A stretch of DNA of 64,000 nucleotides. Origin: Paracoccus versutus. Lineage in GTDB: Bacteria; Pseudomonadota; Alphaproteobacteria; Rhodobacterales; Rhodobacteraceae. Shown here piece by piece: positions 1 through 64,000 of the stretch; position 1 is the stretch's first letter, and each line of letters begins with the position of its first letter. Where the stretch lies: contig NZ_JRKO01000009.1 in NCBI RefSeq assembly GCF_000763885.1, forward strand, positions 1 to 64,000. The letters are read 5' to 3'. Under the pieces are notes generated by a model, which did not search any database, was not told the DNA's origin, and saw only the letters and a program-made list of their open reading frames with translations. The position numbers and the translations under genes are program-made.

Positions 1-509
1 CCCTCGGTGCGCTTGACCGGCCCCTCGACCACCTGCTCCAGCAGGTTGCCCAGCTCGATGGTGGAATGCTGCCCGGTGGTCGAGACCAGCGAGCCGACCA
101 TCAGGATCGACGAGGACGAGCGCGTGACCGAGACGCCGTCGTTCTGCACCGGCGTCGGCAGCCGGCTTTCGACCGAGCGGACCTTGGACTGCACCTCGTT
201 CAGCGCATCGACCGGGTCCACGCTGTCGTCGAAGACCATCTCGATCACGCTGCGCCCGGTCGAGGCCGAGGAGATGGTATAGAGCAGCCCGTCGAGCCCG
301 GTCAGCGCGTCCTCGATCGGCGTCGTGACCGAGTTCTGCACCGCCCGCGCCGTCGCCCCGGAATAGTTGGCGGTGATGCGGATCGTGGTCGGCGCGATGT
401 CGGGATATTGCGAGACCGGCAGGTTGATCAGCGACCAGGTGCCGATCAGCATGGTCACGATGGCCAGCACCCAGGCAAAGACCGGGCGGTGAATGAAGAA
501 ACGTGCCAT
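1..509 (-). CDS. RND multidrug efflux permease (AcrB/MexB type), N-terminal part only
   Basis: Inner-membrane drug/proton antiporter of the tripartite RND class; the gene runs off the left window edge, so only about 169 N-terminal residues are visible. It opens with MARFFIHRPVFAWVLAIV, the first transmembrane helix typical of HAE1-type permeases, followed by the periplasmic porter region with the family signature PVSQYPDIAPTTIRI and, further on, a stretch around STTGQHSTIELGN. The ATG lies 3 bases after the stop of the adaptor gene, so the two are one operon transcribed leftward. An outer-membrane channel gene could follow outside the window. Substrate specificity cannot be read from this fragment. 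Confidence 0.93.
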   Translation of the reverse strand, partial: MARFFIHRPVFAWVLAIVTMLIGTWSLINLPVSQYPDIAPTTIRITANYSGATARAVQNSVTTPIEDALTGLDGLLYTISSASTGRSVIEMVFDDSVDPVDALNEVQSKVRSVESRLPTPVQNDGVSVTRSSSSILMVGSLVSTTGQHSTIELGNLLEQVVEGPVKRTE

Positions 510-512
510 GTC

Positions 513-1682
513 CTAGCCTTCCCCGCGCTCGTCCATCTCGCGCACGACGCCCTGGGCGTCGATGGTGACGGGGACGGTGGCGATCTCGGCGCCGGCGCGC
601 AGGTTTTCCAGCCCGTCCACGATCAGCTGCTCGCCCGGATTGATGCCCTGGGTGACGATCCAGCTGTTGCGATAGCTGCCCTGCTCGCTCAGCGTGACCT
701 GCTGGGCCTTGCCGTCGCGGGCGACGAAGGCGGTCAGCGTGCCGTCCGAGGCGCGGCTGGTCGCGCGCTGCGGGACCAGCACCGCGCGGGTGGTGCCCAG
801 CGTCAGCTTCACCCGCAGGAACTGGCCGGGCAGGATCATCCGGTCGGGATTGTCGAATTGCAGCCGGATCGGCACCGTGCCGGTGGTGGGCGAAACCGCG
901 ATGCCGGGGCTGACGATCCGCCCCTCGCCCTGGTATTCCTCGCCGGTCTCCAGGATCAGCTGGGTCGTCACCCCGCTGTTGACGACCAGCTGGCCGGCGC
1001 TGATGCGCGCCCGGTTGCGCAGCATGCGGGCGCTGGATTCCGAGACGTCGACATAGATCGGGTCGAGCTGGGTGATGGTGGTCAGCGATTCGGACTGGCT
1101 CGCCGTCACCAGGTCGCCGACCGAGACCGCCGCCACATCCGCCACGCCGTCCAGCGGGCTCTTGATCTCGGTGCGCTGCAGGGCCAGCCGCGCCGCATCC
1201 CGCGCGGCCTCGGCCGATTTCAGGTCTGCCTCGGCCTGTTTCAGCGACACCTCGGCATTGGCGCGGTCCACGGCCGAAACGCCCGAACCCTCCAGCCGGC
1301 GATAGCGGGTGACGGTGTTCTGCGCCTGGGTCAGGCTGGCCTCGGCCCCCGCCACGGCGGCCTCGGCGGCGGCCAGCGCCGCGGCCAGCGTCTCGGGGTC
1401 CAGGCGGAACAGCACGTCGCCGGCCTTCACCGGCCTTCCGGGATCATAAGAGATTTCAAGCACTTCCCCGCCAACCTGCGGCCGGATGCCGGTCTGCTGA
1501 TAGGCGATGGCGCGGCCGGGCAGGGTGACGGTATAGGGCACATCCTCCTCGGCGGTGGCCACCACGCCGACCTCGGTCGGGCCCTGCGCCCCGCCCCCAC
1601 CCGGACCCTGCTGCGCGAAAGCTTGCCCCGCCAGCATGATCGCCAGCGCCGCCCATCTCATCATCCCCTGCCCAGAGGCCAT
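513..1682 (-). CDS. RND efflux periplasmic adaptor (HlyD/AcrA/MexA family)
   Basis: Membrane-fusion protein bridging the RND permease to an outer-membrane channel. About 389 residues: a signal peptide ending near AGQAFAQ, a Gly-rich linker, a lipoyl/barrel-sandwich hybrid domain (VGGEVLEISYDPGRPVKAGD), an alpha-helical hairpin rich in Ala/Glu/Gln (about residues 85–150), the second lipoyl half (LQRTEIKSPLDGVA), then beta-barrel and membrane-proximal domains ending at GENLRAGAEI-like sequence. The ATG at 1682 is preferred over a longer frame beginning at 1760 because it has AAGGAA upstream and starts directly before the signal peptide. It lies 3 bases upstream of the permease gene. No lipobox is evident. 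Confidence 0.9.
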   Translation of the reverse strand: MASGQGMMRWAALAIMLAGQAFAQQGPGGGGAQGPTEVGVVATAEEDVPYTVTLPGRAIAYQQTGIRPQVGGEVLEISYDPGRPVKAGDVLFRLDPETLAAALAAAEAAVAGAEASLTQAQNTVTRYRRLEGSGVSAVDRANAEVSLKQAEADLKSAEAARDAARLALQRTEIKSPLDGVADVAAVSVGDLVTASQSESLTTITQLDPIYVDVSESSARMLRNRARISAGQLVVNSGVTTQLILETGEEYQGEGRIVSPGIAVSPTTGTVPIRLQFDNPDRMILPGQFLRVKLTLGTTRAVLVPQRATSRASDGTLTAFVARDGKAQQVTLSEQGSYRNSWIVTQGINPGEQLIVDGLENLRAGAEIATVPVTIDAQGVVREMDERGEG

Positions 1683-1790
1683 CTGCCGTTCCTTGCGGTT
1701 TTGGTGGTTGGCGCATTGTTTAGACGCCGAACCCCAATGGCAAGTAAACGGCCAGCTCAACGCCGTTCACGGATTCGCCAGCAGGGCGGA

Positions 1791-1812
1791 TTTCTCCGTT
1801 CTCCAAATACCC
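1791..1812. repeat. Recurrent intergenic motif, copy 1
   Basis: TTTCTCCGTTCTCCAAATAC followed by CC, in the 158 bases between the SDHAF4 and RND adaptor genes. It differs by few bases from copies at 29451 and 61372 and the inverted copy at 61338. Confidence 0.6.
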
Positions 1813-1840
1813 ATGCGACCGGGCAGCCGGGCACGGCGCC

Positions 1841-2014
1841 TCAGAAATCGACGCAGATGCCCTTCTTTTCGTAATCGCCATAGCGCACCGGCTCGGGCCC
1901 GTCGCGCCCGCCCAGCTCGACCGGCAGGTCCAGCGGCTTCGCCTTGCGGCGGCGCTCCTCGGCCTCGGCCAGCGCGCGCTGCGCGGCGGGCGGCAGATCC
2001 TTGCGGTCGGTCAT
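1841..2014 (-). CDS. Succinate dehydrogenase assembly factor 4-like protein (DUF1674/SDHAF4)
   Basis: A 57-residue protein with the DUF1674 signature: a charged, Lys/Arg/Glu-rich N-terminal half, then ELGGRDGPEPVRYGDYEKKG and the C-terminal VDF. In eukaryotes the SDHAF4 family protects and helps assemble the flavinylated succinate dehydrogenase subunit; the bacterial role is inferred from that homology. The ATG has an AGGGGAAA ribosome-binding sequence upstream. It is divergent from rsmB, 54 bases apart, and is not next to an sdh operon here. Its small size makes it easy for gene callers to miss. The family call is strong because the C-terminal motif is nearly complete. Confidence 0.85.
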   Translation of the reverse strand: MTDRKDLPPAAQRALAEAEERRRKAKPLDLPVELGGRDGPEPVRYGDYEKKGICVDF

Positions 2015-2068
2015 GGCGGTTTCCCCTGCTTCACGCTAGACGGGATCAATCTAGGCAAGGGGCAGGCT

Positions 2069-3340
2069 TTGGACAAGTCACAGGGCAAGACGGTCAGGGA
2101 CGGGGCACGCAAGGGCGCGCTGCGCCTGCTGGCCGCGGTGGACGAGGGCGCGACGCTGGACGAGGCGGCGGCGCTGACCGAGCGCCTGTCGCCGCCCGAC
2201 CGCGCCCGCGCCCGCCGCCTCGCGCTCGAGGTGCTGCGCCGCGCCGACCGCGCCGACCTGCTGCTGGCGCCGCTGCTGGCCCGCCGCCCGCGCCCCGAGA
2301 TCATGCGCATCCTGCGGCTGGCCACCGTCGAGATGCTGGCCCTGGACGAGGCGCCGCATGGCGCTGTCAATGCCGCCGTGGCGCTGGCACGGTCCTCGGG
2401 GCCAAAGGGGCAGGCGGCGGCCGGCATGGTGAACGCGGTGCTGCGCAAGATCGCCGGCGCCGCCCCGGCCTGGGCCGCGCTCTCGCCGCAGAAGATGCCG
2501 CCCTGGCTGCGCGCGCCCGTCGTCGCCGCCTGGGGCGAGGATACCGCCCGCGCCATCGAGGCCGCGCATGAGGCCGGCGCGGCCCTGGACCTGACCCCCA
2601 AGGGCGCGGATTGCCCCGGCGAGGCGCTGCCCACCGGCTCGCACCGGCTGCCTGCCGCCGCGCAGATCTCGGCCCTGCCCGGCTATGCCGAGGGCGACTG
2701 GTGGGTGCAGGACGCGGCCGCCGCGCTGGCGGTGCGGGTGCTTGATCCGCAGCCCGGCGAGGCGATCGCCGATCTTTGCGCCGCGCCGGGCGGCAAGACG
2801 CTGCAGCTCGCCGCCGCCGGGGCCGAGGTGACGGCGGTGGACATTTCCGAGCCGCGCCTGGCCCGCGTGGCCGAGAACCTGGCGCGCTGCCGGCTTTCCG
2901 CCCGGCTGGTCGCGGCGGATGCGCTGGACTGGCGGCCGGACGCGGCCCTGGACGCGGTGCTGCTGGATGCGCCCTGCTCGGCCACCGGCACCATCCGCCG
3001 CCATCCCGAACTGCCGCGCATCCGTGACGGCGAGGGGCTGGCCGAACTGACCGGCTTGCAGGCGCGGCTGATCGACCACGCGCTGTCCTTGCTCAAGCCC
3101 GGCGGACGGCTGGTCTATGCCACCTGCTCGCTCCTGCCCGCCGAGGGCGAGGCGCAGCTGGCCGCCGCCCTGGCCCGCCATCCCGGCCTGGCGGTCGAGC
3201 CGCCCCGCGCCCCCGGCATCGAGCCGGGCTGGATCACGCCCCAGGGCGGCTTGCGGCTGCGCCCGGACCTGTGGCCGGAACGCGGCGGCATGGACGGGTT
3301 CTTCATCGCGCGCTTGCGGAAATCCGCCGAGCGGACCTAA
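2069..3340 (+). CDS. rsmB: 16S rRNA (cytosine-C5) methyltransferase, RsmB family
   Basis: A 423-residue protein (E. coli RsmB is 429) that transfers a methyl group from SAM to C5 of a cytosine in 16S rRNA, position 967 in E. coli. The N-terminal NusB-like helical domain spans about residues 10–140. The Rossmann methyltransferase domain carries the SAM motif LCAAPGGKTLQLAA near residue 236, the release cysteine in DAPCSATG (C303) and the catalytic cysteine in ATCSLLPAEGE (C353). No in-frame ATG lies near the start; TTG at 2069 is chosen because AAGGGG sits about seven bases before it. It is the first gene of a plus-strand series continuing into the heparinase-like gene and purH. Confidence 0.93.
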   Translation: MDKSQGKTVRDGARKGALRLLAAVDEGATLDEAAALTERLSPPDRARARRLALEVLRRADRADLLLAPLLARRPRPEIMRILRLATVEMLALDEAPHGAVNAAVALARSSGPKGQAAAGMVNAVLRKIAGAAPAWAALSPQKMPPWLRAPVVAAWGEDTARAIEAAHEAGAALDLTPKGADCPGEALPTGSHRLPAAAQISALPGYAEGDWWVQDAAAALAVRVLDPQPGEAIADLCAAPGGKTLQLAAAGAEVTAVDISEPRLARVAENLARCRLSARLVAADALDWRPDAALDAVLLDAPCSATGTIRRHPELPRIRDGEGLAELTGLQARLIDHALSLLKPGGRLVYATCSLLPAEGEAQLAAALARHPGLAVEPPRAPGIEPGWITPQGGLRLRPDLWPERGGMDGFFIARLRKSAERT

Positions 3341-3355
3341 GGTTGCGCCGTCCTA

Positions 3356-5020
3356 GTGAATGCGTTGCCCATGACCGATAGCACCGTCGCGCCCAGGGGA
3401 TTCCTGCGCCGTCCCGAACCCAAGGCCATCGGCCATCCCGGCCGCGGCGAACAGATCGCCGCGGGCACCCTGCACCTGGGCGGCATCACCCTGTCGGGCG
3501 ATTTCTTCGCCGCCGACCTGCCCGCCAGCGTCGCGGCCGAGCTGGCCGGCTTCGGCTGGCTCGACGACCTTGCCGCCGTGGGCACGCCCCGCGCCCGTGC
3601 CATCGCCCAGGACCATGTGCTGCGCTGGCTGCGCCCGCATCGCCAGCCGCAGCCCGAGGCGCCGGAATGGGCGCCGCAGGTCGCCGGGCGGCGGGTGCTG
3701 CGCTGGATCTTCCATGCCGGGATGATCCTGCCGGGGCTGGACCGCGACGGGGCCGAGCCCTATTTCCGCGCCCTCGACCAGCACCTGCTCCACCTGCGGG
3801 ACAAATGGTTCGACAGCACCGACGGGCTGTGCCGGATCGAGGCGCTGGCAGGGCTCGCCATCGGCGCCATGTCGCTGCGCGACCGCCAGGCCCTGGCGCA
3901 GCCGGCGCTGATCGCCCTGGCCGAAGAGGCGGACGCCATGGGCGTCGCCACCCTGTCCGAGGCGCGCGCGCCCGAATCGCTGCTGGAGGCGATGGCGCTT
4001 CTGGTCTGGGCGCAGGAGGTCGCCGAAGAGGTGGGGCTGGAATGCCCGCCCGAGCTGCGCGCCATCATCGCCGAGATCGCGCCGATCCTGCGGGCGCTGC
4101 GCCATGCCGACGGCGCGCTGCCCAGCTTTCACGGTGGCGGGCGCGGCGCGGCCGGACGGCTCGACCGCTGCCTGCGCGCGGCCGAAGGCCCGGCACTGCC
4201 TGTCAGCGGGCTCGCCATGGGCTTTGCCCGCATGGCGCGGGCCCGCACCACGCTGATCCTGGATGCCGCGCCGCCGCCCGGCGGTCCGGCGGCGATCCGC
4301 GCCCATGCCTCGACCCTGGCCTTCGAGTTGACCGTGGCGCGCCAGCCGCTGATCGTGAATTGCGGCCCCGGCGACGGCTTCGGCCCGCTGTGGGCCAGGG
4401 CCAGCCGCGCCACGCCCTGCCATTCGGCGCTGTGCCTGGCCGGCCTGTCCTCGTCGCGGCTGAACCCGAACCGGCAAGAGGGCGAGCCCGACATCCTGAC
4501 CGAGCGCCCCGACCTGGTCTGGGCCGGCGATTGCGACGCGCTGGGCAACCTGACCGCCCCGGATTGCGGCCCGGCGCATTCGCCGGAACCCGCGCATCTG
4601 CTGGCCGGCCATGACGGCTGGCTGGCCAGCCACGGGCTGACGCATCTGCGCGAGCTTTGGCTCGATCCCGACGGCATGGGCCTGCGCGGCGAGGATTCGC
4701 TGGCGGCGCTGGACGCCAGCGCCCAGGCCCGGCTGGACCAGGTCCGCCCCGAGGAAGGTCTGGCCTTCGACATCCGCTTCCACCTGCATCCCGAGGTCCA
4801 GGCCCGCCAGCAGGGGCAGGAAATCCACCTGACCCTGCCGGGCGGCGAGGAATGGCTGTTCAGCCATGACGGCGTGGGCCAGCTGCGGCTGGAGGCGTCC
4901 TGCCTGCTCGACCGCGCCATGGCCGAGCCGCGCCCCTCGCGGCAGATGGTGATTTCCGCGCATCTGCTGGGCCGGGCGATCCAGATCGGCTGGACCTTGG
5001 CGCGTTCCGGGGGTAGGTGA
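3356..5020 (+). CDS. Heparinase II/III family protein
   Basis: A protein of about 554 residues belonging to the heparinase II/III-like polysaccharide-lyase superfamily. An alpha-helical N-terminal part (residues about 60–290, with [16 protein letters not shown] and [18 protein letters not shown]) is followed by a beta-rich C-terminal domain ([20 protein letters not shown]-like region, about 320–550). The substrate is unknown, and I see no clear signal peptide, so a cytoplasmic or periplasmic site cannot be settled. The start may be GTG at 3356 or ATG at 3371; the latter shortens it by five residues. It lies 15 bases after rsmB and 40 bases before purH. In related Rhodobacterales this gene sits in the same place, which suggests a cell-envelope role, but that is inference. 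Confidence 0.8.
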
Positions 5021-5060
5021 CGGGCCAAATCCGCCATCCACCGCACGGGGCCTCCGACCG

Positions 5061-6650
5061 ATGACCGACCGCATTCCGCTGAAGCGCGCGCTGATTTCCG
5101 TTTCCGACAAGACCGGGCTGATCGACTTTGCGCGGGCGCTTTCGGCGCGGGGCGTCGAGATCCTGTCCACCGGCGGCACCGCCAAGGCGCTGCGCGAGGC
5201 GGGGCTGAGCGTGGTGGACGTGGCCGAAGTGACCGGCTTTCCCGAGATGATGGACGGCCGCGTCAAGACGCTGCACCCGGTGGTCCACGGCGGCCTGCTG
5301 GCGCTGCGCGACAACGAGGAACACATGGCCGCCGCCCGGTCGCACCGGATCGGCATGATCGACCTGCTGGTCGTCAACCTCTATCCGTTCGAGGCGACGG
5401 TGGCCAAGGGCGCCGCCCATGACGATTGCATCGAAAACATCGACATCGGCGGCCCGGCGATGATCCGCGCCGCCGCCAAGAACCACGCCTTCGTGACGGT
5501 GGTGGTCGATGTCGAGGACTATGCCGCCGTGCTGGCCGAGCTTGACGCCAACGACGACCGCACCAGCCTGGCCTTTCGCCAGCGGCAGGCGCAGATCGCC
5601 TATGCCCGGACGGCCGCCTATGACGCCGCGGTCTCGACCTGGATGGCCGGGGCCATCGGCGAGGAAACCCCGCGCCGGCGCAGCTTTTCGGGCCAGCTGG
5701 CGCAAACCCTGCGCTATGGCGAGAACCCGCACCAGTCCGCCGCCTTCTACAAGGACGGCTCGGACCGTCCGGGCGTCGCCACCGCGCGGCAATGGCAGGG
5801 CAAGGAACTCAGCTACAACAACATCAACGACACCGACGCGGCCTTCGAGCTGGTGGCCGAGTTCGACCCGGCCCAGGGCCCGGCGGTGGCGATCATCAAG
5901 CACGCCAACCCCTGCGGCGTGGCCCGCGGCGACAGCGCCGTCGATGCCTACCGGCGCGCCTTCGACTGCGACCGCACCTCGGCCTTCGGCGGCATCATCG
6001 CGCTGAACACCACGCTCGACGGCGAAACCGCGCAGGCGATCACCGAGATCTTTACCGAGGTGGTCATCGCCCCCGACGCCACCGACGAGGCGAAAGAGAT
6101 CTTCGCCGCCAAGAAGAACCTGCGGCTCTTGACCACCGGCGGGCTGCCCGACCCGGCGGCGCCTGGGCTGGCCTTCCGCCAGGTCGCCGGCGGCTTCCTG
6201 GTGCAGGGCCGCGACAACGGCCGCATCCTGCGCGCCGACCTGAAGGTGGTGACGAAACGCCAGCCGACCGACCAGGAACTGGCCGACCTGCTGTTCGCCT
6301 GGACCGTGGCCAAGCATGTGAAATCGAACGCCATCGTCTATGCCCGCGACCTGGCCACCGTCGGCATCGGCGCCGGCCAGATGAGCCGCGTCGATTCGAC
6401 CCGCATCGGCAAGCGCAAGTCCGAGGACATGGCCGAGGCGCTGGGCCTGGCGCAGGCGCTGACCATCGGCTCCTCGGTCGCCTCGGACGCCTTCTTCCCC
6501 TTCGCCGACGGGGTCGAGGCACTGGCGGCGGCGGGCGCGCGGGCGGTGATCCAGCCCGGCGGCTCGATGCGCGACGCCGAGGTGATCGAGGCCGCCGACC
6601 GGCTGGGCCTGGCCATGGTCTTTACCGGCCAGCGGCATTTCCGTCACTGA
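5061..6650 (+). CDS. purH: Bifunctional AICAR formyltransferase / IMP cyclohydrolase
   Basis: Catalyses the last two steps of purine synthesis, AICAR to FAICAR (with 10-formyl-THF) and FAICAR to IMP. It is 529 residues, the same length as E. coli PurH. The N-terminal MGS-like cyclohydrolase domain shows [17 protein letters not shown] and [15 protein letters not shown], then [13 protein letters not shown]. The AICAR transformylase domain shows [31 protein letters not shown], the catalytic Lys-His pair in [11 protein letters not shown] and the C-terminal [14 protein letters not shown]. The stop codon overlaps the start of lspA by one base, so the two are probably translationally coupled. Confidence 0.97.
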
Positions 6651-7345
6651 TGGCCGAGACCGCGACCCCCAAGCCGCGGAAAAGCCCGGCGGCCCGCAAG
6701 CGGCGCGGCAAGAAGCAGCCGCCGCCGCGCGTCGGGCGCAACGTGGCGCTGGTGGCGGGGCTGGTCTTTGTGCTGGACCAGGCGCTGAAATACCTGGTCG
6801 TGCATGTGCTGCGGCTGGACCAGCTGCGCGAGATCGACGTGATCGACCCCTGGCTGAACCTGCGCATGGCCTGGAACCAGGGCATGAACTTCGGCCTGTT
6901 CGCCAGCGATGTCGAGGTGATGCGCTGGGTGCTGATCGCCATCGCGCTGGCCGTCTGCCTGTGGGTCGGGATCTGGGTCGGGCGGGCCAAGCCGTCGCGC
7001 TTTGCGCAAGCCTCGGCCGGGCTGCTGATCGGCGGGGCGCTGGGCAATGTCGTGGACCGGCTGACCTATGGCGCGGTCGCGGATTTCCTGAACATGTCGC
7101 TGCCGGGCTGGCGCAACCCCTACAGCTTCAACGTGGCCGACATCGCCATCTTCCTGGGCGCGATGGGGCTGGTGCTGCTGCCGCCCGAGCGAAAGCCCGA
7201 GCCGAAGAAGCGCCGCGCCCCGGCCAAGCCGCGGGCGCCCAAGCCCCGCCCCGCGAACGGCGAACGGCCCTTGGCCGGCGACGAGGCGCAGGCGGAACTG
7301 GCGCTGGACGACAAGACCCGTGACGAGGCCGGGAATACACGCTAA
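6650..7345 (+). CDS. lspA: Lipoprotein signal peptidase (signal peptidase II)
   Basis: Inner-membrane aspartyl protease that removes signal peptides from prolipoproteins. The core (about residues 28–175) has four predicted transmembrane helices, the motif DQALKYLVV and the two catalytic aspartates, D136 in GNVVDRLTYG and D164 in FNVADIAIF. At 231 residues it is much longer than E. coli LspA (164). The excess is a basic Lys/Arg/Pro-rich N-terminal tail of about 27 residues and an Ala/Pro/Lys-rich C-terminal tail of about 55. The start ATG overlaps the purH stop by one base. The next gene encodes a lipoprotein, a likely substrate. Confidence 0.95.
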   Translation: MAETATPKPRKSPAARKRRGKKQPPPRVGRNVALVAGLVFVLDQALKYLVVHVLRLDQLREIDVIDPWLNLRMAWNQGMNFGLFASDVEVMRWVLIAIALAVCLWVGIWVGRAKPSRFAQASAGLLIGGALGNVVDRLTYGAVADFLNMSLPGWRNPYSFNVADIAIFLGAMGLVLLPPERKPEPKKRRAPAKPRAPKPRPANGERPLAGDEAQAELALDDKTRDEAGNTR

Positions 7346-7376
7346 GAACGGGCCGGACGAACAAGAGGGACGCAAG

Positions 7377-7949
7377 ATGCGGGCGATCGCGCTGACCATG
7401 ACCACGCTGCTGCTGGCCGCTTGCAGCAGCGATCCGCGTCTGATGAACACCAACGCCGGCCGCACCAGCCCGGACGAATTCTCGATCCTGCCGACCAAGC
7501 CCTTGCAGATGCCGGCCGACCTGAACGTGCTGCCGCCGCCGACGCCGGGGGGCGGCAACATCACCGATCCGACGCCCCATGCCGATGCCGTGGCGGCGCT
7601 GGGCGGCAATCCGGGCCAGCTTGCCGCGCAGGGCGTCGGCGTCGCGGATGCCGCGCTGATCGCCCATGCCTCGCGCCTGGGCCGCGACCCGGCGATCCGC
7701 CAGACCACCGCGCAAGAGGATCTGGCCTGGCGCAGCCGCCATTCCCGCCGCGCGCTCGAGGTCCTGGCGCGGACCAATGTCTATTACCGCGCCTATGAAT
7801 CGATGACGCTGGACAGCTGGTCGGAACTGGAACGCTGGCGCCCGACCGGCGTGCAGCTGCCCGCCGCGCCGCCCCGCGGCATGAGCAACGGCGACGTCGC
7901 CGCCCGACCCAGCGTGGTGGACCGCGTGCCGATCCTGCGCGAGGACTGA
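7377..7949 (+). CDS. BamF-type lipoprotein (DUF3035)
   Basis: A 190-residue predicted outer-membrane lipoprotein. The signal peptide ends in the lipobox LLLAACSS, with Cys at about residue 17. The mature part is Pro/Asn-rich, with the DUF3035 signature around PDEFSILPTKPLQMPADLN and LPPPTPGGGN. This family includes the BamF component described for the Caulobacter beta-barrel assembly machine, so a role in outer-membrane protein assembly is likely by homology. The ATG at 7377 is preceded by AGAGGGA, which decides it over an upstream GTG at 7320. It sits 31 bases downstream of lspA, whose product would mature it, and upstream of two M16 peptidase genes. Confidence 0.8.
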   Translation: MRAIALTMTTLLLAACSSDPRLMNTNAGRTSPDEFSILPTKPLQMPADLNVLPPPTPGGGNITDPTPHADAVAALGGNPGQLAAQGVGVADAALIAHASRLGRDPAIRQTTAQEDLAWRSRHSRRALEVLARTNVYYRAYESMTLDSWSELERWRPTGVQLPAAPPRGMSNGDVAARPSVVDRVPILRED

Positions 7950-8044
7950 TCGCGCCCCGATCACGCCGAGATGAGGGGCGGCAGGCTTGCGCGCGACCCC
8001 GCGCAAGGGCAGGTTCGTGGCGCGACCCCGAACCGGAGCCTGCC

Positions 8045-9427
8045 ATGACCATCCTGACCCGACTTGCGCCCCTTGCGCTGCTGCTGGCCGCATCCCCCGC
8101 GCTGGCCGAAATGCCCAAGGGAATCAGCCATTTCACCCTGGAAAACGGCCTGGAAGCCGTGGTGATCGAGGATCACCGCGCCCCGGTCGTGGTGCAGATG
8201 CTGTGGTATCGCATCGGCTCGGCCGACGAGCAGCCCGGCAAGTCCGGCATCGCGCATTACCTGGAACACCTGATGTTCAAGGGCACCGACAAGCTGGGAC
8301 CGGGGGATCTCAGCAAGACCGTGACCGCCAATGGCGGCATGGACAACGCCTTCACCAGCTACGACTTCACCACCTATTTCCAGCGCATCGCCAGCGACCG
8401 CCTGCCGCTGATCATGGAGATGGAGGCCGATCGCATGGCCAATCTCAAGATCGGCGAGGACGACTGGCAGGCCGAGCGCCAGGTGGTGCTGGAGGAACGC
8501 TCGCAGCGCACCGACAGCGACCCCGGCGCGCAATTCTCGGAAGAGCGCAGCGCGGTGCAGTTCTACAACCACCCCTATGGCCGCCCGGTGATCGGCTGGC
8601 GGCAGGAGATGGAGGGGCTGACGCGCGAGGATGCCATCGCCTGGTATGATGCGCATTACGCCCCGAACGCCGCGGTGCTGGTCATCGCCGGCGACGTGAC
8701 CCCCGAAGAGGTGCGCGAACTGGCCGAGAAATATTACGGCCTCGTCCCGCCCAAGCCCGACGCCGCCCGCCAGCCGCGCCCGCAAGAGCCGATCCAGCGC
8801 TCGCCCCGGCGGATGGAGCGGGTGGACCCCCGCGTCGCCCAGCCGGTGATGATCCGCACCGTGATCGCGCCCGAACGCAACCGGGGCGAGCAGCAGCAGG
8901 CCGCCGCGCTGACCGTGCTGGCCAACCTGCTGGCGGGTTCCAGCCAGACCTCGGTCCTGGCCCGCGACCTGGTGCTGACCGGCAAGGCGCTTTACGTGAA
9001 TGCCTCCTACGACGGGTTCGCGGTCGATCCGACCACCTTCGGCATCTCGATGGTGCCGGCGCCGGGGGTGGAGAATGCCGAGGCCGAGGCGGCGCTGGAC
9101 GCGGCGCTGGCGAAATTCCTGGCCGAGGGCCCCGACCCGGCGCAGCTGGAACGGGTCAAGACCCGGATCCGCGCCGCCCGCATCTATTCCCAGGATTCGG
9201 CGCATGGCCGGGCCTATGACTATGGCCAGGGCCTGGCCACCGGCCTGACCATCGAGGACGTGAACGAATGGCCCGACATCCTGGCCGCCGTCACCACCGA
9301 GGACATCCGCGCCGCCGCCAGGCTGGTGCTGGAAAGCAAGGCCAGCGTCACCGGCTGGCTGCTGCCGCCGCCCGAGGAGCCGCAACCCGTCGCTGCCGAA
9401 GCCGCCAATCCGGGAGAAGCCGAATGA
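8045..9427 (+). CDS. M16 family zinc peptidase (catalytic member)
   Basis: A secreted pitrilysin/insulinase-type protease of 460 residues. A signal peptide ends near ASPALA (about residue 21). The inverted zinc motif HxxEH is present as H71-Y-L-E74-H75 in GIAHYLEHLMFKG, with the downstream ligand region in RQVVLEERSQR. Two M16 repeats follow, the C-terminal one around residues 190–410. The gene overlaps the next M16 gene by ATGA (9424–9427), a classic arrangement for a heterodimeric active/inactive M16 pair acting in the periplasm. The peptide substrate is unknown. It resembles mitochondrial processing peptidase beta and PqqL-type proteins in outline. Confidence 0.92.
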   Translation: MTILTRLAPLALLLAASPALAEMPKGISHFTLENGLEAVVIEDHRAPVVVQMLWYRIGSADEQPGKSGIAHYLEHLMFKGTDKLGPGDLSKTVTANGGMDNAFTSYDFTTYFQRIASDRLPLIMEMEADRMANLKIGEDDWQAERQVVLEERSQRTDSDPGAQFSEERSAVQFYNHPYGRPVIGWRQEMEGLTREDAIAWYDAHYAPNAAVLVIAGDVTPEEVRELAEKYYGLVPPKPDAARQPRPQEPIQRSPRRMERVDPRVAQPVMIRTVIAPERNRGEQQQAAALTVLANLLAGSSQTSVLARDLVLTGKALYVNASYDGFAVDPTTFGISMVPAPGVENAEAEAALDAALAKFLAEGPDPAQLERVKTRIRAARIYSQDSAHGRAYDYGQGLATGLTIEDVNEWPDILAAVTTEDIRAAARLVLESKASVTGWLLPPPEEPQPVAAEAANPGEAE

Positions 9428-10737
9428 TCCGCGCCCTTGCCACCCTTGTCTTCGTCGCCCTGGCCAGCCTGCCTGCGCGCGCCATCGAGATCCAGGAGAT
9501 CACCTCGCCCGGCGGCATCAAGGCCTGGCTGGTCGAGGATCACTCGATCCCCTTCACCGCGCTGTCGTTGATGTTTCGGGGCGGCGCCAGCCTGGACGCG
9601 CCGGGCAAGCGCGGCCAGATGAGCCTGATGACCGCCCTGCTGGAGGAGGGCGCGGGCGAGATGGACTCGGTGCAATATGCCGAGGCGGTCGAGGGGCTGG
9701 GCGCGCAGAACCGCTTCGATGTCGGCGACGATGCGCTGACCGTCAACGCCCGCATGCTGACCGAGAACCGCGACCAGGCGGCCGAATTGCTGCGCCAGGC
9801 GCTGGCCGAGCCGCGCTTCGACCCCGATGCGGTCGAGCGGGTGCGGGCGCAGTTGCAGGCGGTCATCCGATCCGAGGCGACCAGCCCGAACGCCATCGCC
9901 AGCAAGGAACTGGCGCGGCTGGCCTGGGGCGAGCATCCCTATGCCACCTCGATCAACGGCACGCGCGAATCCGTGGCCGCGCTGACCCGCGACGACCTGG
10001 TCGCGGCCAAGGACCGCATCCTGGCCCGCGACCGCGTGGTGGTGGCCGCGGCCGGCGACATCACCGCCGAGGAACTGGGCCAGCTGATCGACGCCGTGCT
10101 GGGCGGGCTGCCCGAACAGGGCTCGGCCCCGCTGCCGGACAGGGCCCGGCTGCAACTGACCGGCGGGGTGACGGTGATCGACTGGGACAGCCCGCAGACC
10201 GTGGTCAGCTTTGCCCAGCCCGGCCTGCCCATGTCCGACCGGGATTACTTCGCCGCCTTCGTCGCCGATCACATCCTGGGCGGCGGCGGCTTTTCCTCGC
10301 GCCTGATGGACGAGATCCGCGAAAAGCGCGGGCTGACCTATGGCGTCAGCACCGGCCTTGCCAACGGCGTCTATGGCGAGACCTGGCAGGGCGGCATGGC
10401 CAGCGCGAACGACAAGGTGGCCGAGGCGGTCGGCCTGATCCGCCAGGAATGGGACCGTTTCGCCAAGGGCGGCGTCACGGAAAAGGAACTGGCCGATGCC
10501 AAGACCTACCTGACCGGCGAATATGCGCTGCGCTTCGACGGCAACGGCAAGATCGCCGGCATCCTGGCCGGGATGCAGCTGATCGGCCTGCCGGCGGATT
10601 ACGTCAACACCCGCAACGGCAAGATCGAGGCGGTGACGGCCGCGGACGTGCAGCGCGTGGCGCAGCGCCTGCTGCATTCCGACCAGATCCGCTTCGTGCT
10701 GGTCGGCCGGCCGAAAGGCATCGACGCGACCAACTGA
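9424..10737 (+). CDS. M16 family protein lacking the zinc-binding motif (partner subunit)
   Basis: A 437-residue secreted M16 homologue with signal peptide [20 protein letters not shown]. At the place where the catalytic HxxEH should be, the sequence reads [17 protein letters not shown], so both zinc histidines are absent and the protein cannot be a zinc peptidase by the usual mechanism. The C-terminal half keeps the glycine-rich loop ([20 protein letters not shown]) and [10 protein letters not shown], typical of M16 alpha-type subunits. The start codon overlaps the stop of the catalytic gene (ATGA), so equal synthesis of the two subunits is likely. Its probable job is to form the substrate chamber with the upstream product. 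Confidence 0.92.
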
Positions 10738-10780
10738 CGAATCCTTTCCCGCCGCGCCGGGAAATGCTAGATCTGGGGGC

Positions 10781-12598
10781 ATGAACACCCATGCCCCCAA
10801 GATGCGTCCCGTCATCCGGCAATTGGACGAGGCCGCGGCCAACCGCATCGCCGCCGGCGAGGTGGTCGAACGCCCGGCCTCGGCCGTCAAGGAACTGGTC
10901 GAGAACGCGCTCGATGCCGGCGCGACTCGGGTGGACGTGGCCATCGCCAAGGGCGGCAAGGCGCTGATCCGCGTCAGCGACGACGGCTGCGGCATGACGG
11001 CCGAGGATCTGCCGCTGGCGCTGGCCCGGCACGCGACCAGCAAGATCGACGGCAGCGACCTTCTGGACATCCGCAGCTTCGGCTTTCGCGGCGAGGCGCT
11101 GCCCAGCCTCGGCGCCGTGGGCCGGCTGTCGATCACCAGCCGCGCCGCCGGCCATGACGGCGCGCAGATCGCCGTCACCGGCGGGCGCATCGGCCCGGTC
11201 AAGCCGGCGGCGGGCAATCGCGGCACGGTGGTCGAGCTGCGCGACCTGTTCTTTGCCACGCCGGCGCGGCTGAAATTCCTGCGCACGGACCGGGCCGAGA
11301 CCCAGGCCGTGGCCGAGGCGATCCGCCGCCTGGCCATGGCCGAGCCCTATGTCGGCTTCACGCTGACCGACGAGGACGAGGGCCGGGTGCTGTTTCGCGC
11401 CGATGCCGAGCAGGGCGAGCTGTTCGGCGCCTTGCAGACCCGGCTGGCCCGCGTCATGGGCCGCGACTTCATCGACAATGCCCTTGCCATCGACGCGACG
11501 CGGGACGGCATCACCCTGACCGGCTTTGCCGCCCTGCCGACCTATTCGCGCGGCGCGGCGGTGGCGCAGCATCTTTACGTCAACGGCCGCCCGGTGCGCG
11601 ACAAGCTGCTGACCGGGGCGCTGCGGGCGGGCTATATGGACGTGCTGGCCTCGGGCCGGTATCCGGCGGCGGTGCTGTTTCTGACCTGCGATCCGCACCA
11701 GGTCGACGTGAACGTGCATCCCGCCAAGGCCGAGGTCCGCTTCCGCGAACCGGGCATCGCCCGCGGGCTGGTGGTCAGCGCGCTGCGCCATGCGCTGGCG
11801 GGGGCGGGGCATCGCGCCTCGTCCACCGTGGCCGCAGCGGCGCTGGGGGTGGCGCGGCCCGAGCCGGAACAGCCGCGCCGCTATCAGGCCAGCTACGCGC
11901 CCGCCCGCCCCTCGGGCCCGGCCATCGCCGCCAGCCTGGCCTTTCAGGCGCCGGGCTTTGCCGAGGCGCCGACCGCGCGGGTCGAGCCCGAACCCGAAGC
12001 CCAGCCCGAGCCTGCGGCCGAGGCGCCGCTGGGCGCCGCCCGCGCGCAGCTGCACGAGAACTGGATCGTCGCCCAGACCGCCGACGGCATCGTCATCGTC
12101 GACCAGCATGCCGCGCATGAACGCCTGGTCTATGAGCGGCTGAAGGCGCAGCTTGATGCCAGCGGCATCGCCAGCCAGGCCCTGCTGATCCCCGAGATCG
12201 TCGAGCTGTCCGAAGCCGACGCCCAAAGCATCCTTGCCATCGCCGATGAGCTGGCCGCGCTGGGACTGGTGATCGAGCCCTTCGGCGGCGGCGCCATCGC
12301 GGCGCGCGAGGTGCCGGCGCTGATCCAGCGCCTGGACGCCCGGCGGCTGATCCGCGACATCCTGGACGACCTGGCCGACCAGGGCACGTCCGAGCGGCTG
12401 CGGGCGCGGGTCGATGCGGTGCTGTCCTCGATGGCCTGCCACGGCTCGGTCCGCTCGGGCCGGCGCATGTCGGCGGACGAGATGAACGCGCTTTTGCGCG
12501 AGATGGAGCGGGTGCCGAAATCCGGCCAGTGCAACCACGGCCGCCCGACCTGGATCGAGCTGAAGCTGTCGGACATCGAGCGGCTTTTCGGCCGCTGA
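10781..12598 (+). CDS. mutL: DNA mismatch repair protein MutL (endonuclease type)
   Basis: Links mismatch recognition by MutS to strand nicking and excision. It is 605 residues. The GHKL ATPase domain shows [30 protein letters not shown] and [13 protein letters not shown] (residues about 35–110). A Pro/Glu-rich linker runs to about residue 415. The C-terminal domain holds the endonuclease motif [12 protein letters not shown] starting at D441, plus [13 protein letters not shown] and CNHGRPTW. This is the MutL class found in bacteria without MutH. The ATG follows a GGGGG run. It is 43 bases after the M16 pair and could share its transcript. Confidence 0.96.
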
Positions 12599-12830
12599 GC
12601 GATCCCGCCTGGCCGCGACCCGATGACGCAGGCGCGGCCGATGCCCGGCACCTTGGCCCGCCCCCCTGCCCCCGCTTGCAGCCGGGCCGGGCTTTTGCCC
12701 GCGCCTGCCGTCCCGCGCGGACCGCTCGGGGGCCATGGCCGGCGCGCGGTCCATCATCGCGCCCGCTTCGATCCCGATTGACCCCGGCGCCGGTCGGGGC
12801 GACAAATGGACAGATCCCGGAGGTGCCGCC

Positions 12831-13202
12831 ATGCTGGAAATCAGTCCCGAAAAGATCGCCCATGTCATCATCCGCGCCCGCGAATACGAAAGCGGCGTGA
12901 ACCCCTGGGCGCATAGCGGGCATCGCAAGGGCCATGGCACCCAGACCGAACTGGCCGAGTTCATCGCCAGCCTGAACGAGGACGAGCAGGCCAGCCTGGT
13001 CGCGGTGATGTGGATCGGCCGCGACACCTTCGGCCCCGAGGATCTGGACGAGGCGATCGAGACCGCCAAGGCCGAGCGCAGCACCCCCACCCAGGATTAC
13101 CTGATGGGCGAGCCGCAGCTGGCCGATTACCTGGAAGCGGGGATGGAGGCGCTTGGCATCTCGCCCGAGGATGCCGAGGACGCGTTGCAGCGCCCGGTCT
13201 AG
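12831..13202 (+). CDS. DUF3775 domain protein of unknown function
   Basis: A small acidic cytoplasmic protein of 123 residues with the DUF3775 pattern: MLEISPEKIAHVIIRAREY at the N-terminus, a central FIASLNEDEQASLVAVMWIG and a C-terminal half with TPTQDYLMGEPQLADYLEAG. No enzymatic motif, signal peptide or membrane segment is visible. The ATG at 12831 has an ideal CGGAGG seven bases upstream, which decides it against longer in-frame starts. The 232 bases between mutL and this gene contain nothing I recognise. It stands alone, so context gives no hint of function. Confidence 0.82.
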   Translation: MLEISPEKIAHVIIRAREYESGVNPWAHSGHRKGHGTQTELAEFIASLNEDEQASLVAVMWIGRDTFGPEDLDEAIETAKAERSTPTQDYLMGEPQLADYLEAGMEALGISPEDAEDALQRPV

Positions 13203-13402
13203 GGTCCAGATCGTCGACAATCCTGTTCGGAAGCCGAGAGCCTGCGGAGGCAAGTGCAGGTTCCCGGTTCTCAGCCGATTGTGGCTGCCGTCTTGGTGGC
13301 GATCCCAGGCTTTTGGTCCAGCGTCGTGATCGGGACCGGCAATCGGCACCTTGCCCTACAGTGCGGCGACCGGGCCTTCTCCAGCGAAGGCGCACCCGGC
13401 CC

Positions 13403-14590
13403 TCAGCCGCGCGCCAGCCGGATCAGTTCGCCCCCATCGGTCAGGATCAGCAGCGCCCCGTCCGGCGCCAGCTCGATGTCGCGCACGCGGCCGATGCCCT
13501 CCAGCAGGCGCTGCTCTCCGCTCACGCGGTCGCCCTCGATGCGCAGCCGCACCACCGCCCCGGCCTGCAGGCCGCCGATCAGCGCATCGCCTTCCAGTTC
13601 CGGGAACATGGCGCCGCGATAGAACACCATCCCGCTGGGCGCGATCACCGGATCCCAGTAATAGACCGGCTGCTCCATCCCCTCGCGCTGGGTGATGCCC
13701 TGGCCGATGGGGCCGCCGCTGTAGTCCTGGCCATAGGTGATGACCGGCCAGCCATAGTTGCGCCCGGCCTGCGGCAGGTTGAGTTCGTCGCCGCCCTGCG
13801 GGCCATGCTCGACCGTCCAGAGCCGGCCCTGTGCGTCCAGCGCCGCCGCCTGGATGTTGCGATGGCCCCAGGACCAGATCTCGGGCCGGGCCTGCCCCTC
13901 GGTGAAGGGATTGCCGGGCGCGGCGGCGCCGGTGGCGGGGTCGATGCGCAGCACCTTGCCCAGATGCGTGCCGAGGTCCTGCGCCAGTTGCCGCGGCTCG
14001 GGGCGCGAGCGCTCGCCGGTGGTGACGAACAGCTGCCCCTGCCGGTCGAAGACCAGGCGCGAGCCGAAATGCAGGGTCGAGGCCCAGGCCGGCTCCTGCC
14101 GGAAGATCACCCGCATCTCTTCCAGCGCGGTGCCGTCGGCCGACAGCCGCCCGGTGCCGACCACGGTGGCGTTGCGGCCATTGCCGCGCGGCTCGGAAAA
14201 GCTGAACCAGACCTGCCGCGTGCTGCCGAAATCCGGCGCCACCGCCACGTCCAGAAGCCCGCCTTGGCCGCGGGCATCGACCTCGGGCATGCCCTGGATG
14301 GGCTGGGACAGCTGGCCGTCGCGGTAAAGCCGCAGCGTGCCGGTGCGTTCGGTGATCAGCAAGCCGCCACCGGGCAAAAGCGCCATGCCCCAGGGATCGC
14401 TGAGCCCCCGGATCAGCGGAATCCGGCTGATCGGGATCTGCTCGCGGATCTCGGGGGCGCGGGTCTGGCCGGGAAAGGCCGGGCTCTGCCCGCTGGCGTT
14501 CGGGGGACGGTCGTTCAACTCGGCCAGCGCCGGCGGGGCGGCAAGGCACAGGACAAGGCTGGCGGCAATGGCGGCGGGTCGCGTCATCAT
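13403..14590 (-). CDS. Periplasmic PQQ-dependent sugar dehydrogenase family protein (Asd/YliI-like)
   Basis: A 395-residue secreted six-bladed beta-propeller of the glucose/sorbosone dehydrogenase family. A signal peptide (residues 1 to about 24, ending PPALA) precedes repeated blade motifs: GLSDPWGMALLPGGGLLITE, GQGGLLDVAVAPDF, LQIDPATG-like RIDPATGAAAPGNPF, IWSWGHRNIQ, HGPQGGDELN and NYGWPVITYG. The His in GHRN and the acidic HGPQGGDE stretch are characteristic of the YliI/Asd subgroup, which oxidises aldose sugars using PQQ. Two adjacent ATGs (14590, 14587) are possible starts. It is a single gene, with the saccharopine-dehydrogenase-like gene upstream. PQQ biosynthesis genes are not in the window. 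Confidence 0.9.
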   Translation of the reverse strand: MMTRPAAIAASLVLCLAAPPALAELNDRPPNASGQSPAFPGQTRAPEIREQIPISRIPLIRGLSDPWGMALLPGGGLLITERTGTLRLYRDGQLSQPIQGMPEVDARGQGGLLDVAVAPDFGSTRQVWFSFSEPRGNGRNATVVGTGRLSADGTALEEMRVIFRQEPAWASTLHFGSRLVFDRQGQLFVTTGERSRPEPRQLAQDLGTHLGKVLRIDPATGAAAPGNPFTEGQARPEIWSWGHRNIQAAALDAQGRLWTVEHGPQGGDELNLPQAGRNYGWPVITYGQDYSGGPIGQGITQREGMEQPVYYWDPVIAPSGMVFYRGAMFPELEGDALIGGLQAGAVVRLRIEGDRVSGEQRLLEGIGRVRDIELAPDGALLILTDGGELIRLARG

Positions 14591-14657
14591 GGTCGCATCC
14601 GTCTGACTGGGGTTCGCGGCCCAACGTCCCGGCCGCCGCTTGCGTTCCCGGCCGGCG

Positions 14658-15713
14658 TCAAGACGCGGCCAGATGGTCCCGAAACAGCGCCCCCGCCCTG
14701 CCCCAGGCCCCCTCGTCGATGCGGTCCAGGCGCTTCAGCACCGGCAGCAGCTGCGCGGCATAATCCAGCGCGCTTTCGCGCGGCAAGAGCGAGGGCAGGT
14801 TGTCGATCGCCATCACGTCCAACGGCGGGCGCTCGGCCAGGCGGATCGCCGGCCGGTCCCAGTCGGTCGCGCGGTCATAGACCTTGACCGGGTTGAAATC
14901 GCTGGAGGGATCGCAGGCAACATCGCCGATCACCGTCAGCGCCCGGCCGGGCCCGACCGCCTCGGACGGCACCAGAACCGGGGTCTGCGGCCCGGCCAGG
15001 ATGCAGTTGACGAACAGCTCATGCGCCAGGATCTCGGGGAAGGGGCCGCCGCCGGCCGTCTCGGCCATGTCCCATTTCGTGACCCGCACCCCCATGCGGG
15101 CCAGCAGGTCCGAGGCGCCGCTGCCCACCCGCCCCAGCGCGCCGACGACGATGGCATGCGGCCGCGGCGCGCCGGTCGCGTCCAGCTCGGCACGCAGCTC
15201 GTCCTGCATCGCCTCTTGCGAGGGCCAGGCGGCGACCGGCCCGCAGAGGCTGCCGCGCCGCTGCGCCGCCCAGGCCTTCAGCGAGACGGCGGCCCCGGCA
15301 AAACCGGCCCAATAGCCGAAGGCCGCCAGCCGCCGGCCGTTCTCGTCGGTCAGGTATTCCAGGTCATACAGCACGCCGCCGCCGTCGCGAAACCGGCGCA
15401 GCAGCGCCAGCCCGGCCGGCTGGCCCTTGTAGGCATGACCGAACATGATGTGGCGATGCGCCAGGGGCGTGCCATCCTCGGGCAGTTCCTTGAGGCCGAA
15501 GACGATGGCCTCGGCCGGGGCGCCGGGCCAGGAAGCCGCGGGCGCGATTTCGGCCCCGGCCGCGGCGTAACCGGCGATGGGCAGGATGCGATGCGGGCTT
15601 TCCTCGACCGTGACGCGGAAGCCCTGCGCAATCAACTCGCCCACGCCGGCGGGGGTGATGCCGACCCGCTGTTCATTGGCGCGGCTTTCCGCGCGGACCC
15701 AAAGATGAACCAT
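14658..15713 (-). CDS. Saccharopine dehydrogenase-like protein (LYS1 / alanine dehydrogenase fold)
   Basis: A 351-residue NAD-dependent dehydrogenase of the AlaDH/LYS1 type. It starts MVHLWVRAESRANEQRVGIT, where RxExxxxExRxxxxP-type residues bind substrate. A central GHAYKGQPAGLALLRRF and GFAGAAVSLKAW are followed by the Rossmann nucleotide-binding motif VVGALGRVGSGASDLLARMG (about residue 200) and C-terminal VIGDVACDPSSDFNP. LYS1 enzymes interconvert saccharopine with lysine plus 2-oxoglutarate. Whether lysine is the true substrate here is uncertain. It is the last gene of a minus-strand group with the NlpC/P60 and aminopeptidase genes, 23 bases downstream of the former. Confidence 0.85.
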   Translation of the reverse strand: MVHLWVRAESRANEQRVGITPAGVGELIAQGFRVTVEESPHRILPIAGYAAAGAEIAPAASWPGAPAEAIVFGLKELPEDGTPLAHRHIMFGHAYKGQPAGLALLRRFRDGGGVLYDLEYLTDENGRRLAAFGYWAGFAGAAVSLKAWAAQRRGSLCGPVAAWPSQEAMQDELRAELDATGAPRPHAIVVGALGRVGSGASDLLARMGVRVTKWDMAETAGGGPFPEILAHELFVNCILAGPQTPVLVPSEAVGPGRALTVIGDVACDPSSDFNPVKVYDRATDWDRPAIRLAERPPLDVMAIDNLPSLLPRESALDYAAQLLPVLKRLDRIDEGAWGRAGALFRDHLAAS

Positions 15714-15736
15714 GCGCGCCTCCTTTGCGGCCAAGG

Positions 15737-16588
15737 CTAGGGGAACGGCGCCTGCACGGCAAGCGAGGGCCGTCTTGCGCCGCGAAACGGTCCCTGCCCG
15801 GCCGCGTCGATGCGCGCGATGGCCTGGGCGATGGGCTCGACGATCACCGCCATGGCCAAGGCGGTGGCATGGATCATGCGCTCGCCGTCCAGCGCCAGGG
15901 CGACATGGCCGGGCCAGAACAGCAGGTCGTTGCGGCGGATCGGGCCGTCCGCCGGGGGAAAGGCCGCCTCTTGCAGGTCGCTGTCGCCGGGACAGGGCAC
16001 GGCGCAGGCCGCCAGCGCGGCCTGCGCCAGGCCCGAGCAGTCGATGCCGCAGCGGCTGTTGCCGCCCCACAGATAGGGCGTGCCCAGGAAACGCCCGGCC
16101 ACCGCGACGGGATCGCGCTCGGCCCGGTCCGAGATATGCTGCGCCGGCACCCAGCCGCCCTGCGCCAGCCGGGCGAAACCGTCCCGCATGGCGATGACCG
16201 ACAGCCGCGCACCCAGCGACAGCCGCATCGACTCGGGGGTCTTCATGTCCGGCTCGGCATAGACATGGGTGGCCGGGGCAGTGACGCGATGGGTGACGGC
16301 CGGCATCTGCCGGCTCAGCCCCTCGGCCCGGACCCAGCCGCAATAGCCGTCCGCAGCCGCCTGCACGAAGGCCCAGCCCCCGGCCTGCTCCAGCTGCACC
16401 AGGTCGGCGCCGAAGTTCAGCTGGCGGTCGCGGGCGCCGCCGGGCGCGCGGCACAGATCGGCCAGCGGCGCGGCCAGCCGCATCGGCTGGCCGGGCGTAT
16501 AGGCCGGACGCTCCAGGATGCCGCGCAGGGATTCCAGCGCCACCCGCTCGGTCGCCGGGGTCAGCCGGCGGTCGGCGGGCGCGGTCAT
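15737..16588 (-). CDS. NlpC/P60 cysteine peptidase with bacterial SH3 domains (YkfC-like)
   Basis: A 283-residue predicted cell-wall peptide hydrolase. Two SH3-like segments (about residues 30–95 and 100–155) precede the NlpC/P60 domain, which opens with GRFLGTPYLWGGNS. The catalytic residues visible are C184 in GIDCSGL, H228 in WPGHVAL and H240 in MIHA. This layout matches gamma-D-glutamyl-diaminopimelate endopeptidases such as YkfC. No signal peptide is seen, which fits a role in recycling cytoplasmic muropeptides. The start codon overlaps the stop of the leucyl aminopeptidase gene (ATGA), so the two are coupled. Confidence 0.9.
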   Translation of the reverse strand: MTAPADRRLTPATERVALESLRGILERPAYTPGQPMRLAAPLADLCRAPGGARDRQLNFGADLVQLEQAGGWAFVQAAADGYCGWVRAEGLSRQMPAVTHRVTAPATHVYAEPDMKTPESMRLSLGARLSVIAMRDGFARLAQGGWVPAQHISDRAERDPVAVAGRFLGTPYLWGGNSRCGIDCSGLAQAALAACAVPCPGDSDLQEAAFPPADGPIRRNDLLFWPGHVALALDGERMIHATALAMAVIVEPIAQAIARIDAAGQGPFRGARRPSLAVQAPFP

Positions 16589-17988
16589 CGCAGGATTTCC
16601 GGCAGGGCGTGCAGGATGGCGCGCATGGCCTGGCCCGCGCCGCCCTTGGGCCGGCCGGGCGCGGCACTGGGCTGCCAGCCATAGATGTCGAAATGCGCAT
16701 AGGCCCGCGCCTGGCCGGCAAAGCGGCGCAGGAACAGCGCCGCGGTGATCGCCCCGGCAAACCCGCCCGAGGGCGCGTTGTCCAGATCGGCGATGGCCGG
16801 CTCGATCATCGCCTCATAGGGTTCCCAGAAGGGCAGGCGCCAGACCGGGTCGCCATGGGCCCGGCCGGCGCCCTGGATCGCGGCCGCCAGCGCGTCGTCG
16901 TCGCAGAAGAAGGGCGGCAGTTCGGGGCCAAGCGCGACGCGGGCGGCGCCGGTCAGCGTCGCCATCGACACCAGCAGCTCCGGCGCCTCCTCCGCCGCCA
17001 GGGCCAGCGCATCGGCCAGCACCAGCCGGCCCTCGGCATCGGTATTGTTGACCTCGACCGTCAGGCCCTTGCGGCTGGTCAGGATGTCGCCGGGACGGAA
17101 GGCATTGGCGGAAATGGCGTTTTCCACCGCCGGGATCAGGATGCGCAGCCGCATGTCGCGATGCAGGCCCAGCCGGGCCAGGGTCTCGGCCAGGCCCAGC
17201 ACATTGGCCGCGCCCCCCATGTCCTTCTTCATCAGCGCCATCGAGGCGGCCGGCTTGATGTCCAGCCCGCCGGTGTCGAAACAGACCCCCTTGCCGACCA
17301 GCGTCAGCCGCGGCCCCTCGCCCGGAAAGCGGATGTCGATCAGCCGGGGCGCTTGTGCCCCAGCCCGGCCGACGGCGTGGATCATCGGGAAGTTGCGGGC
17401 GATGAGGTCGTCGCCGCAGACCACCTCGATCCCGGCGCCATGCCGCCCGGCCAGGTCGCGCGCGGCCTGCTCCAGCTCGCCCGGACCCATGTCCGAGGCG
17501 GGGGTGTTGATCAGGTCGCGCGCCAGGTATTCGCCCGCGGCCATGGCGATCAGCCGGTCGCGGTCCAGCCCCTCGGGGCAGACAAGCCGGGCGCCCGGCG
17601 CCTCGACCCGCTTGTAGCGGTCAAAGCGATACTGCGCGAAAAGCCAGCCCAGGGCGCCCAGGGCCAGATCGAACCCCTGCGGCCGATTCGCCAGGCGCCA
17701 GTTGCCGGCCGGCAGCGCCTCGGCCGCCCGCGCCAGCGCGAAGCGGTCCCGCGCCGGGCGATCCGTGGGCTGGGGACCGAGGCCGAACAGCGCGCCGCCA
17801 AGCCCGCCATCCGGCAAGGGAAGCAGGCAGACCTGCCCCGCCTTGGCCGCAAAGCCTTGCGCCCGGGCCCAATTCGCGGCCAGGGAGTCGATGTCGGAGG
17901 GCAGGTCGGGCCCTGCCTCGTCCGGCCGGACCAGCCAGAGCGGAAGCGAAGGGGCATCGGAATCGGCAAACTGGGGTATCATCGGCAT
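16585..17988 (-). CDS. Leucyl aminopeptidase family protein (peptidase M17)
   Basis: A 467-residue dinuclear-metal aminopeptidase that removes N-terminal amino acids from peptides. The C-terminal catalytic domain carries LVGKGVCFDTGGLDIKPA with metal and active-site residues, MALMKKDMGGAANVLG, and the M17 signature NTDAEGRLVLADAL. The N-terminal domain is divergent, as in many alphaproteobacterial M17 members. The ATG at 17988 (MPMIPQFA) is chosen because GAAGG lies just upstream; a longer frame to 18042 has no good site. It is coupled by ATGA overlap to the NlpC/P60 gene. Together they could degrade peptides released from the cell wall. Confidence 0.93.
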   Translation of the reverse strand: MPMIPQFADSDAPSLPLWLVRPDEAGPDLPSDIDSLAANWARAQGFAAKAGQVCLLPLPDGGLGGALFGLGPQPTDRPARDRFALARAAEALPAGNWRLANRPQGFDLALGALGWLFAQYRFDRYKRVEAPGARLVCPEGLDRDRLIAMAAGEYLARDLINTPASDMGPGELEQAARDLAGRHGAGIEVVCGDDLIARNFPMIHAVGRAGAQAPRLIDIRFPGEGPRLTLVGKGVCFDTGGLDIKPAASMALMKKDMGGAANVLGLAETLARLGLHRDMRLRILIPAVENAISANAFRPGDILTSRKGLTVEVNNTDAEGRLVLADALALAAEEAPELLVSMATLTGAARVALGPELPPFFCDDDALAAAIQGAGRAHGDPVWRLPFWEPYEAMIEPAIADLDNAPSGGFAGAITAALFLRRFAGQARAYAHFDIYGWQPSAAPGRPKGGAGQAMRAILHALPEILR

Positions 17989-18054
17989 GGTCGTGACCTT
18001 CTGTCCTTTGCGGCACCCTAGCGCCCAGGCCAAGGGCTGCAAGGGCGCGTTCGT

Positions 18055-18444
18055 TCAAGAGGTTTCCGGCGGATCCCACAGCTCGGTCAGCGACCGGTTG
18101 CCGATCCGTTCAAGCCTGCAGGTCGTGGCGGCCAGCGCCGGTTCGTCCTGGCGTTCCGCGCAAGCGCCGACATCGATGGCGACCCCCGCCAGAGTGACGA
18201 GCCCCACCTGCCAGGCCAGCCGCGAAAGCTGGTCGGCATTGGCAACGACGGCCCCCAGGTCGCCCCGCCGCGAAGCGGCCACCGTGCGGCCCAGCGCCAG
18301 CGCAAGCTGTTCCAGTGCCGCGCCGATGATCTGGCCGGCCGCGGGCTCGCCCAGTTCACGAACGATCTGTTCAAGCCTTTGCACGTCGATCCGAACCGTC
18401 TCGTCCATGCTCAGAACTGCAATCTTCGTCATTCCCGCTCCCAT
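18055..18444 (-). CDS. Small helical protein of unknown function (Hpt-like pattern)
   Basis: A 129-residue protein with no family I can name firmly. It is rich in Ala/Leu and predicted mostly helical, with VQRLEQIVRELGEPAAGQII, then a conserved-looking core ADQLSRLAWQVGLVTLAGVA and C-terminal RLERIGNRSLTELWD. The core loosely resembles histidine-phosphotransfer bundles, but the phosphoacceptor histidine is not at the expected place, so no signalling role is claimed. The ATG at 18444 has AGGAAG eight bases before it; ATGs at 18432 and 18483 are alternatives. It is 66 bases upstream of the leucyl aminopeptidase gene, same strand, and divergent from the carbonic anhydrase gene. Confidence 0.72.
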   Translation of the reverse strand: MGAGMTKIAVLSMDETVRIDVQRLEQIVRELGEPAAGQIIGAALEQLALALGRTVAASRRGDLGAVVANADQLSRLAWQVGLVTLAGVAIDVGACAERQDEPALAATTCRLERIGNRSLTELWDPPETS

Positions 18445-18577
18445 ATGGGCTTCCTGTCGCGCTGAGGCGCAAGCTGCCATCAATCCATCAAGAAAAGGTT
18501 ATGAGGCGCGCGCTAAACCACTCGAACTTTATCGGTCCAGCCGCTATCACTCGTGCGATCGGTAGATGAGGATAGGA

Positions 18578-19228
18578 ATGAAAGAAGCACGTCCACTGCC
18601 GCTGTATCTGGTCCAGCGCTACCACGGCTGGCGCGCCACAGCCTTTGTCGAAAATCGCGTCTGGTTTCGCCGTCTGGCCGAGGACGGCCAGCATCCCCGC
18701 GCCATGGTCATCGCCTGTTGCGATTCGCGCGTCCACGTGACCTCGATCTTCGGGGCGGATACCGGTGAATTCTTCATTCACCGCAACATCGCCAACCTGG
18801 TCCCGCCCTATGCCCCCGACGGCGAGCAGCACGGCACCTCGGCTGCGGTCGAATATGCGGTGAACACGCTCAAGGTCGCCCATGTGGTGGTGGTGGGGCA
18901 TACCAATTGCGGCGGCGTTCAGGGATGCCATGCCATGTGTTCCGGCCATGCGCCCGAGCTTGAAGAGAAATCCAGCTTCGTCGGCCGCTGGATGGACATC
19001 CTGCGTCCGGGATACGAGCGCGTGGCGACGCTGCCGCCCGAACAGCAGATCCGCGGACTCGAGCGGCAAGCCGTTCTCGTTTCGCTTGAAAACCTGATGA
19101 CCTTTCCCTTCGTGAAAACCGCAGTGGAATCGGGGAACCTGTCCTTGCACGGGGTCTTGCACGACATCGCCGAGGGAACGCTGGAGCAATACGATCATCA
19201 GGCCGGGGGCTTCACGCCGGTCATCTGA
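18578..19228 (+). CDS. Beta-class carbonic anhydrase
   Basis: A zinc enzyme interconverting CO2 and bicarbonate in the cytoplasm; 216 residues from the ATG at 18578. Zinc ligands are C47 in the CCDSR motif, H108 and C111 in VVVGHTNCGG; D49 and R51 form the gating dyad of the CxDSR motif. FFIHRNIANLVPPY and HGTSAAVEYAVNTLKV are further beta-CA signatures. The ATG at 18578 is preferred because GAGG lies six bases upstream; ATG at 18566 would add four residues. A hairpin with a T-rich tail follows at 19299–19321. It is divergent from the small helical gene and convergent with flgI. Confidence 0.95.
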   Translation: MKEARPLPLYLVQRYHGWRATAFVENRVWFRRLAEDGQHPRAMVIACCDSRVHVTSIFGADTGEFFIHRNIANLVPPYAPDGEQHGTSAAVEYAVNTLKVAHVVVVGHTNCGGVQGCHAMCSGHAPELEEKSSFVGRWMDILRPGYERVATLPPEQQIRGLERQAVLVSLENLMTFPFVKTAVESGNLSLHGVLHDIAEGTLEQYDHQAGGFTPVI

Positions 19229-19298
19229 ACCGCCGCCCGCCGCCGCTGACTGGGCCAGTTGCAGGTGCGGACAGGGATACCGCCGGGTGCCCGAAGCG

Positions 19299-19321
19299 CA
19301 GTCGCCCGCAACGGGCGGCTG
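19299..19321 (+). terminator. Intrinsic terminator after the carbonic anhydrase gene
   Basis: A ten-base-pair stem (CAGTCGCCCG with CGGGCGGCTG, one G·U pair) around a CAA loop, followed by TTCCGTTTTC. It lies 71 bases after the carbonic anhydrase stop and just before the end of the convergent flgI gene. Confidence 0.65.
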
Positions 19322-19329
19322 TTCCGTTT

Positions 19330-20430
19330 TCAGTTCACGATGAATTCGGCGTGCAGCGCCCCGGCGGCATGGACCGCCTTCAGTATGTCGATCATGTCGC
19401 GGGGCCTGATCCCCAATGCGTTGAGCCCCGCAACCACCTCGGACAAGGATGATTCGCCGGATATTTCAGCGAAGCCAATCCCCGGCTCCTGGGTGATTTC
19501 GGCCTGCGTTCGGGGCAGAACCACGGTTTCTCCCGGAGAGAAGGGGTTCGGCTGCGACACGACGGGGGTTTCCCGCACCCGCAGGGTGAGGTTGCCCTGG
19601 GAAACCGCCACCCGCGAGATGCGCACATCCTCGCCCATGACGATAGTGCCGGACTTGTGGTCGATGACGACGCGAGCCGCTGTCTCGGGCTCGACGGTGA
19701 TATTCTCGATCTGCCCCATCAGCCGCGCCGGGTTGACCCGACCCAAAACGGTCGAGTCGATCACGATGGTTCCCGAATCCACCAGTTCGGCCAGCCCACG
19801 TCCCAGCGTGCGATTGATCGCGGCCTCGACACGGGCGGCGGTGGTGAAATCGGGGTTTCTCAGCGCCAGGCGCAGGTTCGTCATTTGCGAGAAGTCGAAG
19901 GCCACTTCCCGCTCCACCCTGGCGCCCGAAGGGAGAGTGCCCGTCGTAGGCACGCCCTGGACGACCGAGGCAGCCGCGCCGGAAGCCTCGGCCCCCCCTG
20001 CCAGGACCGAGCCTTGCGCAACGGCATATATCTCGCCGTCTGCCGCGTTCAGCGGCGTCATGACCAATGTGCCGCCAAGCAGGCTTTTCGCATCGCCTAT
20101 CGCGGCCACGCTGACATCGATCTGCGAACCGGCGCGCGCGAACGGCGGCAAGGTGGCGGTAACGATCACCGCCGCCACGTTCTTGGGACGGAATGCTTCG
20201 TCGGTGACATTGACGCCCAGCCGTTCAAGCAAGCCGGCCATGATCTCTTCGGTAAAAGGCGAGTTTCGCAGGCTGTCGCCCGAACCGTTCAGGCCGACGA
20301 CAAGGCCATAACCGACCAGGTCGTTGCCGCGGACGCCGTCGATATTGGCCAGATCCTTGATCCGAACCGGCGCAGCAAGGCCCGGAGCGGCAAGGCCGAA
20401 CAGGATCAGCAGAAGATACAGGAACCTCAT
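19330..20430 (-). CDS. flgI: Flagellar P-ring protein FlgI
   Basis: Periplasmic protein forming the P-ring bushing around the flagellar rod. It is 366 residues (E. coli FlgI is 365). A signal peptide MRFLYLLLILFGLAAPGLA is followed by the strongly conserved RIKDLANIDGVRGNDLVGYG and VVGLNGSGDS. Other signatures are VVTATLPPFARAGSQIDVSV, LGGTLVMTPL, IDSTVLGRVNPARLMGQIEN and the C-terminal LSEVVAGLNALGIRPRDMI. Its ATG overlaps the flgL stop (ATGA). It is the last gene of the leftward motB–flgE–flgK–flgL–flgI group. Confidence 0.97.
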   Translation of the reverse strand: MRFLYLLLILFGLAAPGLAAPVRIKDLANIDGVRGNDLVGYGLVVGLNGSGDSLRNSPFTEEIMAGLLERLGVNVTDEAFRPKNVAAVIVTATLPPFARAGSQIDVSVAAIGDAKSLLGGTLVMTPLNAADGEIYAVAQGSVLAGGAEASGAAASVVQGVPTTGTLPSGARVEREVAFDFSQMTNLRLALRNPDFTTAARVEAAINRTLGRGLAELVDSGTIVIDSTVLGRVNPARLMGQIENITVEPETAARVVIDHKSGTIVMGEDVRISRVAVSQGNLTLRVRETPVVSQPNPFSPGETVVLPRTQAEITQEPGIGFAEISGESSLSEVVAGLNALGIRPRDMIDILKAVHAAGALHAEFIVN

Positions 20431-21446
20431 GACAGGTAATCCGTGAGGCTGAGCCGGGAAAGCCGGACCGTGATGGCATAGAGGCTTTGAATCTTCGCTT
20501 CGGTCTCTTCCAGGGCGGTGACGGCTTCGGCGGGGTCGGCGCCGATCATGTTCGTACGCGCAATGGAAAGCGTTGTCGTTTCAGCCGAGTTTCTAGCCTG
20601 CGCCTGGGTAACGGCCGCCTGCTGTCGGCCCAGATCGGCGCGGGCGGTGGTCAACCCGAGCGTTGCCTTGGCCAGCCGGCCCCCCGCTTCGGAGAAGAGA
20701 TCCCGCAAGGTCGCATCGTCGATTGCCGACCCGGCTTCGGACGCATAGGCCATCACGGCCATTCCCTTGAGCGTATCGCGCAGCTCCGCGGAATTGGCCG
20801 ACAGATTGCTGTCGATCCGATGTTCGGGCGAGATCGAAAACCGGGTGCTGCCGTCATCGTCCCCCTGATAGACCGTGTCGGAAAAGCCCCCGGTTCCCTG
20901 GGGTGCGTCAAACCATGCGTCGATGCGGCTTGCGATAGTTGCCGCGGTGGTGGCACCGGCAACCGCGGTATTCAGTTCCGCGAGCATCGTTTCAAAACTG
21001 CCCAGCGCTGGACTGTCGGTTCGGTTGCCCCCAAACAAATATTGCCCGGCGGTGGCGGTGTTCAGGGTTCCGAACATCGACTGGAAATCCCGCTTGATGC
21101 TGTCGGCGCGCGCCCTAAGGTTTTGCTCTTCCAGAATATTACGTTCGGTCAGCACGCTGGGCCCCAGGTCGTCTACGACGGCTTGGATCTGCCCAAGCGC
21201 GGCCTGCATGCCCGCTAGCCTGTTTTGCGCCTCGGATGTGTTTTGCTGGAACGTGGTCAGCAGCTTCAGCCGGGATTCGATATGCGAAATCCCTGACAAA
21301 TCGCCTGCCAGCGCTTTGGGAATATCCGCTTTGACCCCGGTCATCATTTCTTGGGTCAGCCGGTCCAGCCTGGCTTTCAGCCCCTGCTGCCCAAGCCGGA
21401 GCTGATAGGAACGGGAAAGGTCGCCGATGGAATGAAAAGGGGTCAT
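20427..21446 (-). CDS. flgL: Flagellar hook-filament junction protein FlgL
   Basis: A 339-residue flagellin-family protein joining the hook to the filament (E. coli FlgL is 317). The N-terminal helical region MTPFHSIGDLSRSYQLRLGQ and QEMMTGVKADIPKAL and the C-terminal coiled-coil region (TTLSIARTNMIGADPAEAVT, ending SLTDYLS) are the conserved flagellin-like ends. The middle is variable, with QYLFGGNRTDSPALGSFE typical of FlgL. Start and stop codons overlap flgK and flgI by ATGA, so the three are tightly coupled. The base composition looks less G+C-rich than that of the pqi and pur regions nearby. Confidence 0.92.
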   Translation of the reverse strand: MTPFHSIGDLSRSYQLRLGQQGLKARLDRLTQEMMTGVKADIPKALAGDLSGISHIESRLKLLTTFQQNTSEAQNRLAGMQAALGQIQAVVDDLGPSVLTERNILEEQNLRARADSIKRDFQSMFGTLNTATAGQYLFGGNRTDSPALGSFETMLAELNTAVAGATTAATIASRIDAWFDAPQGTGGFSDTVYQGDDDGSTRFSISPEHRIDSNLSANSAELRDTLKGMAVMAYASEAGSAIDDATLRDLFSEAGGRLAKATLGLTTARADLGRQQAAVTQAQARNSAETTTLSIARTNMIGADPAEAVTALEETEAKIQSLYAITVRLSRLSLTDYLS

Positions 21447-22900
21447 GTCAGCCTCAGGATAGCATCCAGCATGTCATTTGCGGTCTGAAAGACCTTGGCA
21501 TTTGCGGCATAGGCACGCTCCAGCGCGAGCAGGCCTTCCATTTCCTTGTCGCTGTCGACCCCTTCAGCCAGAAGGGCCGCCTGGAGGCCGGACTGGCGCG
21601 CGCTGCTTTGCATGGCGCCAGCTTCGGTTCGGATGCGATTCGTCGCCGCAACCGAGGTCAGGTCCGCCGAAAGGCCCTGCAGACTGCGCGGCACCGCGGA
21701 CAAGCTGGTCGAAGCCGGCAAACGCGAGGCCGAGAGGGCCGATCCGAGCCGGTCAAGCAGCGTGCTTTCGCCAGAACGGCCGGGGCCGGTCGCATTGATT
21801 CCGGCGCGAATCCGCCACAGTTGCCCGCCCGTCTCGGGGTTCACCGCCCAGGCAACGGCAATGCGGCCGGCGAAGCCGGTTTCATCGGCCGAACTGAAAG
21901 CGCCCTGGGAATCGGTGAACAGCCCTGGGTCGCCTGGGGCCAGAGAGGGGTCGATCGCGGGATCGGACAGCCTGTCGTATAAATCGCGGGCGAAAGCGTC
22001 GATCTGCTGCTGATAGGCCGGGGCAATCTGGTCGCGAATGGCAAAGTTCGCCTCCAGGCTGCCGCCGTTAAACATGGTGTGCTGCATATCGCCGAGCGGC
22101 TTTCCGTTCAGCGTCAGCCCGGAAAGCGCGCCGCTGGCCGTGGACATATCGGCGGTGATGCTGGAGACAGCGCTGAAACCGATCCGGGCCGGCTCGGTCC
22201 CGTCCAGCAGAATGGCGCCGCCGGAGGTGAACAAGGCGACCCGGCCATTCTCGCGCGGCACTTCCTTGATAGGCACGATATCCGATACGCTGTCTATGAG
22301 CGCCTGGCGCGCATCCAACTGCAACGAAGCGTCTTTGCCCTGTGCCGACAGGGTGACGATCTGCGCATTCAATTTCGCCACTTGCTCAAGCGCCGTATTC
22401 AGCCGCGCAACGTCATTTTCGATGGCCTTTTCCGCCTTGCTGCGCTCGGCCTGGATGGTGGCGGAGATGTCGTTGACCTTTTTTGCCAGGGCCGTGGCCG
22501 TATCCAGCACCACTGCCAGGCGCGTCTCGTTGTCGGGCCTTGCGGCCGCGCTGGCCAGGGCGGATTCGAAATCTGTCAGGGTTTGCACCAGCGAGGACGC
22601 CTCGGTCCCCGTGCCGAAGGCTTTCTCCATCGCGGCGTGATAGGTCGCCACGGTCCGGGATGAACCGACATCCGCCTGGGCCAGGCGATTATCGGCGATC
22701 AGCCCCGCCGTGACCATTCGGGTAACGCCGTTGATGCTGACGCCGCCGCCCCGCTCGGCCAGGCGCGAGGACAGGTCGAGTTCCCTGCGCGCATAGCCCG
22801 GCGTCAGCGCGTTCGCGATGTTGGAGGACACGATTTCCGTGCCCCGCGAGGCCGCGGTCAGGCCCGAAACGGCATTGGAGATGGCGGACGAAAGGCTCAT
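21443..22900 (-). CDS. flgK: Flagellar hook-associated protein FlgK
   Basis: The 485-residue first hook-associated protein (E. coli FlgK is 547). The N-terminus MSLSSAISNAVSGLTAASRG plus VSSNIANALTPGYARRE is the rod/hook family signature, and the C-terminus LLALERAYAANAKVFQTAND matches FlgK. The middle is a coiled-coil-rich region. The ATG at 22900 begins exactly at the conserved N-terminus; a longer in-frame extension to 22951 is rejected. It is 53 bases downstream of flgE and overlaps flgL by ATGA. Confidence 0.95.
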   Translation of the reverse strand: MSLSSAISNAVSGLTAASRGTEIVSSNIANALTPGYARRELDLSSRLAERGGGVSINGVTRMVTAGLIADNRLAQADVGSSRTVATYHAAMEKAFGTGTEASSLVQTLTDFESALASAAARPDNETRLAVVLDTATALAKKVNDISATIQAERSKAEKAIENDVARLNTALEQVAKLNAQIVTLSAQGKDASLQLDARQALIDSVSDIVPIKEVPRENGRVALFTSGGAILLDGTEPARIGFSAVSSITADMSTASGALSGLTLNGKPLGDMQHTMFNGGSLEANFAIRDQIAPAYQQQIDAFARDLYDRLSDPAIDPSLAPGDPGLFTDSQGAFSSADETGFAGRIAVAWAVNPETGGQLWRIRAGINATGPGRSGESTLLDRLGSALSASRLPASTSLSAVPRSLQGLSADLTSVAATNRIRTEAGAMQSSARQSGLQAALLAEGVDSDKEMEGLLALERAYAANAKVFQTANDMLDAILRLT

Positions 22901-22953
22901 TTGCAGGCTCCGGTTTCCGAGCGCGGGACGGCAGGAAGCCGTCCCGGTCAATG

Positions 22954-24294
22954 TCAGCGTTTGAGATTGGCGGTTTCCTGCAGCATCTCATCGACGGTCT
23001 GGATGACCTTGGCGTTCGAGGTATAGGCGCGCTGGGTCTGGATCAGGTCGGTCAACTCGGCCGCGACATCGGTTGTCGATGCCTCGCGCGCATAGCCGGC
23101 GATTGCGCCGGTCGGACCGTCACCGGCGTCCCACAGGTAGAACGCGCCGGATTCAGGCGAAATCTTGTAGGTCTGGTTGTCCATTGCGATCAGACCGTTC
23201 GGATTGGGAACATCCACCAGCGGCACCTGATACAGGGTCCGCGTGAAGCCGGTGTCATAGGTTGCGCGAAGATAGCCGCTTTCATCGATCTCGAGCGCCG
23301 TCAGGTTGCCGACGGGCGAGCCGTTCTTGGTCACATTGGCCGGCGAGAAGCTGGTGCTGAGCTGGGTGATGCCCTGGCTGTCGCCATATCGCCCCAGGTT
23401 GATGGTCATCGGCCCGTTCGCGCCGGGGACGGTAAGAAGCCCGGTCGCCGCGCTATAGGCGCCGCCGGCCACCGTGGTGACTGCCGCAAGCGTGCCGCCG
23501 CCGGGCTGGCCGTCCTGGAATTCCAGCGTGTAGACGCCGATCAGCGATTCGTCGGCGGGGGTGGCCGGATCGTTGATGATGGCCGAATCGCGGATCTCCA
23601 TCGTCCAGCGGTTCGTGCGCGTCCCGGCCGCGCCCGTCACCTCGGGCGTGAAGCTGACCGTCATCCTTTCGGAATTGCCGAGGTTGCCGAAATATTCGAC
23701 CTCCATGTCCCAGGCGTCGCCGGCCGCGCCGGCGACCGCGTCGTCGGCGGGCAGGTTCACGCGCAGGTTGATCCGCGTCGTCGGGTCGGCCGCGGTCTGG
23801 CTGGGATTGATCAGGATCGGTTGCAGGCCGGTGGCGGAATCGCGCGGCTGGCTGGAAATCGTGCCGTCGGCAATGGCCGGCCAGCCCATCAGCACCAGGC
23901 CCGAGCTGGTGCGAAGATACCCCTCGTCGTCGGTGCGGAAGGACCCTGTCGTCGTCATCACCAGTTCGCGCTGCGTGCCCGGTCCCGAGGCCAGGGATGC
24001 CGAGTGGATCACGGGCAGCATGCCCCGCCCCGAAATCGCGATGTCCATCGGATGCGATGTGGGAACCAGGTTGCCGCGCTGATCGACCAGCCGGCTGGTC
24101 GAGGCGCGGACGCCGCCGGCCGTATAAAGCCCCCCGCCGCGTCCCTGGTTGATCACCATGCTTTCGAAACTGGTGTCCACCCGCTTGTAGCCATAGGTGC
24201 CGGAATTCGCGATATTGTCGGAAATATTGGCCAGGCGCGTGGAATTGGCGGCAAGCCCGGACACCCCGGCACTGAGGGCAGATGAAATCGACAT
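22954..24294 (-). CDS. flgE: Flagellar hook protein FlgE
   Basis: The 446-residue structural subunit of the flagellar hook (E. coli FlgE is 402). It begins MSISSALSAGVSGLAANSTR and LANISDNIANSGTYGYKRVD, and ends ELTDLIQTQRAYTSNAKVIQ, both diagnostic for hook/rod proteins. The middle beta domains contain SGRGMLPV and NLTALEIDESGYLRATYDTG, and LPLVDVPNPNGL-like sequence typical of FlgE. It follows motB by 86 bases. That gap holds a CtrA-like half-site pair, suggesting separate cell-cycle or flagellar control. Confidence 0.94.
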   Translation of the reverse strand: MSISSALSAGVSGLAANSTRLANISDNIANSGTYGYKRVDTSFESMVINQGRGGGLYTAGGVRASTSRLVDQRGNLVPTSHPMDIAISGRGMLPVIHSASLASGPGTQRELVMTTTGSFRTDDEGYLRTSSGLVLMGWPAIADGTISSQPRDSATGLQPILINPSQTAADPTTRINLRVNLPADDAVAGAAGDAWDMEVEYFGNLGNSERMTVSFTPEVTGAAGTRTNRWTMEIRDSAIINDPATPADESLIGVYTLEFQDGQPGGGTLAAVTTVAGGAYSAATGLLTVPGANGPMTINLGRYGDSQGITQLSTSFSPANVTKNGSPVGNLTALEIDESGYLRATYDTGFTRTLYQVPLVDVPNPNGLIAMDNQTYKISPESGAFYLWDAGDGPTGAIAGYAREASTTDVAAELTDLIQTQRAYTSNAKVIQTVDEMLQETANLKR

Positions 24295-24345
24295 TCTGAT
24301 ATTACCCTGTGTGAGTCGTTCTGCGTGAAGTTTGCCGGCCGGGGG

Positions 24346-24360
24346 TTAACATGCCGCTAA
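24346..24360. promoter_or_regulatory. Candidate CtrA-type binding site upstream of flgE
   Basis: TTAA, seven bases, then CTAA (TTAA-N7-CTAA) lies 52 bases before the flgE start. It matches the alphaproteobacterial CtrA consensus TTAA-N7-TTAA at seven of eight positions. A GANTC methylation site (GAGTC, 24313–24317) lies between it and the gene. CtrA control of flagellar genes is known in related bacteria; its action here is inference. Confidence 0.4.
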
Positions 24361-24380
24361 CGGCGCCCCGCCCAGGCCGG

Positions 24381-25181
24381 TCATCTCAGTAAAATCACTT
24401 CGATCCGGTTGTTGTCGGGGTCCATCGGGTTCACCGACCGATTGCGCCGGTCGGCGAAGGCGGTGACGCGCTGGATGCGCGCGCTGTCGAAGCCCGAGCC
24501 CTCCAGCAGGTTGCGCAGGGCATGGGCGCGGGCGTCCGAGAGCGCCCAGACCGGCGACTGGATCAGCATCTCGGGATAGGCGCGGACATGGCCGGTCAGC
24601 GCCACCTCGTTCCTGATGCGCCCCAGGACGCCCGCGAGAATGCCGGCCAGTTCCTTCATGGCCGGGGTGGGCTGGGCGCTGTCGCCGACGAAAAGCGGCT
24701 CGTCCATCAGGTCGGTCAGTTCGATCACCAGCCCCTCGTCCGTCATGCGGGTCACGACATGGCGCAACAGGTTGACCTTTTGCATGGATTCCGCGCCGCT
24801 GCCGGTCAGCTGGTCCTGGACATGGCGGGCCATCTCCTCGAAACCCGATTCCCGGCCTTCGCGCGCCTGCGCGGCCAGCGTGTCGCGCGAGGCGCCGGCG
24901 CCCTTGCCCGAATCGGTTTCGGCATCCTGCACCTCGCCCCCGAAGGGGCCGTCTTGGCCGCTGCGGGTCGAATGGATCAGCGTCGGGTTGAAATACTCCG
25001 CCAGCCCCTGCCGCTGCTTTTCGGTGGTGGCGTTCAAAAGCCACATGAGCAGGAAAAAGGCCATCATCGCCGTGACGAAATCGGCATAGGCGACCTTCCA
25101 GGCGCCGCCGTGATGCCCGGCTTCGCACGCGCCCTGAACCTTCTTGATGATGATCGGGGCGCCGCCACCGTTCCCGGCCAT
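24381..25181 (-). CDS. motB: Flagellar motor stator protein MotB
   Basis: A 266-residue stator protein anchoring the proton channel to peptidoglycan (E. coli MotB is 308). The single transmembrane helix, about residues 30–50, carries the essential proton-binding aspartate D34 in AYADFVTAMMAFFLLMWLLN. The OmpA-like C-terminal domain shows DEPLFVGDSAQPTPAMKELA, LTGHVRAYPEM and AFADRRN, ending NNRIEVILLR. The usual TGHTD reads TGHVR here. No motA gene adjoins it; on the other side is the divergent pqi operon. It heads the leftward flagellar group. Confidence 0.92.
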   Translation of the reverse strand: MAGNGGGAPIIIKKVQGACEAGHHGGAWKVAYADFVTAMMAFFLLMWLLNATTEKQRQGLAEYFNPTLIHSTRSGQDGPFGGEVQDAETDSGKGAGASRDTLAAQAREGRESGFEEMARHVQDQLTGSGAESMQKVNLLRHVVTRMTDEGLVIELTDLMDEPLFVGDSAQPTPAMKELAGILAGVLGRIRNEVALTGHVRAYPEMLIQSPVWALSDARAHALRNLLEGSGFDSARIQRVTAFADRRNRSVNPMDPDNNRIEVILLR

Positions 25182-25331
25182 GAACCATTCCTTTCGTTGC
25201 CTGCCCGGAAGGTCTAGCGTCGCGCGGCCAAATACCAGTTAACCGCTCAAATGCCGCCTATTTCCCTTGGGCGACGCCTGCCGCGGCGCCGCGTTGCCGG
25301 GGCATATCGGCGCCCCTGCCGGCCAGCACGG

Positions 25332-25343
25332 CCGGTTAACCGG
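25332..25343. promoter_or_regulatory. Perfect 12-base palindrome in the motB/pqi divergent region
   Basis: CCGGTTAACCGG, a perfect palindrome 49 bases before the pqiA1 start and 150 bases before motB. A second TTAACCG lies at 25239–25245. It could be an operator for either direction. No regulator can be named. Confidence 0.3.
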
Positions 25344-25392
25344 ACCAGCCGCGGCATCTTGCGCCGGCCCCGCGCGCGGATATTCTGTGCCG

Positions 25393-26073
25393 ATGCAGAC
25401 CGAAGGCGAATATGACCTGTCCACCGGCGCCGGGCTGACCGCCTGTCCGCGCTGCGACGCGCTGCATGTCGAGCGCGAGCTGGAGCCGGGCGAGACCGCG
25501 CGCTGCCTGCGCTGCAACACGCTGCTGGCCAGCCCGCGCGCCGGCGCCTTCACCCGGATCATCGCGCTGTCCTTTGCCTCGCTGGTGCTGATGGTGGGGG
25601 CGGTGTTCTTTCCGTTCCTGGAAATCTCGCGCATGGGATTCGGCAACGAAACCTCGCTGTTCGGCGTGGCGCTGGCCTTTTCGCACGGCGCCCTGATGCC
25701 CCTGACCGTGGCGGTGCTGGGCATGATCGTCGGGCTGCCGGTGCTGCGGGCGCTGCTTCTGGTCTATACGCTGCTGCCGCTGGCGCGGAAACGCCGGCCC
25801 TTTGCCCATGCCGTGCCGGCCTTTCGCCTGTCCGAGACGCTGCGGCCCTGGTCGATGGCCGAGATCTTCGTCATCGGCACCGCCATCGCGCTGGTCAAAG
25901 TGGGGGGCTTGGCCAACATCAGCTTCGGCCCGGCCTTCTGGGCCTTTTGCGGGCTGATCCTGGTCAACGCCGCCAGTAACGCCTTTACCAGCGCCGCGAC
26001 GATCTGGGACGCCATAGAGGATGCCGGCATGGCCACCGACGGGCGCGAGATCGTGCCGGAGCCGCGGGCATGA
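25393..26073 (+). CDS. PqiA family integral membrane protein, first half-type (PqiA1)
   Basis: A 226-residue inner-membrane protein of the paraquat-inducible protein A family, which pairs with PqiB for lipid transport between membranes. An N-terminal zinc-ribbon pattern CPRC…CLRC (residues about 17–41) precedes four hydrophobic segments (LSFASLVLMVGAVFFPFLE; LTVAVLGMIVGLPVLRALLL; then two more after MAEIFVIG). E. coli PqiA (417 aa) fuses two such units in one chain; here they are two genes overlapping by ATGA. The ATG at 25393 is chosen because it starts just before the zinc ribbon; the longer in-frame extension has no PqiA similarity. Confidence 0.88.
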   Translation: MQTEGEYDLSTGAGLTACPRCDALHVERELEPGETARCLRCNTLLASPRAGAFTRIIALSFASLVLMVGAVFFPFLEISRMGFGNETSLFGVALAFSHGALMPLTVAVLGMIVGLPVLRALLLVYTLLPLARKRRPFAHAVPAFRLSETLRPWSMAEIFVIGTAIALVKVGGLANISFGPAFWAFCGLILVNAASNAFTSAATIWDAIEDAGMATDGREIVPEPRA

Positions 26074-26729
26074 GCGCGCCCGCCCATGACGCGCCGGTGC
26101 TGACCGCGCATCGCGCCGGGCTGGTCGGCTGCCGCAGCTGCGGCCGGGCCTGGCCGGAGGCCGAGACCATCTGCCGCCGCTGCGGCAGCGCGCTGGTGCC
26201 GCCGGACCGGCGCTGCCTGAACGCGGTCTGGGCCTGGCTGGCGGCGGGGCTCATCTTCTACATCCCGGCGAACCTGTTCCCGATGCTCAAGACCTCGACC
26301 TTCGGCGGGCTGCGCGGCAACAGCGAATCCACCATCCTCGGCGGCGTGGTCGAGCTGATGCATTACGGCAACTACGGCATCGCGGCGGTGATCTTTGCCG
26401 CCTCGGTCATGGTGCCGGTGGGCAAGTTCGTCGCCATCGCCTGGCTGGCGACGGTCGCGGGGCGGCCGGCGACGGTCGAGGCCGCGCACAAGCGGCTGGT
26501 GCTTTACGAGGTGGTCGAGTTCATCGGCCGCTGGTCGATGATCGACGTCTTCGTCGTGGCGATCCTGTCGGCGCTGGTGCAGCTGGGCTTCGTCGCCTCG
26601 ATCCATCCCGGCCCTGCGGCGGTCTCCTTTGCGCTGTCGGTTGCCTTCACCATGCTTTCCGCGCAAAGCTTCGACCCGAGATTGATCTGGCGCGGCCTTC
26701 CGCTGCGCAGCCGCAAGGACCATGAATGA
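26070..26729 (+). CDS. PqiA family integral membrane protein, second half-type (PqiA2)
   Basis: A 219-residue partner of the preceding protein with the same plan. A zinc ribbon CRSC…CRRC (residues about 21–39) is followed by four membrane segments, including WAWLAAGLIFYIPANLFPML and the family motif FIGRWSMIDVFVVAILSALV (about 150–170). FPMLKTSTFGG and MVPVGKFVAIAWL are also PqiA hallmarks. It overlaps pqiA1 and pqiB by ATGA on both sides, so all four pqi genes are probably translated in step. The pair likely forms the membrane platform for the PqiB tube. Confidence 0.9.
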   Translation: MSAPAHDAPVLTAHRAGLVGCRSCGRAWPEAETICRRCGSALVPPDRRCLNAVWAWLAAGLIFYIPANLFPMLKTSTFGGLRGNSESTILGGVVELMHYGNYGIAAVIFAASVMVPVGKFVAIAWLATVAGRPATVEAAHKRLVLYEVVEFIGRWSMIDVFVVAILSALVQLGFVASIHPGPAAVSFALSVAFTMLSAQSFDPRLIWRGLPLRSRKDHE

Positions 26730-28792
26730 CCGACAGGCCCTCGCCCGAGCGCAGCGACGCCCCCCTGAAACCCGCCGAACCCGTCCGCAAGCCCGCCGCC
26801 CGTGCCGTGCGGGCCGGGCTGCCGCTGATCTGGCTGGTGCCGATCGCGGCGCTGATCGTGACGCTGGGCGTGGGCTGGAACATGATCGCCGGGCGCGGCA
26901 CGCTGGTCTCGGTCGCCTTCAAGGACGCGACCGGGATCACGCCGGGCGAGACGGCGCTGAAATTCCGCGAGATCACCGTGGGCAAGGTCGAATCGGTGCG
27001 CTTCACCGAGGATCTGCAACAGGTTCTGGTGAACATGCGCGTGGACAAGGATCTGGCCCCCTATATCGACAGCGAATCGCAGTTCTGGATCGTGCGGCCC
27101 CAGGTCTCGGCCCAGGGCATCTCGCGGCTGGACACGGTGCTGACCGGCGCCTTCGTCGAGGGTTTCTGGGACGACAAGCCGGACGAGCCGCAGACCCACT
27201 TCCAGGGGCTCGACCGGCCGCCGCTGACCAGCTTCGGCGAAAAGGGCACCTGGATCGTGCTTGCGACCGAACGCTCGCGCGGCATGACCGAGGGCGCGCC
27301 GGTGATGTTCCGCGGGCTGCCGGTCGGGCAGATGCAGAACCTGCGCCTGTCCGAGGACGACGAAAGCGTGCTGGCCGACGTCTTCATCGCCGCGCCGCAT
27401 GACGCGCGGCTGACCACCAGCACGGTATTCTGGGACACCTCGGGCTTTTCGGTGTCGCTGGGGGCGCAGGGCCTGTCGCTGAACGTGAACTCGCTGGCCT
27501 CGGTGCTGCAGGGGGGTGCGGAATTCGCCACCCTGACCTCGGGCGGGCGGCCGGTCGAGGACGGCCATGTCTTCACCCTGCAGACCGACGAGGCGACGGC
27601 GCGCACCAACCTGTTCTCGGACGAGGCGCAGGCGTTGCGGCTGACCATGCGCATCGGCGAATCGGTCAAGGGGCTGGAGACCGGCGCCAATGTGCAGTTC
27701 ATGGGCCTGACCGTCGGCCGCGTCACCGACCTGGCCGCCCGCGTGATCGCCGATGACGAGGGGCGCGAGCATATCGAGCAAGAGGTGACGCTGGCCCTGA
27801 CCCCCGCCCGCCTGGGCCTGCCCGGCGACACCACGCCCGACCAGGCGCTGGATTTCCTGGCCGACCAGGTCCGGGCCGGCCTGCGGGCGCGGGTGGCCAG
27901 CGCCGGCTTCTTCGGCACCTCGCTGCAGGTCGAGCTGGTCGAGCTGCCCGATGCCGCGCCGGCCGAACTGGACCGCGCCGGCGATCCCTATCCGCTCATC
28001 CCCTCGGTCCCCGGCGAAATCTCCGATTTCACCGAGACGGCGCAGGGCTTCCTGACCCGCGTCGGCAACCTGCCGATCGAGGAGGCGCTGAAATCCGTCA
28101 CCGACATGATGAACAGCGTCACCGCCATCGCCAGCAGCGAGGACACCCGCGCCATCCCCGGCGCCCTGCGCGGCACGCTGGAGGATGCCCAGGCCGCCGC
28201 GGGCGAGATCCGGCAAGTCACCACCGAGCTGCGCGAATCCGGCGCCGTGGGCCAGCTGCGCCGCATGGTGGACGAGGCGGCGGCCGCGGCCGAGGCGGTC
28301 AAGCTCGCCGCCGCCGACGTGCCGGCCATGGTCGACCAGATCGACGCCGCCGCGGTCAAGATCGAGGCGGTGGACTATGCCGCCATCGGCACCGAGGCCG
28401 AGGGCATCCTCAGGGACGTGCGCGCGCTTCTGGGCACCGAGGATGCCGAGCGGCTGCCCAGGGATCTGTCCGAGACGCTGAAGGCCGCATCGGGCCTGCT
28501 CAACGACCTGCGCGACGGCAATGCCGCGGGCAGCCTGAACGATGCGCTCGCCTCGGCCAGCACGGCGGCGCAGGATGTCTCGGACGCGGCGAAACGCCTG
28601 CCGCAGCTTTCGGCGCGGCTCGAGGCGCTGGCGGCGCGGGCCGATGCGGTGATCGCCGCCTATGGCGACCGCTCGAGCTTCAACAACGAGACCATCAACC
28701 TGATGCGCGAGATGCGCCGCGCCGCCAACGCCTTCGGCAGCCTGGCGCGGACCATCGAACGCAACCCGCAAGCCTTCATCCTGGGACGATAA
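26726..28792 (+). CDS. pqiB: PqiB family MCE-domain protein (intermembrane lipid transport)
   Basis: A 688-residue protein anchored by one N-terminal transmembrane helix (LPLIWLVPIAALIVTLGVGW, about 32–51) with three MCE/MlaD domains in the periplasm. The repeats are recognisable at about residues 56–90 (ALKFREITVGKVESV), 170–205 (MFRGLPVGQM) and 298–340 (VQFMGLTVGRVTDL). In E. coli PqiB (546 aa), stacked MCE rings form a tube across the periplasm. The longer C-terminus here (about 420–688) is a predicted coiled coil rich in Ala/Glu/Asp, perhaps lengthening the needle. It overlaps pqiA2 (ATGA), and pqiC follows one base after the stop. Confidence 0.92.
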   Translation: MTDRPSPERSDAPLKPAEPVRKPAARAVRAGLPLIWLVPIAALIVTLGVGWNMIAGRGTLVSVAFKDATGITPGETALKFREITVGKVESVRFTEDLQQVLVNMRVDKDLAPYIDSESQFWIVRPQVSAQGISRLDTVLTGAFVEGFWDDKPDEPQTHFQGLDRPPLTSFGEKGTWIVLATERSRGMTEGAPVMFRGLPVGQMQNLRLSEDDESVLADVFIAAPHDARLTTSTVFWDTSGFSVSLGAQGLSLNVNSLASVLQGGAEFATLTSGGRPVEDGHVFTLQTDEATARTNLFSDEAQALRLTMRIGESVKGLETGANVQFMGLTVGRVTDLAARVIADDEGREHIEQEVTLALTPARLGLPGDTTPDQALDFLADQVRAGLRARVASAGFFGTSLQVELVELPDAAPAELDRAGDPYPLIPSVPGEISDFTETAQGFLTRVGNLPIEEALKSVTDMMNSVTAIASSEDTRAIPGALRGTLEDAQAAAGEIRQVTTELRESGAVGQLRRMVDEAAAAAEAVKLAAADVPAMVDQIDAAAVKIEAVDYAAIGTEAEGILRDVRALLGTEDAERLPRDLSETLKAASGLLNDLRDGNAAGSLNDALASASTAAQDVSDAAKRLPQLSARLEALAARADAVIAAYGDRSSFNNETINLMREMRRAANAFGSLARTIERNPQAFILGR

Positions 28793-28793
28793 G

Positions 28794-29444
28794 ATGCGCC
28801 TGATCCTTGCCTCCGCCGCCTGCCTCGCCCTGCTCGGCGCCTGCTCGAACGGCGAAAAGACCGCGCGCTACCTGATCGACCCGCCCACGACGGGCGAACG
28901 GGTGCCCGACCGGCTGGGCACGGCCGAGTTGAAGGACGTGTCGCTGCCCGAATATGCCGCGGGCGACGAGGTCAGCTGGCAGAGCGGCGACGGCGCCGTG
29001 CGCTCGAACACCAGGCAGCTCTGGGCGGACAACCCGCAACGCGCCTTCACCCTGGCGCTGGCGCGCAGCATCTCGGACCTCTCGGGCGCCACGGTGATCG
29101 CCGAGCCCTGGCCGCTGGCCGAACCGCCCCGGCGCCGGCTGGAGGTGCGAGTCGAAAAGGCGCTGGCGCAGGCCGACGGCAGCTATCGCCTGTCCGGGCG
29201 CTATTTCGTCGCCGACGAGGGCGCGGGCGGCGCCAACCAGGCGCGCGGCTTCGACATCTCCGTGCCGCTCGCCGACCAAGGCCCCGCCGCCATCGCCCAC
29301 GCGCAATCCCAGGCCATCGCCCGGCTTGCCCGCCAGATCGCCACGCTTTCCGGGCCGGGCCGGTCGATCCGCACCAGCACCGCGCCGATGCCGCGCATGG
29401 ACGACATCTTCTCGCAGCCGCTGCCGCCGCTGGAAGGCAGCTGA
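28794..29444 (+). CDS. pqiC: PqiC family outer-membrane lipoprotein
   Basis: A 216-residue lipoprotein of the ABC-type transport auxiliary component family. The lipobox LALLGACSN puts the lipidated Cys at about residue 17. The mature domain begins ARYLIDPPTTGERVPDR, the usual start of the PqiC fold, and includes RRRLEVRVEKALAQADGSYR-like strands. PqiC docks the PqiB tube at the outer membrane. It is the last gene of the pqi operon; a motif recurrent in this window and a strong hairpin follow. Confidence 0.88.
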   Translation: MRLILASAACLALLGACSNGEKTARYLIDPPTTGERVPDRLGTAELKDVSLPEYAAGDEVSWQSGDGAVRSNTRQLWADNPQRAFTLALARSISDLSGATVIAEPWPLAEPPRRRLEVRVEKALAQADGSYRLSGRYFVADEGAGGANQARGFDISVPLADQGPAAIAHAQSQAIARLARQIATLSGPGRSIRTSTAPMPRMDDIFSQPLPPLEGS

Positions 29445-29450
29445 GCCGGC

Positions 29451-29473
29451 TTTCTCCGTTTTCCAAATACTCC
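29451..29473. repeat. Recurrent intergenic motif, copy 2
   Basis: TTTCTCCGTTTTCCAAATAC followed by TCC, just after the pqiC stop. It is close to the copies at 1791–1812 and 61372–61392 and the inverted copy at 61338–61358. All copies are intergenic. Confidence 0.6.
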
Positions 29474-29480
29474 GGGGGAA

Positions 29481-29515
29481 CGCCTTGCGTGCCCCATCAA
29501 GGGGCGCGCAAGGCG
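29481..29515. terminator. Strong bidirectional hairpin between pqiC and the flavin reductase gene
   Basis: A 15-base-pair stem, CGCCTTGCGTGCCCC pairing with GGGGCGCGCAAGGCG (one G·T position), around an ATCAA loop. A second small hairpin (GGGGGC AGA GCCCCC) follows. The genes on both sides converge here. No long T-run is present, so termination is inferred from position and stem strength. Confidence 0.55.
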
Positions 29516-29533
29516 TGGGGGCAGAGCCCCCCG

Positions 29534-30094
<561 letters not shown>

Positions 30095-30139
30095 TCATCT
30101 GCGGGACATGGCCAGAACAGCTCCGGCCTTTTCCCCTTC

Positions 30140-30961
30140 TTAGTCGGCAGGCGGCGGGGCATCAAGCGGACCGCCCGGCAGGACCATCCGCGGGGTCATG
30201 GCCGCGATCATCTGGCCGTGCAGGGCGGGCGGCGCCACCACCAGCCCGTCGGTCAGCGGCCGCGCCGCGTTGAAGCGCATCGGCGCGCCGGACAGGTCGC
30301 TGGCCACGCAGCCGGCGCGGGCAGCGATCAGGCTGCCGGCGGCCACGTCCCATTCCCAGGCCGGGCGGGTGGACAGCGTGGCGTCGAACTGCCCGTCCGC
30401 CACCAGGCACAGCCGCCAGGCCAGCGAGGGGCGGAAGCTGCGCTTGACCGGCGGCGCCACGCCGCGCCAATGCACCGGGTCGAGGCTCGGCTTGCCGGTC
30501 AGCACCCGCGCGCCCTCGAACCCCTGCGCCGAAGGCGCGATGGGCTTGCCGTCGCGCAGCGCCGGCCCGTCGGCCGCGGCGGCATAGGTCGTGCGCTGCG
30601 CCGGCAGATGCACCACGCCCGCCACCACCCGGTCGCCGCGGGTGATCGCCAGCGCATGGGAAAAGCCCACCTGCCCGTCGATAAAGGCGCGGGTGCCGTC
30701 AATCGGGTCGATGATGAAGCAATGCTCGGCCTCAAGCCGCGCCGGATCGTCGGCGCTTTCCTCGCTCAGCCAGCCGTAATCGGGACGGGCCGTGCGCAGC
30801 AGGCGCTCCAGATGCGCGTTGACGGCCAGGTCGGCCTCTGTCACCGGGCCGGCGCCGCCGGCCTTGTCCCAGACCCGCGGCTCGCGCCGCCAATAGCGCA
30901 GCGCGATCTCGCCCGCCTCATGCGCGGCCTGCTCCAGAAGCGCAAGGTCACTCGCCGGCAA
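30140..30961 (-). CDS. Inositol monophosphatase-family phosphatase, CysQ-like
   Basis: A 273-residue Mg-dependent phosphatase. Family motifs in order: GPVTEADLAVN, WLSEES, the metal-binding IDPIDGTRAFIDG (about residues 83–95) and WEWDVAAGSLIA (about 205). CysQ enzymes hydrolyse 3'(2'),5'-bisphosphate nucleotides formed in sulfate assimilation; inositol-phosphate or histidinol-phosphate activity is also possible, since these share motifs. The only workable start is TTG at 30961, because an in-frame TGA lies two codons upstream; AAGGGA stands seven bases before it. The gene overlaps the end of the PmbA-like gene by 14 bases, so it is probably co-transcribed with it. Confidence 0.85.
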   Translation of the reverse strand: MPASDLALLEQAAHEAGEIALRYWRREPRVWDKAGGAGPVTEADLAVNAHLERLLRTARPDYGWLSEESADDPARLEAEHCFIIDPIDGTRAFIDGQVGFSHALAITRGDRVVAGVVHLPAQRTTYAAAADGPALRDGKPIAPSAQGFEGARVLTGKPSLDPVHWRGVAPPVKRSFRPSLAWRLCLVADGQFDATLSTRPAWEWDVAAGSLIAARAGCVASDLSGAPMRFNAARPLTDGLVVAPPALHGQMIAAMTPRMVLPGGPLDAPPPAD

Positions 30962-32300
30962 CGGTCATCCCTTCGACCAACAGGCTGGGCACGCGCATCG
31001 CCCGCCAGTCGGGCAGGTCGCAGGCGGCGGTCAGGCGCAGCAGCATGTCGCGCAGGTTGCCGGCGATGGTGCATTCGTTGACGGCATAGGCGATCTCGCC
31101 GTTCTCGACCCAGAAGCCGCCGGCGCCGCGCGAATAATCCCCGGTGGTGCTGTTGATCGAGGCGCCCAGCATCGAGGTCACGACCAGCCCGCGCCCCATC
31201 TGGCGGATCAGCTCGTCCCGCGTTTTGTCGCCCGCGGTCAGCTCCAGGTTGGTCACGCCGGGCGAGGGCGGGCTGCCCGCGCCGCGCATGGCATTGGCGG
31301 TCGAGTCCATGCCCAGCTTGCGCGCCGTGGCCAGGTCCAGCGTCCAGCCCTGCAAGACGCCGTCGGCCACGATCAGCCGCGGCGCGGTCGCCAGCCCCTC
31401 GCCGTCGAACAGGCGCGAGGAGCCATAGCGCGGCCGGTGCGGATCCTCGCGCAGGTCGAACCCCCTGGGCAGCACCTGTTCCCCCAGCGCATCGCGCAGC
31501 CAGCTGGCGCCGCGCGCGACCGAGGCGCCGTTCACCGCCGCGACCAGATGGCCGATCAGCCCCGAGGCGACGCGCTCGTCATAGAGGATCGGGAAGGCGC
31601 CGGTGGGCGGCTTGCGCGCGCCGCGCCGGGCGACGGTGCGCTCTCCGGCAAGCCGGCCGATCTCTTCGGGCGCGGGCAGGTCGGTGGCGTGGACGCGGCT
31701 TTCGCCGGCCCAGTCGCGCTCCATCCCCAGCCCCTCGCCGGTGATGGCGACGGCGGACAGGCTGTGGCCGCTGCGCCCGTAGCCGGCCGAGAAACCGTTG
31801 CTCGCCGCCAGCCACATGTGGCGCTGCGAATGGCTGGCGCCGGCAGATTCGATCGTCGAGACGCCCTCGACCGCCAGCGCCGCCGCCTCGGCGCGCAGAG
31901 CCAGATCCTGCAAATGCTCGGGCGTGGGCTCGGCATCGTGGTCGTAAAGATCCAGCCGGGTGCTGTCGATGTCGCGGGCCAGCTGCTCGGGCTCGGCCAG
32001 GCCCAGCGTGTCGTCGACCGGCGCCTCGCGCGCCATGGCGACGGCGCGGGCCGCCATTTCCTCGATGGTCCGGGCCGAGCGGTCCGAGGCCGAGACGCAG
32101 GCCTGCCGCCCGCCGACCAGCACGCGCAGCCCGATCTCGACCCCCTCGGCACGCTCGGCATGTTCCAGGTGCCCGGCGCGCACATCGACCGAGACGGCGG
32201 CCGCCTCCAGCGCCACGGCATCGGCCTGGTCGGCACCCGCCTTGCGTGCCGCCGCCAGAAGCTGCTGCGCCAAAGCCTCGAGTCGATGGTATTCGGACAT
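30948..32300 (-). CDS. TldD/PmbA family metalloprotease subunit (PmbA/TldE type)
   Basis: A 450-residue protein, the same length as E. coli PmbA. It shows the N-terminal family region (AGADQADAVALEAAAVSVDV and AERAEGVEIGLRVLVGGRQA), a central VSTIESAGASHSQRHMWLAA-like block and the C-terminal signature GDYSRGAGGFWVENGEIAYA. The HExxxH zinc motif of TldD is absent, so this is the non-catalytic TldE/PmbA partner; a tldD gene is expected elsewhere. TldD/E degrades unfolded peptides and processes some peptide precursors. The ATG at 32300 is supported by AAGGTGA. The gene ends inside the start of the CysQ-like gene. Confidence 0.92.
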   Translation of the reverse strand: MSEYHRLEALAQQLLAAARKAGADQADAVALEAAAVSVDVRAGHLEHAERAEGVEIGLRVLVGGRQACVSASDRSARTIEEMAARAVAMAREAPVDDTLGLAEPEQLARDIDSTRLDLYDHDAEPTPEHLQDLALRAEAAALAVEGVSTIESAGASHSQRHMWLAASNGFSAGYGRSGHSLSAVAITGEGLGMERDWAGESRVHATDLPAPEEIGRLAGERTVARRGARKPPTGAFPILYDERVASGLIGHLVAAVNGASVARGASWLRDALGEQVLPRGFDLREDPHRPRYGSSRLFDGEGLATAPRLIVADGVLQGWTLDLATARKLGMDSTANAMRGAGSPPSPGVTNLELTAGDKTRDELIRQMGRGLVVTSMLGASINSTTGDYSRGAGGFWVENGEIAYAVNECTIAGNLRDMLLRLTAACDLPDWRAMRVPSLLVEGMTVAGE

Positions 32301-32397
32301 GCGGTTCACCTTGGAATGGGACACGGGGGCCGTGGCACCAACGCCCGGCCCCCGCGATGCGATCCGTCAGGGCGCCGGGCGCCGCGCCCCGGAGGGG

Positions 32398-33966
32398 TTA
32401 CTTGATCTGCTGGCCGTTGGCAAAGATCGAGCCGTCTTCCTTGAACTCGAGCCTGGTTTCCAGCTTGTCCTCGCCCTCGGCGACCGGCTTGGCGAACATG
32501 GCCATCATCATCCGCACGCCCATGATCTGGTCCTCGGGGATCAGGCCCATGGCGCCCAGCTTGTCGATCAACCCGTTCACGCCCTCGTAGCGGGCATGGA
32601 CCTCGCCCACGGGGGTGGTCATGTCGCCGCTTTCCGGGGCTTTCAGCGCGCCCTCGGCATTCACCTTGGCGCCAAGCGCGTTCAGCGCGAACTGGTTGAT
32701 CGCGACCTCGACCGGCTCGAAGGGCTGCGGGTCGGCCTCCGCCGCCTCCATGCCCTCGGCGCCGTCCGCGGTCCCGTCGGCCTCGGCTTCGGCCTCGTCC
32801 GAGGCGGGCGCCATGCTGGCCGGGTCGAAGATGTCCTTTGTCACCTTCATCTGCCCGGTCACGTCGATGTCCAGCGAGGCCGGGTCGCGCGGCAGCTGGC
32901 CCTGTGCGTCGAACAGGTTCCAGATCGCATCGCCCAGCGTCAGCCCGGCCAGCGAATAGGCGAACTTGAAGGGCTGCGCCTGCTCCGACTGCATCACCGG
33001 CATCTGCATGTCGAAGCTGCCGCTTTCGATGGCGTAGTTGATCGGGAAGGGCATGTCGCTGCTGGTCAGCTCGAAGCTGCCGGCATCCGAGCCGGCCTGG
33101 TAGGTCATGCCGTCCTGCGACAGGCCGAAGCTCAGCTCGAAGCCCTTGCCGTCGTATTTGCCTGCGCCGCTGGTCTCCTGGCCGTCCTCGTCGGTGCCGG
33201 CAAAGTCGAAGCTGACGGCCATGGCGCCGGCCTTCAGCACGCCGTCCATGGCAAGCCCGGCCTTCAGCGCGGCGTTCATGTCCTCTTCGATCTTCGTGCC
33301 GTCGGGCACCGCCATCTCGCCCGAGGTCTCGGCACCGTCGATGCTGCCCTCGAACTTGACCTTGTCGTCCTCTTCCGAGGTCACGTCGCCACTGAAGGTG
33401 ATCCGGCCCGACTTCATCGCATAGTCGTATTTCGCCGGCGATCCGGCGACGATATGGAAGGTGCCGGTCGAATCCGCCACGCCCACCTTGATCGGCAGCG
33501 GGGTTTCCTTGTCGCCGCTCTTGATCGTGGTCAGGGCGAAATCCATCGTCGGATAGTCGAATTCATGCGTCATGTCCTCGGGCGCGCCCGAGGTGACGAT
33601 GACGTTGCCGGGAATATCCAGGGTAAAGGGCACGCTATAGCTTTGCCCGTCGGGATCGGTGCCATGCGCCTCGCCGGTCATCTGGTCGGCAAAGACGGTC
33701 CTGACCGTGCCGTCGCCGCTTTCGCTCAGCGTGATCCGGGCAACGCTGAAGTCGACCTGGCTTTCGGGCATGCCCCCGTTGATGACGACATCGCTGAGCG
33801 TCAGCGTGTCGCCGGCCTTGTCGCGATTGCCCTCGGTCACGCTGTAGCCGAGCGATTGGTAATAATCGACCCAGGACTGCCACACCTGTTCCGAAGTCAC
33901 ATCGGCAAGCGCCGGGGCAGCCATCGCGGCCAGCGCCAGGGCCGAGCTTGTCAGTCGCAGGTTCAT
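32398..33966 (-). CDS. DUF2125 domain protein, secreted, unknown function
   Basis: A 522-residue secreted acidic protein. A signal peptide (MNLRLTSSALALAAMAAPALA) precedes a long beta-rich region with repeating strands (GRITFSGDVTSEEDDKVKFE; SFDFAGTDEDGQETSGAGKY), as in DUF2125 proteins of Rhodobacterales. An Ala/Glu/Asp-rich insert lies near residues 385–410. The C-terminal DKLGAMGLIPEDQIMGVRMM is a conserved helix. The ATG at 33966 starts at the signal peptide and has AAGGTG upstream. The function is unknown; the repeated amphipathic strands suggest a periplasmic lipid- or membrane-associated protein. It is 97 bases upstream of the PmbA-like gene. Confidence 0.8.
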   Translation of the reverse strand: MNLRLTSSALALAAMAAPALADVTSEQVWQSWVDYYQSLGYSVTEGNRDKAGDTLTLSDVVINGGMPESQVDFSVARITLSESGDGTVRTVFADQMTGEAHGTDPDGQSYSVPFTLDIPGNVIVTSGAPEDMTHEFDYPTMDFALTTIKSGDKETPLPIKVGVADSTGTFHIVAGSPAKYDYAMKSGRITFSGDVTSEEDDKVKFEGSIDGAETSGEMAVPDGTKIEEDMNAALKAGLAMDGVLKAGAMAVSFDFAGTDEDGQETSGAGKYDGKGFELSFGLSQDGMTYQAGSDAGSFELTSSDMPFPINYAIESGSFDMQMPVMQSEQAQPFKFAYSLAGLTLGDAIWNLFDAQGQLPRDPASLDIDVTGQMKVTKDIFDPASMAPASDEAEAEADGTADGAEGMEAAEADPQPFEPVEVAINQFALNALGAKVNAEGALKAPESGDMTTPVGEVHARYEGVNGLIDKLGAMGLIPEDQIMGVRMMMAMFAKPVAEGEDKLETRLEFKEDGSIFANGQQIK

Positions 33967-34052
33967 TTCATAACACCTTTTCGGCGAGAATTGCATAAGA
34001 AACACCGATCCGGCTTTTGCCACAGCCAGCGCGCGGGTCCAAGGAGGGAATG

Positions 34053-34670
34053 ATGATCACCAGGGAAATCGTCGGCGGGATCGGCCGCATCACCATCGCG
34101 CGCCCGGCCAAGGCCAATTCGCTGACCGGCGCCATGCTGGCCGAGCTGACCGCCGCTTTCGACGCCCTGGCCGCCGAGCCCGCGCTGCGCGCCGTGATCC
34201 TGACCGGCGAAGGCCCGGTGTTTTCCGCCGGGGCCGACCTGGACGAGGCCCGCGCCGGGCTGGCCCTGTCCCCGCAATGGGAGCGGCTGTCGTCCCGCGT
34301 CGCCTCGATGCCCTGCCTGACCATCGCCGCGCTGAACGGCACCGCGGCGGGCGGCGCCCTGGGCATGGTGCTGGCCTGCGACCTGCGGCTGGCAGTGCCG
34401 GGGGCGAAGATCTTCTATCCGGTCATGCGCCTGGGCTTCCTGCCCCAGCCCAGCGACCCCTTGCGCCTGCGCGCGCTGGTCGGGCCGTCGCGGGCCAAGA
34501 TGATCCTGATGGCCGGCCAGAAGATCCCGGCCGAAGAGGCGCTGGCCTGGGGCCTGATCGACCGGCTGGTCGCGCCCGAGGCGCTGCTGGACGAGGCCGC
34601 GGCGCTGGCCGCCGATGCCTGCGCCGCCGACGCCGCCCATGTCGCCGCGATCAAGCGGATGCTGGATTGA
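34053..34670 (+). CDS. Enoyl-CoA hydratase/isomerase (crotonase) family protein, atypical
   Basis: A 205-residue crotonase-fold protein, shorter than the usual 250–290. The N-terminal crotonase features are present: TIARPAKANSLTGAMLAEL, the first oxyanion-hole segment FSAGADLDEA, and NGTAAGGALGMVLACDLRLA for the second. The two catalytic glutamates of hydratases are missing: the first position reads FYPVMRLGFLP, and the second has QPSDPLRLR in place of the usual glycine-rich segment. The C-terminal trimerisation helix is also cut short. It may be an isomerase, hydrolase or decarboxylase variant. ATG at 34053 has AAGGAGG five bases before it; ATG at 34050 is an alternative. Confidence 0.82.
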   Translation: MITREIVGGIGRITIARPAKANSLTGAMLAELTAAFDALAAEPALRAVILTGEGPVFSAGADLDEARAGLALSPQWERLSSRVASMPCLTIAALNGTAAGGALGMVLACDLRLAVPGAKIFYPVMRLGFLPQPSDPLRLRALVGPSRAKMILMAGQKIPAEEALAWGLIDRLVAPEALLDEAAALAADACAADAAHVAAIKRMLD

Positions 34671-34710
34671 CCGCGCCCGGCCGGGGTTCAGCGCCCGGCC
34701 GCGGCCTTTC

Positions 34711-34725
34711 GTGACGTTGCGTCAC
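34711..34725. promoter_or_regulatory. Small dyad between convergent genes
   Basis: GTGACG TTG CGTCAC, a perfect six-base dyad lying between the ends of the crotonase-family and DUF2853 genes. It could form a short hairpin or be a protein site. Just before it, GCGCCCGGCCG occurs twice. Confidence 0.25.
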
Positions 34726-34730
34726 CGCCG

Positions 34731-35072
34731 TCAGGCATAGGCCGCCTGTTTGCCGAAATGCGTGCAGAGCATGTAATAGACCACCGCGCGATACTTGTTG
34801 CGGTTGGAGCTGCCGTATTTCGCGATCACCTCGTCGATGGCGGCGGAAAGCTCGGGGCCTTCGGGCAGGCCCAGCTTTTTCACCAGGTAGTTGGTCCTGA
34901 TGCGCTCCAGCTCGGCCTTGTCCGATCCGGCCACGGTTTCCCCGTCGGCGTTGTAGATCGAAGGCCCGCAGCCGATGACCACCTTGGCCAGCAGGTCCAT
35001 GTCGGGCGCGACGCCCAGCTTGTCCTGCATGTCGGCGGCGTATTTGGCGATCAGATCGTCGCGCTTGCTCAT
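34731..35072 (-). CDS. DUF2853 family protein
   Basis: A 113-residue cytoplasmic protein matching DUF2853 throughout: MSKRDDLIAKYAADMQDKLG, VIGCGPSIYNADGETVAGSD and the C-terminal NRNKYRAVVYYMLCTHFGKQ. Structures in this family are small helical bundles; no function is known. The ATG at 35072 is supported by AAGGGGGA. It is convergent with the crotonase-family gene and 79 bases upstream of nothing on its own strand other than the HIT gene end at 35152, so it is probably monocistronic. Confidence 0.85.
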   Translation of the reverse strand: MSKRDDLIAKYAADMQDKLGVAPDMDLLAKVVIGCGPSIYNADGETVAGSDKAELERIRTNYLVKKLGLPEGPELSAAIDEVIAKYGSSNRNKYRAVVYYMLCTHFGKQAAYA

Positions 35073-35151
35073 GCGCTGTCCCCCTTCGGATTGGTCCATC
35101 CCAGGGGAAAGCCTAGCGCCGGCCTAATAAATATCAACCAAAACCGCGCGT

Positions 35152-35586
35152 TCAGCCGTCGAAGGCCGGGGCCAGCGCCTGGACAATGCGCGCACCCTCG
35201 TCGGCCGGCAGCTGCGGCGGGGCCGCGAAGCTGCCAATGCCGTCCTTCAGATAGGCCTGCGAGGACACGTCATGCACATGGTGCATCGGCACGACATGCG
35301 CATGGGCATGGGCGACATGGATGCCGGTATAGAACAGCGCCACCCGCTCGACCGCGTAAAGCGCCTTCATCTGCCGGGCCAGGCGCTGCGCGCAGCCGGT
35401 GATGCGGGTGGCCAGATCCTCGGGAAGATCCTCGAACCAGGGATAATGCCGCTTGGGGATGACCAGGCAATGGCCGGGACGGATGGGATGCAGGTCCAGG
35501 AAGGCCAGGATATGCTCGTCCTCATGGACCCGGTGCGCGGGCAATTCGCCGCGCGCGATGCGGCAGAACAGGCAATCGTCGGACAT
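35152..35586 (-). CDS. HIT family nucleotide hydrolase/transferase
   Basis: A 144-residue protein with the histidine triad H93-A-H95-A-H97-V-V in HVAHAHAHVVPM, the central residue acting as nucleophile on nucleotide alpha-phosphates. The N-terminal CLFCRIARGELPAHRV carries the Cys pair seen in many bacterial HIT proteins, and LDLHPIRPGHCLVIPKRH is the typical second motif. Likely substrates are AMP-linked compounds (Hint/Fhit-like). The ATG at 35586 is clear. It is 58 bases downstream of ahcY on the same strand, so read-through from ahcY is possible. Confidence 0.93.
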   Translation of the reverse strand: MSDDCLFCRIARGELPAHRVHEDEHILAFLDLHPIRPGHCLVIPKRHYPWFEDLPEDLATRITGCAQRLARQMKALYAVERVALFYTGIHVAHAHAHVVPMHHVHDVSSQAYLKDGIGSFAAPPQLPADEGARIVQALAPAFDG

Positions 35587-35644
35587 CTGGCGCCCCCTCC
35601 TCCACGATATGCGGCGCGGCCCCGGCGGGACCGCGCCCGCGCGT

Positions 35645-37036
35645 TCAATAGCGGTAATGTTCGGACTTGAACGGACCCTCGGGGGTCACGCCGATATAGG
35701 CGGCCTGCTCTTGCGACAGGGTGGTCAGCTTGACGCCGATCTTGTCCAGATGCAGCCGGGCGACCTTTTCGTCCAGCGCCTTGGGCAGGATATAGACGCC
35801 CGGCCGGTATTCCCCCTCCTTGGCCCACAGCTCGATCTGCGCCAGCACCTGGTTGGTGAAGCTGGCCGACATGACGAAGCTGGGATGGCCGGTGGCGTTG
35901 CCCAGGTTCAAGAGCCGCCCCTCGGACAGCAGGATGATGCGATTGCCCGAGGGCATCTCGATCATGTCCACCTGGTCCTTGATATTGGTCCATTTGTGGT
36001 TTTTCAGCGCGGCGACCTGGATCTCGTTGTCGAAATGGCCGATGTTGCCGACGATGGCCATGTCCTTCATCTCGCGCATGTGCTCGATGCGGATCACGTC
36101 CTTGTTGCCGGTGGTGGTGATGAAGATGTCGGCGCTGGCGACAACGTCCTCCAGCAGCACCACCTCGAACCCGTCCATCGCGGCCTGCAGCGCGCAGATC
36201 GGATCGACCTCGGTCACTTTCACGCGGGCGCCGGCGCCGCGCAGGCTGGCGGCCGAGCCCTTGCCCACGTCGCCATAGCCGCAGACCACGGCGACCTTGC
36301 CGGCCATCATCACGTCGGTGGCGCGGCGGATGCCGTCGACCAGCGATTCCTTGCAGCCATACTTGTTGTCGAATTTCGACTTGGTGACGCTGTCGTTCAC
36401 GTTGATCGCCGGGAAGGGCAAGAGCCCCTTGCGGTGCAGATCGTAAAGCCGATGCACGCCGGTTGTGGTTTCCTCGCTGACGCCGCGGATCGCGTCGCGC
36501 TGGCGGGTGAACCAGCCGGGGCTGGCGGCCAGCCGCTTGCGGATCTGGGCGAACAGCGCCTCTTCCTCTTCGCTGGCCGGCACGTCGATCAGCCCGGTCT
36601 CGCCCGCCTCGACCCGCGCGCCCAGCAGCACATACATGGTCGCGTCGCCGCCATCGTCCAGGATCATGTTCGCCGTGCCTTCCGCGAACTGGAAGATCTG
36701 GTCGGTATAGGACCAGTATTCCGGCAGCGTCTCGCCCTTGACGGCAAAGACCGGGATGCCGGCCTTGGCGATGGCCGCCGCCGCATGGTCCTGGGTCGAG
36801 AAGATGTTGCACGACGCCCAGCGCACCTCGGCCCCCAGCGCCACCAGCGTCTCGATCAGCACGGCGGTCTGGACGGTCATGTGCAGGCTGCCGGCGATGC
36901 GGGCGCCCTTCAGGGGCTTCGCCTCGCCATATTCGGCGCGCAGGGCCATCAGGCCGGGCATCTCGGTCTCGGCGATGTCCAGTTCCTTGCGGCCGTATTC
37001 GGCCAGGGCGATGTCGCGGATGATGTAATCGGTCAT
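35645..37036 (-). CDS. ahcY: S-adenosyl-L-homocysteine hydrolase (adenosylhomocysteinase)
   Basis: A 463-residue NAD-dependent enzyme splitting SAH into homocysteine and adenosine, which relieves product inhibition of methyltransferases. Motifs include [17 protein letters not shown] (substrate binding), [20 protein letters not shown] with the catalytic Lys/Asp, the NAD-binding [16 protein letters not shown] (about residue 250), [10 protein letters not shown] and the C-terminal [10 protein letters not shown], where Lys and Tyr contact NAD of the neighbouring subunit. Upstream on the minus strand TTGCAG, 17 bases, TAAGGC is a plausible promoter. I looked for an SAH riboswitch in the 187-base gap to glk and saw none. 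Confidence 0.97.
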
Positions 37037-37223
37037 GGGGCCCTCGCGCCTTTTTCGGTTGGCGCGGCCTTAGCATTCCCCGCGCCTGGCTGCAAACCCA
37101 AGGCGCCCCGCGCCGCGGCTTTGCGGCAAAGCCGAGCCCGGCCGGAATGTTGGCGCTAGCAGCCCTGCGCGGGATGGCTTAGAAGGGCCCGGACAAGGGG
37201 CTGCGCGGCAGAAGGGGGAAGGC

Positions 37224-38147
37224 ATGGCGATCCTGTTGGCGGATGTGGGCGGGACCAATGCGCGGATGGCGCTGGCACGCGGCGGCGCGCTTGCGGCCGA
37301 CACCATCACCCGGTTTCGCGGCGACGACCATGCCAGCTTCGACGAGGTGGTGACGGCCTTCCTGGGCCAGCAGGGCAGCCCGCAGATCGAGGCGGTCTGC
37401 GTCGCCGTCGCCGGCCCGGTCTGGGGCGACGAGGCGCGGCTGACCAATCGCGACTGGAGCTTTTCCACGGCGCGGCTCTGCGCGCTGTCCGGCGCGCCGC
37501 GCGCCCGGCTGATCAACGACCTGATCGCCCTGGGCTATGCCACGCCGGCGCTGGACGGCGAGGCCGCGGGCTTCCTGCGCGCTGCGCCGCAGGGCACGCT
37601 GTCGAACGGGCAGCGGCTGGTGGTGAATGCCGGCACCGGCTTCAACGTCTGCGCGGTCAAGGTGCTGCCGGGTGGCGGCATCGCCTGCCTCGAGGCCGAA
37701 GAGGGCCACACCCGCCTGCCGCTTTCCGTGGCCGAACCGCTGGCCGAGGCGCTGGGTGCGGCCGCAAGGGCGATTGATTCGGTCGAGGAACTGTTCGCCG
37801 GCCGCGGCCTTGCCCGGCTGCACGCCCTGCGCACGGGCGCGCCGCAGGGCCGAGCCGAGGCCGTGGTCGCCGCCGCGGCCCAGGGCGATGGCGAGGCCGA
37901 GAAGACGCTGGCGCTTTATGCCCGCCTGTTCGGACTGCTCTGCCGCGAACTTGCCTTTCGTTTCATGCCGATGGACGGGATGTTCCTGGCCGGCAGCGTC
38001 GCGCGTTCCTGCACCGATCGGTTCGAAATATTCGAGCGCGCCTTCCTGTCCGACCCGCTGATGGCGCGGATTCCGCAGGCGGTTCCGGTCGGCGTGATCC
38101 GCGACGACATGGCCGCGTTGCATGGCTGTCTGGCCGCAATCCGCTGA
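37224..38147 (+). CDS. glk: Glucokinase
   Basis: A 307-residue ROK/GLK-type kinase phosphorylating glucose with ATP (E. coli Glk is 321). It opens with the phosphate-binding LLADVGGTNARMALA, then AVAGPVWGDEARLTNRDW, the catalytic-base region ARLINDLIALGYA, NAGTGFNVCAV, and EAEEGHTRLPLS with the zinc-free GLK pattern. LELAFRFMPMDGMFLAGSVA-like sequence near residue 245 is the second ATP motif. The ATG has GGGGGAAGG upstream. It is divergent from ahcY, and a short GCCCC-AAAA-GGGGC hairpin follows the stop. Confidence 0.93.
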   Translation: MAILLADVGGTNARMALARGGALAADTITRFRGDDHASFDEVVTAFLGQQGSPQIEAVCVAVAGPVWGDEARLTNRDWSFSTARLCALSGAPRARLINDLIALGYATPALDGEAAGFLRAAPQGTLSNGQRLVVNAGTGFNVCAVKVLPGGGIACLEAEEGHTRLPLSVAEPLAEALGAAARAIDSVEELFAGRGLARLHALRTGAPQGRAEAVVAAAAQGDGEAEKTLALYARLFGLLCRELAFRFMPMDGMFLAGSVARSCTDRFEIFERAFLSDPLMARIPQAVPVGVIRDDMAALHGCLAAIR

Positions 38148-38238
38148 AAATCGCCCCAAAAGGGGCAGCTGCGCTGGATTTTGTTGACGCGCCCTGCAAT
38201 GCTTGCGGGAAAACCGCCAGAAGCAGGGCAATCAGGCA

Positions 38239-40140
38239 ATGAAAAGCTGGATCAAGGCAGGAACGGCTGCCGCAATCGTGCTTGCAACCGGCGCGGGCAT
38301 GGTCTGGGCGCAGTCCTCGGGCTCGCCCTCGTCTTCGCCGTCGTCCTCGCCGTTTTCGGGCTGGTTCGGCCGGGGGGACGGCAACGGCAATTCCCCCGTC
38401 GACCTGGATTTCCAGGTGACTGGCGGCGACGACGCCCTGCTGCCGGCGATCCGGCAGACCTCGCTTCTGGTCAGTGCCCAGGACGAGGGGCGGGTGACGG
38501 GGCAGGACATGCTGGCCGCCGCGCGCGGCGATTACGCCCGCATCCTGGGGGTGCTTTACGACCAGGGCTATTACTCGGGCATCATCGACATCACCCTGGA
38601 CGGGGTCGAGGCCGCCGGCATCGCCCCGCTGGACGCGCCCCAGGTGGTGCGCCGGGTGGTGGTCTCGGTCCAGCCCGGCCCGCGCTTTCGCTACAGCCGG
38701 GCCGAGATCGCGCCGGTGGCGCCGGGGACCGAGCTGCCGCGCGACTATCGCCGCGGCGAGATCGCCCGAACCGGCGACATGAAGAACGCCGCCACCGCCG
38801 GCGTGGCGGGCTGGCGCGACGTGGGCCACGCCAAGGCCGAGGTGGCCGAGACCGAGATCGTCGCCGACCACGCCAGCAACCTGGTGGACAGCCGCATCCG
38901 CCTGGCTCCCGGCCCCGAGCTGCGCTTTGGCCAGCTGACCATCCGCGGCCACCAGCGCATGGACCCGCGCCGCCTGCGCAAGATCGCCGGCTTCCCCGAG
39001 GGCGAGCGCTTCGACCCCGAGAAGCTCGAGGATGTCAGGAAGCGCCTGCGCCGCTCGGGCGTGTTTTCGGCCATCACCCTGACCGAGGCGGACGGGATCG
39101 GCCCCGGCAACACGCTGGACGTGGACCTGCTGGTCACGGAACAAAAGCTGCGCCGCCTGGGTGCGGGCTTCGAATATTCCAACACCGACGGGCTGTCGCT
39201 GACGGGCTACTGGATCAACCGCAACCTGTTCCGCGGCGGCGAGCGGCTGCGCGTCGACGCCAGCGTCTCGGACATCGGCGGCGATACCGGGCGCGACTAC
39301 AGCCTGGGGCTGCGCATCGACCGGCCCGCCACCATCACCGCCGACACCACCGGCTATGTGCTGGCCAAGGTCGAAAGCCTGCAGGAAGAGGATTACGACC
39401 TCAAGTCCGGCACCTTCGGCCTGGGCTTCACCTGGATCCCCAGCGACGAGTTGACGGCCGACATCGCCCTGCAATACCGGGCGCTGCGCGTGGACGACGA
39501 CAGCGGCCGCACCGATTTCCGCCTGTTCGCCCTGCCCACCAGCGTGATCTGGGACAAGCGCGACGAGCCGACCGACGCCAAGCGCGGCTATTGGCTGTCG
39601 GGCGGCGTCACCCCCTTCGTCGGCCTGCAGGACGAAACCGGCTCGGGCGCGCAGGTGCTGGCCGAGGGGCGGGTCTATTACAGCTTCGGCACCGACGACC
39701 GCTTCACCCTGGCCGGCCGGGCGCGGCTGGGCACCGTGGTCGGCCCCGAGATCCAGGAAACCCCGCGCGACTACCTGTTCTGGTCCGGCGGCGGCGGCAC
39801 GGTGCGCGGCCATTCCTATGAATCGCTGGGCGTCGAGGTGATCCCCGACGACAGCGGCGGCACGGTGCGCACCGGCGGCATGTCCATCGTCACCCTGACC
39901 GCCGAGACCCGCATCCAGGTCCGCGAGCGCATCGGGCTGGCGCTGTTCGCCGATGCCGGCCGGGTCTGGGAGGACAGCGGCTGGTCCGGCGCCAGCGGCT
40001 GGCAGGCCGGGGCCGGCGCGGGCATCCGCTATCGCACCCCGGTCGGGCCGCTGCGCTTCGACATCGCCGCCCCGGTCGGCGGCGGCGACGGCGACGACGG
40101 CGGGGTGCAGGTCTATATCGGTCTGGGGCAGGCGTTCTGA
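38239..40140 (+). CDS. tamA: TamA-type outer-membrane assembly factor (BamA/Omp85 family)
   Basis: A 633-residue outer-membrane protein (E. coli TamA is 577). A signal peptide ends near GMVWAQ, followed by an odd Ser/Pro-rich run (SSGSPSSSPSSSPFSGWFG, about residues 24–44). POTRA domains fill about residues 55–320 (LGVLYDQGYYSGIIDITLDG, RFGQLTIRGHQRM-like, LRRSGVFSAITLTEADG). The C-terminal surface-antigen barrel shows LGAGFEYSNTDGLSLTGYWI, the VRGY-type motif as GTVRGHSYESLGVE, and a terminal GLGQAF. It overlaps tamB by one base (TGATG). Together they form the translocation and assembly module moving autotransporters or lipids between membranes. Confidence 0.93.
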   Translation: MKSWIKAGTAAAIVLATGAGMVWAQSSGSPSSSPSSSPFSGWFGRGDGNGNSPVDLDFQVTGGDDALLPAIRQTSLLVSAQDEGRVTGQDMLAAARGDYARILGVLYDQGYYSGIIDITLDGVEAAGIAPLDAPQVVRRVVVSVQPGPRFRYSRAEIAPVAPGTELPRDYRRGEIARTGDMKNAATAGVAGWRDVGHAKAEVAETEIVADHASNLVDSRIRLAPGPELRFGQLTIRGHQRMDPRRLRKIAGFPEGERFDPEKLEDVRKRLRRSGVFSAITLTEADGIGPGNTLDVDLLVTEQKLRRLGAGFEYSNTDGLSLTGYWINRNLFRGGERLRVDASVSDIGGDTGRDYSLGLRIDRPATITADTTGYVLAKVESLQEEDYDLKSGTFGLGFTWIPSDELTADIALQYRALRVDDDSGRTDFRLFALPTSVIWDKRDEPTDAKRGYWLSGGVTPFVGLQDETGSGAQVLAEGRVYYSFGTDDRFTLAGRARLGTVVGPEIQETPRDYLFWSGGGGTVRGHSYESLGVEVIPDDSGGTVRTGGMSIVTLTAETRIQVRERIGLALFADAGRVWEDSGWSGASGWQAGAGAGIRYRTPVGPLRFDIAAPVGGGDGDDGGVQVYIGLGQAF

Positions 40141-43100
40141 TGCGTGATCTGGCTTATCGTCTTGTTGTCGCCCTCGGCCTTGCGCTGGCCGTCCCGCTGG
40201 CCGCGCTGGCGCAGGACAGCGCCGCCGAGATCTCGCAGGAGGTCGAGGACGACCGCGGCTTCATCACCCGCTTCCTGGAGGAAAAGCTGTCCGGCGCCGG
40301 TCGGCAGGTGGTGATCGAGGGCTTCCGCGGCGCGCTGTCCTCGCGCGCGACCTTCGACCGCATGACCATCGCCGACGACGACGGCGTCTGGATCACGCTG
40401 GAGAACGGCGCCATGCAATGGACCCGCTCGGCCCTGCTGGCGCGGCGGGTCGAGATCAACGAGCTTTCGGCCGAGCGCATCATCCTGCCGCGCCTGCCCG
40501 GCACCGGCGAGAGTGCGCCGCAGGCCGAGGCGCGGGAGTTTTCCCTGCCGCAGCTGCCGGTGGGGGTGAACATCGCCCGCATCGCCGTCGACCGGGTGGA
40601 ACTGGGCCAGCCGGTGATCGGACAGGAGGCGGTGATCTCGATCGACGGCTCGATGAACCTGTCGGGCGGCGAGGGCGAGACCAGGCTGACCATCAACCGC
40701 GTGGACGGGCCGCGCGGCGAATTCGTCCTGGATACGGGCTTTTCCAACGAAACCCGCGTGCTGCGCCTGGACCTGCGGCTGGACGAGGACCGCAACGGGC
40801 TGTTCGCGAACGCGGTCAAGCTGCACGACCGCCCCGCCGTGCGGGCCGAGATCACCGGCGAGGGGCCGATGTCGGACTTCGCCGCCAATATCCAGCTGGC
40901 GACCGACGGCCAGCCGCGCGTGACCGGCACCGTCTCGGTCGATGCGGCCGAGCGCGACGGCGCCCCCGGCACCGCCTTCCGCGCCGAGTTGGGCGGCGAC
41001 GTGGCCGCGCTGGTGCCGCCGCAGCACCGCGCCTTCTTCGGCACGCAGTCGCAGCTTCTGGCCGAGGGCTGGCGCGGGCAGGACGGCCGGCTGGTCGTCC
41101 CCTCGCTGCGGCTGGCGACCGAGGCGCTGCGGCTGGACGGCAACCTGGCCACCACCAGCCGGGGCGCGCCGGAAAGCGCGCATCTGACGCTGCTGCTGGG
41201 GCAGGATGCGGGGGCTGCGCAGCTGCCGGTGCTGCTGCCCTGGGCCGACCGGCCGACCACGGTGCGCTCGGGCAGCCTGCGGCTGGACTATGACGCCGCG
41301 CAGGGCTCGGGCTGGGTGCTGAAGGGCGTGGTGGGCGACATCGTCCGCGACGACATCGCCCTGTCCGAGCTGCGGCTGGACGGGCGCGGCCGCGTCGCCC
41401 TGACCGCCGAGCAGGCGCTGGAAGAGGTGCGCGGCTGGATCGCCTTCGGCATGGACGACCTGGCGCCGACCGATCCGGGCCTGGCGCAGGCCCTGGGCCG
41501 GGTGCTGAACGGCGGGCTGAACTTTGCCTTCACCCCCGGCAATGCGCTGCGGCTCTGGGGCATGAACATCAACGGCGAGGATTTCGGCTTCAAGGGCGAG
41601 ACGACCGTCTCCGGCCTGCGGACCGGGATCACGCTGTCGGGCGACATCACCGCGCAGCACCGCAATGTCGCGCGCTTCTCGACGCTGGCCGGGCGCGAGC
41701 TGGGCGGCACCGCCGATGCCCATATCAAGGGCCGCTACGCGCTGCTGGGCAAGGGCTTCGACGTCGAGGCAGAGGTCTTGGGCAACGACATCCGCATCGG
41801 CCAGGACCATGCCGACCGCATGCTGGCGGGCCAGTCGCGCATCGAACTCAGCGCCCGGCGCGACACCTCGGGCATCAATCTGCGCAAGCTGGTGGTGAAC
41901 GCGCGGAACCTGACGGCCGAGGCGCAGGGGCGGCTGGACAGCTATTCCAGCACCCTGACCGCGACCATCGAGATGCCGGACCTGTCGGTCGCCGACCCCG
42001 GCATGTCGGGCTCGGTCCGCAGCGAGCTTCGCGCCACCGGCGCGGCGGGGGCGCGCCGCGTGACCCTGACCGGCAAGGCGCAGGATCTTGTCACCGGCAT
42101 CGCCGAGCTGGACGGCGCGCTAAAGGGCGAAACCGACCTGCTGGTCGAGGCCGCCGAGGCGCAGGGCGGCTTCGAGGTGCAGACCCTCCGCCTGACCAAC
42201 CCGCAGATCGATGCCGAAGGCCGGGGCAGCTTCGCCCAAGGCGCGATGGATGCCCGGCTGAACCTGTCCATGCCCGACCTGGCGGTGCTGGGGCGCGGCC
42301 TCTCGGGCGGGCTGACCGCCGAGGCGACGGCGGTGGAGCAGGACGGCACCCGCCGGATCGAGCTGACCGGGCGCGGCACCGACCTGCGCCTGGGCCAGCA
42401 GGACGTGGACGGGGCGCTGACCGGCGTGACCGACCTGCGGCTTTCGGCCGAGCAACGCGGCGACGAGATCACCGTGCATGATTTCGAGCTGACCAACCAG
42501 CAGATGCTGGCCACGGCGCAAGGCCGCATCGCCCCCAGCGGCACCGACATGGAGGGCCGGGCCGAGATCCGCTCGCTGGCCAGCTTCGGCCGCGGCTGGC
42601 GCGGCGCGCTGAATGCGCAGGGCAGCTTCAAGGACGACGGCTCGGGCGCGCGGCGGCTGGACGTGACCGGCACCGGCACCGACCTGTCCTTTGGCCAGGC
42701 GCAGGTCGACGGCGCGCTGGTGGGCGAGACCCGGCTGGCGCTGCACGGGATCGAGCGCGACGGCGTGTTCACCATCGAGACCGCGACCGTCGAGAACCCG
42801 CGCCTGAACCTGGGCGCCGAGGGCCGGGTGGGCCAGGGCGCCACCGACTTGACCGCGACCTTGCGCGCCGACGACCTGCGCTTCCTGGGCCGCGGCTTCC
42901 GCGGCGCGGTCAGCGCCTCGGGGCATGTCGTGGACCAGCAGGGCGGCGGGCGTCAGATCACCGCCAACGGCTCGGCCCGCGGGCTGGGCGTCGGCAACCC
43001 GCAGGCCGATGCGGTGCTGGCGGGCGAGACCAGCTTCGACCTGGCCGCCGCGCAGCGCCCGGACGGCAGCCTGACCGTCAGCCGGCTGCGCGCCGGCAAC

Positions 43101-44645
43101 GGCCAGTTCAGCATCACCGGCGACGGCAGCCCGACCGAGGGGCTGAACCTCGACGCCCGGCTGAACGACCTGGCCCTGGTGGTGCCGGGCTTTCCCGGCC
43201 CGGCGACGGTCGCCGGCACCATCCGCAACACCGGCAGCGCCTATGACGTGAACCTGACCGCCTCGGGGCCGGGCAATACCCAGGCGCGGGTGACGGGCTC
43301 GGCGGCGACGGACCTGTCCACCGCCGACATCGCGGTCAGCGGCAGCAGCAATGCCGCCGCCGCCAACCCCTTCCTGCGCACCCGCTCGGTCGAGGGGCCG
43401 CTGAGCTTCGATTTGCGCCTGAACGGGCGGCCGGGGCTGGAATCGCTGTCCGGCCGGGTGGCGCTGACCAACGGCCGGCTGGCCGAGCCGCGCTTCGGCC
43501 TGGCCGTGGGCAGCCTGAACGCCAATGCCGATTTCAACGCCGGCCGCATCGCGGTCGACCTGCGCGGCGCGGTCGAGGCCGGCGGCCTCATCACCGTCAG
43601 CGGCCCGGTCAACCTGGTCGGCGACCGGCAGATGAACCTGGACGTGCAGTTGTCCAACGTGGTGCTGCGCGACCCGAACCTTTACGAAACCCTGGTGAAC
43701 GGCGGGATCAATGTCGCGGGCACGGTGGGACAGGGGCCGCTGGTCTCGGGCCGCATCGACGTGGGCCATACGGAACTGCGCATCCCCTCGACCGGGCTGG
43801 GCGGCGCCAAGGCGATCCCGGACATCATCCACCGTTCGGAACGCCCGCCGCAGCGCCAGACCCGCGCCAAGGCCGGGCTGCTGGAATATCCCAGCGAGGC
43901 CTCGCGCCAGGCCGGCATGGCCGCGCCGCCGGCGACGCCGCCGGCCAACCCGGCGCGCTTCGACCTGCTGGTCTCGGCCCCGTCGCAGGTCTTCATCCGC
44001 GGCCGCGGCGTCGATGCGGAACTGGGCGGCGAGCTGCGCCTGACCGGCAATGCCCGCCAGCCCATCCCCATCGGCCAGCTGGAGCTGATCCGCGGCCGGG
44101 TCGACCTGCTGGGCAAGCGGTTCGACATGACCGAGGGGCTGATCGAATTGCAGGGCAGCATGATCCCGGTGATCCGGCTGGTGGCCGAGACGGTGCAGGA
44201 CGACATCACCGCCCGCATCATCATCGACGGCGAGGCGCAGGATCCCGAGATCACCTTTGAATCCTCGCCCGAGATGCCGCAGGAAGAGGTGCTGTCGCAC
44301 CTGCTGTTCGGCCGCGGGCTGGACAATATCAGCGCGCTTCAGGCCGCGCAGCTGGCCAGCGCGGTGGCGACGCTGGCCGGGCGCGGCGGCGAGGGGATCG
44401 TCGGGCGGCTGCGCGCCTCGACCGGGCTCGATGACCTGGACCTGGCGACGGACGACGACGGCAACGTCTCGGTCCGGGCGGGGAAATACCTGTCCGAGAA
44501 TCTCTATACCGACGTGCAGGTCGGCGGCGACGGCAAGACCAAGCTGAACCTGAACCTCGACATCTCCCCGACCCTGACCGCGCGCGGGTCCGTGGACAGC
44601 GAGGGCGAAAGCACCGTCGGCCTGTTCTATGAACGCGATTACTGA
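40140..44645 (+). CDS. tamB: TamB-type translocation and assembly module protein (DUF490/AsmA-like)
   Basis: A 1501-residue periplasm-spanning protein (E. coli TamB is 1259). An N-terminal hydrophobic anchor or signal (LAYRLVVALGLALAVPLAAL) precedes a very long repetitive beta-helical region. Units of about 75–80 residues recur with patterns like RRLDVTGTGTDLSFGQAQVD and RIELTGRGTDLRLGQQDVDG between residues about 570 and 960, pointing to internal duplication. The C-terminal DUF490 domain (about 1150–1501) shows RGRGVDAELGGELRLTGNAR, LLSHLLFGRGLDN-like and LNLDISPTLTARGSV. It is partner of the upstream tamA and forms a lipid-carrying groove by homology with AsmA-like bridge proteins. Confidence 0.94.
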   Translation: MRDLAYRLVVALGLALAVPLAALAQDSAAEISQEVEDDRGFITRFLEEKLSGAGRQVVIEGFRGALSSRATFDRMTIADDDGVWITLENGAMQWTRSALLARRVEINELSAERIILPRLPGTGESAPQAEAREFSLPQLPVGVNIARIAVDRVELGQPVIGQEAVISIDGSMNLSGGEGETRLTINRVDGPRGEFVLDTGFSNETRVLRLDLRLDEDRNGLFANAVKLHDRPAVRAEITGEGPMSDFAANIQLATDGQPRVTGTVSVDAAERDGAPGTAFRAELGGDVAALVPPQHRAFFGTQSQLLAEGWRGQDGRLVVPSLRLATEALRLDGNLATTSRGAPESAHLTLLLGQDAGAAQLPVLLPWADRPTTVRSGSLRLDYDAAQGSGWVLKGVVGDIVRDDIALSELRLDGRGRVALTAEQALEEVRGWIAFGMDDLAPTDPGLAQALGRVLNGGLNFAFTPGNALRLWGMNINGEDFGFKGETTVSGLRTGITLSGDITAQHRNVARFSTLAGRELGGTADAHIKGRYALLGKGFDVEAEVLGNDIRIGQDHADRMLAGQSRIELSARRDTSGINLRKLVVNARNLTAEAQGRLDSYSSTLTATIEMPDLSVADPGMSGSVRSELRATGAAGARRVTLTGKAQDLVTGIAELDGALKGETDLLVEAAEAQGGFEVQTLRLTNPQIDAEGRGSFAQGAMDARLNLSMPDLAVLGRGLSGGLTAEATAVEQDGTRRIELTGRGTDLRLGQQDVDGALTGVTDLRLSAEQRGDEITVHDFELTNQQMLATAQGRIAPSGTDMEGRAEIRSLASFGRGWRGALNAQGSFKDDGSGARRLDVTGTGTDLSFGQAQVDGALVGETRLALHGIERDGVFTIETATVENPRLNLGAEGRVGQGATDLTATLRADDLRFLGRGFRGAVSASGHVVDQQGGGRQITANGSARGLGVGNPQADAVLAGETSFDLAAAQRPDGSLTVSRLRAGNGQFSITGDGSPTEGLNLDARLNDLALVVPGFPGPATVAGTIRNTGSAYDVNLTASGPGNTQARVTGSAATDLSTADIAVSGSSNAAAANPFLRTRSVEGPLSFDLRLNGRPGLESLSGRVALTNGRLAEPRFGLAVGSLNANADFNAGRIAVDLRGAVEAGGLITVSGPVNLVGDRQMNLDVQLSNVVLRDPNLYETLVNGGINVAGTVGQGPLVSGRIDVGHTELRIPSTGLGGAKAIPDIIHRSERPPQRQTRAKAGLLEYPSEASRQAGMAAPPATPPANPARFDLLVSAPSQVFIRGRGVDAELGGELRLTGNARQPIPIGQLELIRGRVDLLGKRFDMTEGLIELQGSMIPVIRLVAETVQDDITARIIIDGEAQDPEITFESSPEMPQEEVLSHLLFGRGLDNISALQAAQLASAVATLAGRGGEGIVGRLRASTGLDDLDLATDDDGNVSVRAGKYLSENLYTDVQVGGDGKTKLNLNLDISPTLTARGSVDSEGESTVGLFYERDY

Positions 44646-44654
44646 CCCCCTCCG

Positions 44655-44689
44655 CCCCGCCCGCCACCATGGCGGCGCGGGGGGCGGGG
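44655..44689 (+). terminator. GC-rich hairpin after tamB
   Basis: CCCCGCCCGCC (44655–44665) can pair with GGCGG and GGGCGGGG downstream (to 44689), starting 10 bases after the tamB stop. There is no T-tract, so termination is only suggested. Confidence 0.35.
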
Positions 44690-44714
44690 CCGCCCCTTGC
44701 ATAACCGGGGCGGA

Positions 44715-44734
44715 TTCATTAGCTTGCTAATGAA
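44715..44734. promoter_or_regulatory. Perfect palindromic operator upstream of the marR-type gene
   Basis: TTCATTAGC-TT-GCTAATGAA is a perfect nine-base inverted repeat with a two-base spacer, 24 bases before the marR start. It is strikingly A/T-rich in a G+C-rich region. MarR repressors typically bind such AT-rich palindromes over their own promoter, so autoregulation of the marR–emrB–emrA operon is likely. Confidence 0.75.
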
Positions 44735-44758
44735 ATTTGCGGAGCAGCGGGAAAACCA

Positions 44759-45190
44759 ATGCCAGACCGTCCCTTCACGCTTGTGGAATCGCTCATCGAA
44801 CTGACCCGGACCCTGCGCGCCGCCTTTGAACAGCGCGTCGAGCAATACGGGCTGACCTTTGCCCGCGCCCGGCTGCTGACCACCATCGGCCGCAACGAGG
44901 GCGCAAGCCAGGCCCAGCTGGCCGCGATGCTGGGCATCGAGACGCCCACGCTGAAGCGCCTGCTGGACGCGCTGGAGGACCAGGGCCTGGCCGAGCGCCG
45001 CCCGATCCCCGAGGACGGCCGCAAATACGCCGTCTACCTGACCGAGGCGGCGCGGATCGAGCCGGTGCTGGGCTTTCGCGCCGAGGTCGATGCCACGCTG
45101 GCCCAGGGCATCGCGCCCGAGGATCTGGCGGTGACGCGCCGGACGCTGGCGCAAATGGCGCGGAATGCCGAAAGGCTGCGGCAGGCATGA
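44759..45190 (+). CDS. MarR family transcriptional regulator
   Basis: A 143-residue winged-helix repressor. The DNA-binding core is GLTFARARLLTTIGRNEGAS, QAQLAAMLGIETPTLKRLLD (recognition helix) and the wing LAERRPIPEDGRKYAVYLT with the conserved Asp-Gly-Arg. Long N- and C-terminal helices form the dimer interface. It overlaps emrB by ATGA, and a palindromic operator lies just upstream. It probably represses the efflux genes until a drug or phenolic ligand binds; the ligand is not known. Confidence 0.93.
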   Translation: MPDRPFTLVESLIELTRTLRAAFEQRVEQYGLTFARARLLTTIGRNEGASQAQLAAMLGIETPTLKRLLDALEDQGLAERRPIPEDGRKYAVYLTEAARIEPVLGFRAEVDATLAQGIAPEDLAVTRRTLAQMARNAERLRQA

Positions 45191-46860
45191 GCCGATCCCA
45201 GGCCGCCCCCGCGGCGCCTGCGCCCGCAGCCCCGGCCGCGGCGGGCGCGCCGCCGCCCTTCGTGCCGATGTCCTGGCCGGCCACGCTGGGCTATATCGGC
45301 GCCTCGGTCGTCATCGGCCTAACCCAGGGCCTGGCGCAGGGCTTCGTCAGCACCAACATCCCGCAGATCGCCGGAGACCTGGGCGCGACCACCACCCAGG
45401 CGACCTGGCTGATGGCGGCCTTCATGATCCCGCGCGCCTCGATGCCGCTGTTGCTGATCAAGATCCGCACCCAGTTCGGCCTGCGCCGCTTTGCCGAGGT
45501 GGCGATCCTGGTCTATCTGGCGGTGTCGCTGGCGGCCCTTGCCATCTCGGACCTGCGCTCGGCGGTGGCGGTGCAATTCGTGGCCGGCATGGCCTCGGCG
45601 CCGCTGTCCACGCTGGCCTTCATGTATATGCTGGAGCCGTTGCCGCCCCAGTGGAAGATGCGGCTGGGCCTGCCCATGGTGCTGGCCATGGTCGCGACCG
45701 GGCCGATGCTGGCGCGGGTGATCTCGCCCGCGCTGATGGGGGACCACGGCTGGGACGGGCTGCATTACATGGCCCTGGGGCTGGCGGCGGTGTCGCTGGG
45801 GCTGGTCTATGCCCTGCCGCTGACCTCGGCGCCGCGCGTCAAGGTGATCGCCGCCATGGACCTGGTCAGCTGGCTGCTGATCGCCACCGGCTTCGGCGGG
45901 CTGACGGTCGGCTTCATCATGGGCTCGATCCATTGGTGGACCGACGTGGCCTGGCTGGGCTGGGTGCTGGCGCTGTCCATCGTGGCGCTGACCCTGGCCG
46001 TGGTGATCGAGCTGCACCGCAAGGCGCCGCTGCTGGACATCCGCTGGCTGGCCAGCCCCGCCATGCTGCACCTGACGGCGACGCTGCTGATCTTTCGGCT
46101 GGTGCTGTCCGAGCAAAGCGCGGGCGCGCCGCGCATGTTCCAGGTGCTGGGCGTGACGCAGGACCAGCTGGTGCCGCTGTTCGCGATGATCTCGGTGGCC
46201 TCGGTGCTGGGCGGGCTGGCGCTGATCCCCTTCATGAAGCCCGAGCGGGTGCCGCTGTTCCACATCATCGCGCTGGTGCTGATCGCCGCCGGCGCCTTCA
46301 TGGACAGCCATGCCACCATGGACACCCGGCCGGCGCAGATGATGCTGAGCCAGGCGATGATCGCCTTTGCCGGCTCGTTCTTCCTGGCGCCGGCGATGAT
46401 GCGCGGGCTGCTTTCGGCCCTGGCGCGCGGGCCGAACTACATCCTGTCCTTCGTCATCGTCTTTCTGTCCACGCAATCGCTGGGCGGCGCCATGGGCTCG
46501 GGCCTGTTCTCGACCCTGATCAACCACCGCCAGGCCCTGCACCTGCAAGTGCTGCGCGAAGAGCTGACCGCCACCGACCCGCAGACCGCGGCCGAGATCG
46601 CGCAGCGCAGCATGGCCCTGGCGCCGCAGATCGCCGATGCCGCGCAGCGCCAGGCGCAGGCGGTGGCGCAGATCGCGCAGGACGCCAGCGCCCAGGCCTA
46701 TGTCATGGCCTATAACGACGCCTATTTCCTGACCTTCCTGCTGGCGGCGGCGGCGCTTTGCGCGCTGCTGCTGCACCTGTTCCGCGACTGGCTGGTGGCG
46801 CGGGGCAAGCCGCCTGCCGCCGATGCCCAGACCCATCCCGAGCCCGAGCCCGAGACATGA
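45187..46860 (+). CDS. DHA2-type MFS drug:proton antiporter (EmrB-like)
   Basis: A 557-residue inner-membrane pump with about 14 predicted transmembrane helices, as in EmrB (512 aa). An unusual Ala/Pro-rich N-terminal tail of about 28 residues comes first. The first helix region GLTQGLAQGFVSTNIPQIAG and GATTTQATWLMAAFMIPRAS corresponds to DHA2 motif D1, and MVLAMVATGPMLARVISPAL to the antiporter motif C. The C-terminus after about residue 535 is Pro/Glu-rich. It is coupled by ATGA to marR and to the adaptor gene emrA, forming a regulator–pump–adaptor operon. Confidence 0.92.
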   Translation: MSRSQAAPAAPAPAAPAAAGAPPPFVPMSWPATLGYIGASVVIGLTQGLAQGFVSTNIPQIAGDLGATTTQATWLMAAFMIPRASMPLLLIKIRTQFGLRRFAEVAILVYLAVSLAALAISDLRSAVAVQFVAGMASAPLSTLAFMYMLEPLPPQWKMRLGLPMVLAMVATGPMLARVISPALMGDHGWDGLHYMALGLAAVSLGLVYALPLTSAPRVKVIAAMDLVSWLLIATGFGGLTVGFIMGSIHWWTDVAWLGWVLALSIVALTLAVVIELHRKAPLLDIRWLASPAMLHLTATLLIFRLVLSEQSAGAPRMFQVLGVTQDQLVPLFAMISVASVLGGLALIPFMKPERVPLFHIIALVLIAAGAFMDSHATMDTRPAQMMLSQAMIAFAGSFFLAPAMMRGLLSALARGPNYILSFVIVFLSTQSLGGAMGSGLFSTLINHRQALHLQVLREELTATDPQTAAEIAQRSMALAPQIADAAQRQAQAVAQIAQDASAQAYVMAYNDAYFLTFLLAAAALCALLLHLFRDWLVARGKPPAADAQTHPEPEPET

Positions 46861-47939
46861 CCAGAAACCACCTGATCCCGACCCTGATCGCGCTTGCCGC
46901 CGGCCTGGCCGGCCTGCTGATCGTGCTTTACGCCTGGCACCTGCCGCCGTTTCGCCCGGCGCATCCGCAGACCGAGAACGCCTATATCCGCGGCCAGCTG
47001 ACCACCGTTGCGCCGCAGCTGTCGGGCTATGTCGCGGCGGTCGAGGTGCAGGACTTCCAGCCCGTGGCCCGCGGCCAGGTCATCGCCCGCATCGACGACC
47101 GGCAATACCGCCAAAGGCTGGCCCAGGCCCAGGCCATGCTGGAAGGCGCCGAGGCGGCGCTGAAGATCCAGGAACAAAGCGTCCATTCCGCCCAGGCCAG
47201 CCTGCAATCGGCCCAGGCGGCGCTTTCCGCGGCGCAGGCGGCGCGGGACACGGCGGCCTCGACCTGGGACCGCGCGCAGGCCCTGCAATCGCGCGGCGTG
47301 ACGGCGCAAAGCTCGGCCGACCAGTCCGAACTGTCGCTGCGCCAGGCCGAGGCGGCCGTCACCCAGGCCGAAAGCGCCATCGCGGTGGCGCGCGAGAACG
47401 TCGCCGGCGCCGAGGTCGGACTGGCCGCCAAGCGCGCCGAGATCGCCTCGGCCCGCGCGGCGGTGGAGCTGGCGCGGATCGACCTGGACAATACGGTGAT
47501 CCGCGCGCCCTCCGACGGGCGGCTGGGCCAGGTCGGGGTGCGGCTGGGCCAATATGTCACGGCGGGCACGGCGCTGGTCAGCCATGTCGGCCCCGAGGTC
47601 TGGGTCATCGCCAATTTCCGCGAGACCGAGCTGCACGGCATCCGCATCGGCGACCGCGCCACGTTCACCGTGGACGCCATGCGCCACCGCGCCTTCACCG
47701 GCCGGGTCGAGGCGTTCTCGCCCGCCACCGCCTCCGAGTTCAGCCTGCTGTCCGCCTCGAACGCCACCGGCAACTTCACCAAGGTCGCGCAGCGCCTGCC
47801 GGTGCGCATCGCGATCGACCCTGGGCAAGAGATGGCGGAATACCTGGAGCCGGGCCTGTCGGTGGTGGTGACGGTGGACGAAGGCTCGGGCGCCGACCGC
47901 GCGGCCCAGGCCCGGCCGATCATGGGGCACGAGGGCTGA
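46857..47939 (+). CDS. EmrA/HlyD-type membrane-fusion protein
   Basis: A 360-residue periplasmic adaptor (E. coli EmrA is 390). One N-terminal transmembrane helix (LIPTLIALAAGLAGLLIVLY) is followed by QTENAYIRGQLTTVAPQLSG, the first half of the lipoyl domain typical of EmrA. A long coiled coil rich in Ala/Gln/Ser (about residues 90–215) precedes DLDNTVIRAPSDGRLGQVGV, the second lipoyl half, and the beta-barrel containing VWVIANFRETELHGIRIGD. It overlaps emrB by ATGA. It would link the pump to a TolC-type channel coded elsewhere. Confidence 0.93.
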   Translation: MTRNHLIPTLIALAAGLAGLLIVLYAWHLPPFRPAHPQTENAYIRGQLTTVAPQLSGYVAAVEVQDFQPVARGQVIARIDDRQYRQRLAQAQAMLEGAEAALKIQEQSVHSAQASLQSAQAALSAAQAARDTAASTWDRAQALQSRGVTAQSSADQSELSLRQAEAAVTQAESAIAVARENVAGAEVGLAAKRAEIASARAAVELARIDLDNTVIRAPSDGRLGQVGVRLGQYVTAGTALVSHVGPEVWVIANFRETELHGIRIGDRATFTVDAMRHRAFTGRVEAFSPATASEFSLLSASNATGNFTKVAQRLPVRIAIDPGQEMAEYLEPGLSVVVTVDEGSGADRAAQARPIMGHEG

Positions 47940-48046
47940 TCCAGGGACCAGCGCCGCCGGGCTTGCGCGTCCGGCCTGCGGCGGCTAGGCCGTGCGGGCA
48001 AGGGCAAGCCGCTTCCCGCCAGCCCCCCGACCGACCGGAGGCGACG

Positions 48047-48925
48047 ATGCAGATCCCCCTTACCCGGCGCAGCATCCTTGCGGCATCGCTGGTCGCAATG
48101 GCCGGCAGCATGGCGTGGGCGCAGGAACGCCGGCAGCGCGGCCTGGAACCGGCCGAGAAGATCGCCGATCCGCGCGCCAGCCATTTCGACCTTGGCCCGG
48201 CCGAAACGCCCTGGCGCATCTTCCTGGGCCTGCCCTCGGTCGCGGCGCCGCCGGGCGGCTATTCCGCCATCCTGGCGCTGGACGGCAATGCGACCTTCCC
48301 GATCCTGTGGCATCTGCGCGAGGAACTGGCGCCCGAGGCGCCGGTGGCGCTGGTCGGCATCGGCTATCCGGTCGAGACCCGCTTCGACCCCACCCGCCGC
48401 TGGTTCGACCTGACCTCGCCCGGCAAGCAGGCGGTCCCGGCGAGGCAGGGGCAGCGCGGTCCCGGCGACCGCCCGACCGGCGGGCAGGACGCCCTGCTCG
48501 AGATGATCGCGGCGCAGCTTCTGCCCGAACTCGGCCGGCGCCTGCCGCTGGATACGGGCAACCTGACGCTGTTCGGCCATTCGCTGGGCGGGCTCTTCGT
48601 GCTGAACGCGCTGTTCACCCGGCCGCGCCTGTTCGCCCGCTATGCCGCCGCCGACCCCTCGACCTGGTGGAACGCCGGCGAGCCGCTGCGCGAGGCCCGC
48701 GCCTTTCGCGGCGGCATCCTGGCGGCGGGCGGGCGGCTGGACCCGGCAGTGCCGCTGCTGGTCGCCAATTCCGGGACCGGGGTGCCGCCGATCCTGGCCC
48801 CGCTGTCGGGCCTTCCAGGGCTCGACCTGGTCCACCGCCCGCATCCCGATGAAAACCACGGCTCGGTCATCCGCCCCGCCGCACGCGACGCGCTGGCGCT
48901 GCACCTGGGCCGGCTGGCGGGCTAG
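48047..48925 (+). CDS. Secreted alpha/beta hydrolase (esterase D / IroE-like)
   Basis: A 292-residue hydrolase of the putative-esterase (PF00756) type. The N-terminus MQIPLTRRSILAASLVAMAG has a twin-arginine-like TRRSIL followed by a hydrophobic stretch and AWA, so Tat export to the periplasm is plausible. The fold motifs are YSAILALDGNATFPILWHLR, VALVGIGYPVETRFD, the nucleophile elbow GHSLGGLFVL (Ser about residue 178) and the catalytic His in DENHGSV (about 268). IroE/BesA-type enzymes in this family open tri-catecholate siderophores, but no siderophore genes lie nearby, so the substrate is open. CGGAGG stands six bases before the ATG. It is 107 bases downstream of emrA. Confidence 0.85.
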   Translation: MQIPLTRRSILAASLVAMAGSMAWAQERRQRGLEPAEKIADPRASHFDLGPAETPWRIFLGLPSVAAPPGGYSAILALDGNATFPILWHLREELAPEAPVALVGIGYPVETRFDPTRRWFDLTSPGKQAVPARQGQRGPGDRPTGGQDALLEMIAAQLLPELGRRLPLDTGNLTLFGHSLGGLFVLNALFTRPRLFARYAAADPSTWWNAGEPLREARAFRGGILAAGGRLDPAVPLLVANSGTGVPPILAPLSGLPGLDLVHRPHPDENHGSVIRPAARDALALHLGRLAG

Positions 48926-48941
48926 GCCGGCGCATGAAAAA

Positions 48942-48963
48942 GGCCGGGCGCGACGGCCCGGCC
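48942..48963 (-). terminator. Intrinsic terminator of ftsK
   Basis: An eight-base-pair stem GGCCGGGC/GCCCGGCC with a six-base loop. Read on the minus strand it is followed by TTTTTC. It lies 35 bases beyond the ftsK stop and 17 bases after the convergent hydrolase gene. Confidence 0.75.
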
Positions 48964-48986
48964 CCGATCCCGATCCCGATCCCGAT
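48963..48986. repeat. Four tandem CCCGAT hexamers
   Basis: CCCGAT is repeated four times without interruption between the ftsK stop codon and its terminator. This is a short microsatellite in the ftsK 3' untranslated region. Confidence 0.8.
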
Positions 48987-48997
48987 GCGCGGCCCGG

Positions 48998-51700
48998 CTA
49001 TACCTCGGGCACCAGAACCTCGCGCTTGCCGACATGGTTCGCCGGGGTAACGACGCCCTGTTCCTCCATCTGCTCGACCAGCCGCGCGGCCTTGTTGTAG
49101 CCGATGGCCAGCTTGCGCTGGATGTAGGAGGTCGAGCATTTGCGGTCCTTGGCCACGATGGCGACGGCCATGTCGTAAAGCTCGGCATCGCCGCCCTCGC
49201 CCGAGGACAGGCCCAGCACCTGGTCGATGCTGTCGGCGCGCTCCTCGTCTGGGCCCTCGACCACGCCGGACATGTAGCTGGGCGGGCCAAAGGATTTCAG
49301 GTGGTTCACCACCTCCTCGACCTCCTCGTCGGAAACGAAGGGCCCGTGGACGCGGGTGATGCGCGAGCCGCCGGCCATGTAGAGCATGTCGCCCTGGCCC
49401 AGCAATTGCTCGGCGCCCTGCTCGCCCAGGATGGTGCGGCTGTCGATCTTGGACGTGACCTGGAAGCTGATCCGGGTCGGGAAGTTCGCCTTGATCGTGC
49501 CGGTGATGACATCGACCGAGGGGCGCTGCGTCGCCATGATCAGGTGGATGCCGGACGCCCGCGCCATCTGCGCCAGGCGCTGGATGCAGGCCTCGATCTC
49601 TTTCCCGGCCACCATCATCAGGTCGGCCATCTCGTCGACGATGACGACGATATAGGGGAAGGTCTCGGGCTGGAATTCCTCGGTCTCGAAGACCGGCTCG
49701 CCGGTATCCTCGTCGAAGCCGGTCTGGACGGTGCGCTTGAACATCTCGCCCTTGTCCAGCGCCTCGCGGACGCGGCCGTTATAGCCCTCGATGTTGCGCA
49801 CGCCCATCTTGGACATGCGGCGATAGCGTTCCTCCATCTCGCCCACGACCCATTTCAGCGCCACGACCGCCTTCTTGGGGTCGGTGACGACCGGGGACAG
49901 CAGGTGCGGGATGCCGTCATAGACCGACAGTTCCAGCATCTTGGGGTCGATCATGATGAGCCGGCATTCCTCGGGCGTGAGCTTGTAGAGCAGCGACAGG
50001 ATCATGGTGTTGATCGCCACCGACTTGCCCGAGCCGGTGGTCCCGGCGATCAGCAGGTGCGGCATCTTGGCCAGGTTGGCCACCACCGGCCCGCCGCCGA
50101 TGTCCTTGCCCAGCGCCAGGGGCAGCGGCTGGGTGCCGTCGCCATAGGCCTTGGAGGCCAGGATCTCGCGCAGCACCACCTTTTCGCGCCGGGCATTGGG
50201 CAGCTCGATGCCGATGACCGAGCGACCGGGCACGGTCGAGACCCGCGCCGACAGCGCCGACATCGACCGCGCGATGTCGTCGGCCAGCCCGATCACCCGG
50301 CTGGCCTTCAGCCCCGGCGCGGGCTCCAGCTCGTAAAGCGTGACCACCGGGCCGGGGCGGACCTCGGTGATCTGGCCCTTGACGCCGTAATCGTCCAGCA
50401 CCGCCTCCAGCATGCGGGCGTTCTCCATCAGCGCCTCTTGCGACAGCTGGTGGCGCTCGACGGTGGTCGGCGCGGTCAGAAGCGACAGCGGCGGATGCTC
50501 GTAATGGCTGGCGGCATCGTCGAAGCGCAGCGCCGGCTGCGCCTCGGATTGCGCCTGGCGCGAGGGGGCGGGCTTCTTGGGCGGCACCACCACGCGCGGC
50601 GTCTCGGCGCCGAAGGGCGCAACGGTGACGGGTTCGGCGAAATCCTCGTCATCCTCGTCCTCGCCGGCGCGCAGCGGCGGCTCGTGCCGGGCGGGCGCGG
50701 CGCGGGCGCCGGTCAGCCGCGCCGTCACCGCCGACAGCAGCCCCTTGCCTTCCGAACGGGCGCCTTCCGAACGGGCGCCTTCGGAACGGCTGCGGATCGC
50801 ATCGGTGATGCGGGCGCTGACCGCGGCGTTCGAGGGCGGCTCGTCATCCTCGGCATAATGCGTCTCGGGGTCGATCAGCTCGGGCTCGGGGGCAAAGTCG
50901 CGATCATCGGCCAGGGGGGCCGGCGCGGGACGCAGGCCCGGCAGGCCGCCGCGGGGCGCTTGCGGCAGGGCGGCGGAACCGGCGTGGCCCACGCGCTCGC
51001 GCCGGGCATCGGCGCGGGTCTTGAGCCCGCGCGCCGCGCCCGAGGACAGCCGCGCCCCGCGATCCATCGCCTGCAGCGCCAGGACGCGGGCGGTGGCCAG
51101 CCCCTCGCGCAGGAAGGTGCCGATGGTCGTCAGCTCCTTGCGGTCGAAGCCCAGCACGAAGGCCAGGAAGGCGACGGTGCCGACGGCGGTCAGCAGCGCC
51201 AGCAGCTTGATCGCGACCGAAGCCTTCATCGGCATGGCCGACAGCATGCCGCCCATCAGCATGTCGCCCAGATGCCCGCCCAGGCCAAAGCTTTGCGTCC
51301 AGTCCGGCGGCGGCGCCATCGAGGTGGCATAGATCGAGACCAGCACCATGGCGATGGGCAGGAAGATGCCGCGCATCAGCCGTTCCTCGCCCCGGTGCAG
51401 CATCAGCCGCAGGCCCCAGACCACGGCGCCGACCACCAGGATCCAGGTGCCGTAGCCGGTGATCATGAACAGCGCCGAGGCGACATAGGCGCCGAAGCGG
51501 CCCAGGTAGTTCTGCGCCGGCTGGTCGGTCGCCGACATGAAGCTGGGATCGTCGGGGGAATAGCTGACCAGCATCATCGCGATCAGCACGCCCAGAATGA
51601 CCAGCCCCGCGCCCAGCAGTTCCTTGCCGCGCCGCTCCAGCGCCGCCTGCGTGCTTTGGTCAAACAGCGGATCGCGGTGTTTCGCCTGCCAGCTCGCCAT
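48998..51700 (-). CDS. ftsK: DNA translocase FtsK
   Basis: A 900-residue septal motor that pumps chromosome ends during division and activates Xer recombination. Four to five N-terminal membrane helices ([40 protein letters not shown]; and two more by residue about 190) are followed by a short linker (about 200–420). The RecA-type motor has Walker [15 protein letters not shown] (about residue 550), Walker [17 protein letters not shown] and [20 protein letters not shown]. The C-terminal gamma domain, [20 protein letters not shown], reads KOPS. The linker contains an in-frame 15-base tandem repeat. The gene starts 3 bases after the aminotransferase stop; an intrinsic terminator follows. Confidence 0.96.
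50750..50789 (-). repeat. 15-base tandem repeat inside the ftsK linker
   Basis: The unit TTCCGAACGGGCGCC occurs twice in full plus a ten-base third copy with one change. In the ftsK frame it encodes repeats of Gly-Ala-Arg-Ser-Glu (about residues 304–317). The repeat keeps the reading frame, so copy-number change would alter only linker length. Confidence 0.85.
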
Positions 51701-51703
51701 GCG

Positions 51704-52897
51704 TCAACCCCCTTGATACAAACAATTCTTCAGGCGGTTCAGCGCCGCCTCGGTCTGCTCCGCCGGCGCGACCAGCGCCACGCGGATGAAATTCCGGCCC
51801 GGATTGCCGGCCAGGCTGTCGCGGGCCAGATAGGCGCCGGGCAGCACCTGGATGCCCGCCTCGGCCCACAGCTTTTTCGCCGCATCCTCACCGTCGCCGA
51901 CGCTTTCGGGCACCGGCAGCCACAGGAAAAAGCCGCCCTGCACCGGCTGATAGCCCGGCACATTGCCCAGCACCCGGTCGGCGATGCGGTATTTCTGCTG
52001 GTAAAGCGCGCGGCTGGCCTCGACATGGCCCTCCTCGCCCCAGGCCATGGCGCTGACGCGCTGCACCGGCAGGGGCAGCGGCGCGCCGGCATAGCTGCGC
52101 AGCCGCCGCATCTGCGCGATCTGCTGGGGTCCACCGGCGGCAAAGCCCGAGCGCAGTCCCGGCAGGTTCGAGCGTTTCGACAGCGAGTTGAACATCACCA
52201 CCCGATCGGCCAGCCCCATGCGCGTGGCCACCGCCAGCGCGCCGGGCGGCGGCGCGTCGCGCCAGATCTCGGAATAGCACTCGTCGGCGAAAACCAGGAA
52301 ATCGTGCCGGTCGGCCAGGGCGATCAGTTCCTCGAGATAATCCTCGGAGGCGATGCTGCCCTGCGGATTGGCGGGCGAGCACAGATAGGCCACGGTGGCG
52401 CGGTCCAGCACCGCGGCCGGCAGGCCGGCAAAGCGCGGCAGGTGGCCGGTTTCTGCCGTGGCGGGGACAAAGACCGGCTCGGCGCCCACGGCGGCGGCGG
52501 CCACGGCATAGACCTGGTAGAACGGGTTCGGCACTAGGATCGCCGGCCGCTGGCCGTTCTTGCGTTCGGGCGCCAGCGCCAGGGCGGCATTGAACAGCCC
52601 CTCGCGCGTGCCGTTCAACGCCATGATCCGCTCGGGCGCGACATCCAGCCCGTGCCGGCGGGCAAGCCAGCCCGAGATCGCGGCCAGCAACTCGGCCGTG
52701 CCCTCGTTCGAGGGGTATTTGCCGAAATCGGCGATGCTTTCGGCCATGACCGGGCCGACGAAATCCGGCAGCGCATGGCGCGGCTCGCCAATGGTCAGGA
52801 TCAGGGGATCGCCGCCGGGGTCGATGCCCGCAAGCAGCGTCCGCAGGCGCGGAAACGCGTAATCCGGCAGGTTCGAGAACCGCTCGGGAATTGCCAT
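51704..52897 (-). CDS. PLP-dependent class I/II aminotransferase
   Basis: A 397-residue fold-type I aminotransferase. Motifs in order: LTIGEPRHALPDFV near the N-terminus, ALNGTREGLFNAALAL (cofactor phosphate loop), VPNPFYQVYAVAAAAVGAEP, YLCSPANPQGSIAS (Asn binding PLP), FADECYSEIW (Asp/Tyr), the PLP lysine in MFNSLSKRSNLPGLRSGF (about residue 235) and the C-terminal Arg in GRNFIRVALVAP. It resembles succinyldiaminopimelate aminotransferase DapC-type enzymes of lysine and cell-wall synthesis, but substrate is uncertain. It starts the ftsK operon, ending three bases before ftsK. Confidence 0.92.
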   Translation of the reverse strand: MAIPERFSNLPDYAFPRLRTLLAGIDPGGDPLILTIGEPRHALPDFVGPVMAESIADFGKYPSNEGTAELLAAISGWLARRHGLDVAPERIMALNGTREGLFNAALALAPERKNGQRPAILVPNPFYQVYAVAAAAVGAEPVFVPATAETGHLPRFAGLPAAVLDRATVAYLCSPANPQGSIASEDYLEELIALADRHDFLVFADECYSEIWRDAPPPGALAVATRMGLADRVVMFNSLSKRSNLPGLRSGFAAGGPQQIAQMRRLRSYAGAPLPLPVQRVSAMAWGEEGHVEASRALYQQKYRIADRVLGNVPGYQPVQGGFFLWLPVPESVGDGEDAAKKLWAEAGIQVLPGAYLARDSLAGNPGRNFIRVALVAPAEQTEAALNRLKNCLYQGG

Positions 52898-53001
52898 GAC
52901 TGCCTCTCAGTCGGGGTCGTTGCGCCCCGTTTTGCCGCAAGACTACCGGCAATCCCCCCATGCGTCCAGAGTTTCACCGCCAGATTGCGCCCGTCCGTGC
53001 C

Positions 53002-53020
53002 GGATTTTCCCGGAAAATCC
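53002..53020 (-). terminator. Short hairpin after the amidase gene
   Basis: GGATTTTC-CCG-GAAAATCC on the plus strand, an eight-base-pair stem, begins five bases beyond the amidase stop. No T-run follows on the minus strand, so its role is uncertain. Confidence 0.35.
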
Positions 53021-53025
53021 ACGCC

Positions 53026-54351
53026 TCAGCGCAGCGCCGCCTCGGCTGCGGCGGCCGCCACCAGCAGCGCGCGGTCCTGGCCGGCGCGGCCCATCAGCGT
53101 GATGCCGCAGGCCGGATGGCCGGTCGGCAGGCTGACCGCCGGCAGGTCCAGCAGGTTGGCGATGCGGGTGTTGCGCAGCGTCAGCAGGTTTTCGCGGGCA
53201 AAGAACTCTTCCTCGGCCAGCAGCCGGTCCACCGGCGGCGGCAGGATCGGCGCCGTGGGCAGGATCACCGCGTCGAAACCGGCGACCAGCCGCGCCCAAT
53301 CGGCGCGCAGCCGGCCCAACTCCTCCCAGGCGGCGACGTAATCGGCCGCCAGCACGAACTGGCCGCCGCGAAAGCGCTCCAGGATCGGCGGGTGCATCAG
53401 CTCGGGCGCGGCCTCGATCTGCTCGCGCCAGATGCCATAGGCCTCGGGCGCGAACAGCAGCGGCGCCAGCACCATCGCCTCGGCCACGCAGGGCGGCGCG
53501 GCATGGGTAATGCGGGCGCCGGCGCGGGCCAGGCGGTTCACCGCATCCTCGAAGCCGGCGACCGGCTCATGCCGCGCCTCGTCGAAGGGCACGCCGTCCA
53601 GCACCATCAGCCGCAGCCCGCGCGGGCTGGCATCGGCCAGGTCGGGGGCGGGCTCGCCACGCAGCACGGCGAAAAGCTCGGCGCAATCCTCGACCGTGCG
53701 GGCGATGGGACCGGCCACGTCGAAGCGGCGGCACAGCGGCACGATGCCGGCGCCGCTGACTGCGCCCGTGGTCGGCTTGAAGCCCACCAGCCCATTCCAG
53801 GCCGCCGGCACCCGGATCGAGCCGCCGGTGTCCGACCCCACCGCAGCCGCCGCCAGCCCCAGCGCCACCGAAACCGCCGCGCCCGAGCTGGAGCCGCCCG
53901 GCGCCAGTTCCTGGTCGATGCTGTTGGGCGGCGTCGCCGTGCGCGGGTTCACGCCTAGGCCGGAAAAGGCCAGCTCGGTCATATGCGTCTTGCCCAGGCA
54001 GACCAGCCCGTCCAGCGTCGCCCCGGCCAGGATCGCGGCATCCTGCCGGGGCACGCGGCCCTCCAGCAGGCGCGAGCCGGCCTCGGTCGCGATGCCGGCG
54101 CTGTCGATATTGTCCTTCCAGCTGATCGCCACCCCGTCCAGCAAGCCGCGGCGCAGCCCGGCGCGGGCGCGGTCATGGGCGGCGATGGCCTCGGCCCGCG
54201 CGCGCTCGGGGGTCAGCCGGGCATAGATGCGGTCGCCATAGGGATGGCGGGCCGCGGCGTCCAGATAGGCCTCGGCCTGCTCGACCGGGCTGATGAGCCC
54301 GGCCAGGATCGCCCTTCCCTGTTCCGCCGCAGATGCCCTGAGCCAATCCAT
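53026..54351 (-). CDS. Amidase (amidase signature family)
   Basis: A 441-residue hydrolase of amide bonds using the Ser-cisSer-Lys triad. The Lys is in GVAISWKDNIDSAG (about residue 77), the cis-Ser in PGGSSSGAAVSVALG and the nucleophile in SDTGGSIRVPAAWNGLVGFK. The overall region from residue 60 to 190 is typical amidase signature; the later TAPILPPPVDRLLAEE and NLLDLPAVSLPTG fit family members such as indoleacetamide hydrolase or AtzF-like enzymes. It could not be GatA from context, as gatB/gatC are absent. The ATG at 54351 has GGGGGAAGGG upstream. It is divergent from the ubiH-type gene. Confidence 0.9.
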   Translation of the reverse strand: MDWLRASAAEQGRAILAGLISPVEQAEAYLDAAARHPYGDRIYARLTPERARAEAIAAHDRARAGLRRGLLDGVAISWKDNIDSAGIATEAGSRLLEGRVPRQDAAILAGATLDGLVCLGKTHMTELAFSGLGVNPRTATPPNSIDQELAPGGSSSGAAVSVALGLAAAAVGSDTGGSIRVPAAWNGLVGFKPTTGAVSGAGIVPLCRRFDVAGPIARTVEDCAELFAVLRGEPAPDLADASPRGLRLMVLDGVPFDEARHEPVAGFEDAVNRLARAGARITHAAPPCVAEAMVLAPLLFAPEAYGIWREQIEAAPELMHPPILERFRGGQFVLAADYVAAWEELGRLRADWARLVAGFDAVILPTAPILPPPVDRLLAEEEFFARENLLTLRNTRIANLLDLPAVSLPTGHPACGITLMGRAGQDRALLVAAAAAEAALR

Positions 54352-54483
54352 GCCCTTCCCCCGACCGATCAAATCCAGATACCAAATAATGCACAGGCTA
54401 TCCCGGCGCGGGCTGGCCCGCAATGCGCTTGGCGGCCGCCATGACGCATGGACATTGCCCGGCCGACGGTCATATTGCGTCCC

Positions 54484-55707
54484 ATGAGGACCGATTTCGA
54501 CATCCTGATCGCGGGCGGCGGGCTGAACGGCCCGGCCCTTGCCCTGGCCCTGGCCGATGCCGGCCTGTCGGTGGCGGTGGCCGACGCCCGCCCCGCCGAT
54601 GCCCGCGCCGGCGACGCCTTCGACGGCCGCGCCTATGCGCTGGCGCTGGCCTCGCAGCGGCTGCTGGCCGCGCTGGGGCTGTGGCCCGAGCTGGCGCCGA
54701 ACGCGCAGGAAATCCGCAAGGTCGAGGCGACGCAGGGCGCGCCGGGCGAAGGCGCCGGCCCCTTCGGGCTGCATTTCGACGGCGCCGAGCTCGAGGAAGG
54801 CCGGCTGGGCTACATGCTCGAGGACCGCTTCCTTTACCGCGCGCTTCTGGCCGCGATGCAGGGGCGGGTCACGCATCTGCCCGGCCTGTCCGTCACCGGG
54901 CAAGAGGCCGAGGGCGCGGCGATCCGCGCCACCCTGTCGGACGGCCGCAGCATCAGCGCCCGGCTGCTGGTCGGCGCCGACGGGCGGCAATCGGGCGTGG
55001 CGGCGCGGGCCGGCATCCGGCGCATCGGCCATGACTATGGCCAGATCGCACTGGTCGCGGCGGTCGATCACGAATTGCCGCACGAAGGCACCGCGCATCA
55101 GTATTTCATGCCCACCGGGCCGCTGGCGATCCTGCCGCTGCCGGGCAATCGCAGCTCGATCGTCTGGTCCGAGGCCGAGGCCAGTGCCCGCGCGATCATG
55201 GAACTGCCGGATGACGAATTCCTGGCGGTGCTGCGCCCGCGCTTCGGCGATTTCCTGGGCGAGATCCGGCTGGTCGGGCCGCGCTTTTCCTATCCGCTGA
55301 ACCTGACCCTGGCCGAGCGCTACGTCGCCCCGCGCGTGGCGCTGGTCGGCGATGCGGCGCATGGCGTGCATCCCATCGCCGGGCAGGGGCTGAACCTGGG
55401 CCTGCGCGATGTGGCGGTGCTGGCCGAAGTGCTGGTCGCCGCCCGCCGCCGCGGCGAGGACATCGGCGCCGATCTGGTGCTGGCGCGCTATGAGGACTGG
55501 CGCCGGCCCGATGCGACGGCGCTGGCGCTTGGCATGGACGGGGTGAACGCGCTGTTTTCCAATGCCAATCCGCTGCTGCGCACCGCGCGCGAGATCGGCA
55601 TGGGCCTGGTCGATGCCATCCCGCCCCTGCGGCGCGGCTTCATGCGCCAGGCGGCGGGGCTTAGCCTCGAGCCGATGCCGCGCCTGCTGACCGGGCGGCG
55701 GCTTTAG
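54484..55707 (+). CDS. UbiH/UbiF/COQ6-family FAD-dependent hydroxylase (ubiquinone biosynthesis)
   Basis: A 407-residue flavoprotein monooxygenase acting on the ubiquinone ring. FAD motifs: GxGxxG as ILIAGGGLNGPALALALADA (residues about 6–25), the DG motif in ARLLVGADGRQSGVAARAG and the GD motif VALVGDAAHGVHPIAGQGLN (about 294–313), followed by LGLRDVAVLAEVL. It belongs to the UbiH/UbiF/COQ6 group; which ring position it hydroxylates cannot be told by eye. ATG at 54484 is chosen because the FAD fold begins immediately; an in-frame ATG at 54448 would add 12 residues. It is 89 bases upstream of lolA. Confidence 0.92.
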   Translation: MRTDFDILIAGGGLNGPALALALADAGLSVAVADARPADARAGDAFDGRAYALALASQRLLAALGLWPELAPNAQEIRKVEATQGAPGEGAGPFGLHFDGAELEEGRLGYMLEDRFLYRALLAAMQGRVTHLPGLSVTGQEAEGAAIRATLSDGRSISARLLVGADGRQSGVAARAGIRRIGHDYGQIALVAAVDHELPHEGTAHQYFMPTGPLAILPLPGNRSSIVWSEAEASARAIMELPDDEFLAVLRPRFGDFLGEIRLVGPRFSYPLNLTLAERYVAPRVALVGDAAHGVHPIAGQGLNLGLRDVAVLAEVLVAARRRGEDIGADLVLARYEDWRRPDATALALGMDGVNALFSNANPLLRTAREIGMGLVDAIPPLRRGFMRQAAGLSLEPMPRLLTGRRL

Positions 55708-55796
55708 GGAACGCTCACGCCTTCGTCAGCGTTGAGGCGCCGCGCATCCAGCGAACGTGATGTGCAAGTCATTGGAGAATCGGTATCATTCCGCTC

Positions 55797-56393
55797 ATGA
55801 AACTGAAGTCGCTCGCCCTTGCGCCCGTCCTGTGCCTGGCCCTGGCCTTTCCCGCCCTGGCCGAGAAGATCCCGCTGAACGAGATCTCGCGCTATCTCAA
55901 CAGCCTCAAGACCGCCAAGGCGGATTTCACCCAGGTGAATGCCGACGGCTCGATCTCGACCGGGGTGGTCTATATCCAGCGCCCGCAGCGGGTGCGCTTC
56001 GAATACAAGGGCGACCGCACGCTGGTCATGGCCTCGGCCGGCAACGTCGCCGTGTTCGACGGCAAGACGCGCGGTGCGCCGCAGCAATACCCGCTGTCCA
56101 AGACGCCGCTGTCGCTGATCCTGGCGCCCAACATCGACCTGAGCCGGGCGCGCATGGTCACAGGCTATGCCGAGAAGAAGAACACCACCGTCGTCACCGC
56201 GCAGGATCCGCAGCATCCCGAATACGGCAATATCCAGATGGTCTTTACCGCCAATCCGACCCAGCTGCGGCAATGGGTGGTGACCGACGACACCGGCAAG
56301 CGGACCACGGTGATCCTGGGCGACATGCAGACCGGGATGAGCTTTCCCGCCTCGACCTTCGCCATCCAGAACGAGATCGCCCGCCGGCAATAG
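55797..56393 (+). CDS. lolA: Outer-membrane lipoprotein carrier protein LolA
   Basis: A 198-residue periplasmic chaperone carrying lipoproteins from LolCDE to the outer membrane (E. coli LolA is 203). A signal peptide ends at FPALA. The half-open barrel contains LNSLKTAKADFTQVNADGS, IQRPQRVRFEYKGDRTLVMA, VAVFDGKTRGAPQQYPLSKT and NPTQLRQWVVTDDTGKRTTV. It is 89 bases downstream of the ubiH-type gene and convergent with the SLT lipoprotein gene, 14 bases away. Confidence 0.95.
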   Translation: MKLKSLALAPVLCLALAFPALAEKIPLNEISRYLNSLKTAKADFTQVNADGSISTGVVYIQRPQRVRFEYKGDRTLVMASAGNVAVFDGKTRGAPQQYPLSKTPLSLILAPNIDLSRARMVTGYAEKKNTTVVTAQDPQHPEYGNIQMVFTANPTQLRQWVVTDDTGKRTTVILGDMQTGMSFPASTFAIQNEIARRQ

Positions 56394-56407
56394 GCGGGCG
56401 AACCCGG

Positions 56408-56986
56408 TCAGCGGCAGGAGGCAAGCTGGCTGCGATAGGCCTCGGACCGGGCCTGGACCTTGCCGGCCACGCCCATCAGCCAGGGCTTCGAATTGTGCGA
56501 GCCCCTGGCAAAGCCCGAGCGGCCCTCGTGATAGGCCAGGTATTGCGAGGCGGCGTCCCATTTGGAAATGCCCAGCACCCGCGCCGAATCGTTCATGTAC
56601 CAGCCCATGAAATCGGTGGCGTCGCGGATATTGTCGCGCCGGGCGCGGCGGTTGCCGGTCTGCTTGCGGTAATCGTCCCAGGTGCTGTCCAGCGCCTGGC
56701 TGTAGCCATAGGCCGAGCTTTGCCGGCCGATCGGAATGATGCCCAGCGCATATTGATGCGGCGTGCGGGCATTGCCGATGAATTTCGATTCCTGGTGGAT
56801 CGTCGCCATCTGCACATGCACCGGCACCCCCCAGCGCCGCTCGGTCGCCTTCATCGCACGCATGTAGGCGGGCCGTTCGGCCGCGATGGCGCAGGCGCTT
56901 TCCAGATTGCGCGGCGCCTTGTAGTTCCCGCCCCCTCCGCAAGAGGCCACCAGCCCGACGATGGCGAGCTTGAGAAACCTGTTCAT
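56408..56986 (-). CDS. Lipoprotein with lytic transglycosylase (SLT) domain
   Basis: A 192-residue predicted lipoprotein. The signal peptide ends in the lipobox LVASCGGGG (Cys about residue 16). The lysozyme-like domain contains MKATERRWGVPVHVQMATIH with the catalytic glutamate in HQESKFIGNAR (about residue 70), SSAYGYSQALDSTWDDYRKQ and ATDFMGWYMNDSARVLGIS, characteristic of SLT-type transglycosylases that cleave peptidoglycan glycan strands. The ATG at 56986 has GAGGG upstream, preferred over a longer frame to 57040. It is convergent with lolA. Confidence 0.88.
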   Translation of the reverse strand: MNRFLKLAIVGLVASCGGGGNYKAPRNLESACAIAAERPAYMRAMKATERRWGVPVHVQMATIHQESKFIGNARTPHQYALGIIPIGRQSSAYGYSQALDSTWDDYRKQTGNRRARRDNIRDATDFMGWYMNDSARVLGISKWDAASQYLAYHEGRSGFARGSHNSKPWLMGVAGKVQARSEAYRSQLASCR

Positions 56987-57060
56987 ACTGCCCTCATGTT
57001 TTTTGCGGGCAGGATAAGCGCAATCCGGGGCGAGGCGCAAATGACAAAGGCTCGACCGTC

Positions 57061-58116
57061 CTAGCTGGGCAGGACCGAAACCGATTTCACGATGGCGTGG
57101 CAGGCGGTTCCCGGCTGCAATTCCAGCGCCTTGACCGAGCGCAGCGTGACCTGCGCAAGCATCCGCTCATGCTGCGCGCCCTGCCCCAGCGCCAGTTGCA
57201 CCAGCCCGCCCTCGACGCAGGTCACAGTGACCGGCAGCAGATTGAGCGCCGACAGGCCCCGCGGCGCCTCGCGCGCCAGGATCACCTCATGCGCCAGGAT
57301 GCGCAGCCGCAGCGCCTGCCCCGGCGCCAGGTCCAGTCCGGGCAGCAGCATCGGCCCGCCGGCGGTGGCGACCCGGACCATGCCGTCGGGTTCGCGCGCC
57401 TCGACCGTGGCGCGGATCAGCGCCCCCGCCTCGCGCGCGCCCAGCTGCGGGGCCAGTTCGGGATCGGCCAGGATCGCGGCCAGCGGGCCGGAATGGACCA
57501 CCCGCCCCTGCCGCATCAGCACCACCGTCGTCGCCAGCCGCAGCACCTCGGGCACCGAATGGCTGACATAGAGGATCGGCAGCCGGATCTCGTCCCGCAG
57601 GCGTTCCAGCCAGGGCATGATCTCGGCCTTGCGCGCCTCGTCCAGCGCCGCCAGCGGCTCGTCCATGACCAGCAGCGCCGGATCCGACAACAGCGCGCGC
57701 CCGATGGCCACGCGCTGGCGTTCGCCGCCCGACAGCGTGCCGGGGCGGCGATGCAGCAGGGGCTCCAGCGCCAGCATCCCGGTGATGCGGTCGAAGTCCC
57801 GCGCCGCCCCGCGCCGCCAGCGCGAGGGATAGCGCAGGTTCGCCGCCACCGTCATATGCGGGAACAGCCGCGCGTCCTGGAACACGCAGCCGATGCGCCG
57901 GGCCTGCGGCGAAAGGTTGGTCCTGCCGTCGAACAGCACCCGCCCGTCCAGTGCGATGCGGCCCTGGTCGGGGCGCAACAGCCCGGCGATGGCGTTGATC
58001 GCCGTGCTCTTGCCGCAGCCCGAGGGGCCGAACAGCGCCGTCACCCCGCCCGGTGCCTGGAAGGCGACATCAAGCGAAAGCCCAGGAAAATCGTGGCGAA
58101 AGGCGACCTCCAGCAT
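57061..58116 (-). CDS. modC: Molybdate ABC transporter ATP-binding protein
   Basis: A 351-residue ATPase (E. coli ModC is 352) energising molybdate uptake. Walker A GPSGCGKSTAINAIAGLL (about residue 35), Q-loop CVFQDARLFPHM, signature LSGGERQRVAIGRALL, Walker B LLVMDEPLAALDEARK and the H-loop in VSHSVPE are all present. The C-terminal TOBE domain (about 285–351) ends TLRSVKALELQPG and VKSVSVL, the molybdate-binding mop fold. The start ATG shares one base with the modB stop. It is the last gene of the modE–modA–modB–modC series. Confidence 0.95.
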   Translation of the reverse strand: MLEVAFRHDFPGLSLDVAFQAPGGVTALFGPSGCGKSTAINAIAGLLRPDQGRIALDGRVLFDGRTNLSPQARRIGCVFQDARLFPHMTVAANLRYPSRWRRGAARDFDRITGMLALEPLLHRRPGTLSGGERQRVAIGRALLSDPALLVMDEPLAALDEARKAEIMPWLERLRDEIRLPILYVSHSVPEVLRLATTVVLMRQGRVVHSGPLAAILADPELAPQLGAREAGALIRATVEAREPDGMVRVATAGGPMLLPGLDLAPGQALRLRILAHEVILAREAPRGLSALNLLPVTVTCVEGGLVQLALGQGAQHERMLAQVTLRSVKALELQPGTACHAIVKSVSVLPS

Positions 58117-58832
58117 CAGGCCCGCCCCTCGGCGCGCCCATTCATGCGCGCGGTCATGCGCCAGGCCAGCCATTCCGACACCAGCACCGCCCCCATGGCG
58201 ATCACGACCGAGACCAGCACCAGCCGCAGCGCCGCTGCATCGCCCGAAGGCACCTGCAACAGCGCATAGATGGCCGAGGGCAGCGTCTGCGTCTGGCCGG
58301 GAATGTTCGAGACGAAGGTGATGGTGGCGCCGAACTCGCCCATCGCCTTGGCAAAGCCCAGCGTCGCCCCGGCCAGGATCGCGGGCAGGATCAGCGGCAG
58401 CGTCACGGTCACGAAGATCCAGGCCCGCGGCGCGCCCAGCGTGGCGGCCGCCTGTTCAAGCTTTGGGTCCACCGCCTCGAATCCCAGGCGGATGGCGCGC
58501 ACCATCAGTGGAAAGCTCATGATGCCGCAGGCCAGCGCCGCGCCGGTCCAGCGAAAGGCAAAGACGATGCCCAGCGGTTTCAGCAGGCTGCCCACCGGCC
58601 CCTGCGTGCCGAACGTGACCAGCAACAGGTAGCCGGTGACGACCGGCGGCAGGATCAGCGGCAGGTGGACGATGCCGCTCAGCAGCCCATGCCCCGGAAA
58701 GCGCCGCCGGGCCAGCAGCCAGGCGACGGCGACGGCCGGCGGCAGGCCGGCCAGCGTGGCGACGGCGGCGACCCGCAGGGACAGCCGCACGGCCTGCCAC
58801 TCCTGGGGGCCAAGCCAATCGGTCGGGATCAT
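58116..58832 (-). CDS. modB: Molybdate ABC transporter permease
   Basis: A 238-residue inner-membrane permease (E. coli ModB is 229) with five to six helices. The region SLRVAAVATLAGLPPAVAVA, then LPLILPPVVTGYLLL and the EAA coupling loop EQAAATLGAPRAWIFVTVTL (about 128–147) are hallmarks; AKAMGEFGATITFVSNIPGQ is the ModB signature. It overlaps modA by ATGA (58829–58832) and modC by one base, so ABC components are made in step. Confidence 0.95.
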   Translation of the reverse strand: MIPTDWLGPQEWQAVRLSLRVAAVATLAGLPPAVAVAWLLARRRFPGHGLLSGIVHLPLILPPVVTGYLLLVTFGTQGPVGSLLKPLGIVFAFRWTGAALACGIMSFPLMVRAIRLGFEAVDPKLEQAAATLGAPRAWIFVTVTLPLILPAILAGATLGFAKAMGEFGATITFVSNIPGQTQTLPSAIYALLQVPSGDAAALRLVLVSVVIAMGAVLVSEWLAWRMTARMNGRAEGRA

Positions 58833-59569
58833 TGCGTGACGGTAAAGCCTTGCGATTCAAAGACCGACCTTGCCGGTTCCTGCGACAGGCTGTCAAGAAA
58901 GGCCGCCGCCTGCGGCGTATCGGCCCCCGTCGTCACCGCGGCGGGATAGGTGATCTTTTCATGGCTGTCGACCGGGAAGGTCGCGACCACGCCCACGCCC
59001 GGCTCGGCCACGGCATCGCTGCCATAGACGATGCCCAGCGGCGCCTCGCCGGTGGCGACCAGCTTCAGCGCGGCGCGGACGTTGTCGGCCTGGGCCACCT
59101 GGCCCTCGACCTGATCCCACAGGCCCAGCGAGGTCAGCGCCTCCTTGCCGTATTGCCCCGCGGGGACGGAATCGACCATCGCCATGGCCAGCTTGCCGTC
59201 GCCCAGCAGGCCGGGCAGTTCGGTCACGGGCGCCTCGGCCGGCTTGCCGGTGCCGACCAGCACCAGCGTATTGCCCAGCAGGTCGCGGCGCGTCGCCGGG
59301 TCGATGTCGCCCGACTCCTGCACCGCATCCATCCACGAACTCGAGGCCGAGATGAACAGGTCCGCCGGCGCGCCCTCCTGGATCTGCTTGGCAAGCTGCG
59401 AACTGCCGGCATAGGAGATCACCACCGTATCGCCATGGCTTTCCTGCCAGGTGGCGGCGATCTCGTCCAGCGCGTCCTTGAGGCTGGCGGCGGCGAAGAT
59501 GGTGATCTCGTCGGCCTGGGCGGCAGGCGCAAGCGCGATCAGGGCGGCGGCAAGGAAAGACAGGCGCAT
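58829..59569 (-). CDS. modA: Molybdate-binding periplasmic protein
   Basis: A 246-residue solute-binding protein (E. coli ModA is 257). The signal peptide ends at PAAQA; the mature start EITIFAAASLKDALDEIAA is the ModA signature with the molybdate-contacting Ser. Other ligand-binding stretches are VISYAGSSQLAKQIQEGAPA, DLFISASSSWMDAV and GEAPLGIVYGSDAV. A candidate Mo-box lies 16–37 bases before the start. It overlaps modB by ATGA. Confidence 0.95.
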   Translation of the reverse strand: MRLSFLAAALIALAPAAQADEITIFAAASLKDALDEIAATWQESHGDTVVISYAGSSQLAKQIQEGAPADLFISASSSWMDAVQESGDIDPATRRDLLGNTLVLVGTGKPAEAPVTELPGLLGDGKLAMAMVDSVPAGQYGKEALTSLGLWDQVEGQVAQADNVRAALKLVATGEAPLGIVYGSDAVAEPGVGVVATFPVDSHEKITYPAAVTTGADTPQAAAFLDSLSQEPARSVFESQGFTVTQ

Positions 59570-59584
59570 CGGGCGGGTCCATTC

Positions 59585-59606
59585 GTTGTGTCTGGATGGA
59601 CATAAC
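59585..59606 (-). promoter_or_regulatory. Candidate ModE-type Mo-box upstream of modA
   Basis: An imperfect dyad, GTTGTGTC-N6-GACATAAC, 16–37 bases before the modA ATG. The half-site spacing equals that of the E. coli Mo-box (nine bases, N6, nine bases), and about ten of the 16–17 defined positions agree. Position suggests repression of modABC when molybdate is plentiful. Confidence 0.5.
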
Positions 59607-59635
59607 CAGCCATTGCCCGTGCTGGCAACCGTTAT

Positions 59636-59998
59636 TTACGCCGAAGCAGATCGCTGCCCCGCACGCAGCCGCCCCAGCTCTGCGGCGCCCTGGTCACGCA
59701 GCAGCACCTCCAGCGCGCGGTAGTCGGCCAGCACCTGCCGGCCGCGCTCGGTCAGCTGGGCGCCGCCGCCATGGGCGCCGCCGCGGCTGCTGTCGACCAG
59801 GGGTGCGGCAAAATGCGCATTCATCTCTTCGACCAGCGACCAGGCGCGGCGATAGCTCATCCCCATGCGCCGCCCGGCGGCCGAGATCGAGCCCTCGTCG
59901 TCGATGGCCTGCAGCAGGTCGGCCTTGCCGCGGCCAAAGGTCAGGCCGGATTCGAAATGCAGGCGCAGGCTGATGCGGGGATCCTGGGTCATGGCCAT
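59636..59998 (-). CDS. ModE-like winged-helix regulator without Mop domains
   Basis: A 120-residue protein equal to the N-terminal DNA-binding half of ModE. The winged helix shows ADLLQAIDDEGSISAAGRRM, then GMSYRRAWSLVEEMNAHFAA and the wing GGAHGGGAQLTERGRQVLAD. E. coli ModE (262 aa) carries two C-terminal molybdate-binding domains that are wholly absent, so this protein must sense molybdate another way or regulate without it. It lies 66 bases upstream of modA on the same strand, with a candidate Mo-box between. ATG at 59998 or 59992 could be the start. Confidence 0.85.
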   Translation of the reverse strand: MAMTQDPRISLRLHFESGLTFGRGKADLLQAIDDEGSISAAGRRMGMSYRRAWSLVEEMNAHFAAPLVDSSRGGAHGGGAQLTERGRQVLADYRALEVLLRDQGAAELGRLRAGQRSASA

Positions 59999-60098
59999 AT
60001 TCTGCCGTCTTTCCGCAAGGTCGCAAGGGGGCGGGTCTTTTCGATGTGCTATCGCGGCTCTAGCAGTAACATCATGCCAACGGCAATCGGGGGGAATC

Positions 60099-61280
60099 AT
60101 GTCCGACAATGAAATCGTCATCCTGTCCGGGGCGCGCACCGCCATCGGCACCTTCGGCGGCAGCCTGGCCGGCGTGCCGCCGATCCAGCTGGCCGCGACC
60201 GCGACCCGCGCCGCGATCGAGCGCGCCGGCATCGGCCCCGAGCGCATCGGCACCGTGGTCTTCGGCCATGTGCTGAACACCGAGCCGCGCGACATGTACC
60301 TGTCGCGCGTGGCGATGCTGGAAGCCGGGGTGCCCGACACCACGCCGGCGATGAACGTGAACCGGCTCTGCGGCTCGGGGGCGCAGGCCATCGTCTCGGC
60401 CACGCAGGCGCTGATGCTGGGCGACGCCGATTTCGCCGTGGCGGGCGGCGCGGAATCGATGAGCCGCGCGCCCTATGCCGTGCCCGCCGCGCGCTTCGGC
60501 GCCAAGATGGGCGACGTGCAGATGCTGGACATGATGGTCGGCGCGCTGACCTGCCCGATGGGCACCGGTCATATGGGGGTGACGGCGGAAAACGTCGCGC
60601 GCGAACATGACATTTCGCGCCAGGCGCAGGACGAATTCGCGCTGGAAAGCCAGAAACGCGCAGCCGCCGCCATCGCCGAGGGCCGCTTCAGGGAGCAGAT
60701 CGTCCCCATCGAGATCAAGACCCGCAAGGGCGTGGTCACCTTCGACACCGACGAGCATCCGAAGGCGACCGACCTGGAGAAACTGGCCGGGCTGAAGGCG
60801 GTGTTCCAGAAGGACGGCACGGTGACGGCCGGCAATGCCTCGGGCATCAACGACGGCGCGGGGGCGCTGGTGCTGGCGCGGGCCGAAGCGGCGCAAGCGG
60901 CGGGCGCCAAGCCGCTGTTCCGCATCCTCGGCCATGCCGTGGCCGGCGTGCGCCCCGAGGTCATGGGCATCGGCCCGGTCCCGGCCGTCGAGGCGCTGCT
61001 GAAGCGCACCGGCCTGAAGGCCGGTGATTTCGACGTGATCGAATCGAACGAGGCCTTTGCCGCCCAGGCACTGGCGGTGAACAAGGGCCTCGGCCTCGAC
61101 CCCGCCAGGGTGAACCCGAACGGCGGCGCCATCGCCTTGGGCCACCCGGTCGGCGCGACCGGCGCCATCATCACCGTGAAGGCGATGTATGAACTGATGC
61201 GCACCGGCGGCAGCAAGGGGCTGATCACCATGTGCATCGGCGGCGGCCAGGGCATCGCGCTGGCCATCGAACGCCTCTGA
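60099..61280 (+). CDS. Acetyl-CoA acetyltransferase (thiolase)
   Basis: A 393-residue type II thiolase condensing two acetyl-CoA, or cleaving 3-ketoacyl-CoA. The catalytic residues match biosynthetic thiolases: nucleophile C91 in NRLCGSGAQA, H349 in GGAIALGHPVGATG and C379 in TMCIGGGQG, plus VIESNEAFAAQALAVNKGLG. Length and the TCPMGTGHMGVTAENVARE loop suggest a PhaA/AtoB- or BktB-like enzyme serving polyhydroxybutyrate or ketone metabolism, but no phaB is adjacent. The ATG at 60099 follows GGGGGGAA. It is divergent from the modE-like gene; a strong terminator follows. Confidence 0.94.
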   Translation: MSDNEIVILSGARTAIGTFGGSLAGVPPIQLAATATRAAIERAGIGPERIGTVVFGHVLNTEPRDMYLSRVAMLEAGVPDTTPAMNVNRLCGSGAQAIVSATQALMLGDADFAVAGGAESMSRAPYAVPAARFGAKMGDVQMLDMMVGALTCPMGTGHMGVTAENVAREHDISRQAQDEFALESQKRAAAAIAEGRFREQIVPIEIKTRKGVVTFDTDEHPKATDLEKLAGLKAVFQKDGTVTAGNASGINDGAGALVLARAEAAQAAGAKPLFRILGHAVAGVRPEVMGIGPVPAVEALLKRTGLKAGDFDVIESNEAFAAQALAVNKGLGLDPARVNPNGGAIALGHPVGATGAIITVKAMYELMRTGGSKGLITMCIGGGQGIALAIERL

Positions 61281-61292
61281 GCCTGCGTTGAC

Positions 61293-61318
61293 GACCCGGC
61301 CCTCAGCTGGGCCGGGTC
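61293..61318 (+). terminator. Intrinsic terminator after the thiolase gene
   Basis: A perfect ten-base-pair stem, GACCCGGCCC with GGGCCGGGTC, around a TCAGCT loop, 13 bases after the thiolase stop and followed by TTCGG. Confidence 0.75.
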
Positions 61319-61337
61319 TTCGGCTGCACTGTCGCAT

Positions 61338-61392
61338 GAGTATTTGGGGAACGAAGAAGCGCAGGCCCGGCTTCTTCGTTCCATAAATACCC
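61338..61392. repeat. Inverted pair of the recurrent intergenic motif (copies 3 and 4)
   Basis: Two copies face each other: GAGTATTTGGGGAACGAAGA (from 61338) and TTCTTCGTTCCATAAATACC (from 61372). Together they form a stem with a perfect 13-base core (GGAACGAAGAAGC / GCTTCTTCGTTCC) around a GCAGGCCCG loop. The motif matches copies at 1791–1812 and 29451–29473. It may be a bidirectional terminator or a dispersed repeat. Confidence 0.7.
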
Positions 61393-61459
61393 GAACTGCC
61401 TTTCACGCTTCGCCAAGCATGCCCTGCATGCGCGAATGCCGAAGCAGCGGAAAATGGAA

Positions 61460-61486
61460 CGGGCCGCCCCCCTGGAGAACGGCCCG
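61460..61486 (-). terminator. Intrinsic terminator of the candidate RNA
   Basis: On the minus strand CGGGCCG pairs with CGGCCCG around a 13-base loop and is followed by TTCCATTTTCC. It would end a leftward transcript near 61445–61455, well short of the convergent thiolase gene. Confidence 0.6.
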
Positions 61487-61562
61487 CGAGATCCACGGAG
61501 ATGGTCCGGTTAGGGTTGGTGCCCACCGTCCCAGCCAGGGTTTACGACCCTTGGGGCTGCCC

Positions 61563-61619
61563 TCAGGCCACGGCCCCCCTGACTGTCCCGACACCTCTCT
61601 CCAATATCACTCTCGACAC
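61563..61619 (-). CDS. 18-residue mini-ORF with an extended Shine-Dalgarno sequence
   Basis: GTG start, peptide MSRVILERGVGTVRGAVA, then TGA. The 17 bases at 61635–61619 read GAAAGGAGGTGGTCCAG, differing by one base from the perfect complement of the usual bacterial 16S rRNA 3' end; GGAGG is seven bases before the GTG. No run of a single amino acid typical of classical attenuator peptides is present. Translation may be real, or the site may serve to capture ribosomes. Its start region can be hidden by two alternative helices. Confidence 0.45.
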   Translation of the reverse strand: MSRVILERGVGTVRGAVA

Positions 61620-61681
61620 TGGACCACCTCCTTTCAATAAGTTGCCTTATGGGGTCCAGCCTGCCACAGAACCTTTAACAG

Positions 61682-62296
61682 TCAATGAATTTGCGCGCGG
61701 CGCTGGATCAAATTTCCGACGACGATGCGGAAGGGCACGAGCGCCAGGACTGCCTGCGCAAGCTTCACCCCGCAGTCGGCCACTGCCAGCGAAACCCACA
61801 GCGGCTGGACAGGCCCCTGGCCCAGCAGCGGAACCAGTTCATTTGCCCAGGAAACATCGTCCGCCGGGAAGATCGGCGTCAGCTGCGAGGCAAAGGCGAT
61901 GCTGAAGAAAACGGCAGTGTCGAGGATCGAACCGGCGACGCTGGCCGCCAGGGGTGGTAGCCACCAGTTGTATTTTCGCAACTGGTTGAAGACCGAGATG
62001 TCCATCAGCTGCGCCGAAAGGAAGGCCGCGCCCGAGGCTATGGCGATGCGCAGCGTGGTCTTGTCCAGCCCCGCGGCCACGACCGAGCACAGCACGCCGG
62101 TCACGAAGCCGGCATAGACCACCTTGCGCGCGGCGGCCGGGCCATAGACCCGGTTCATGATGTCGGTCACGAGGAAGGCGACCGGATAGGTCAACGCCCC
62201 CCAGGTCAGCCAGGAGCCCAGCAGATGCTGGACCAGGATGTTCGAGGCCACCACGACGGCGGCCATGGCGATGACGCCGGGAAGGATACGGGACAT
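61682..62296 (-). CDS. Queuosine precursor transporter (VUT family, YhhQ-like)
   Basis: A 204-residue inner-membrane protein with about six helices importing queuosine precursors such as preQ0/preQ1. Family motifs: VVVASNILVQHLLGSWLTWG near the N-terminus, TYPVAFLVTDIMNRVYGPAA (the VUT signature), FLSAQLMDISVFNQLRKYNW and TAVFFSIAF. The ATG at 62296 is preferred because the transmembrane region begins there; the longer frame lies in the promoter. TTGACA-N17-TATGCG is 56–84 bases upstream. The candidate structured RNA follows immediately downstream on the same strand. Confidence 0.9.
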   Translation of the reverse strand: MSRILPGVIAMAAVVVASNILVQHLLGSWLTWGALTYPVAFLVTDIMNRVYGPAAARKVVYAGFVTGVLCSVVAAGLDKTTLRIAIASGAAFLSAQLMDISVFNQLRKYNWWLPPLAASVAGSILDTAVFFSIAFASQLTPIFPADDVSWANELVPLLGQGPVQPLWVSLAVADCGVKLAQAVLALVPFRIVVGNLIQRRAQIH

Positions 62297-62351
62297 GTCT
62301 GGTTTTCCGTTTTGGCAAGGTCGCGGAGACTCGGCCCCGTCGGGGCAAGGC

Positions 62352-62380
62352 CGCATAAGCCCGCCGGGCCCTTCTGTCAA
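62352..62380 (-). promoter_or_regulatory. Predicted sigma-70-type promoter of the queuosine transporter gene
   Basis: On the minus strand TTGACA (62380–62375), a 17-base spacer and TATGCG (62357–62352). The −35 is a perfect consensus match. It lies between the serine hydrolase stop and the transporter ATG, separating the two units. A GCCCCGACGGGGC hairpin sits in the leader. Confidence 0.6.
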
Positions 62381-62393
62381 CGGGCTTGCGGGT

Positions 62394-63527
62394 CTATAGC
62401 GCGGCCGCAGCGGCGATTTCCACCGCAAAGGCGCCGTTCATCCCCTCGACCGCGGTATTGGTCAGCGCGACCAGGCTGCGGCCGCGCGCGGGATCGACGA
62501 TCCAGCAGTGGCCGTAGATGCCGCCCCAGCCGAGGCTGCCCTGCGGCAGGCCAATGCCGGCCGTCTCTGCATCGGTGACAACCGCGCCCGCCCAGGCATG
62601 GCCCCATCCGGCACCGCGCAGCGGATGGCGCTGGCGGATGCGGTTGCGCCGGGCCTCGGCGCGCAGGTTCTCGGCCAGGAAAGGGCCGTCGCACAGGGTT
62701 TCCAGCAGCGCCAGCGCCGCCTCGGCCGTCCCTGCCATGCCGCCGCCGCCCGAGGGATAGGCCGAGGGGTCGCGGATGCGCTCGGGCAGGTAGGCATAGC
62801 TTTGCTCGGGTTGCAGCGGATTGCGGACACGGGTCGGGCCGCACATCCGTTGCGGCTCGGGGCGGGCATCGGCGTAGTTCGCGGCCAGGTCCACGGCATC
62901 CGGGGCCTGGAAGCCGGCCTCGATGCCCAGGGGGCCCGTCACCAGCCGGGCCATGGCATCGGGCAGCGGCATGTCGGCCGCGGCCTCGATCACCGCGCCC
63001 AGCACATCGGTCGCCAGCGAATAGCGCCAGCGCGTGCCCGGCGGCCGGTCCAGCGGCACCGAGGCGATGCGGCGCAGGTTCTCGGCCAGCGAGATGCCGC
63101 TGTCGCCGATCCCGTCCGAGACCCCGGCGCGGGCATAGGGGCCGTCCGGCGGCTGGTTGAAGCCGTAGTCCAGCCCCGCCAGATGCGACATCAGCTGGTC
63201 CACGGTGATCGCGGGGCGGGTGCCGTCGGGCAGGGCGGGGGCGAAATCCGGCAGCCAGCGCGTCCCCCGGTCTTCGGGCGACAGCCGGCCCGCCTGCATC
63301 AGCCGCAGCGCCGCGACGGTAGTAAAGGGCTTCGAGACCGAGGCATAGCGCAGCCAGGTCGCCTGCCGCATGGGCCGGCCGGCCTCGCGGTCGGCCAGGC
63401 CGGCGGCGCGGGCATGGACCAGCCGGCCGCCCTGGGCCAACAGGACCACGCAGCCGACGATCCGCCGCTCGGCCAGCGCGCTGTCGACGGCGCGGTCCAG
63501 CGCGGCGATGCTGGCGGAAAGGCTCAT
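62394..63527 (-). CDS. Serine hydrolase of the beta-lactamase / esterase EstB family
   Basis: A 377-residue class C beta-lactamase-fold protein. The catalytic SxxK motif is SVSKPFTTVAALRL (Ser about residue 63). The second motif, usually YxN, reads RYSLATDVLGAVIE, so the Asn is replaced, as in several esterases of this fold. A late GWGGIYGHCWIVDPARG replaces the KTG box. LMSHLAGLDYGF matches the HTSGL-like block. No signal peptide is visible, which fits an esterase or peptidase rather than a secreted lactamase. Its ATG overlaps the stop of the phytase-like esterase gene (ATGA), so the two are co-translated. Confidence 0.88.
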   Translation of the reverse strand: MSLSASIAALDRAVDSALAERRIVGCVVLLAQGGRLVHARAAGLADREAGRPMRQATWLRYASVSKPFTTVAALRLMQAGRLSPEDRGTRWLPDFAPALPDGTRPAITVDQLMSHLAGLDYGFNQPPDGPYARAGVSDGIGDSGISLAENLRRIASVPLDRPPGTRWRYSLATDVLGAVIEAAADMPLPDAMARLVTGPLGIEAGFQAPDAVDLAANYADARPEPQRMCGPTRVRNPLQPEQSYAYLPERIRDPSAYPSGGGGMAGTAEAALALLETLCDGPFLAENLRAEARRNRIRQRHPLRGAGWGHAWAGAVVTDAETAGIGLPQGSLGWGGIYGHCWIVDPARGRSLVALTNTAVEGMNGAFAVEIAAAAAL

Positions 63528-64000
63528 TCCGCCACCCGGTACTCGACCAGTTCGGTGCGTTGCAGCCAGCCGAAATTATCGTCCGAGATCATGGTGATGC
63601 GGATGCCCTGCCCGTCATGCCAGACCGAGATCCCCTCGAGGTTGTCATATTGCAGCGGCCGCGATTCCAGCAGCACCCGTTCGTTCGAGACGCCGCTTTC
63701 CGACAGGTCGAAGCGCCTGACGCGGGTGCGGAAGCCCAGGAGGCCCTTGAAGTCGCGCTCCAGCAGGTAGAAGCGCCCGTCCGGGCCGATGTCGGCGCCG
63801 ACCGCCAGCCAGTCGCCCGAGCGCGGGATCGCGAAGGGCTGGTCCCACTTGCCCTCCCGCCAGCGCCAGACCGGAAAGGGCCGGGTCAGCGCGCCCGACC
63901 GCTCGGGCAGGGTCAGCAGCGTGCCGTCGGGCAGGATCGCCAGCGCCTCCAGCGAGGAGTTGCGCTGCATCGCCTTGAACTCGGGCGGCCGGGGCAGGGG
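63524..64000 (-). CDS. Esterase-like activity of phytase family protein, C-terminal part
   Basis: The last 158 residues of a protein whose start lies beyond the right window edge. It shows the pattern of the phytase-like esterase domain (PF13449): NSSLEALAILPDGTLLTLPE, then ADIGPDGRFYLLERDFKGLL, FRTRVRRFDLSE and a C-terminal DNLEGISVWHDGQGIRITMI followed by SDDNF. Proteins of this family are usually secreted beta-propellers of unknown substrate. The stop overlaps the serine hydrolase start by ATGA. The N-terminus and any signal peptide cannot be seen. Confidence 0.85.
   Translation of the reverse strand, partial: PLPRPPEFKAMQRNSSLEALAILPDGTLLTLPERSGALTRPFPVWRWREGKWDQPFAIPRSGDWLAVGADIGPDGRFYLLERDFKGLLGFRTRVRRFDLSESGVSNERVLLESRPLQYDNLEGISVWHDGQGIRITMISDDNFGWLQRTELVEYRVAE

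Follow-up and report, generated by a model that had tools for sequence, protein, structure and literature searches.

A small RNA gene of Paracoccus versutus related to CC2171, with a conserved mini-ORF and a masked Shine-Dalgarno block that matches the 3' end of 16S rRNA

The gap between two genes of Paracoccus versutus raised the question of what kind of RNA is encoded there and how it might act. The window, a stretch of 64,000 nucleotides, was found to contain a small RNA gene on the minus strand at about 61650 to 61449, flanked by the gene of a Vut_1-domain (YhhQ-like) transporter and a convergent thiolase gene. An earlier note, made from the letters of this DNA, had proposed a compact RNA with several stems, a mini-ORF and an intrinsic terminator. 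The mini-ORF, several predicted stems and a terminator-like hairpin were all present between 61690 and 61449, the span of the features described here (Table 1). The note had also seen no gene before the terminator that could be regulated in cis, and this observation was borne out. A cis-acting attenuator with a leader peptide would have a co-directional gene after the terminator; in the window the next gene is the convergent thiolase gene. Complementarity to the 3' end of 16S rRNA, which was absent from the earlier description, was found in the follow-up analysis.

Table 1. Positions of the features of the small RNA locus in the window
Feature	Position	Strand	Basis or remark
-35-like TTGACT	61680..61685	-	sequence; overlaps the transporter TGA stop (61682-61684)
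-10-like CAGGCT, 16-nt spacer after TTGACT	61658..61663	-	sequence
AUAAG-GCAA-CUUAU hairpin	61637..61650	-	GCAA hairpin of the earlier note
Super-extended Shine-Dalgarno block, 18 nt complementary to the 16S rRNA 3' tail (two G-U)	61618..61635	-	duplex energy ranking
Hairpin P1 around the start codon (UCCA..UGGA, UGUC..GAUA)	61600..61623	-	alignment
Mini-ORF, GTG start, 18 codons, TGA stop, (M)SRVILERGVGTVRGAVA	61563..61619 (GTG 61619 to TGA 61563)	-	ORF and relatives
Helix C, 5' strand (codons 12-15)	61577..61585	-	double changes in 7/9 pairs
Helix C, 3' strand	61532..61540	-	alignment and covariation
A' arm GGACCAUCUCC, masks the block	61497..61507	-	pairing core and covariation
B' segment UCUCG	61487..61491	-	candidate partner of codons 2-3 (CGAGA, 61611-61615)
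Intrinsic terminator-like hairpin, 13 pairs, T-rich tail	61487-61449	-	terminator scan

A search of 701 bases with all 4227 Rfam families detected a match to RF01867 (CC2171) at 61643 to 61461 on the minus strand (37 bits, E = 3.6e-6), so that the RNA is not wholly unassigned as the earlier note had it, although this score falls short of the family's gathering cut-off of 75 bits. In the full Rfam scan of the window there was no match at the gathering level, tmRNA, RNase P, SRP, 6S and riboswitches included, and no tRNA or tmRNA was detected by ARAGORN, in line with the earlier inability to place it in any of these classes. The RF01867 match rests on the 5' block of the model (GAAAGGAGGUGAUCCAGUGUC), from which the window RNA differs at one position (A to G), and on the terminator hairpin; the middle does not align. 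Of 61 genomes sampled as relatives, 43 had a match to this model, 2 of the 43 having two matches each (G030 and G048), and the cut-off was exceeded in 1 of the 61 genomes and by 5 of 18 chosen loci. Of 14 control genomes, that of Caulobacter vibrioides gave a match, and that of Deinobacterium chartae, which lies outside the class, gave one below the cut-off. As 37 bits is less than the cut-off, the window RNA was filed as a relative of CC2171 and not as a member; it represents the CC2171-type RNA group in the Rhodobacterales. Both have the 5' block GAAAGGAGGUGRUCCAGUGUC and a terminator-like hairpin rich in G and C, and in the loci over the cut-off (L046, L051, L088, L091 and L113) a short ORF could be read as well. 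They differ in that the arm masking the block follows the ORF in the window RNA but lies inside the ORF in CC2171-like loci, and in the transporter gene found upstream of the window RNA. One extra covarying pair (PMC11701678) and the Mesorhizobium candidate MH_s33 (PMC5596092) have been reported for RF01867. Neither a function of CC2171 nor a match to 16S rRNA was found in the literature searched, supplements excepted (PMC10117765, PMC5521070, PMC5082802, PMC5107571, PMC3927594, PMC2873474, PMC11005374, PMC11701678 and PMC5596092).

The most distinctive part of the RNA is the block GAAAGGAGGUGGUCCA, which is followed by GUG, 17 further codons and UGA. When 22-mers taken at 3-nt steps from both strands of the whole window were ranked by duplex energy with the 16S tail, the block was first of 42652, with 18 continuous pairs and -34.4 kcal/mol, and the next separate site had -29.9 kcal/mol. 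The tail used was confirmed in a replicon of Paracoccus aminovorans, in which the 16S end reads CGGCTGGATCACCTCCTTTCTAAGG; a 16S 3' end was not found in the organism's own genome sequence or in ten other genomes, eight of them from the same genus. The match stops before the precursor (TAAGG), and relatives vary at this point upstream of the block. The block was nearly constant across orders, in rows found by the block itself, and its masking partner moved and changed; a constant block with a shifting masking partner suggests that the block pairs with something outside the RNA, the 16S tail being the simplest candidate. In genomes with a drifted block, the masking arm has drifted as well. Of 29 model-found loci, which had been chosen for lacking the exact motif (29 of the 30 such loci entered this count), 14 lacked the RUCC extension of the complementarity, 3 of them reading AUCU.

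Relatives of the window RNA are widespread in the Alphaproteobacteria, with a recurrent layout of GAAAGGAGGUGRUCC, NUG-UC and a short ORF. The exact motif was detected in 61 of 113 genomes of the class versus 0 of 186 other Pseudomonadota genomes. The pattern GAAAGGAGGTGRTCCNNTGTC was present in at least 119 stretches, and of 387 genomes from the class 71 contained it; among 80 record titles listed for it, 2 named Gemmatimonadetes/Gemmatimonadota, 3 named Proteobacteria only and the rest were alphaproteobacterial. Within the Rhodobacterales, the form GAAAGGAGGTGRTCCAGTGTC occurred once each in 93 of 196 genomes, and a covariance model gave one match each in 33 of 39 genomes without the exact motif (weakest E, 3.9e-4), the 39 having been hand-picked from such genomes at nearly one per genus. 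These counts supplied the conservation beyond close strains on which the earlier note had made its proposal depend. Reversed-pattern controls of the class, Rhodobacterales and phylum scans yielded zero matches. The exact motif was also seen in two Gemmatimonadetes/Gemmatimonadota-labelled records (L037 and L062), through chance or mislabelled bins; chance may account for both, about 4 chance matches being reckoned in 257 Gb at equal base frequencies. In genome G048, two such RNAs were present (L003 and G048:C1:2921849-2922077); an MSHCH-type ORF belongs to one of them and the GATCCGATGTC start to the other, and these may be two paralogous forms.

The start codon and the length of the mini-ORF were examined in these relatives. 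In 173 distinct occurrences, the first codon after the block was GTG in 104, ATG in 65, TTG in 4 and CTG in none; the TG and the following TC were fixed by the search pattern (NNTGTC), and the informative part is the absence of CTG. For the row-wise counts, occurrences too close to the end of a locus were dropped. The peptide pattern then selected 75 Rhodobacterales-type rows; removal of L062 (other group) and of L039, L061 and L065 (no 3' anchor) left 71, and 70 of these had an 18-codon ORF, with TGA (35), TAG (24) or TAA (11) as the stop; the 71st row (L185) had 20 codons. The ORF was readable in 24 of the 30 model-found loci and had 18 codons in 22 of them, the others having 22 (L229) and 12 (L238). 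In other orders, the peptides were 14 to 36 aa long, except in L048, which is cut by the locus end, and in L120, L152 and L155. In these last three loci the same block stands before ORFs of 56 to 59 codons with a hydrophobic stretch (MSHGA..ALFG..ALLTAG), and here the block may have been joined to a gene for a small membrane or secreted protein or may have evolved into one.

Peptides were recognisable within each order, and both length and sequence differed between orders. In a peptide-level test of the 70 rows with an 18-codon ORF, frame 0 had the best score (0.31, compared to -0.97 and -0.67 for the other frames), which was within the null (-0.43, sd 0.55, largest 0.84). Several codons were used without synonyms in the Rhodobacterales rows (GAG in 70/70, ACA in 70/70), and such invariant silent sites are as expected of a constraint at the RNA level. 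NAY codons are those read by queuosine tRNAs; they made up 0 of 17 codons in the window's ORF and 16 of 1241 over the 73 rows of the order, and a queuosine-sensing leader peptide was rejected on this count. In S. meliloti, the peptide SEP1 is described as having 23 aa and a pI of 4.18, as being conserved in Rhizobiaceae and as ranking first in translation efficiency among 54 new sORFs (PMC10117765). Homologues from five genomes of a family taken for Rhizobiaceae (f156) had 23 to 24 aa and pI values of 4.4 to 5.9 (4.37, 4.41, 4.68, 5.75 and 5.94), agreeing with SEP1 in length in all five and in charge in three (pI 4.37, 4.41 and 4.68). It is our guess that these homologues might be SEP1, matched as they are by length and pI and not by sequence.

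The fold was assessed by energy and by covariation. The folding energy of the single sequence was within chance (z = -0.94; 38 of 200 shuffles equally good), but covariation was not, and chance structure was rejected. A model of 24 pairs was applied to 44 of 46 non-redundant Rhodobacterales rows (L180 and L183, which were cut short, were left out). Paired cells amounted to 90.2%, compared to 85.8% in shuffles and at most 50.9% in slid alignments, and 51 double-change cells were counted versus 17.6 in shuffles, with none of 500 as good. Helix C was the source of all of these double changes, 7 of its 9 pairs having changed on both sides, and the covariation that the earlier note had proposed as a check was thereby detected. 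Hairpin P1 had 98.9% of its cells paired, but 4 of its 8 pairs were invariant and none was double-changed, which makes for weak evidence. The GCAA tetraloop named in the earlier note does sit on a hairpin in the window, but a hairpin with a GNRA loop folds in just 2 of 22 sequences from the organism's own genus (with 5 pairs in the window and 3 pairs in L028), and it was rejected as a conserved feature; the sole part that recurs in relatives is, by eye, a CAAC-like stretch.

The arm A' (GGACCAUCUCC) is similar to the 16S tail (GGAUCACCUCC) and can pair with the block (A). The 7-bp core of this masking helix was kept in 69 of 71 rows. On the alignment of 44 sequences its changes were one-sided, with 85.1% of cells paired, and the block side hardly varied. 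Across 88 of 100 rows with a found A' core (L238 was skipped), 201 of 352 extension pairs were formed compared to 184.9 in permuted rows (sd 2.8), and none of 1000 permutations was as good. In divergent genera the extension was altered on both sides, as in L235 (GGAGGTGCTC with GAGCACCTCC). Nine genomes of the f156 family were searched, and in the five with a changed core the change of GGAGG to GGAAGG was compensated by that of CCTCC to CCTTCC, the arm taking CTTCC forms. Outside the Rhodobacterales, the ORF itself often contained the best partner of the block. In the Bradyrhizobium type, GGTGATCC pairs with GGGATCGCC, and a relative of this type (L059, Xanthobacteraceae) had a compensated change (GGTGGTCC with GGGGCCGCC). 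The best partner was moderately better than in shuffles in four groups (mean z -1.1 to -1.9; 28 to 71% of rows beyond the 5% mark), and no such signal was detected in the Sphingomonadales-type SHG group (mean z -0.31; 0 of 21 rows).

A further candidate helix (B:B'), which would join the first codons to the stretch just ahead of the terminator as in CC2171, was examined in 83 rows, mostly from other orders, after removal of near-identical rows, ORFs of more than 40 codons and rows without a found terminator; a few Rhodobacterales rows (L050, L186 and L190) were retained in this set. The score was 14.84 versus 13.19 in permutations (sd 0.24; none of 200 as good). In 65 Rhodobacterales rows the signal was weak, with 12 of 300 permutations as good. 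Where the segments follow each other in the order A, B, A', B', the helices A:A' and B:B' cross, which implies either a pseudoknot or mutual exclusion.

The ends of the transcript were examined together with the neighbouring genes. Of 75 Rhodobacterales-type rows, 67 had the motif TTGA[CT] 46 to 51 nt ahead of the block, one had it at 56 nt and 7 lacked it; by eye, the upstream regions of relatives often had CTGTG-CA--CT in common. A strict sigma-70 scan of the region did not find a promoter. Two terminator-like sites were counted between 60900 and 62200, with no excess over shuffles (mean 1.1, sd 1.2). Judged by these elements, the transcript would start near 61650 and would be expected to extend for about 200 nt to the terminator-like hairpin. 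Neighbours were counted by tblastn with the transporter and the thiolase, in flanks that were often about 1.5 kb. Of 104 Rhodobacterales-type loci, 96 had a yhhQ-like gene upstream in the same orientation, and a yhhQ-like match was also present in 5 further loci outside the peptide filter, which are Rhodobacterales by our own reading. In 127 of 132 other loci there was no yhhQ-like match within the flanks examined. The thiolase was downstream in 12 of the 104 loci and convergent in all 12, and ten flanking proteins, nine of them from other groups, had varied Pfam domains or none. The upstream transporter is thus kept within the Rhodobacterales and the thiolase is not, and from these neighbours cis-regulation of a downstream gene in the window is unlikely. 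A plasmid-borne element was unsupported, as blastn against a plasmid collection gave no match. Between the terminator of the RNA and the thiolase gene, a long near-perfect hairpin (GTATTTGGGGAACGAAGAAG..CTTCTTCGTTCCATAAATAC) was observed on both strands at 61340 to 61390. Its half-site has 88 copies in the organism's genome with at most 1 mismatch (48 forward and 40 reverse), which face each other in pairs within 60 bases at least 6 times, and the hairpin is a dispersed palindromic repeat, probably a terminator-like one.

The earlier note had left a choice between a free-standing small RNA and an RNA derived from the 3' UTR of the transporter message. The place next to the transporter held good, but the promoter-like TTGACT at the transporter stop and the similarly placed TTGA[CT] of relatives make an own transcript more likely than one processed from that message. 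The second possibility, that the RNA belongs to the 3' UTR of the yhhQ message or is cut from its 3' end and is perhaps linked to queuosine supply, gains from the same-strand yhhQ-like gene of the Rhodobacterales-type loci, and is quite improbable in view of this promoter-like sequence, the other loci lacking a yhhQ-like match and the scarcity of NAY codons. The RNA could also be an ordinary small-protein gene, that is, the mRNA of an 18-aa trans-acting peptide with a strong Shine-Dalgarno site. The kept start and stop codons, the peptides recognisable within orders and the best score for frame 0 are consistent with this explanation, but we regard it as unlikely when peptide length and sequence vary between orders, synonyms are never used at several codons and the frame test lies inside its null.

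Two further explanations make an outside RNA the partner of the block. As an anti-16S decoy, the block would titrate free 30S subunits or block the 16S 3' end, and translation would be incidental. This would suit a complementarity of 18 bp that ends before the 16S precursor, where relatives vary, and a block that is the same across orders (in rows found by it) with the arm either inside or after the ORF. It would not account for a start codon of the A/G/T form and a kept stop, or for genera in which the extension is lost and the masking arm changes along, and it appears improbable. Alternatively, the RNA may be a sponge for alphaproteobacterial sRNAs with CCUCCUCCC anti-Shine-Dalgarno loops, such as the described SmelA075/SmelA099 and RS0680a (PMC3927594), with which the GGAGG core could presumably pair. 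This explanation is very improbable, as the extension past GGAGGUG fits 16S rRNA and not CCUCCUCCC, and a start codon follows the block at ribosome-binding distance. A likeness to these sRNAs, as far as they are described there, is that the A' arm (CAUCUCC/CACCUCC) can itself pair with Shine-Dalgarno sites; unlike in SmelA075 and RS0680a, the arm is covered here by the Shine-Dalgarno block of the same RNA instead of lying in a hairpin loop, and the RNA also has an ORF (PMC3927594).

We favour, with a probability of about 0.5, a free-standing, structured small mRNA or dual-function RNA of about 200 nt, the ribosome-binding site of which is opened by capture of a 30S subunit. The fold and the ORF are well supported; transcription from an own promoter, switching and output are what we infer from them. 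In the resting state, the block GGAGGUGGUCC would pair with the downstream arm GGACCAUCUCC, a mimic of the anti-Shine-Dalgarno tail of 16S rRNA, and the start codon would lie within a small hairpin, with the end of the ORF held by helix C. A 30S subunit would displace the arm, its 16S tail forming as many as 18 bp with the block. Translation of the 18 codons would melt helix C and might leave the 16S-like arm single-stranded until translation stops, giving two RNA states set by ribosome capture. As the output, we consider RNA stability and base pairing between the freed arm and the Shine-Dalgarno sites of other mRNAs more likely than a peptide product, because the peptide differs between orders. 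The rnTrpL/peTrpL system of S. meliloti is comparable in being a small RNA with a mini-ORF, which is translated there and is known from sequence here. In the window RNA there is no co-directional downstream gene and no run of regulatory codons, and an extended Shine-Dalgarno site takes the place of the leaderless start described for rnTrpL (PMC10117765).

A broader proposal, which we hold to be unlikely as it stands, is a class-wide switch that would sense the supply of free 30S subunits via the 16S tail and, by releasing a mimic of this tail, would block the Shine-Dalgarno sites of other mRNAs. If this were true, one small RNA would couple ribosome supply to the translation of a target set. 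The RNA occurs once per genome in much of the class, well-studied laboratory genera included, and is represented in Rfam by just a Caulobacter sRNA, the model of which (CC2171) seems to cover part of the RNA's range only. With its kept mini-ORF, 18-bp match to 16S rRNA and covarying mask, it is a testable case of translation gating in the Alphaproteobacteria.
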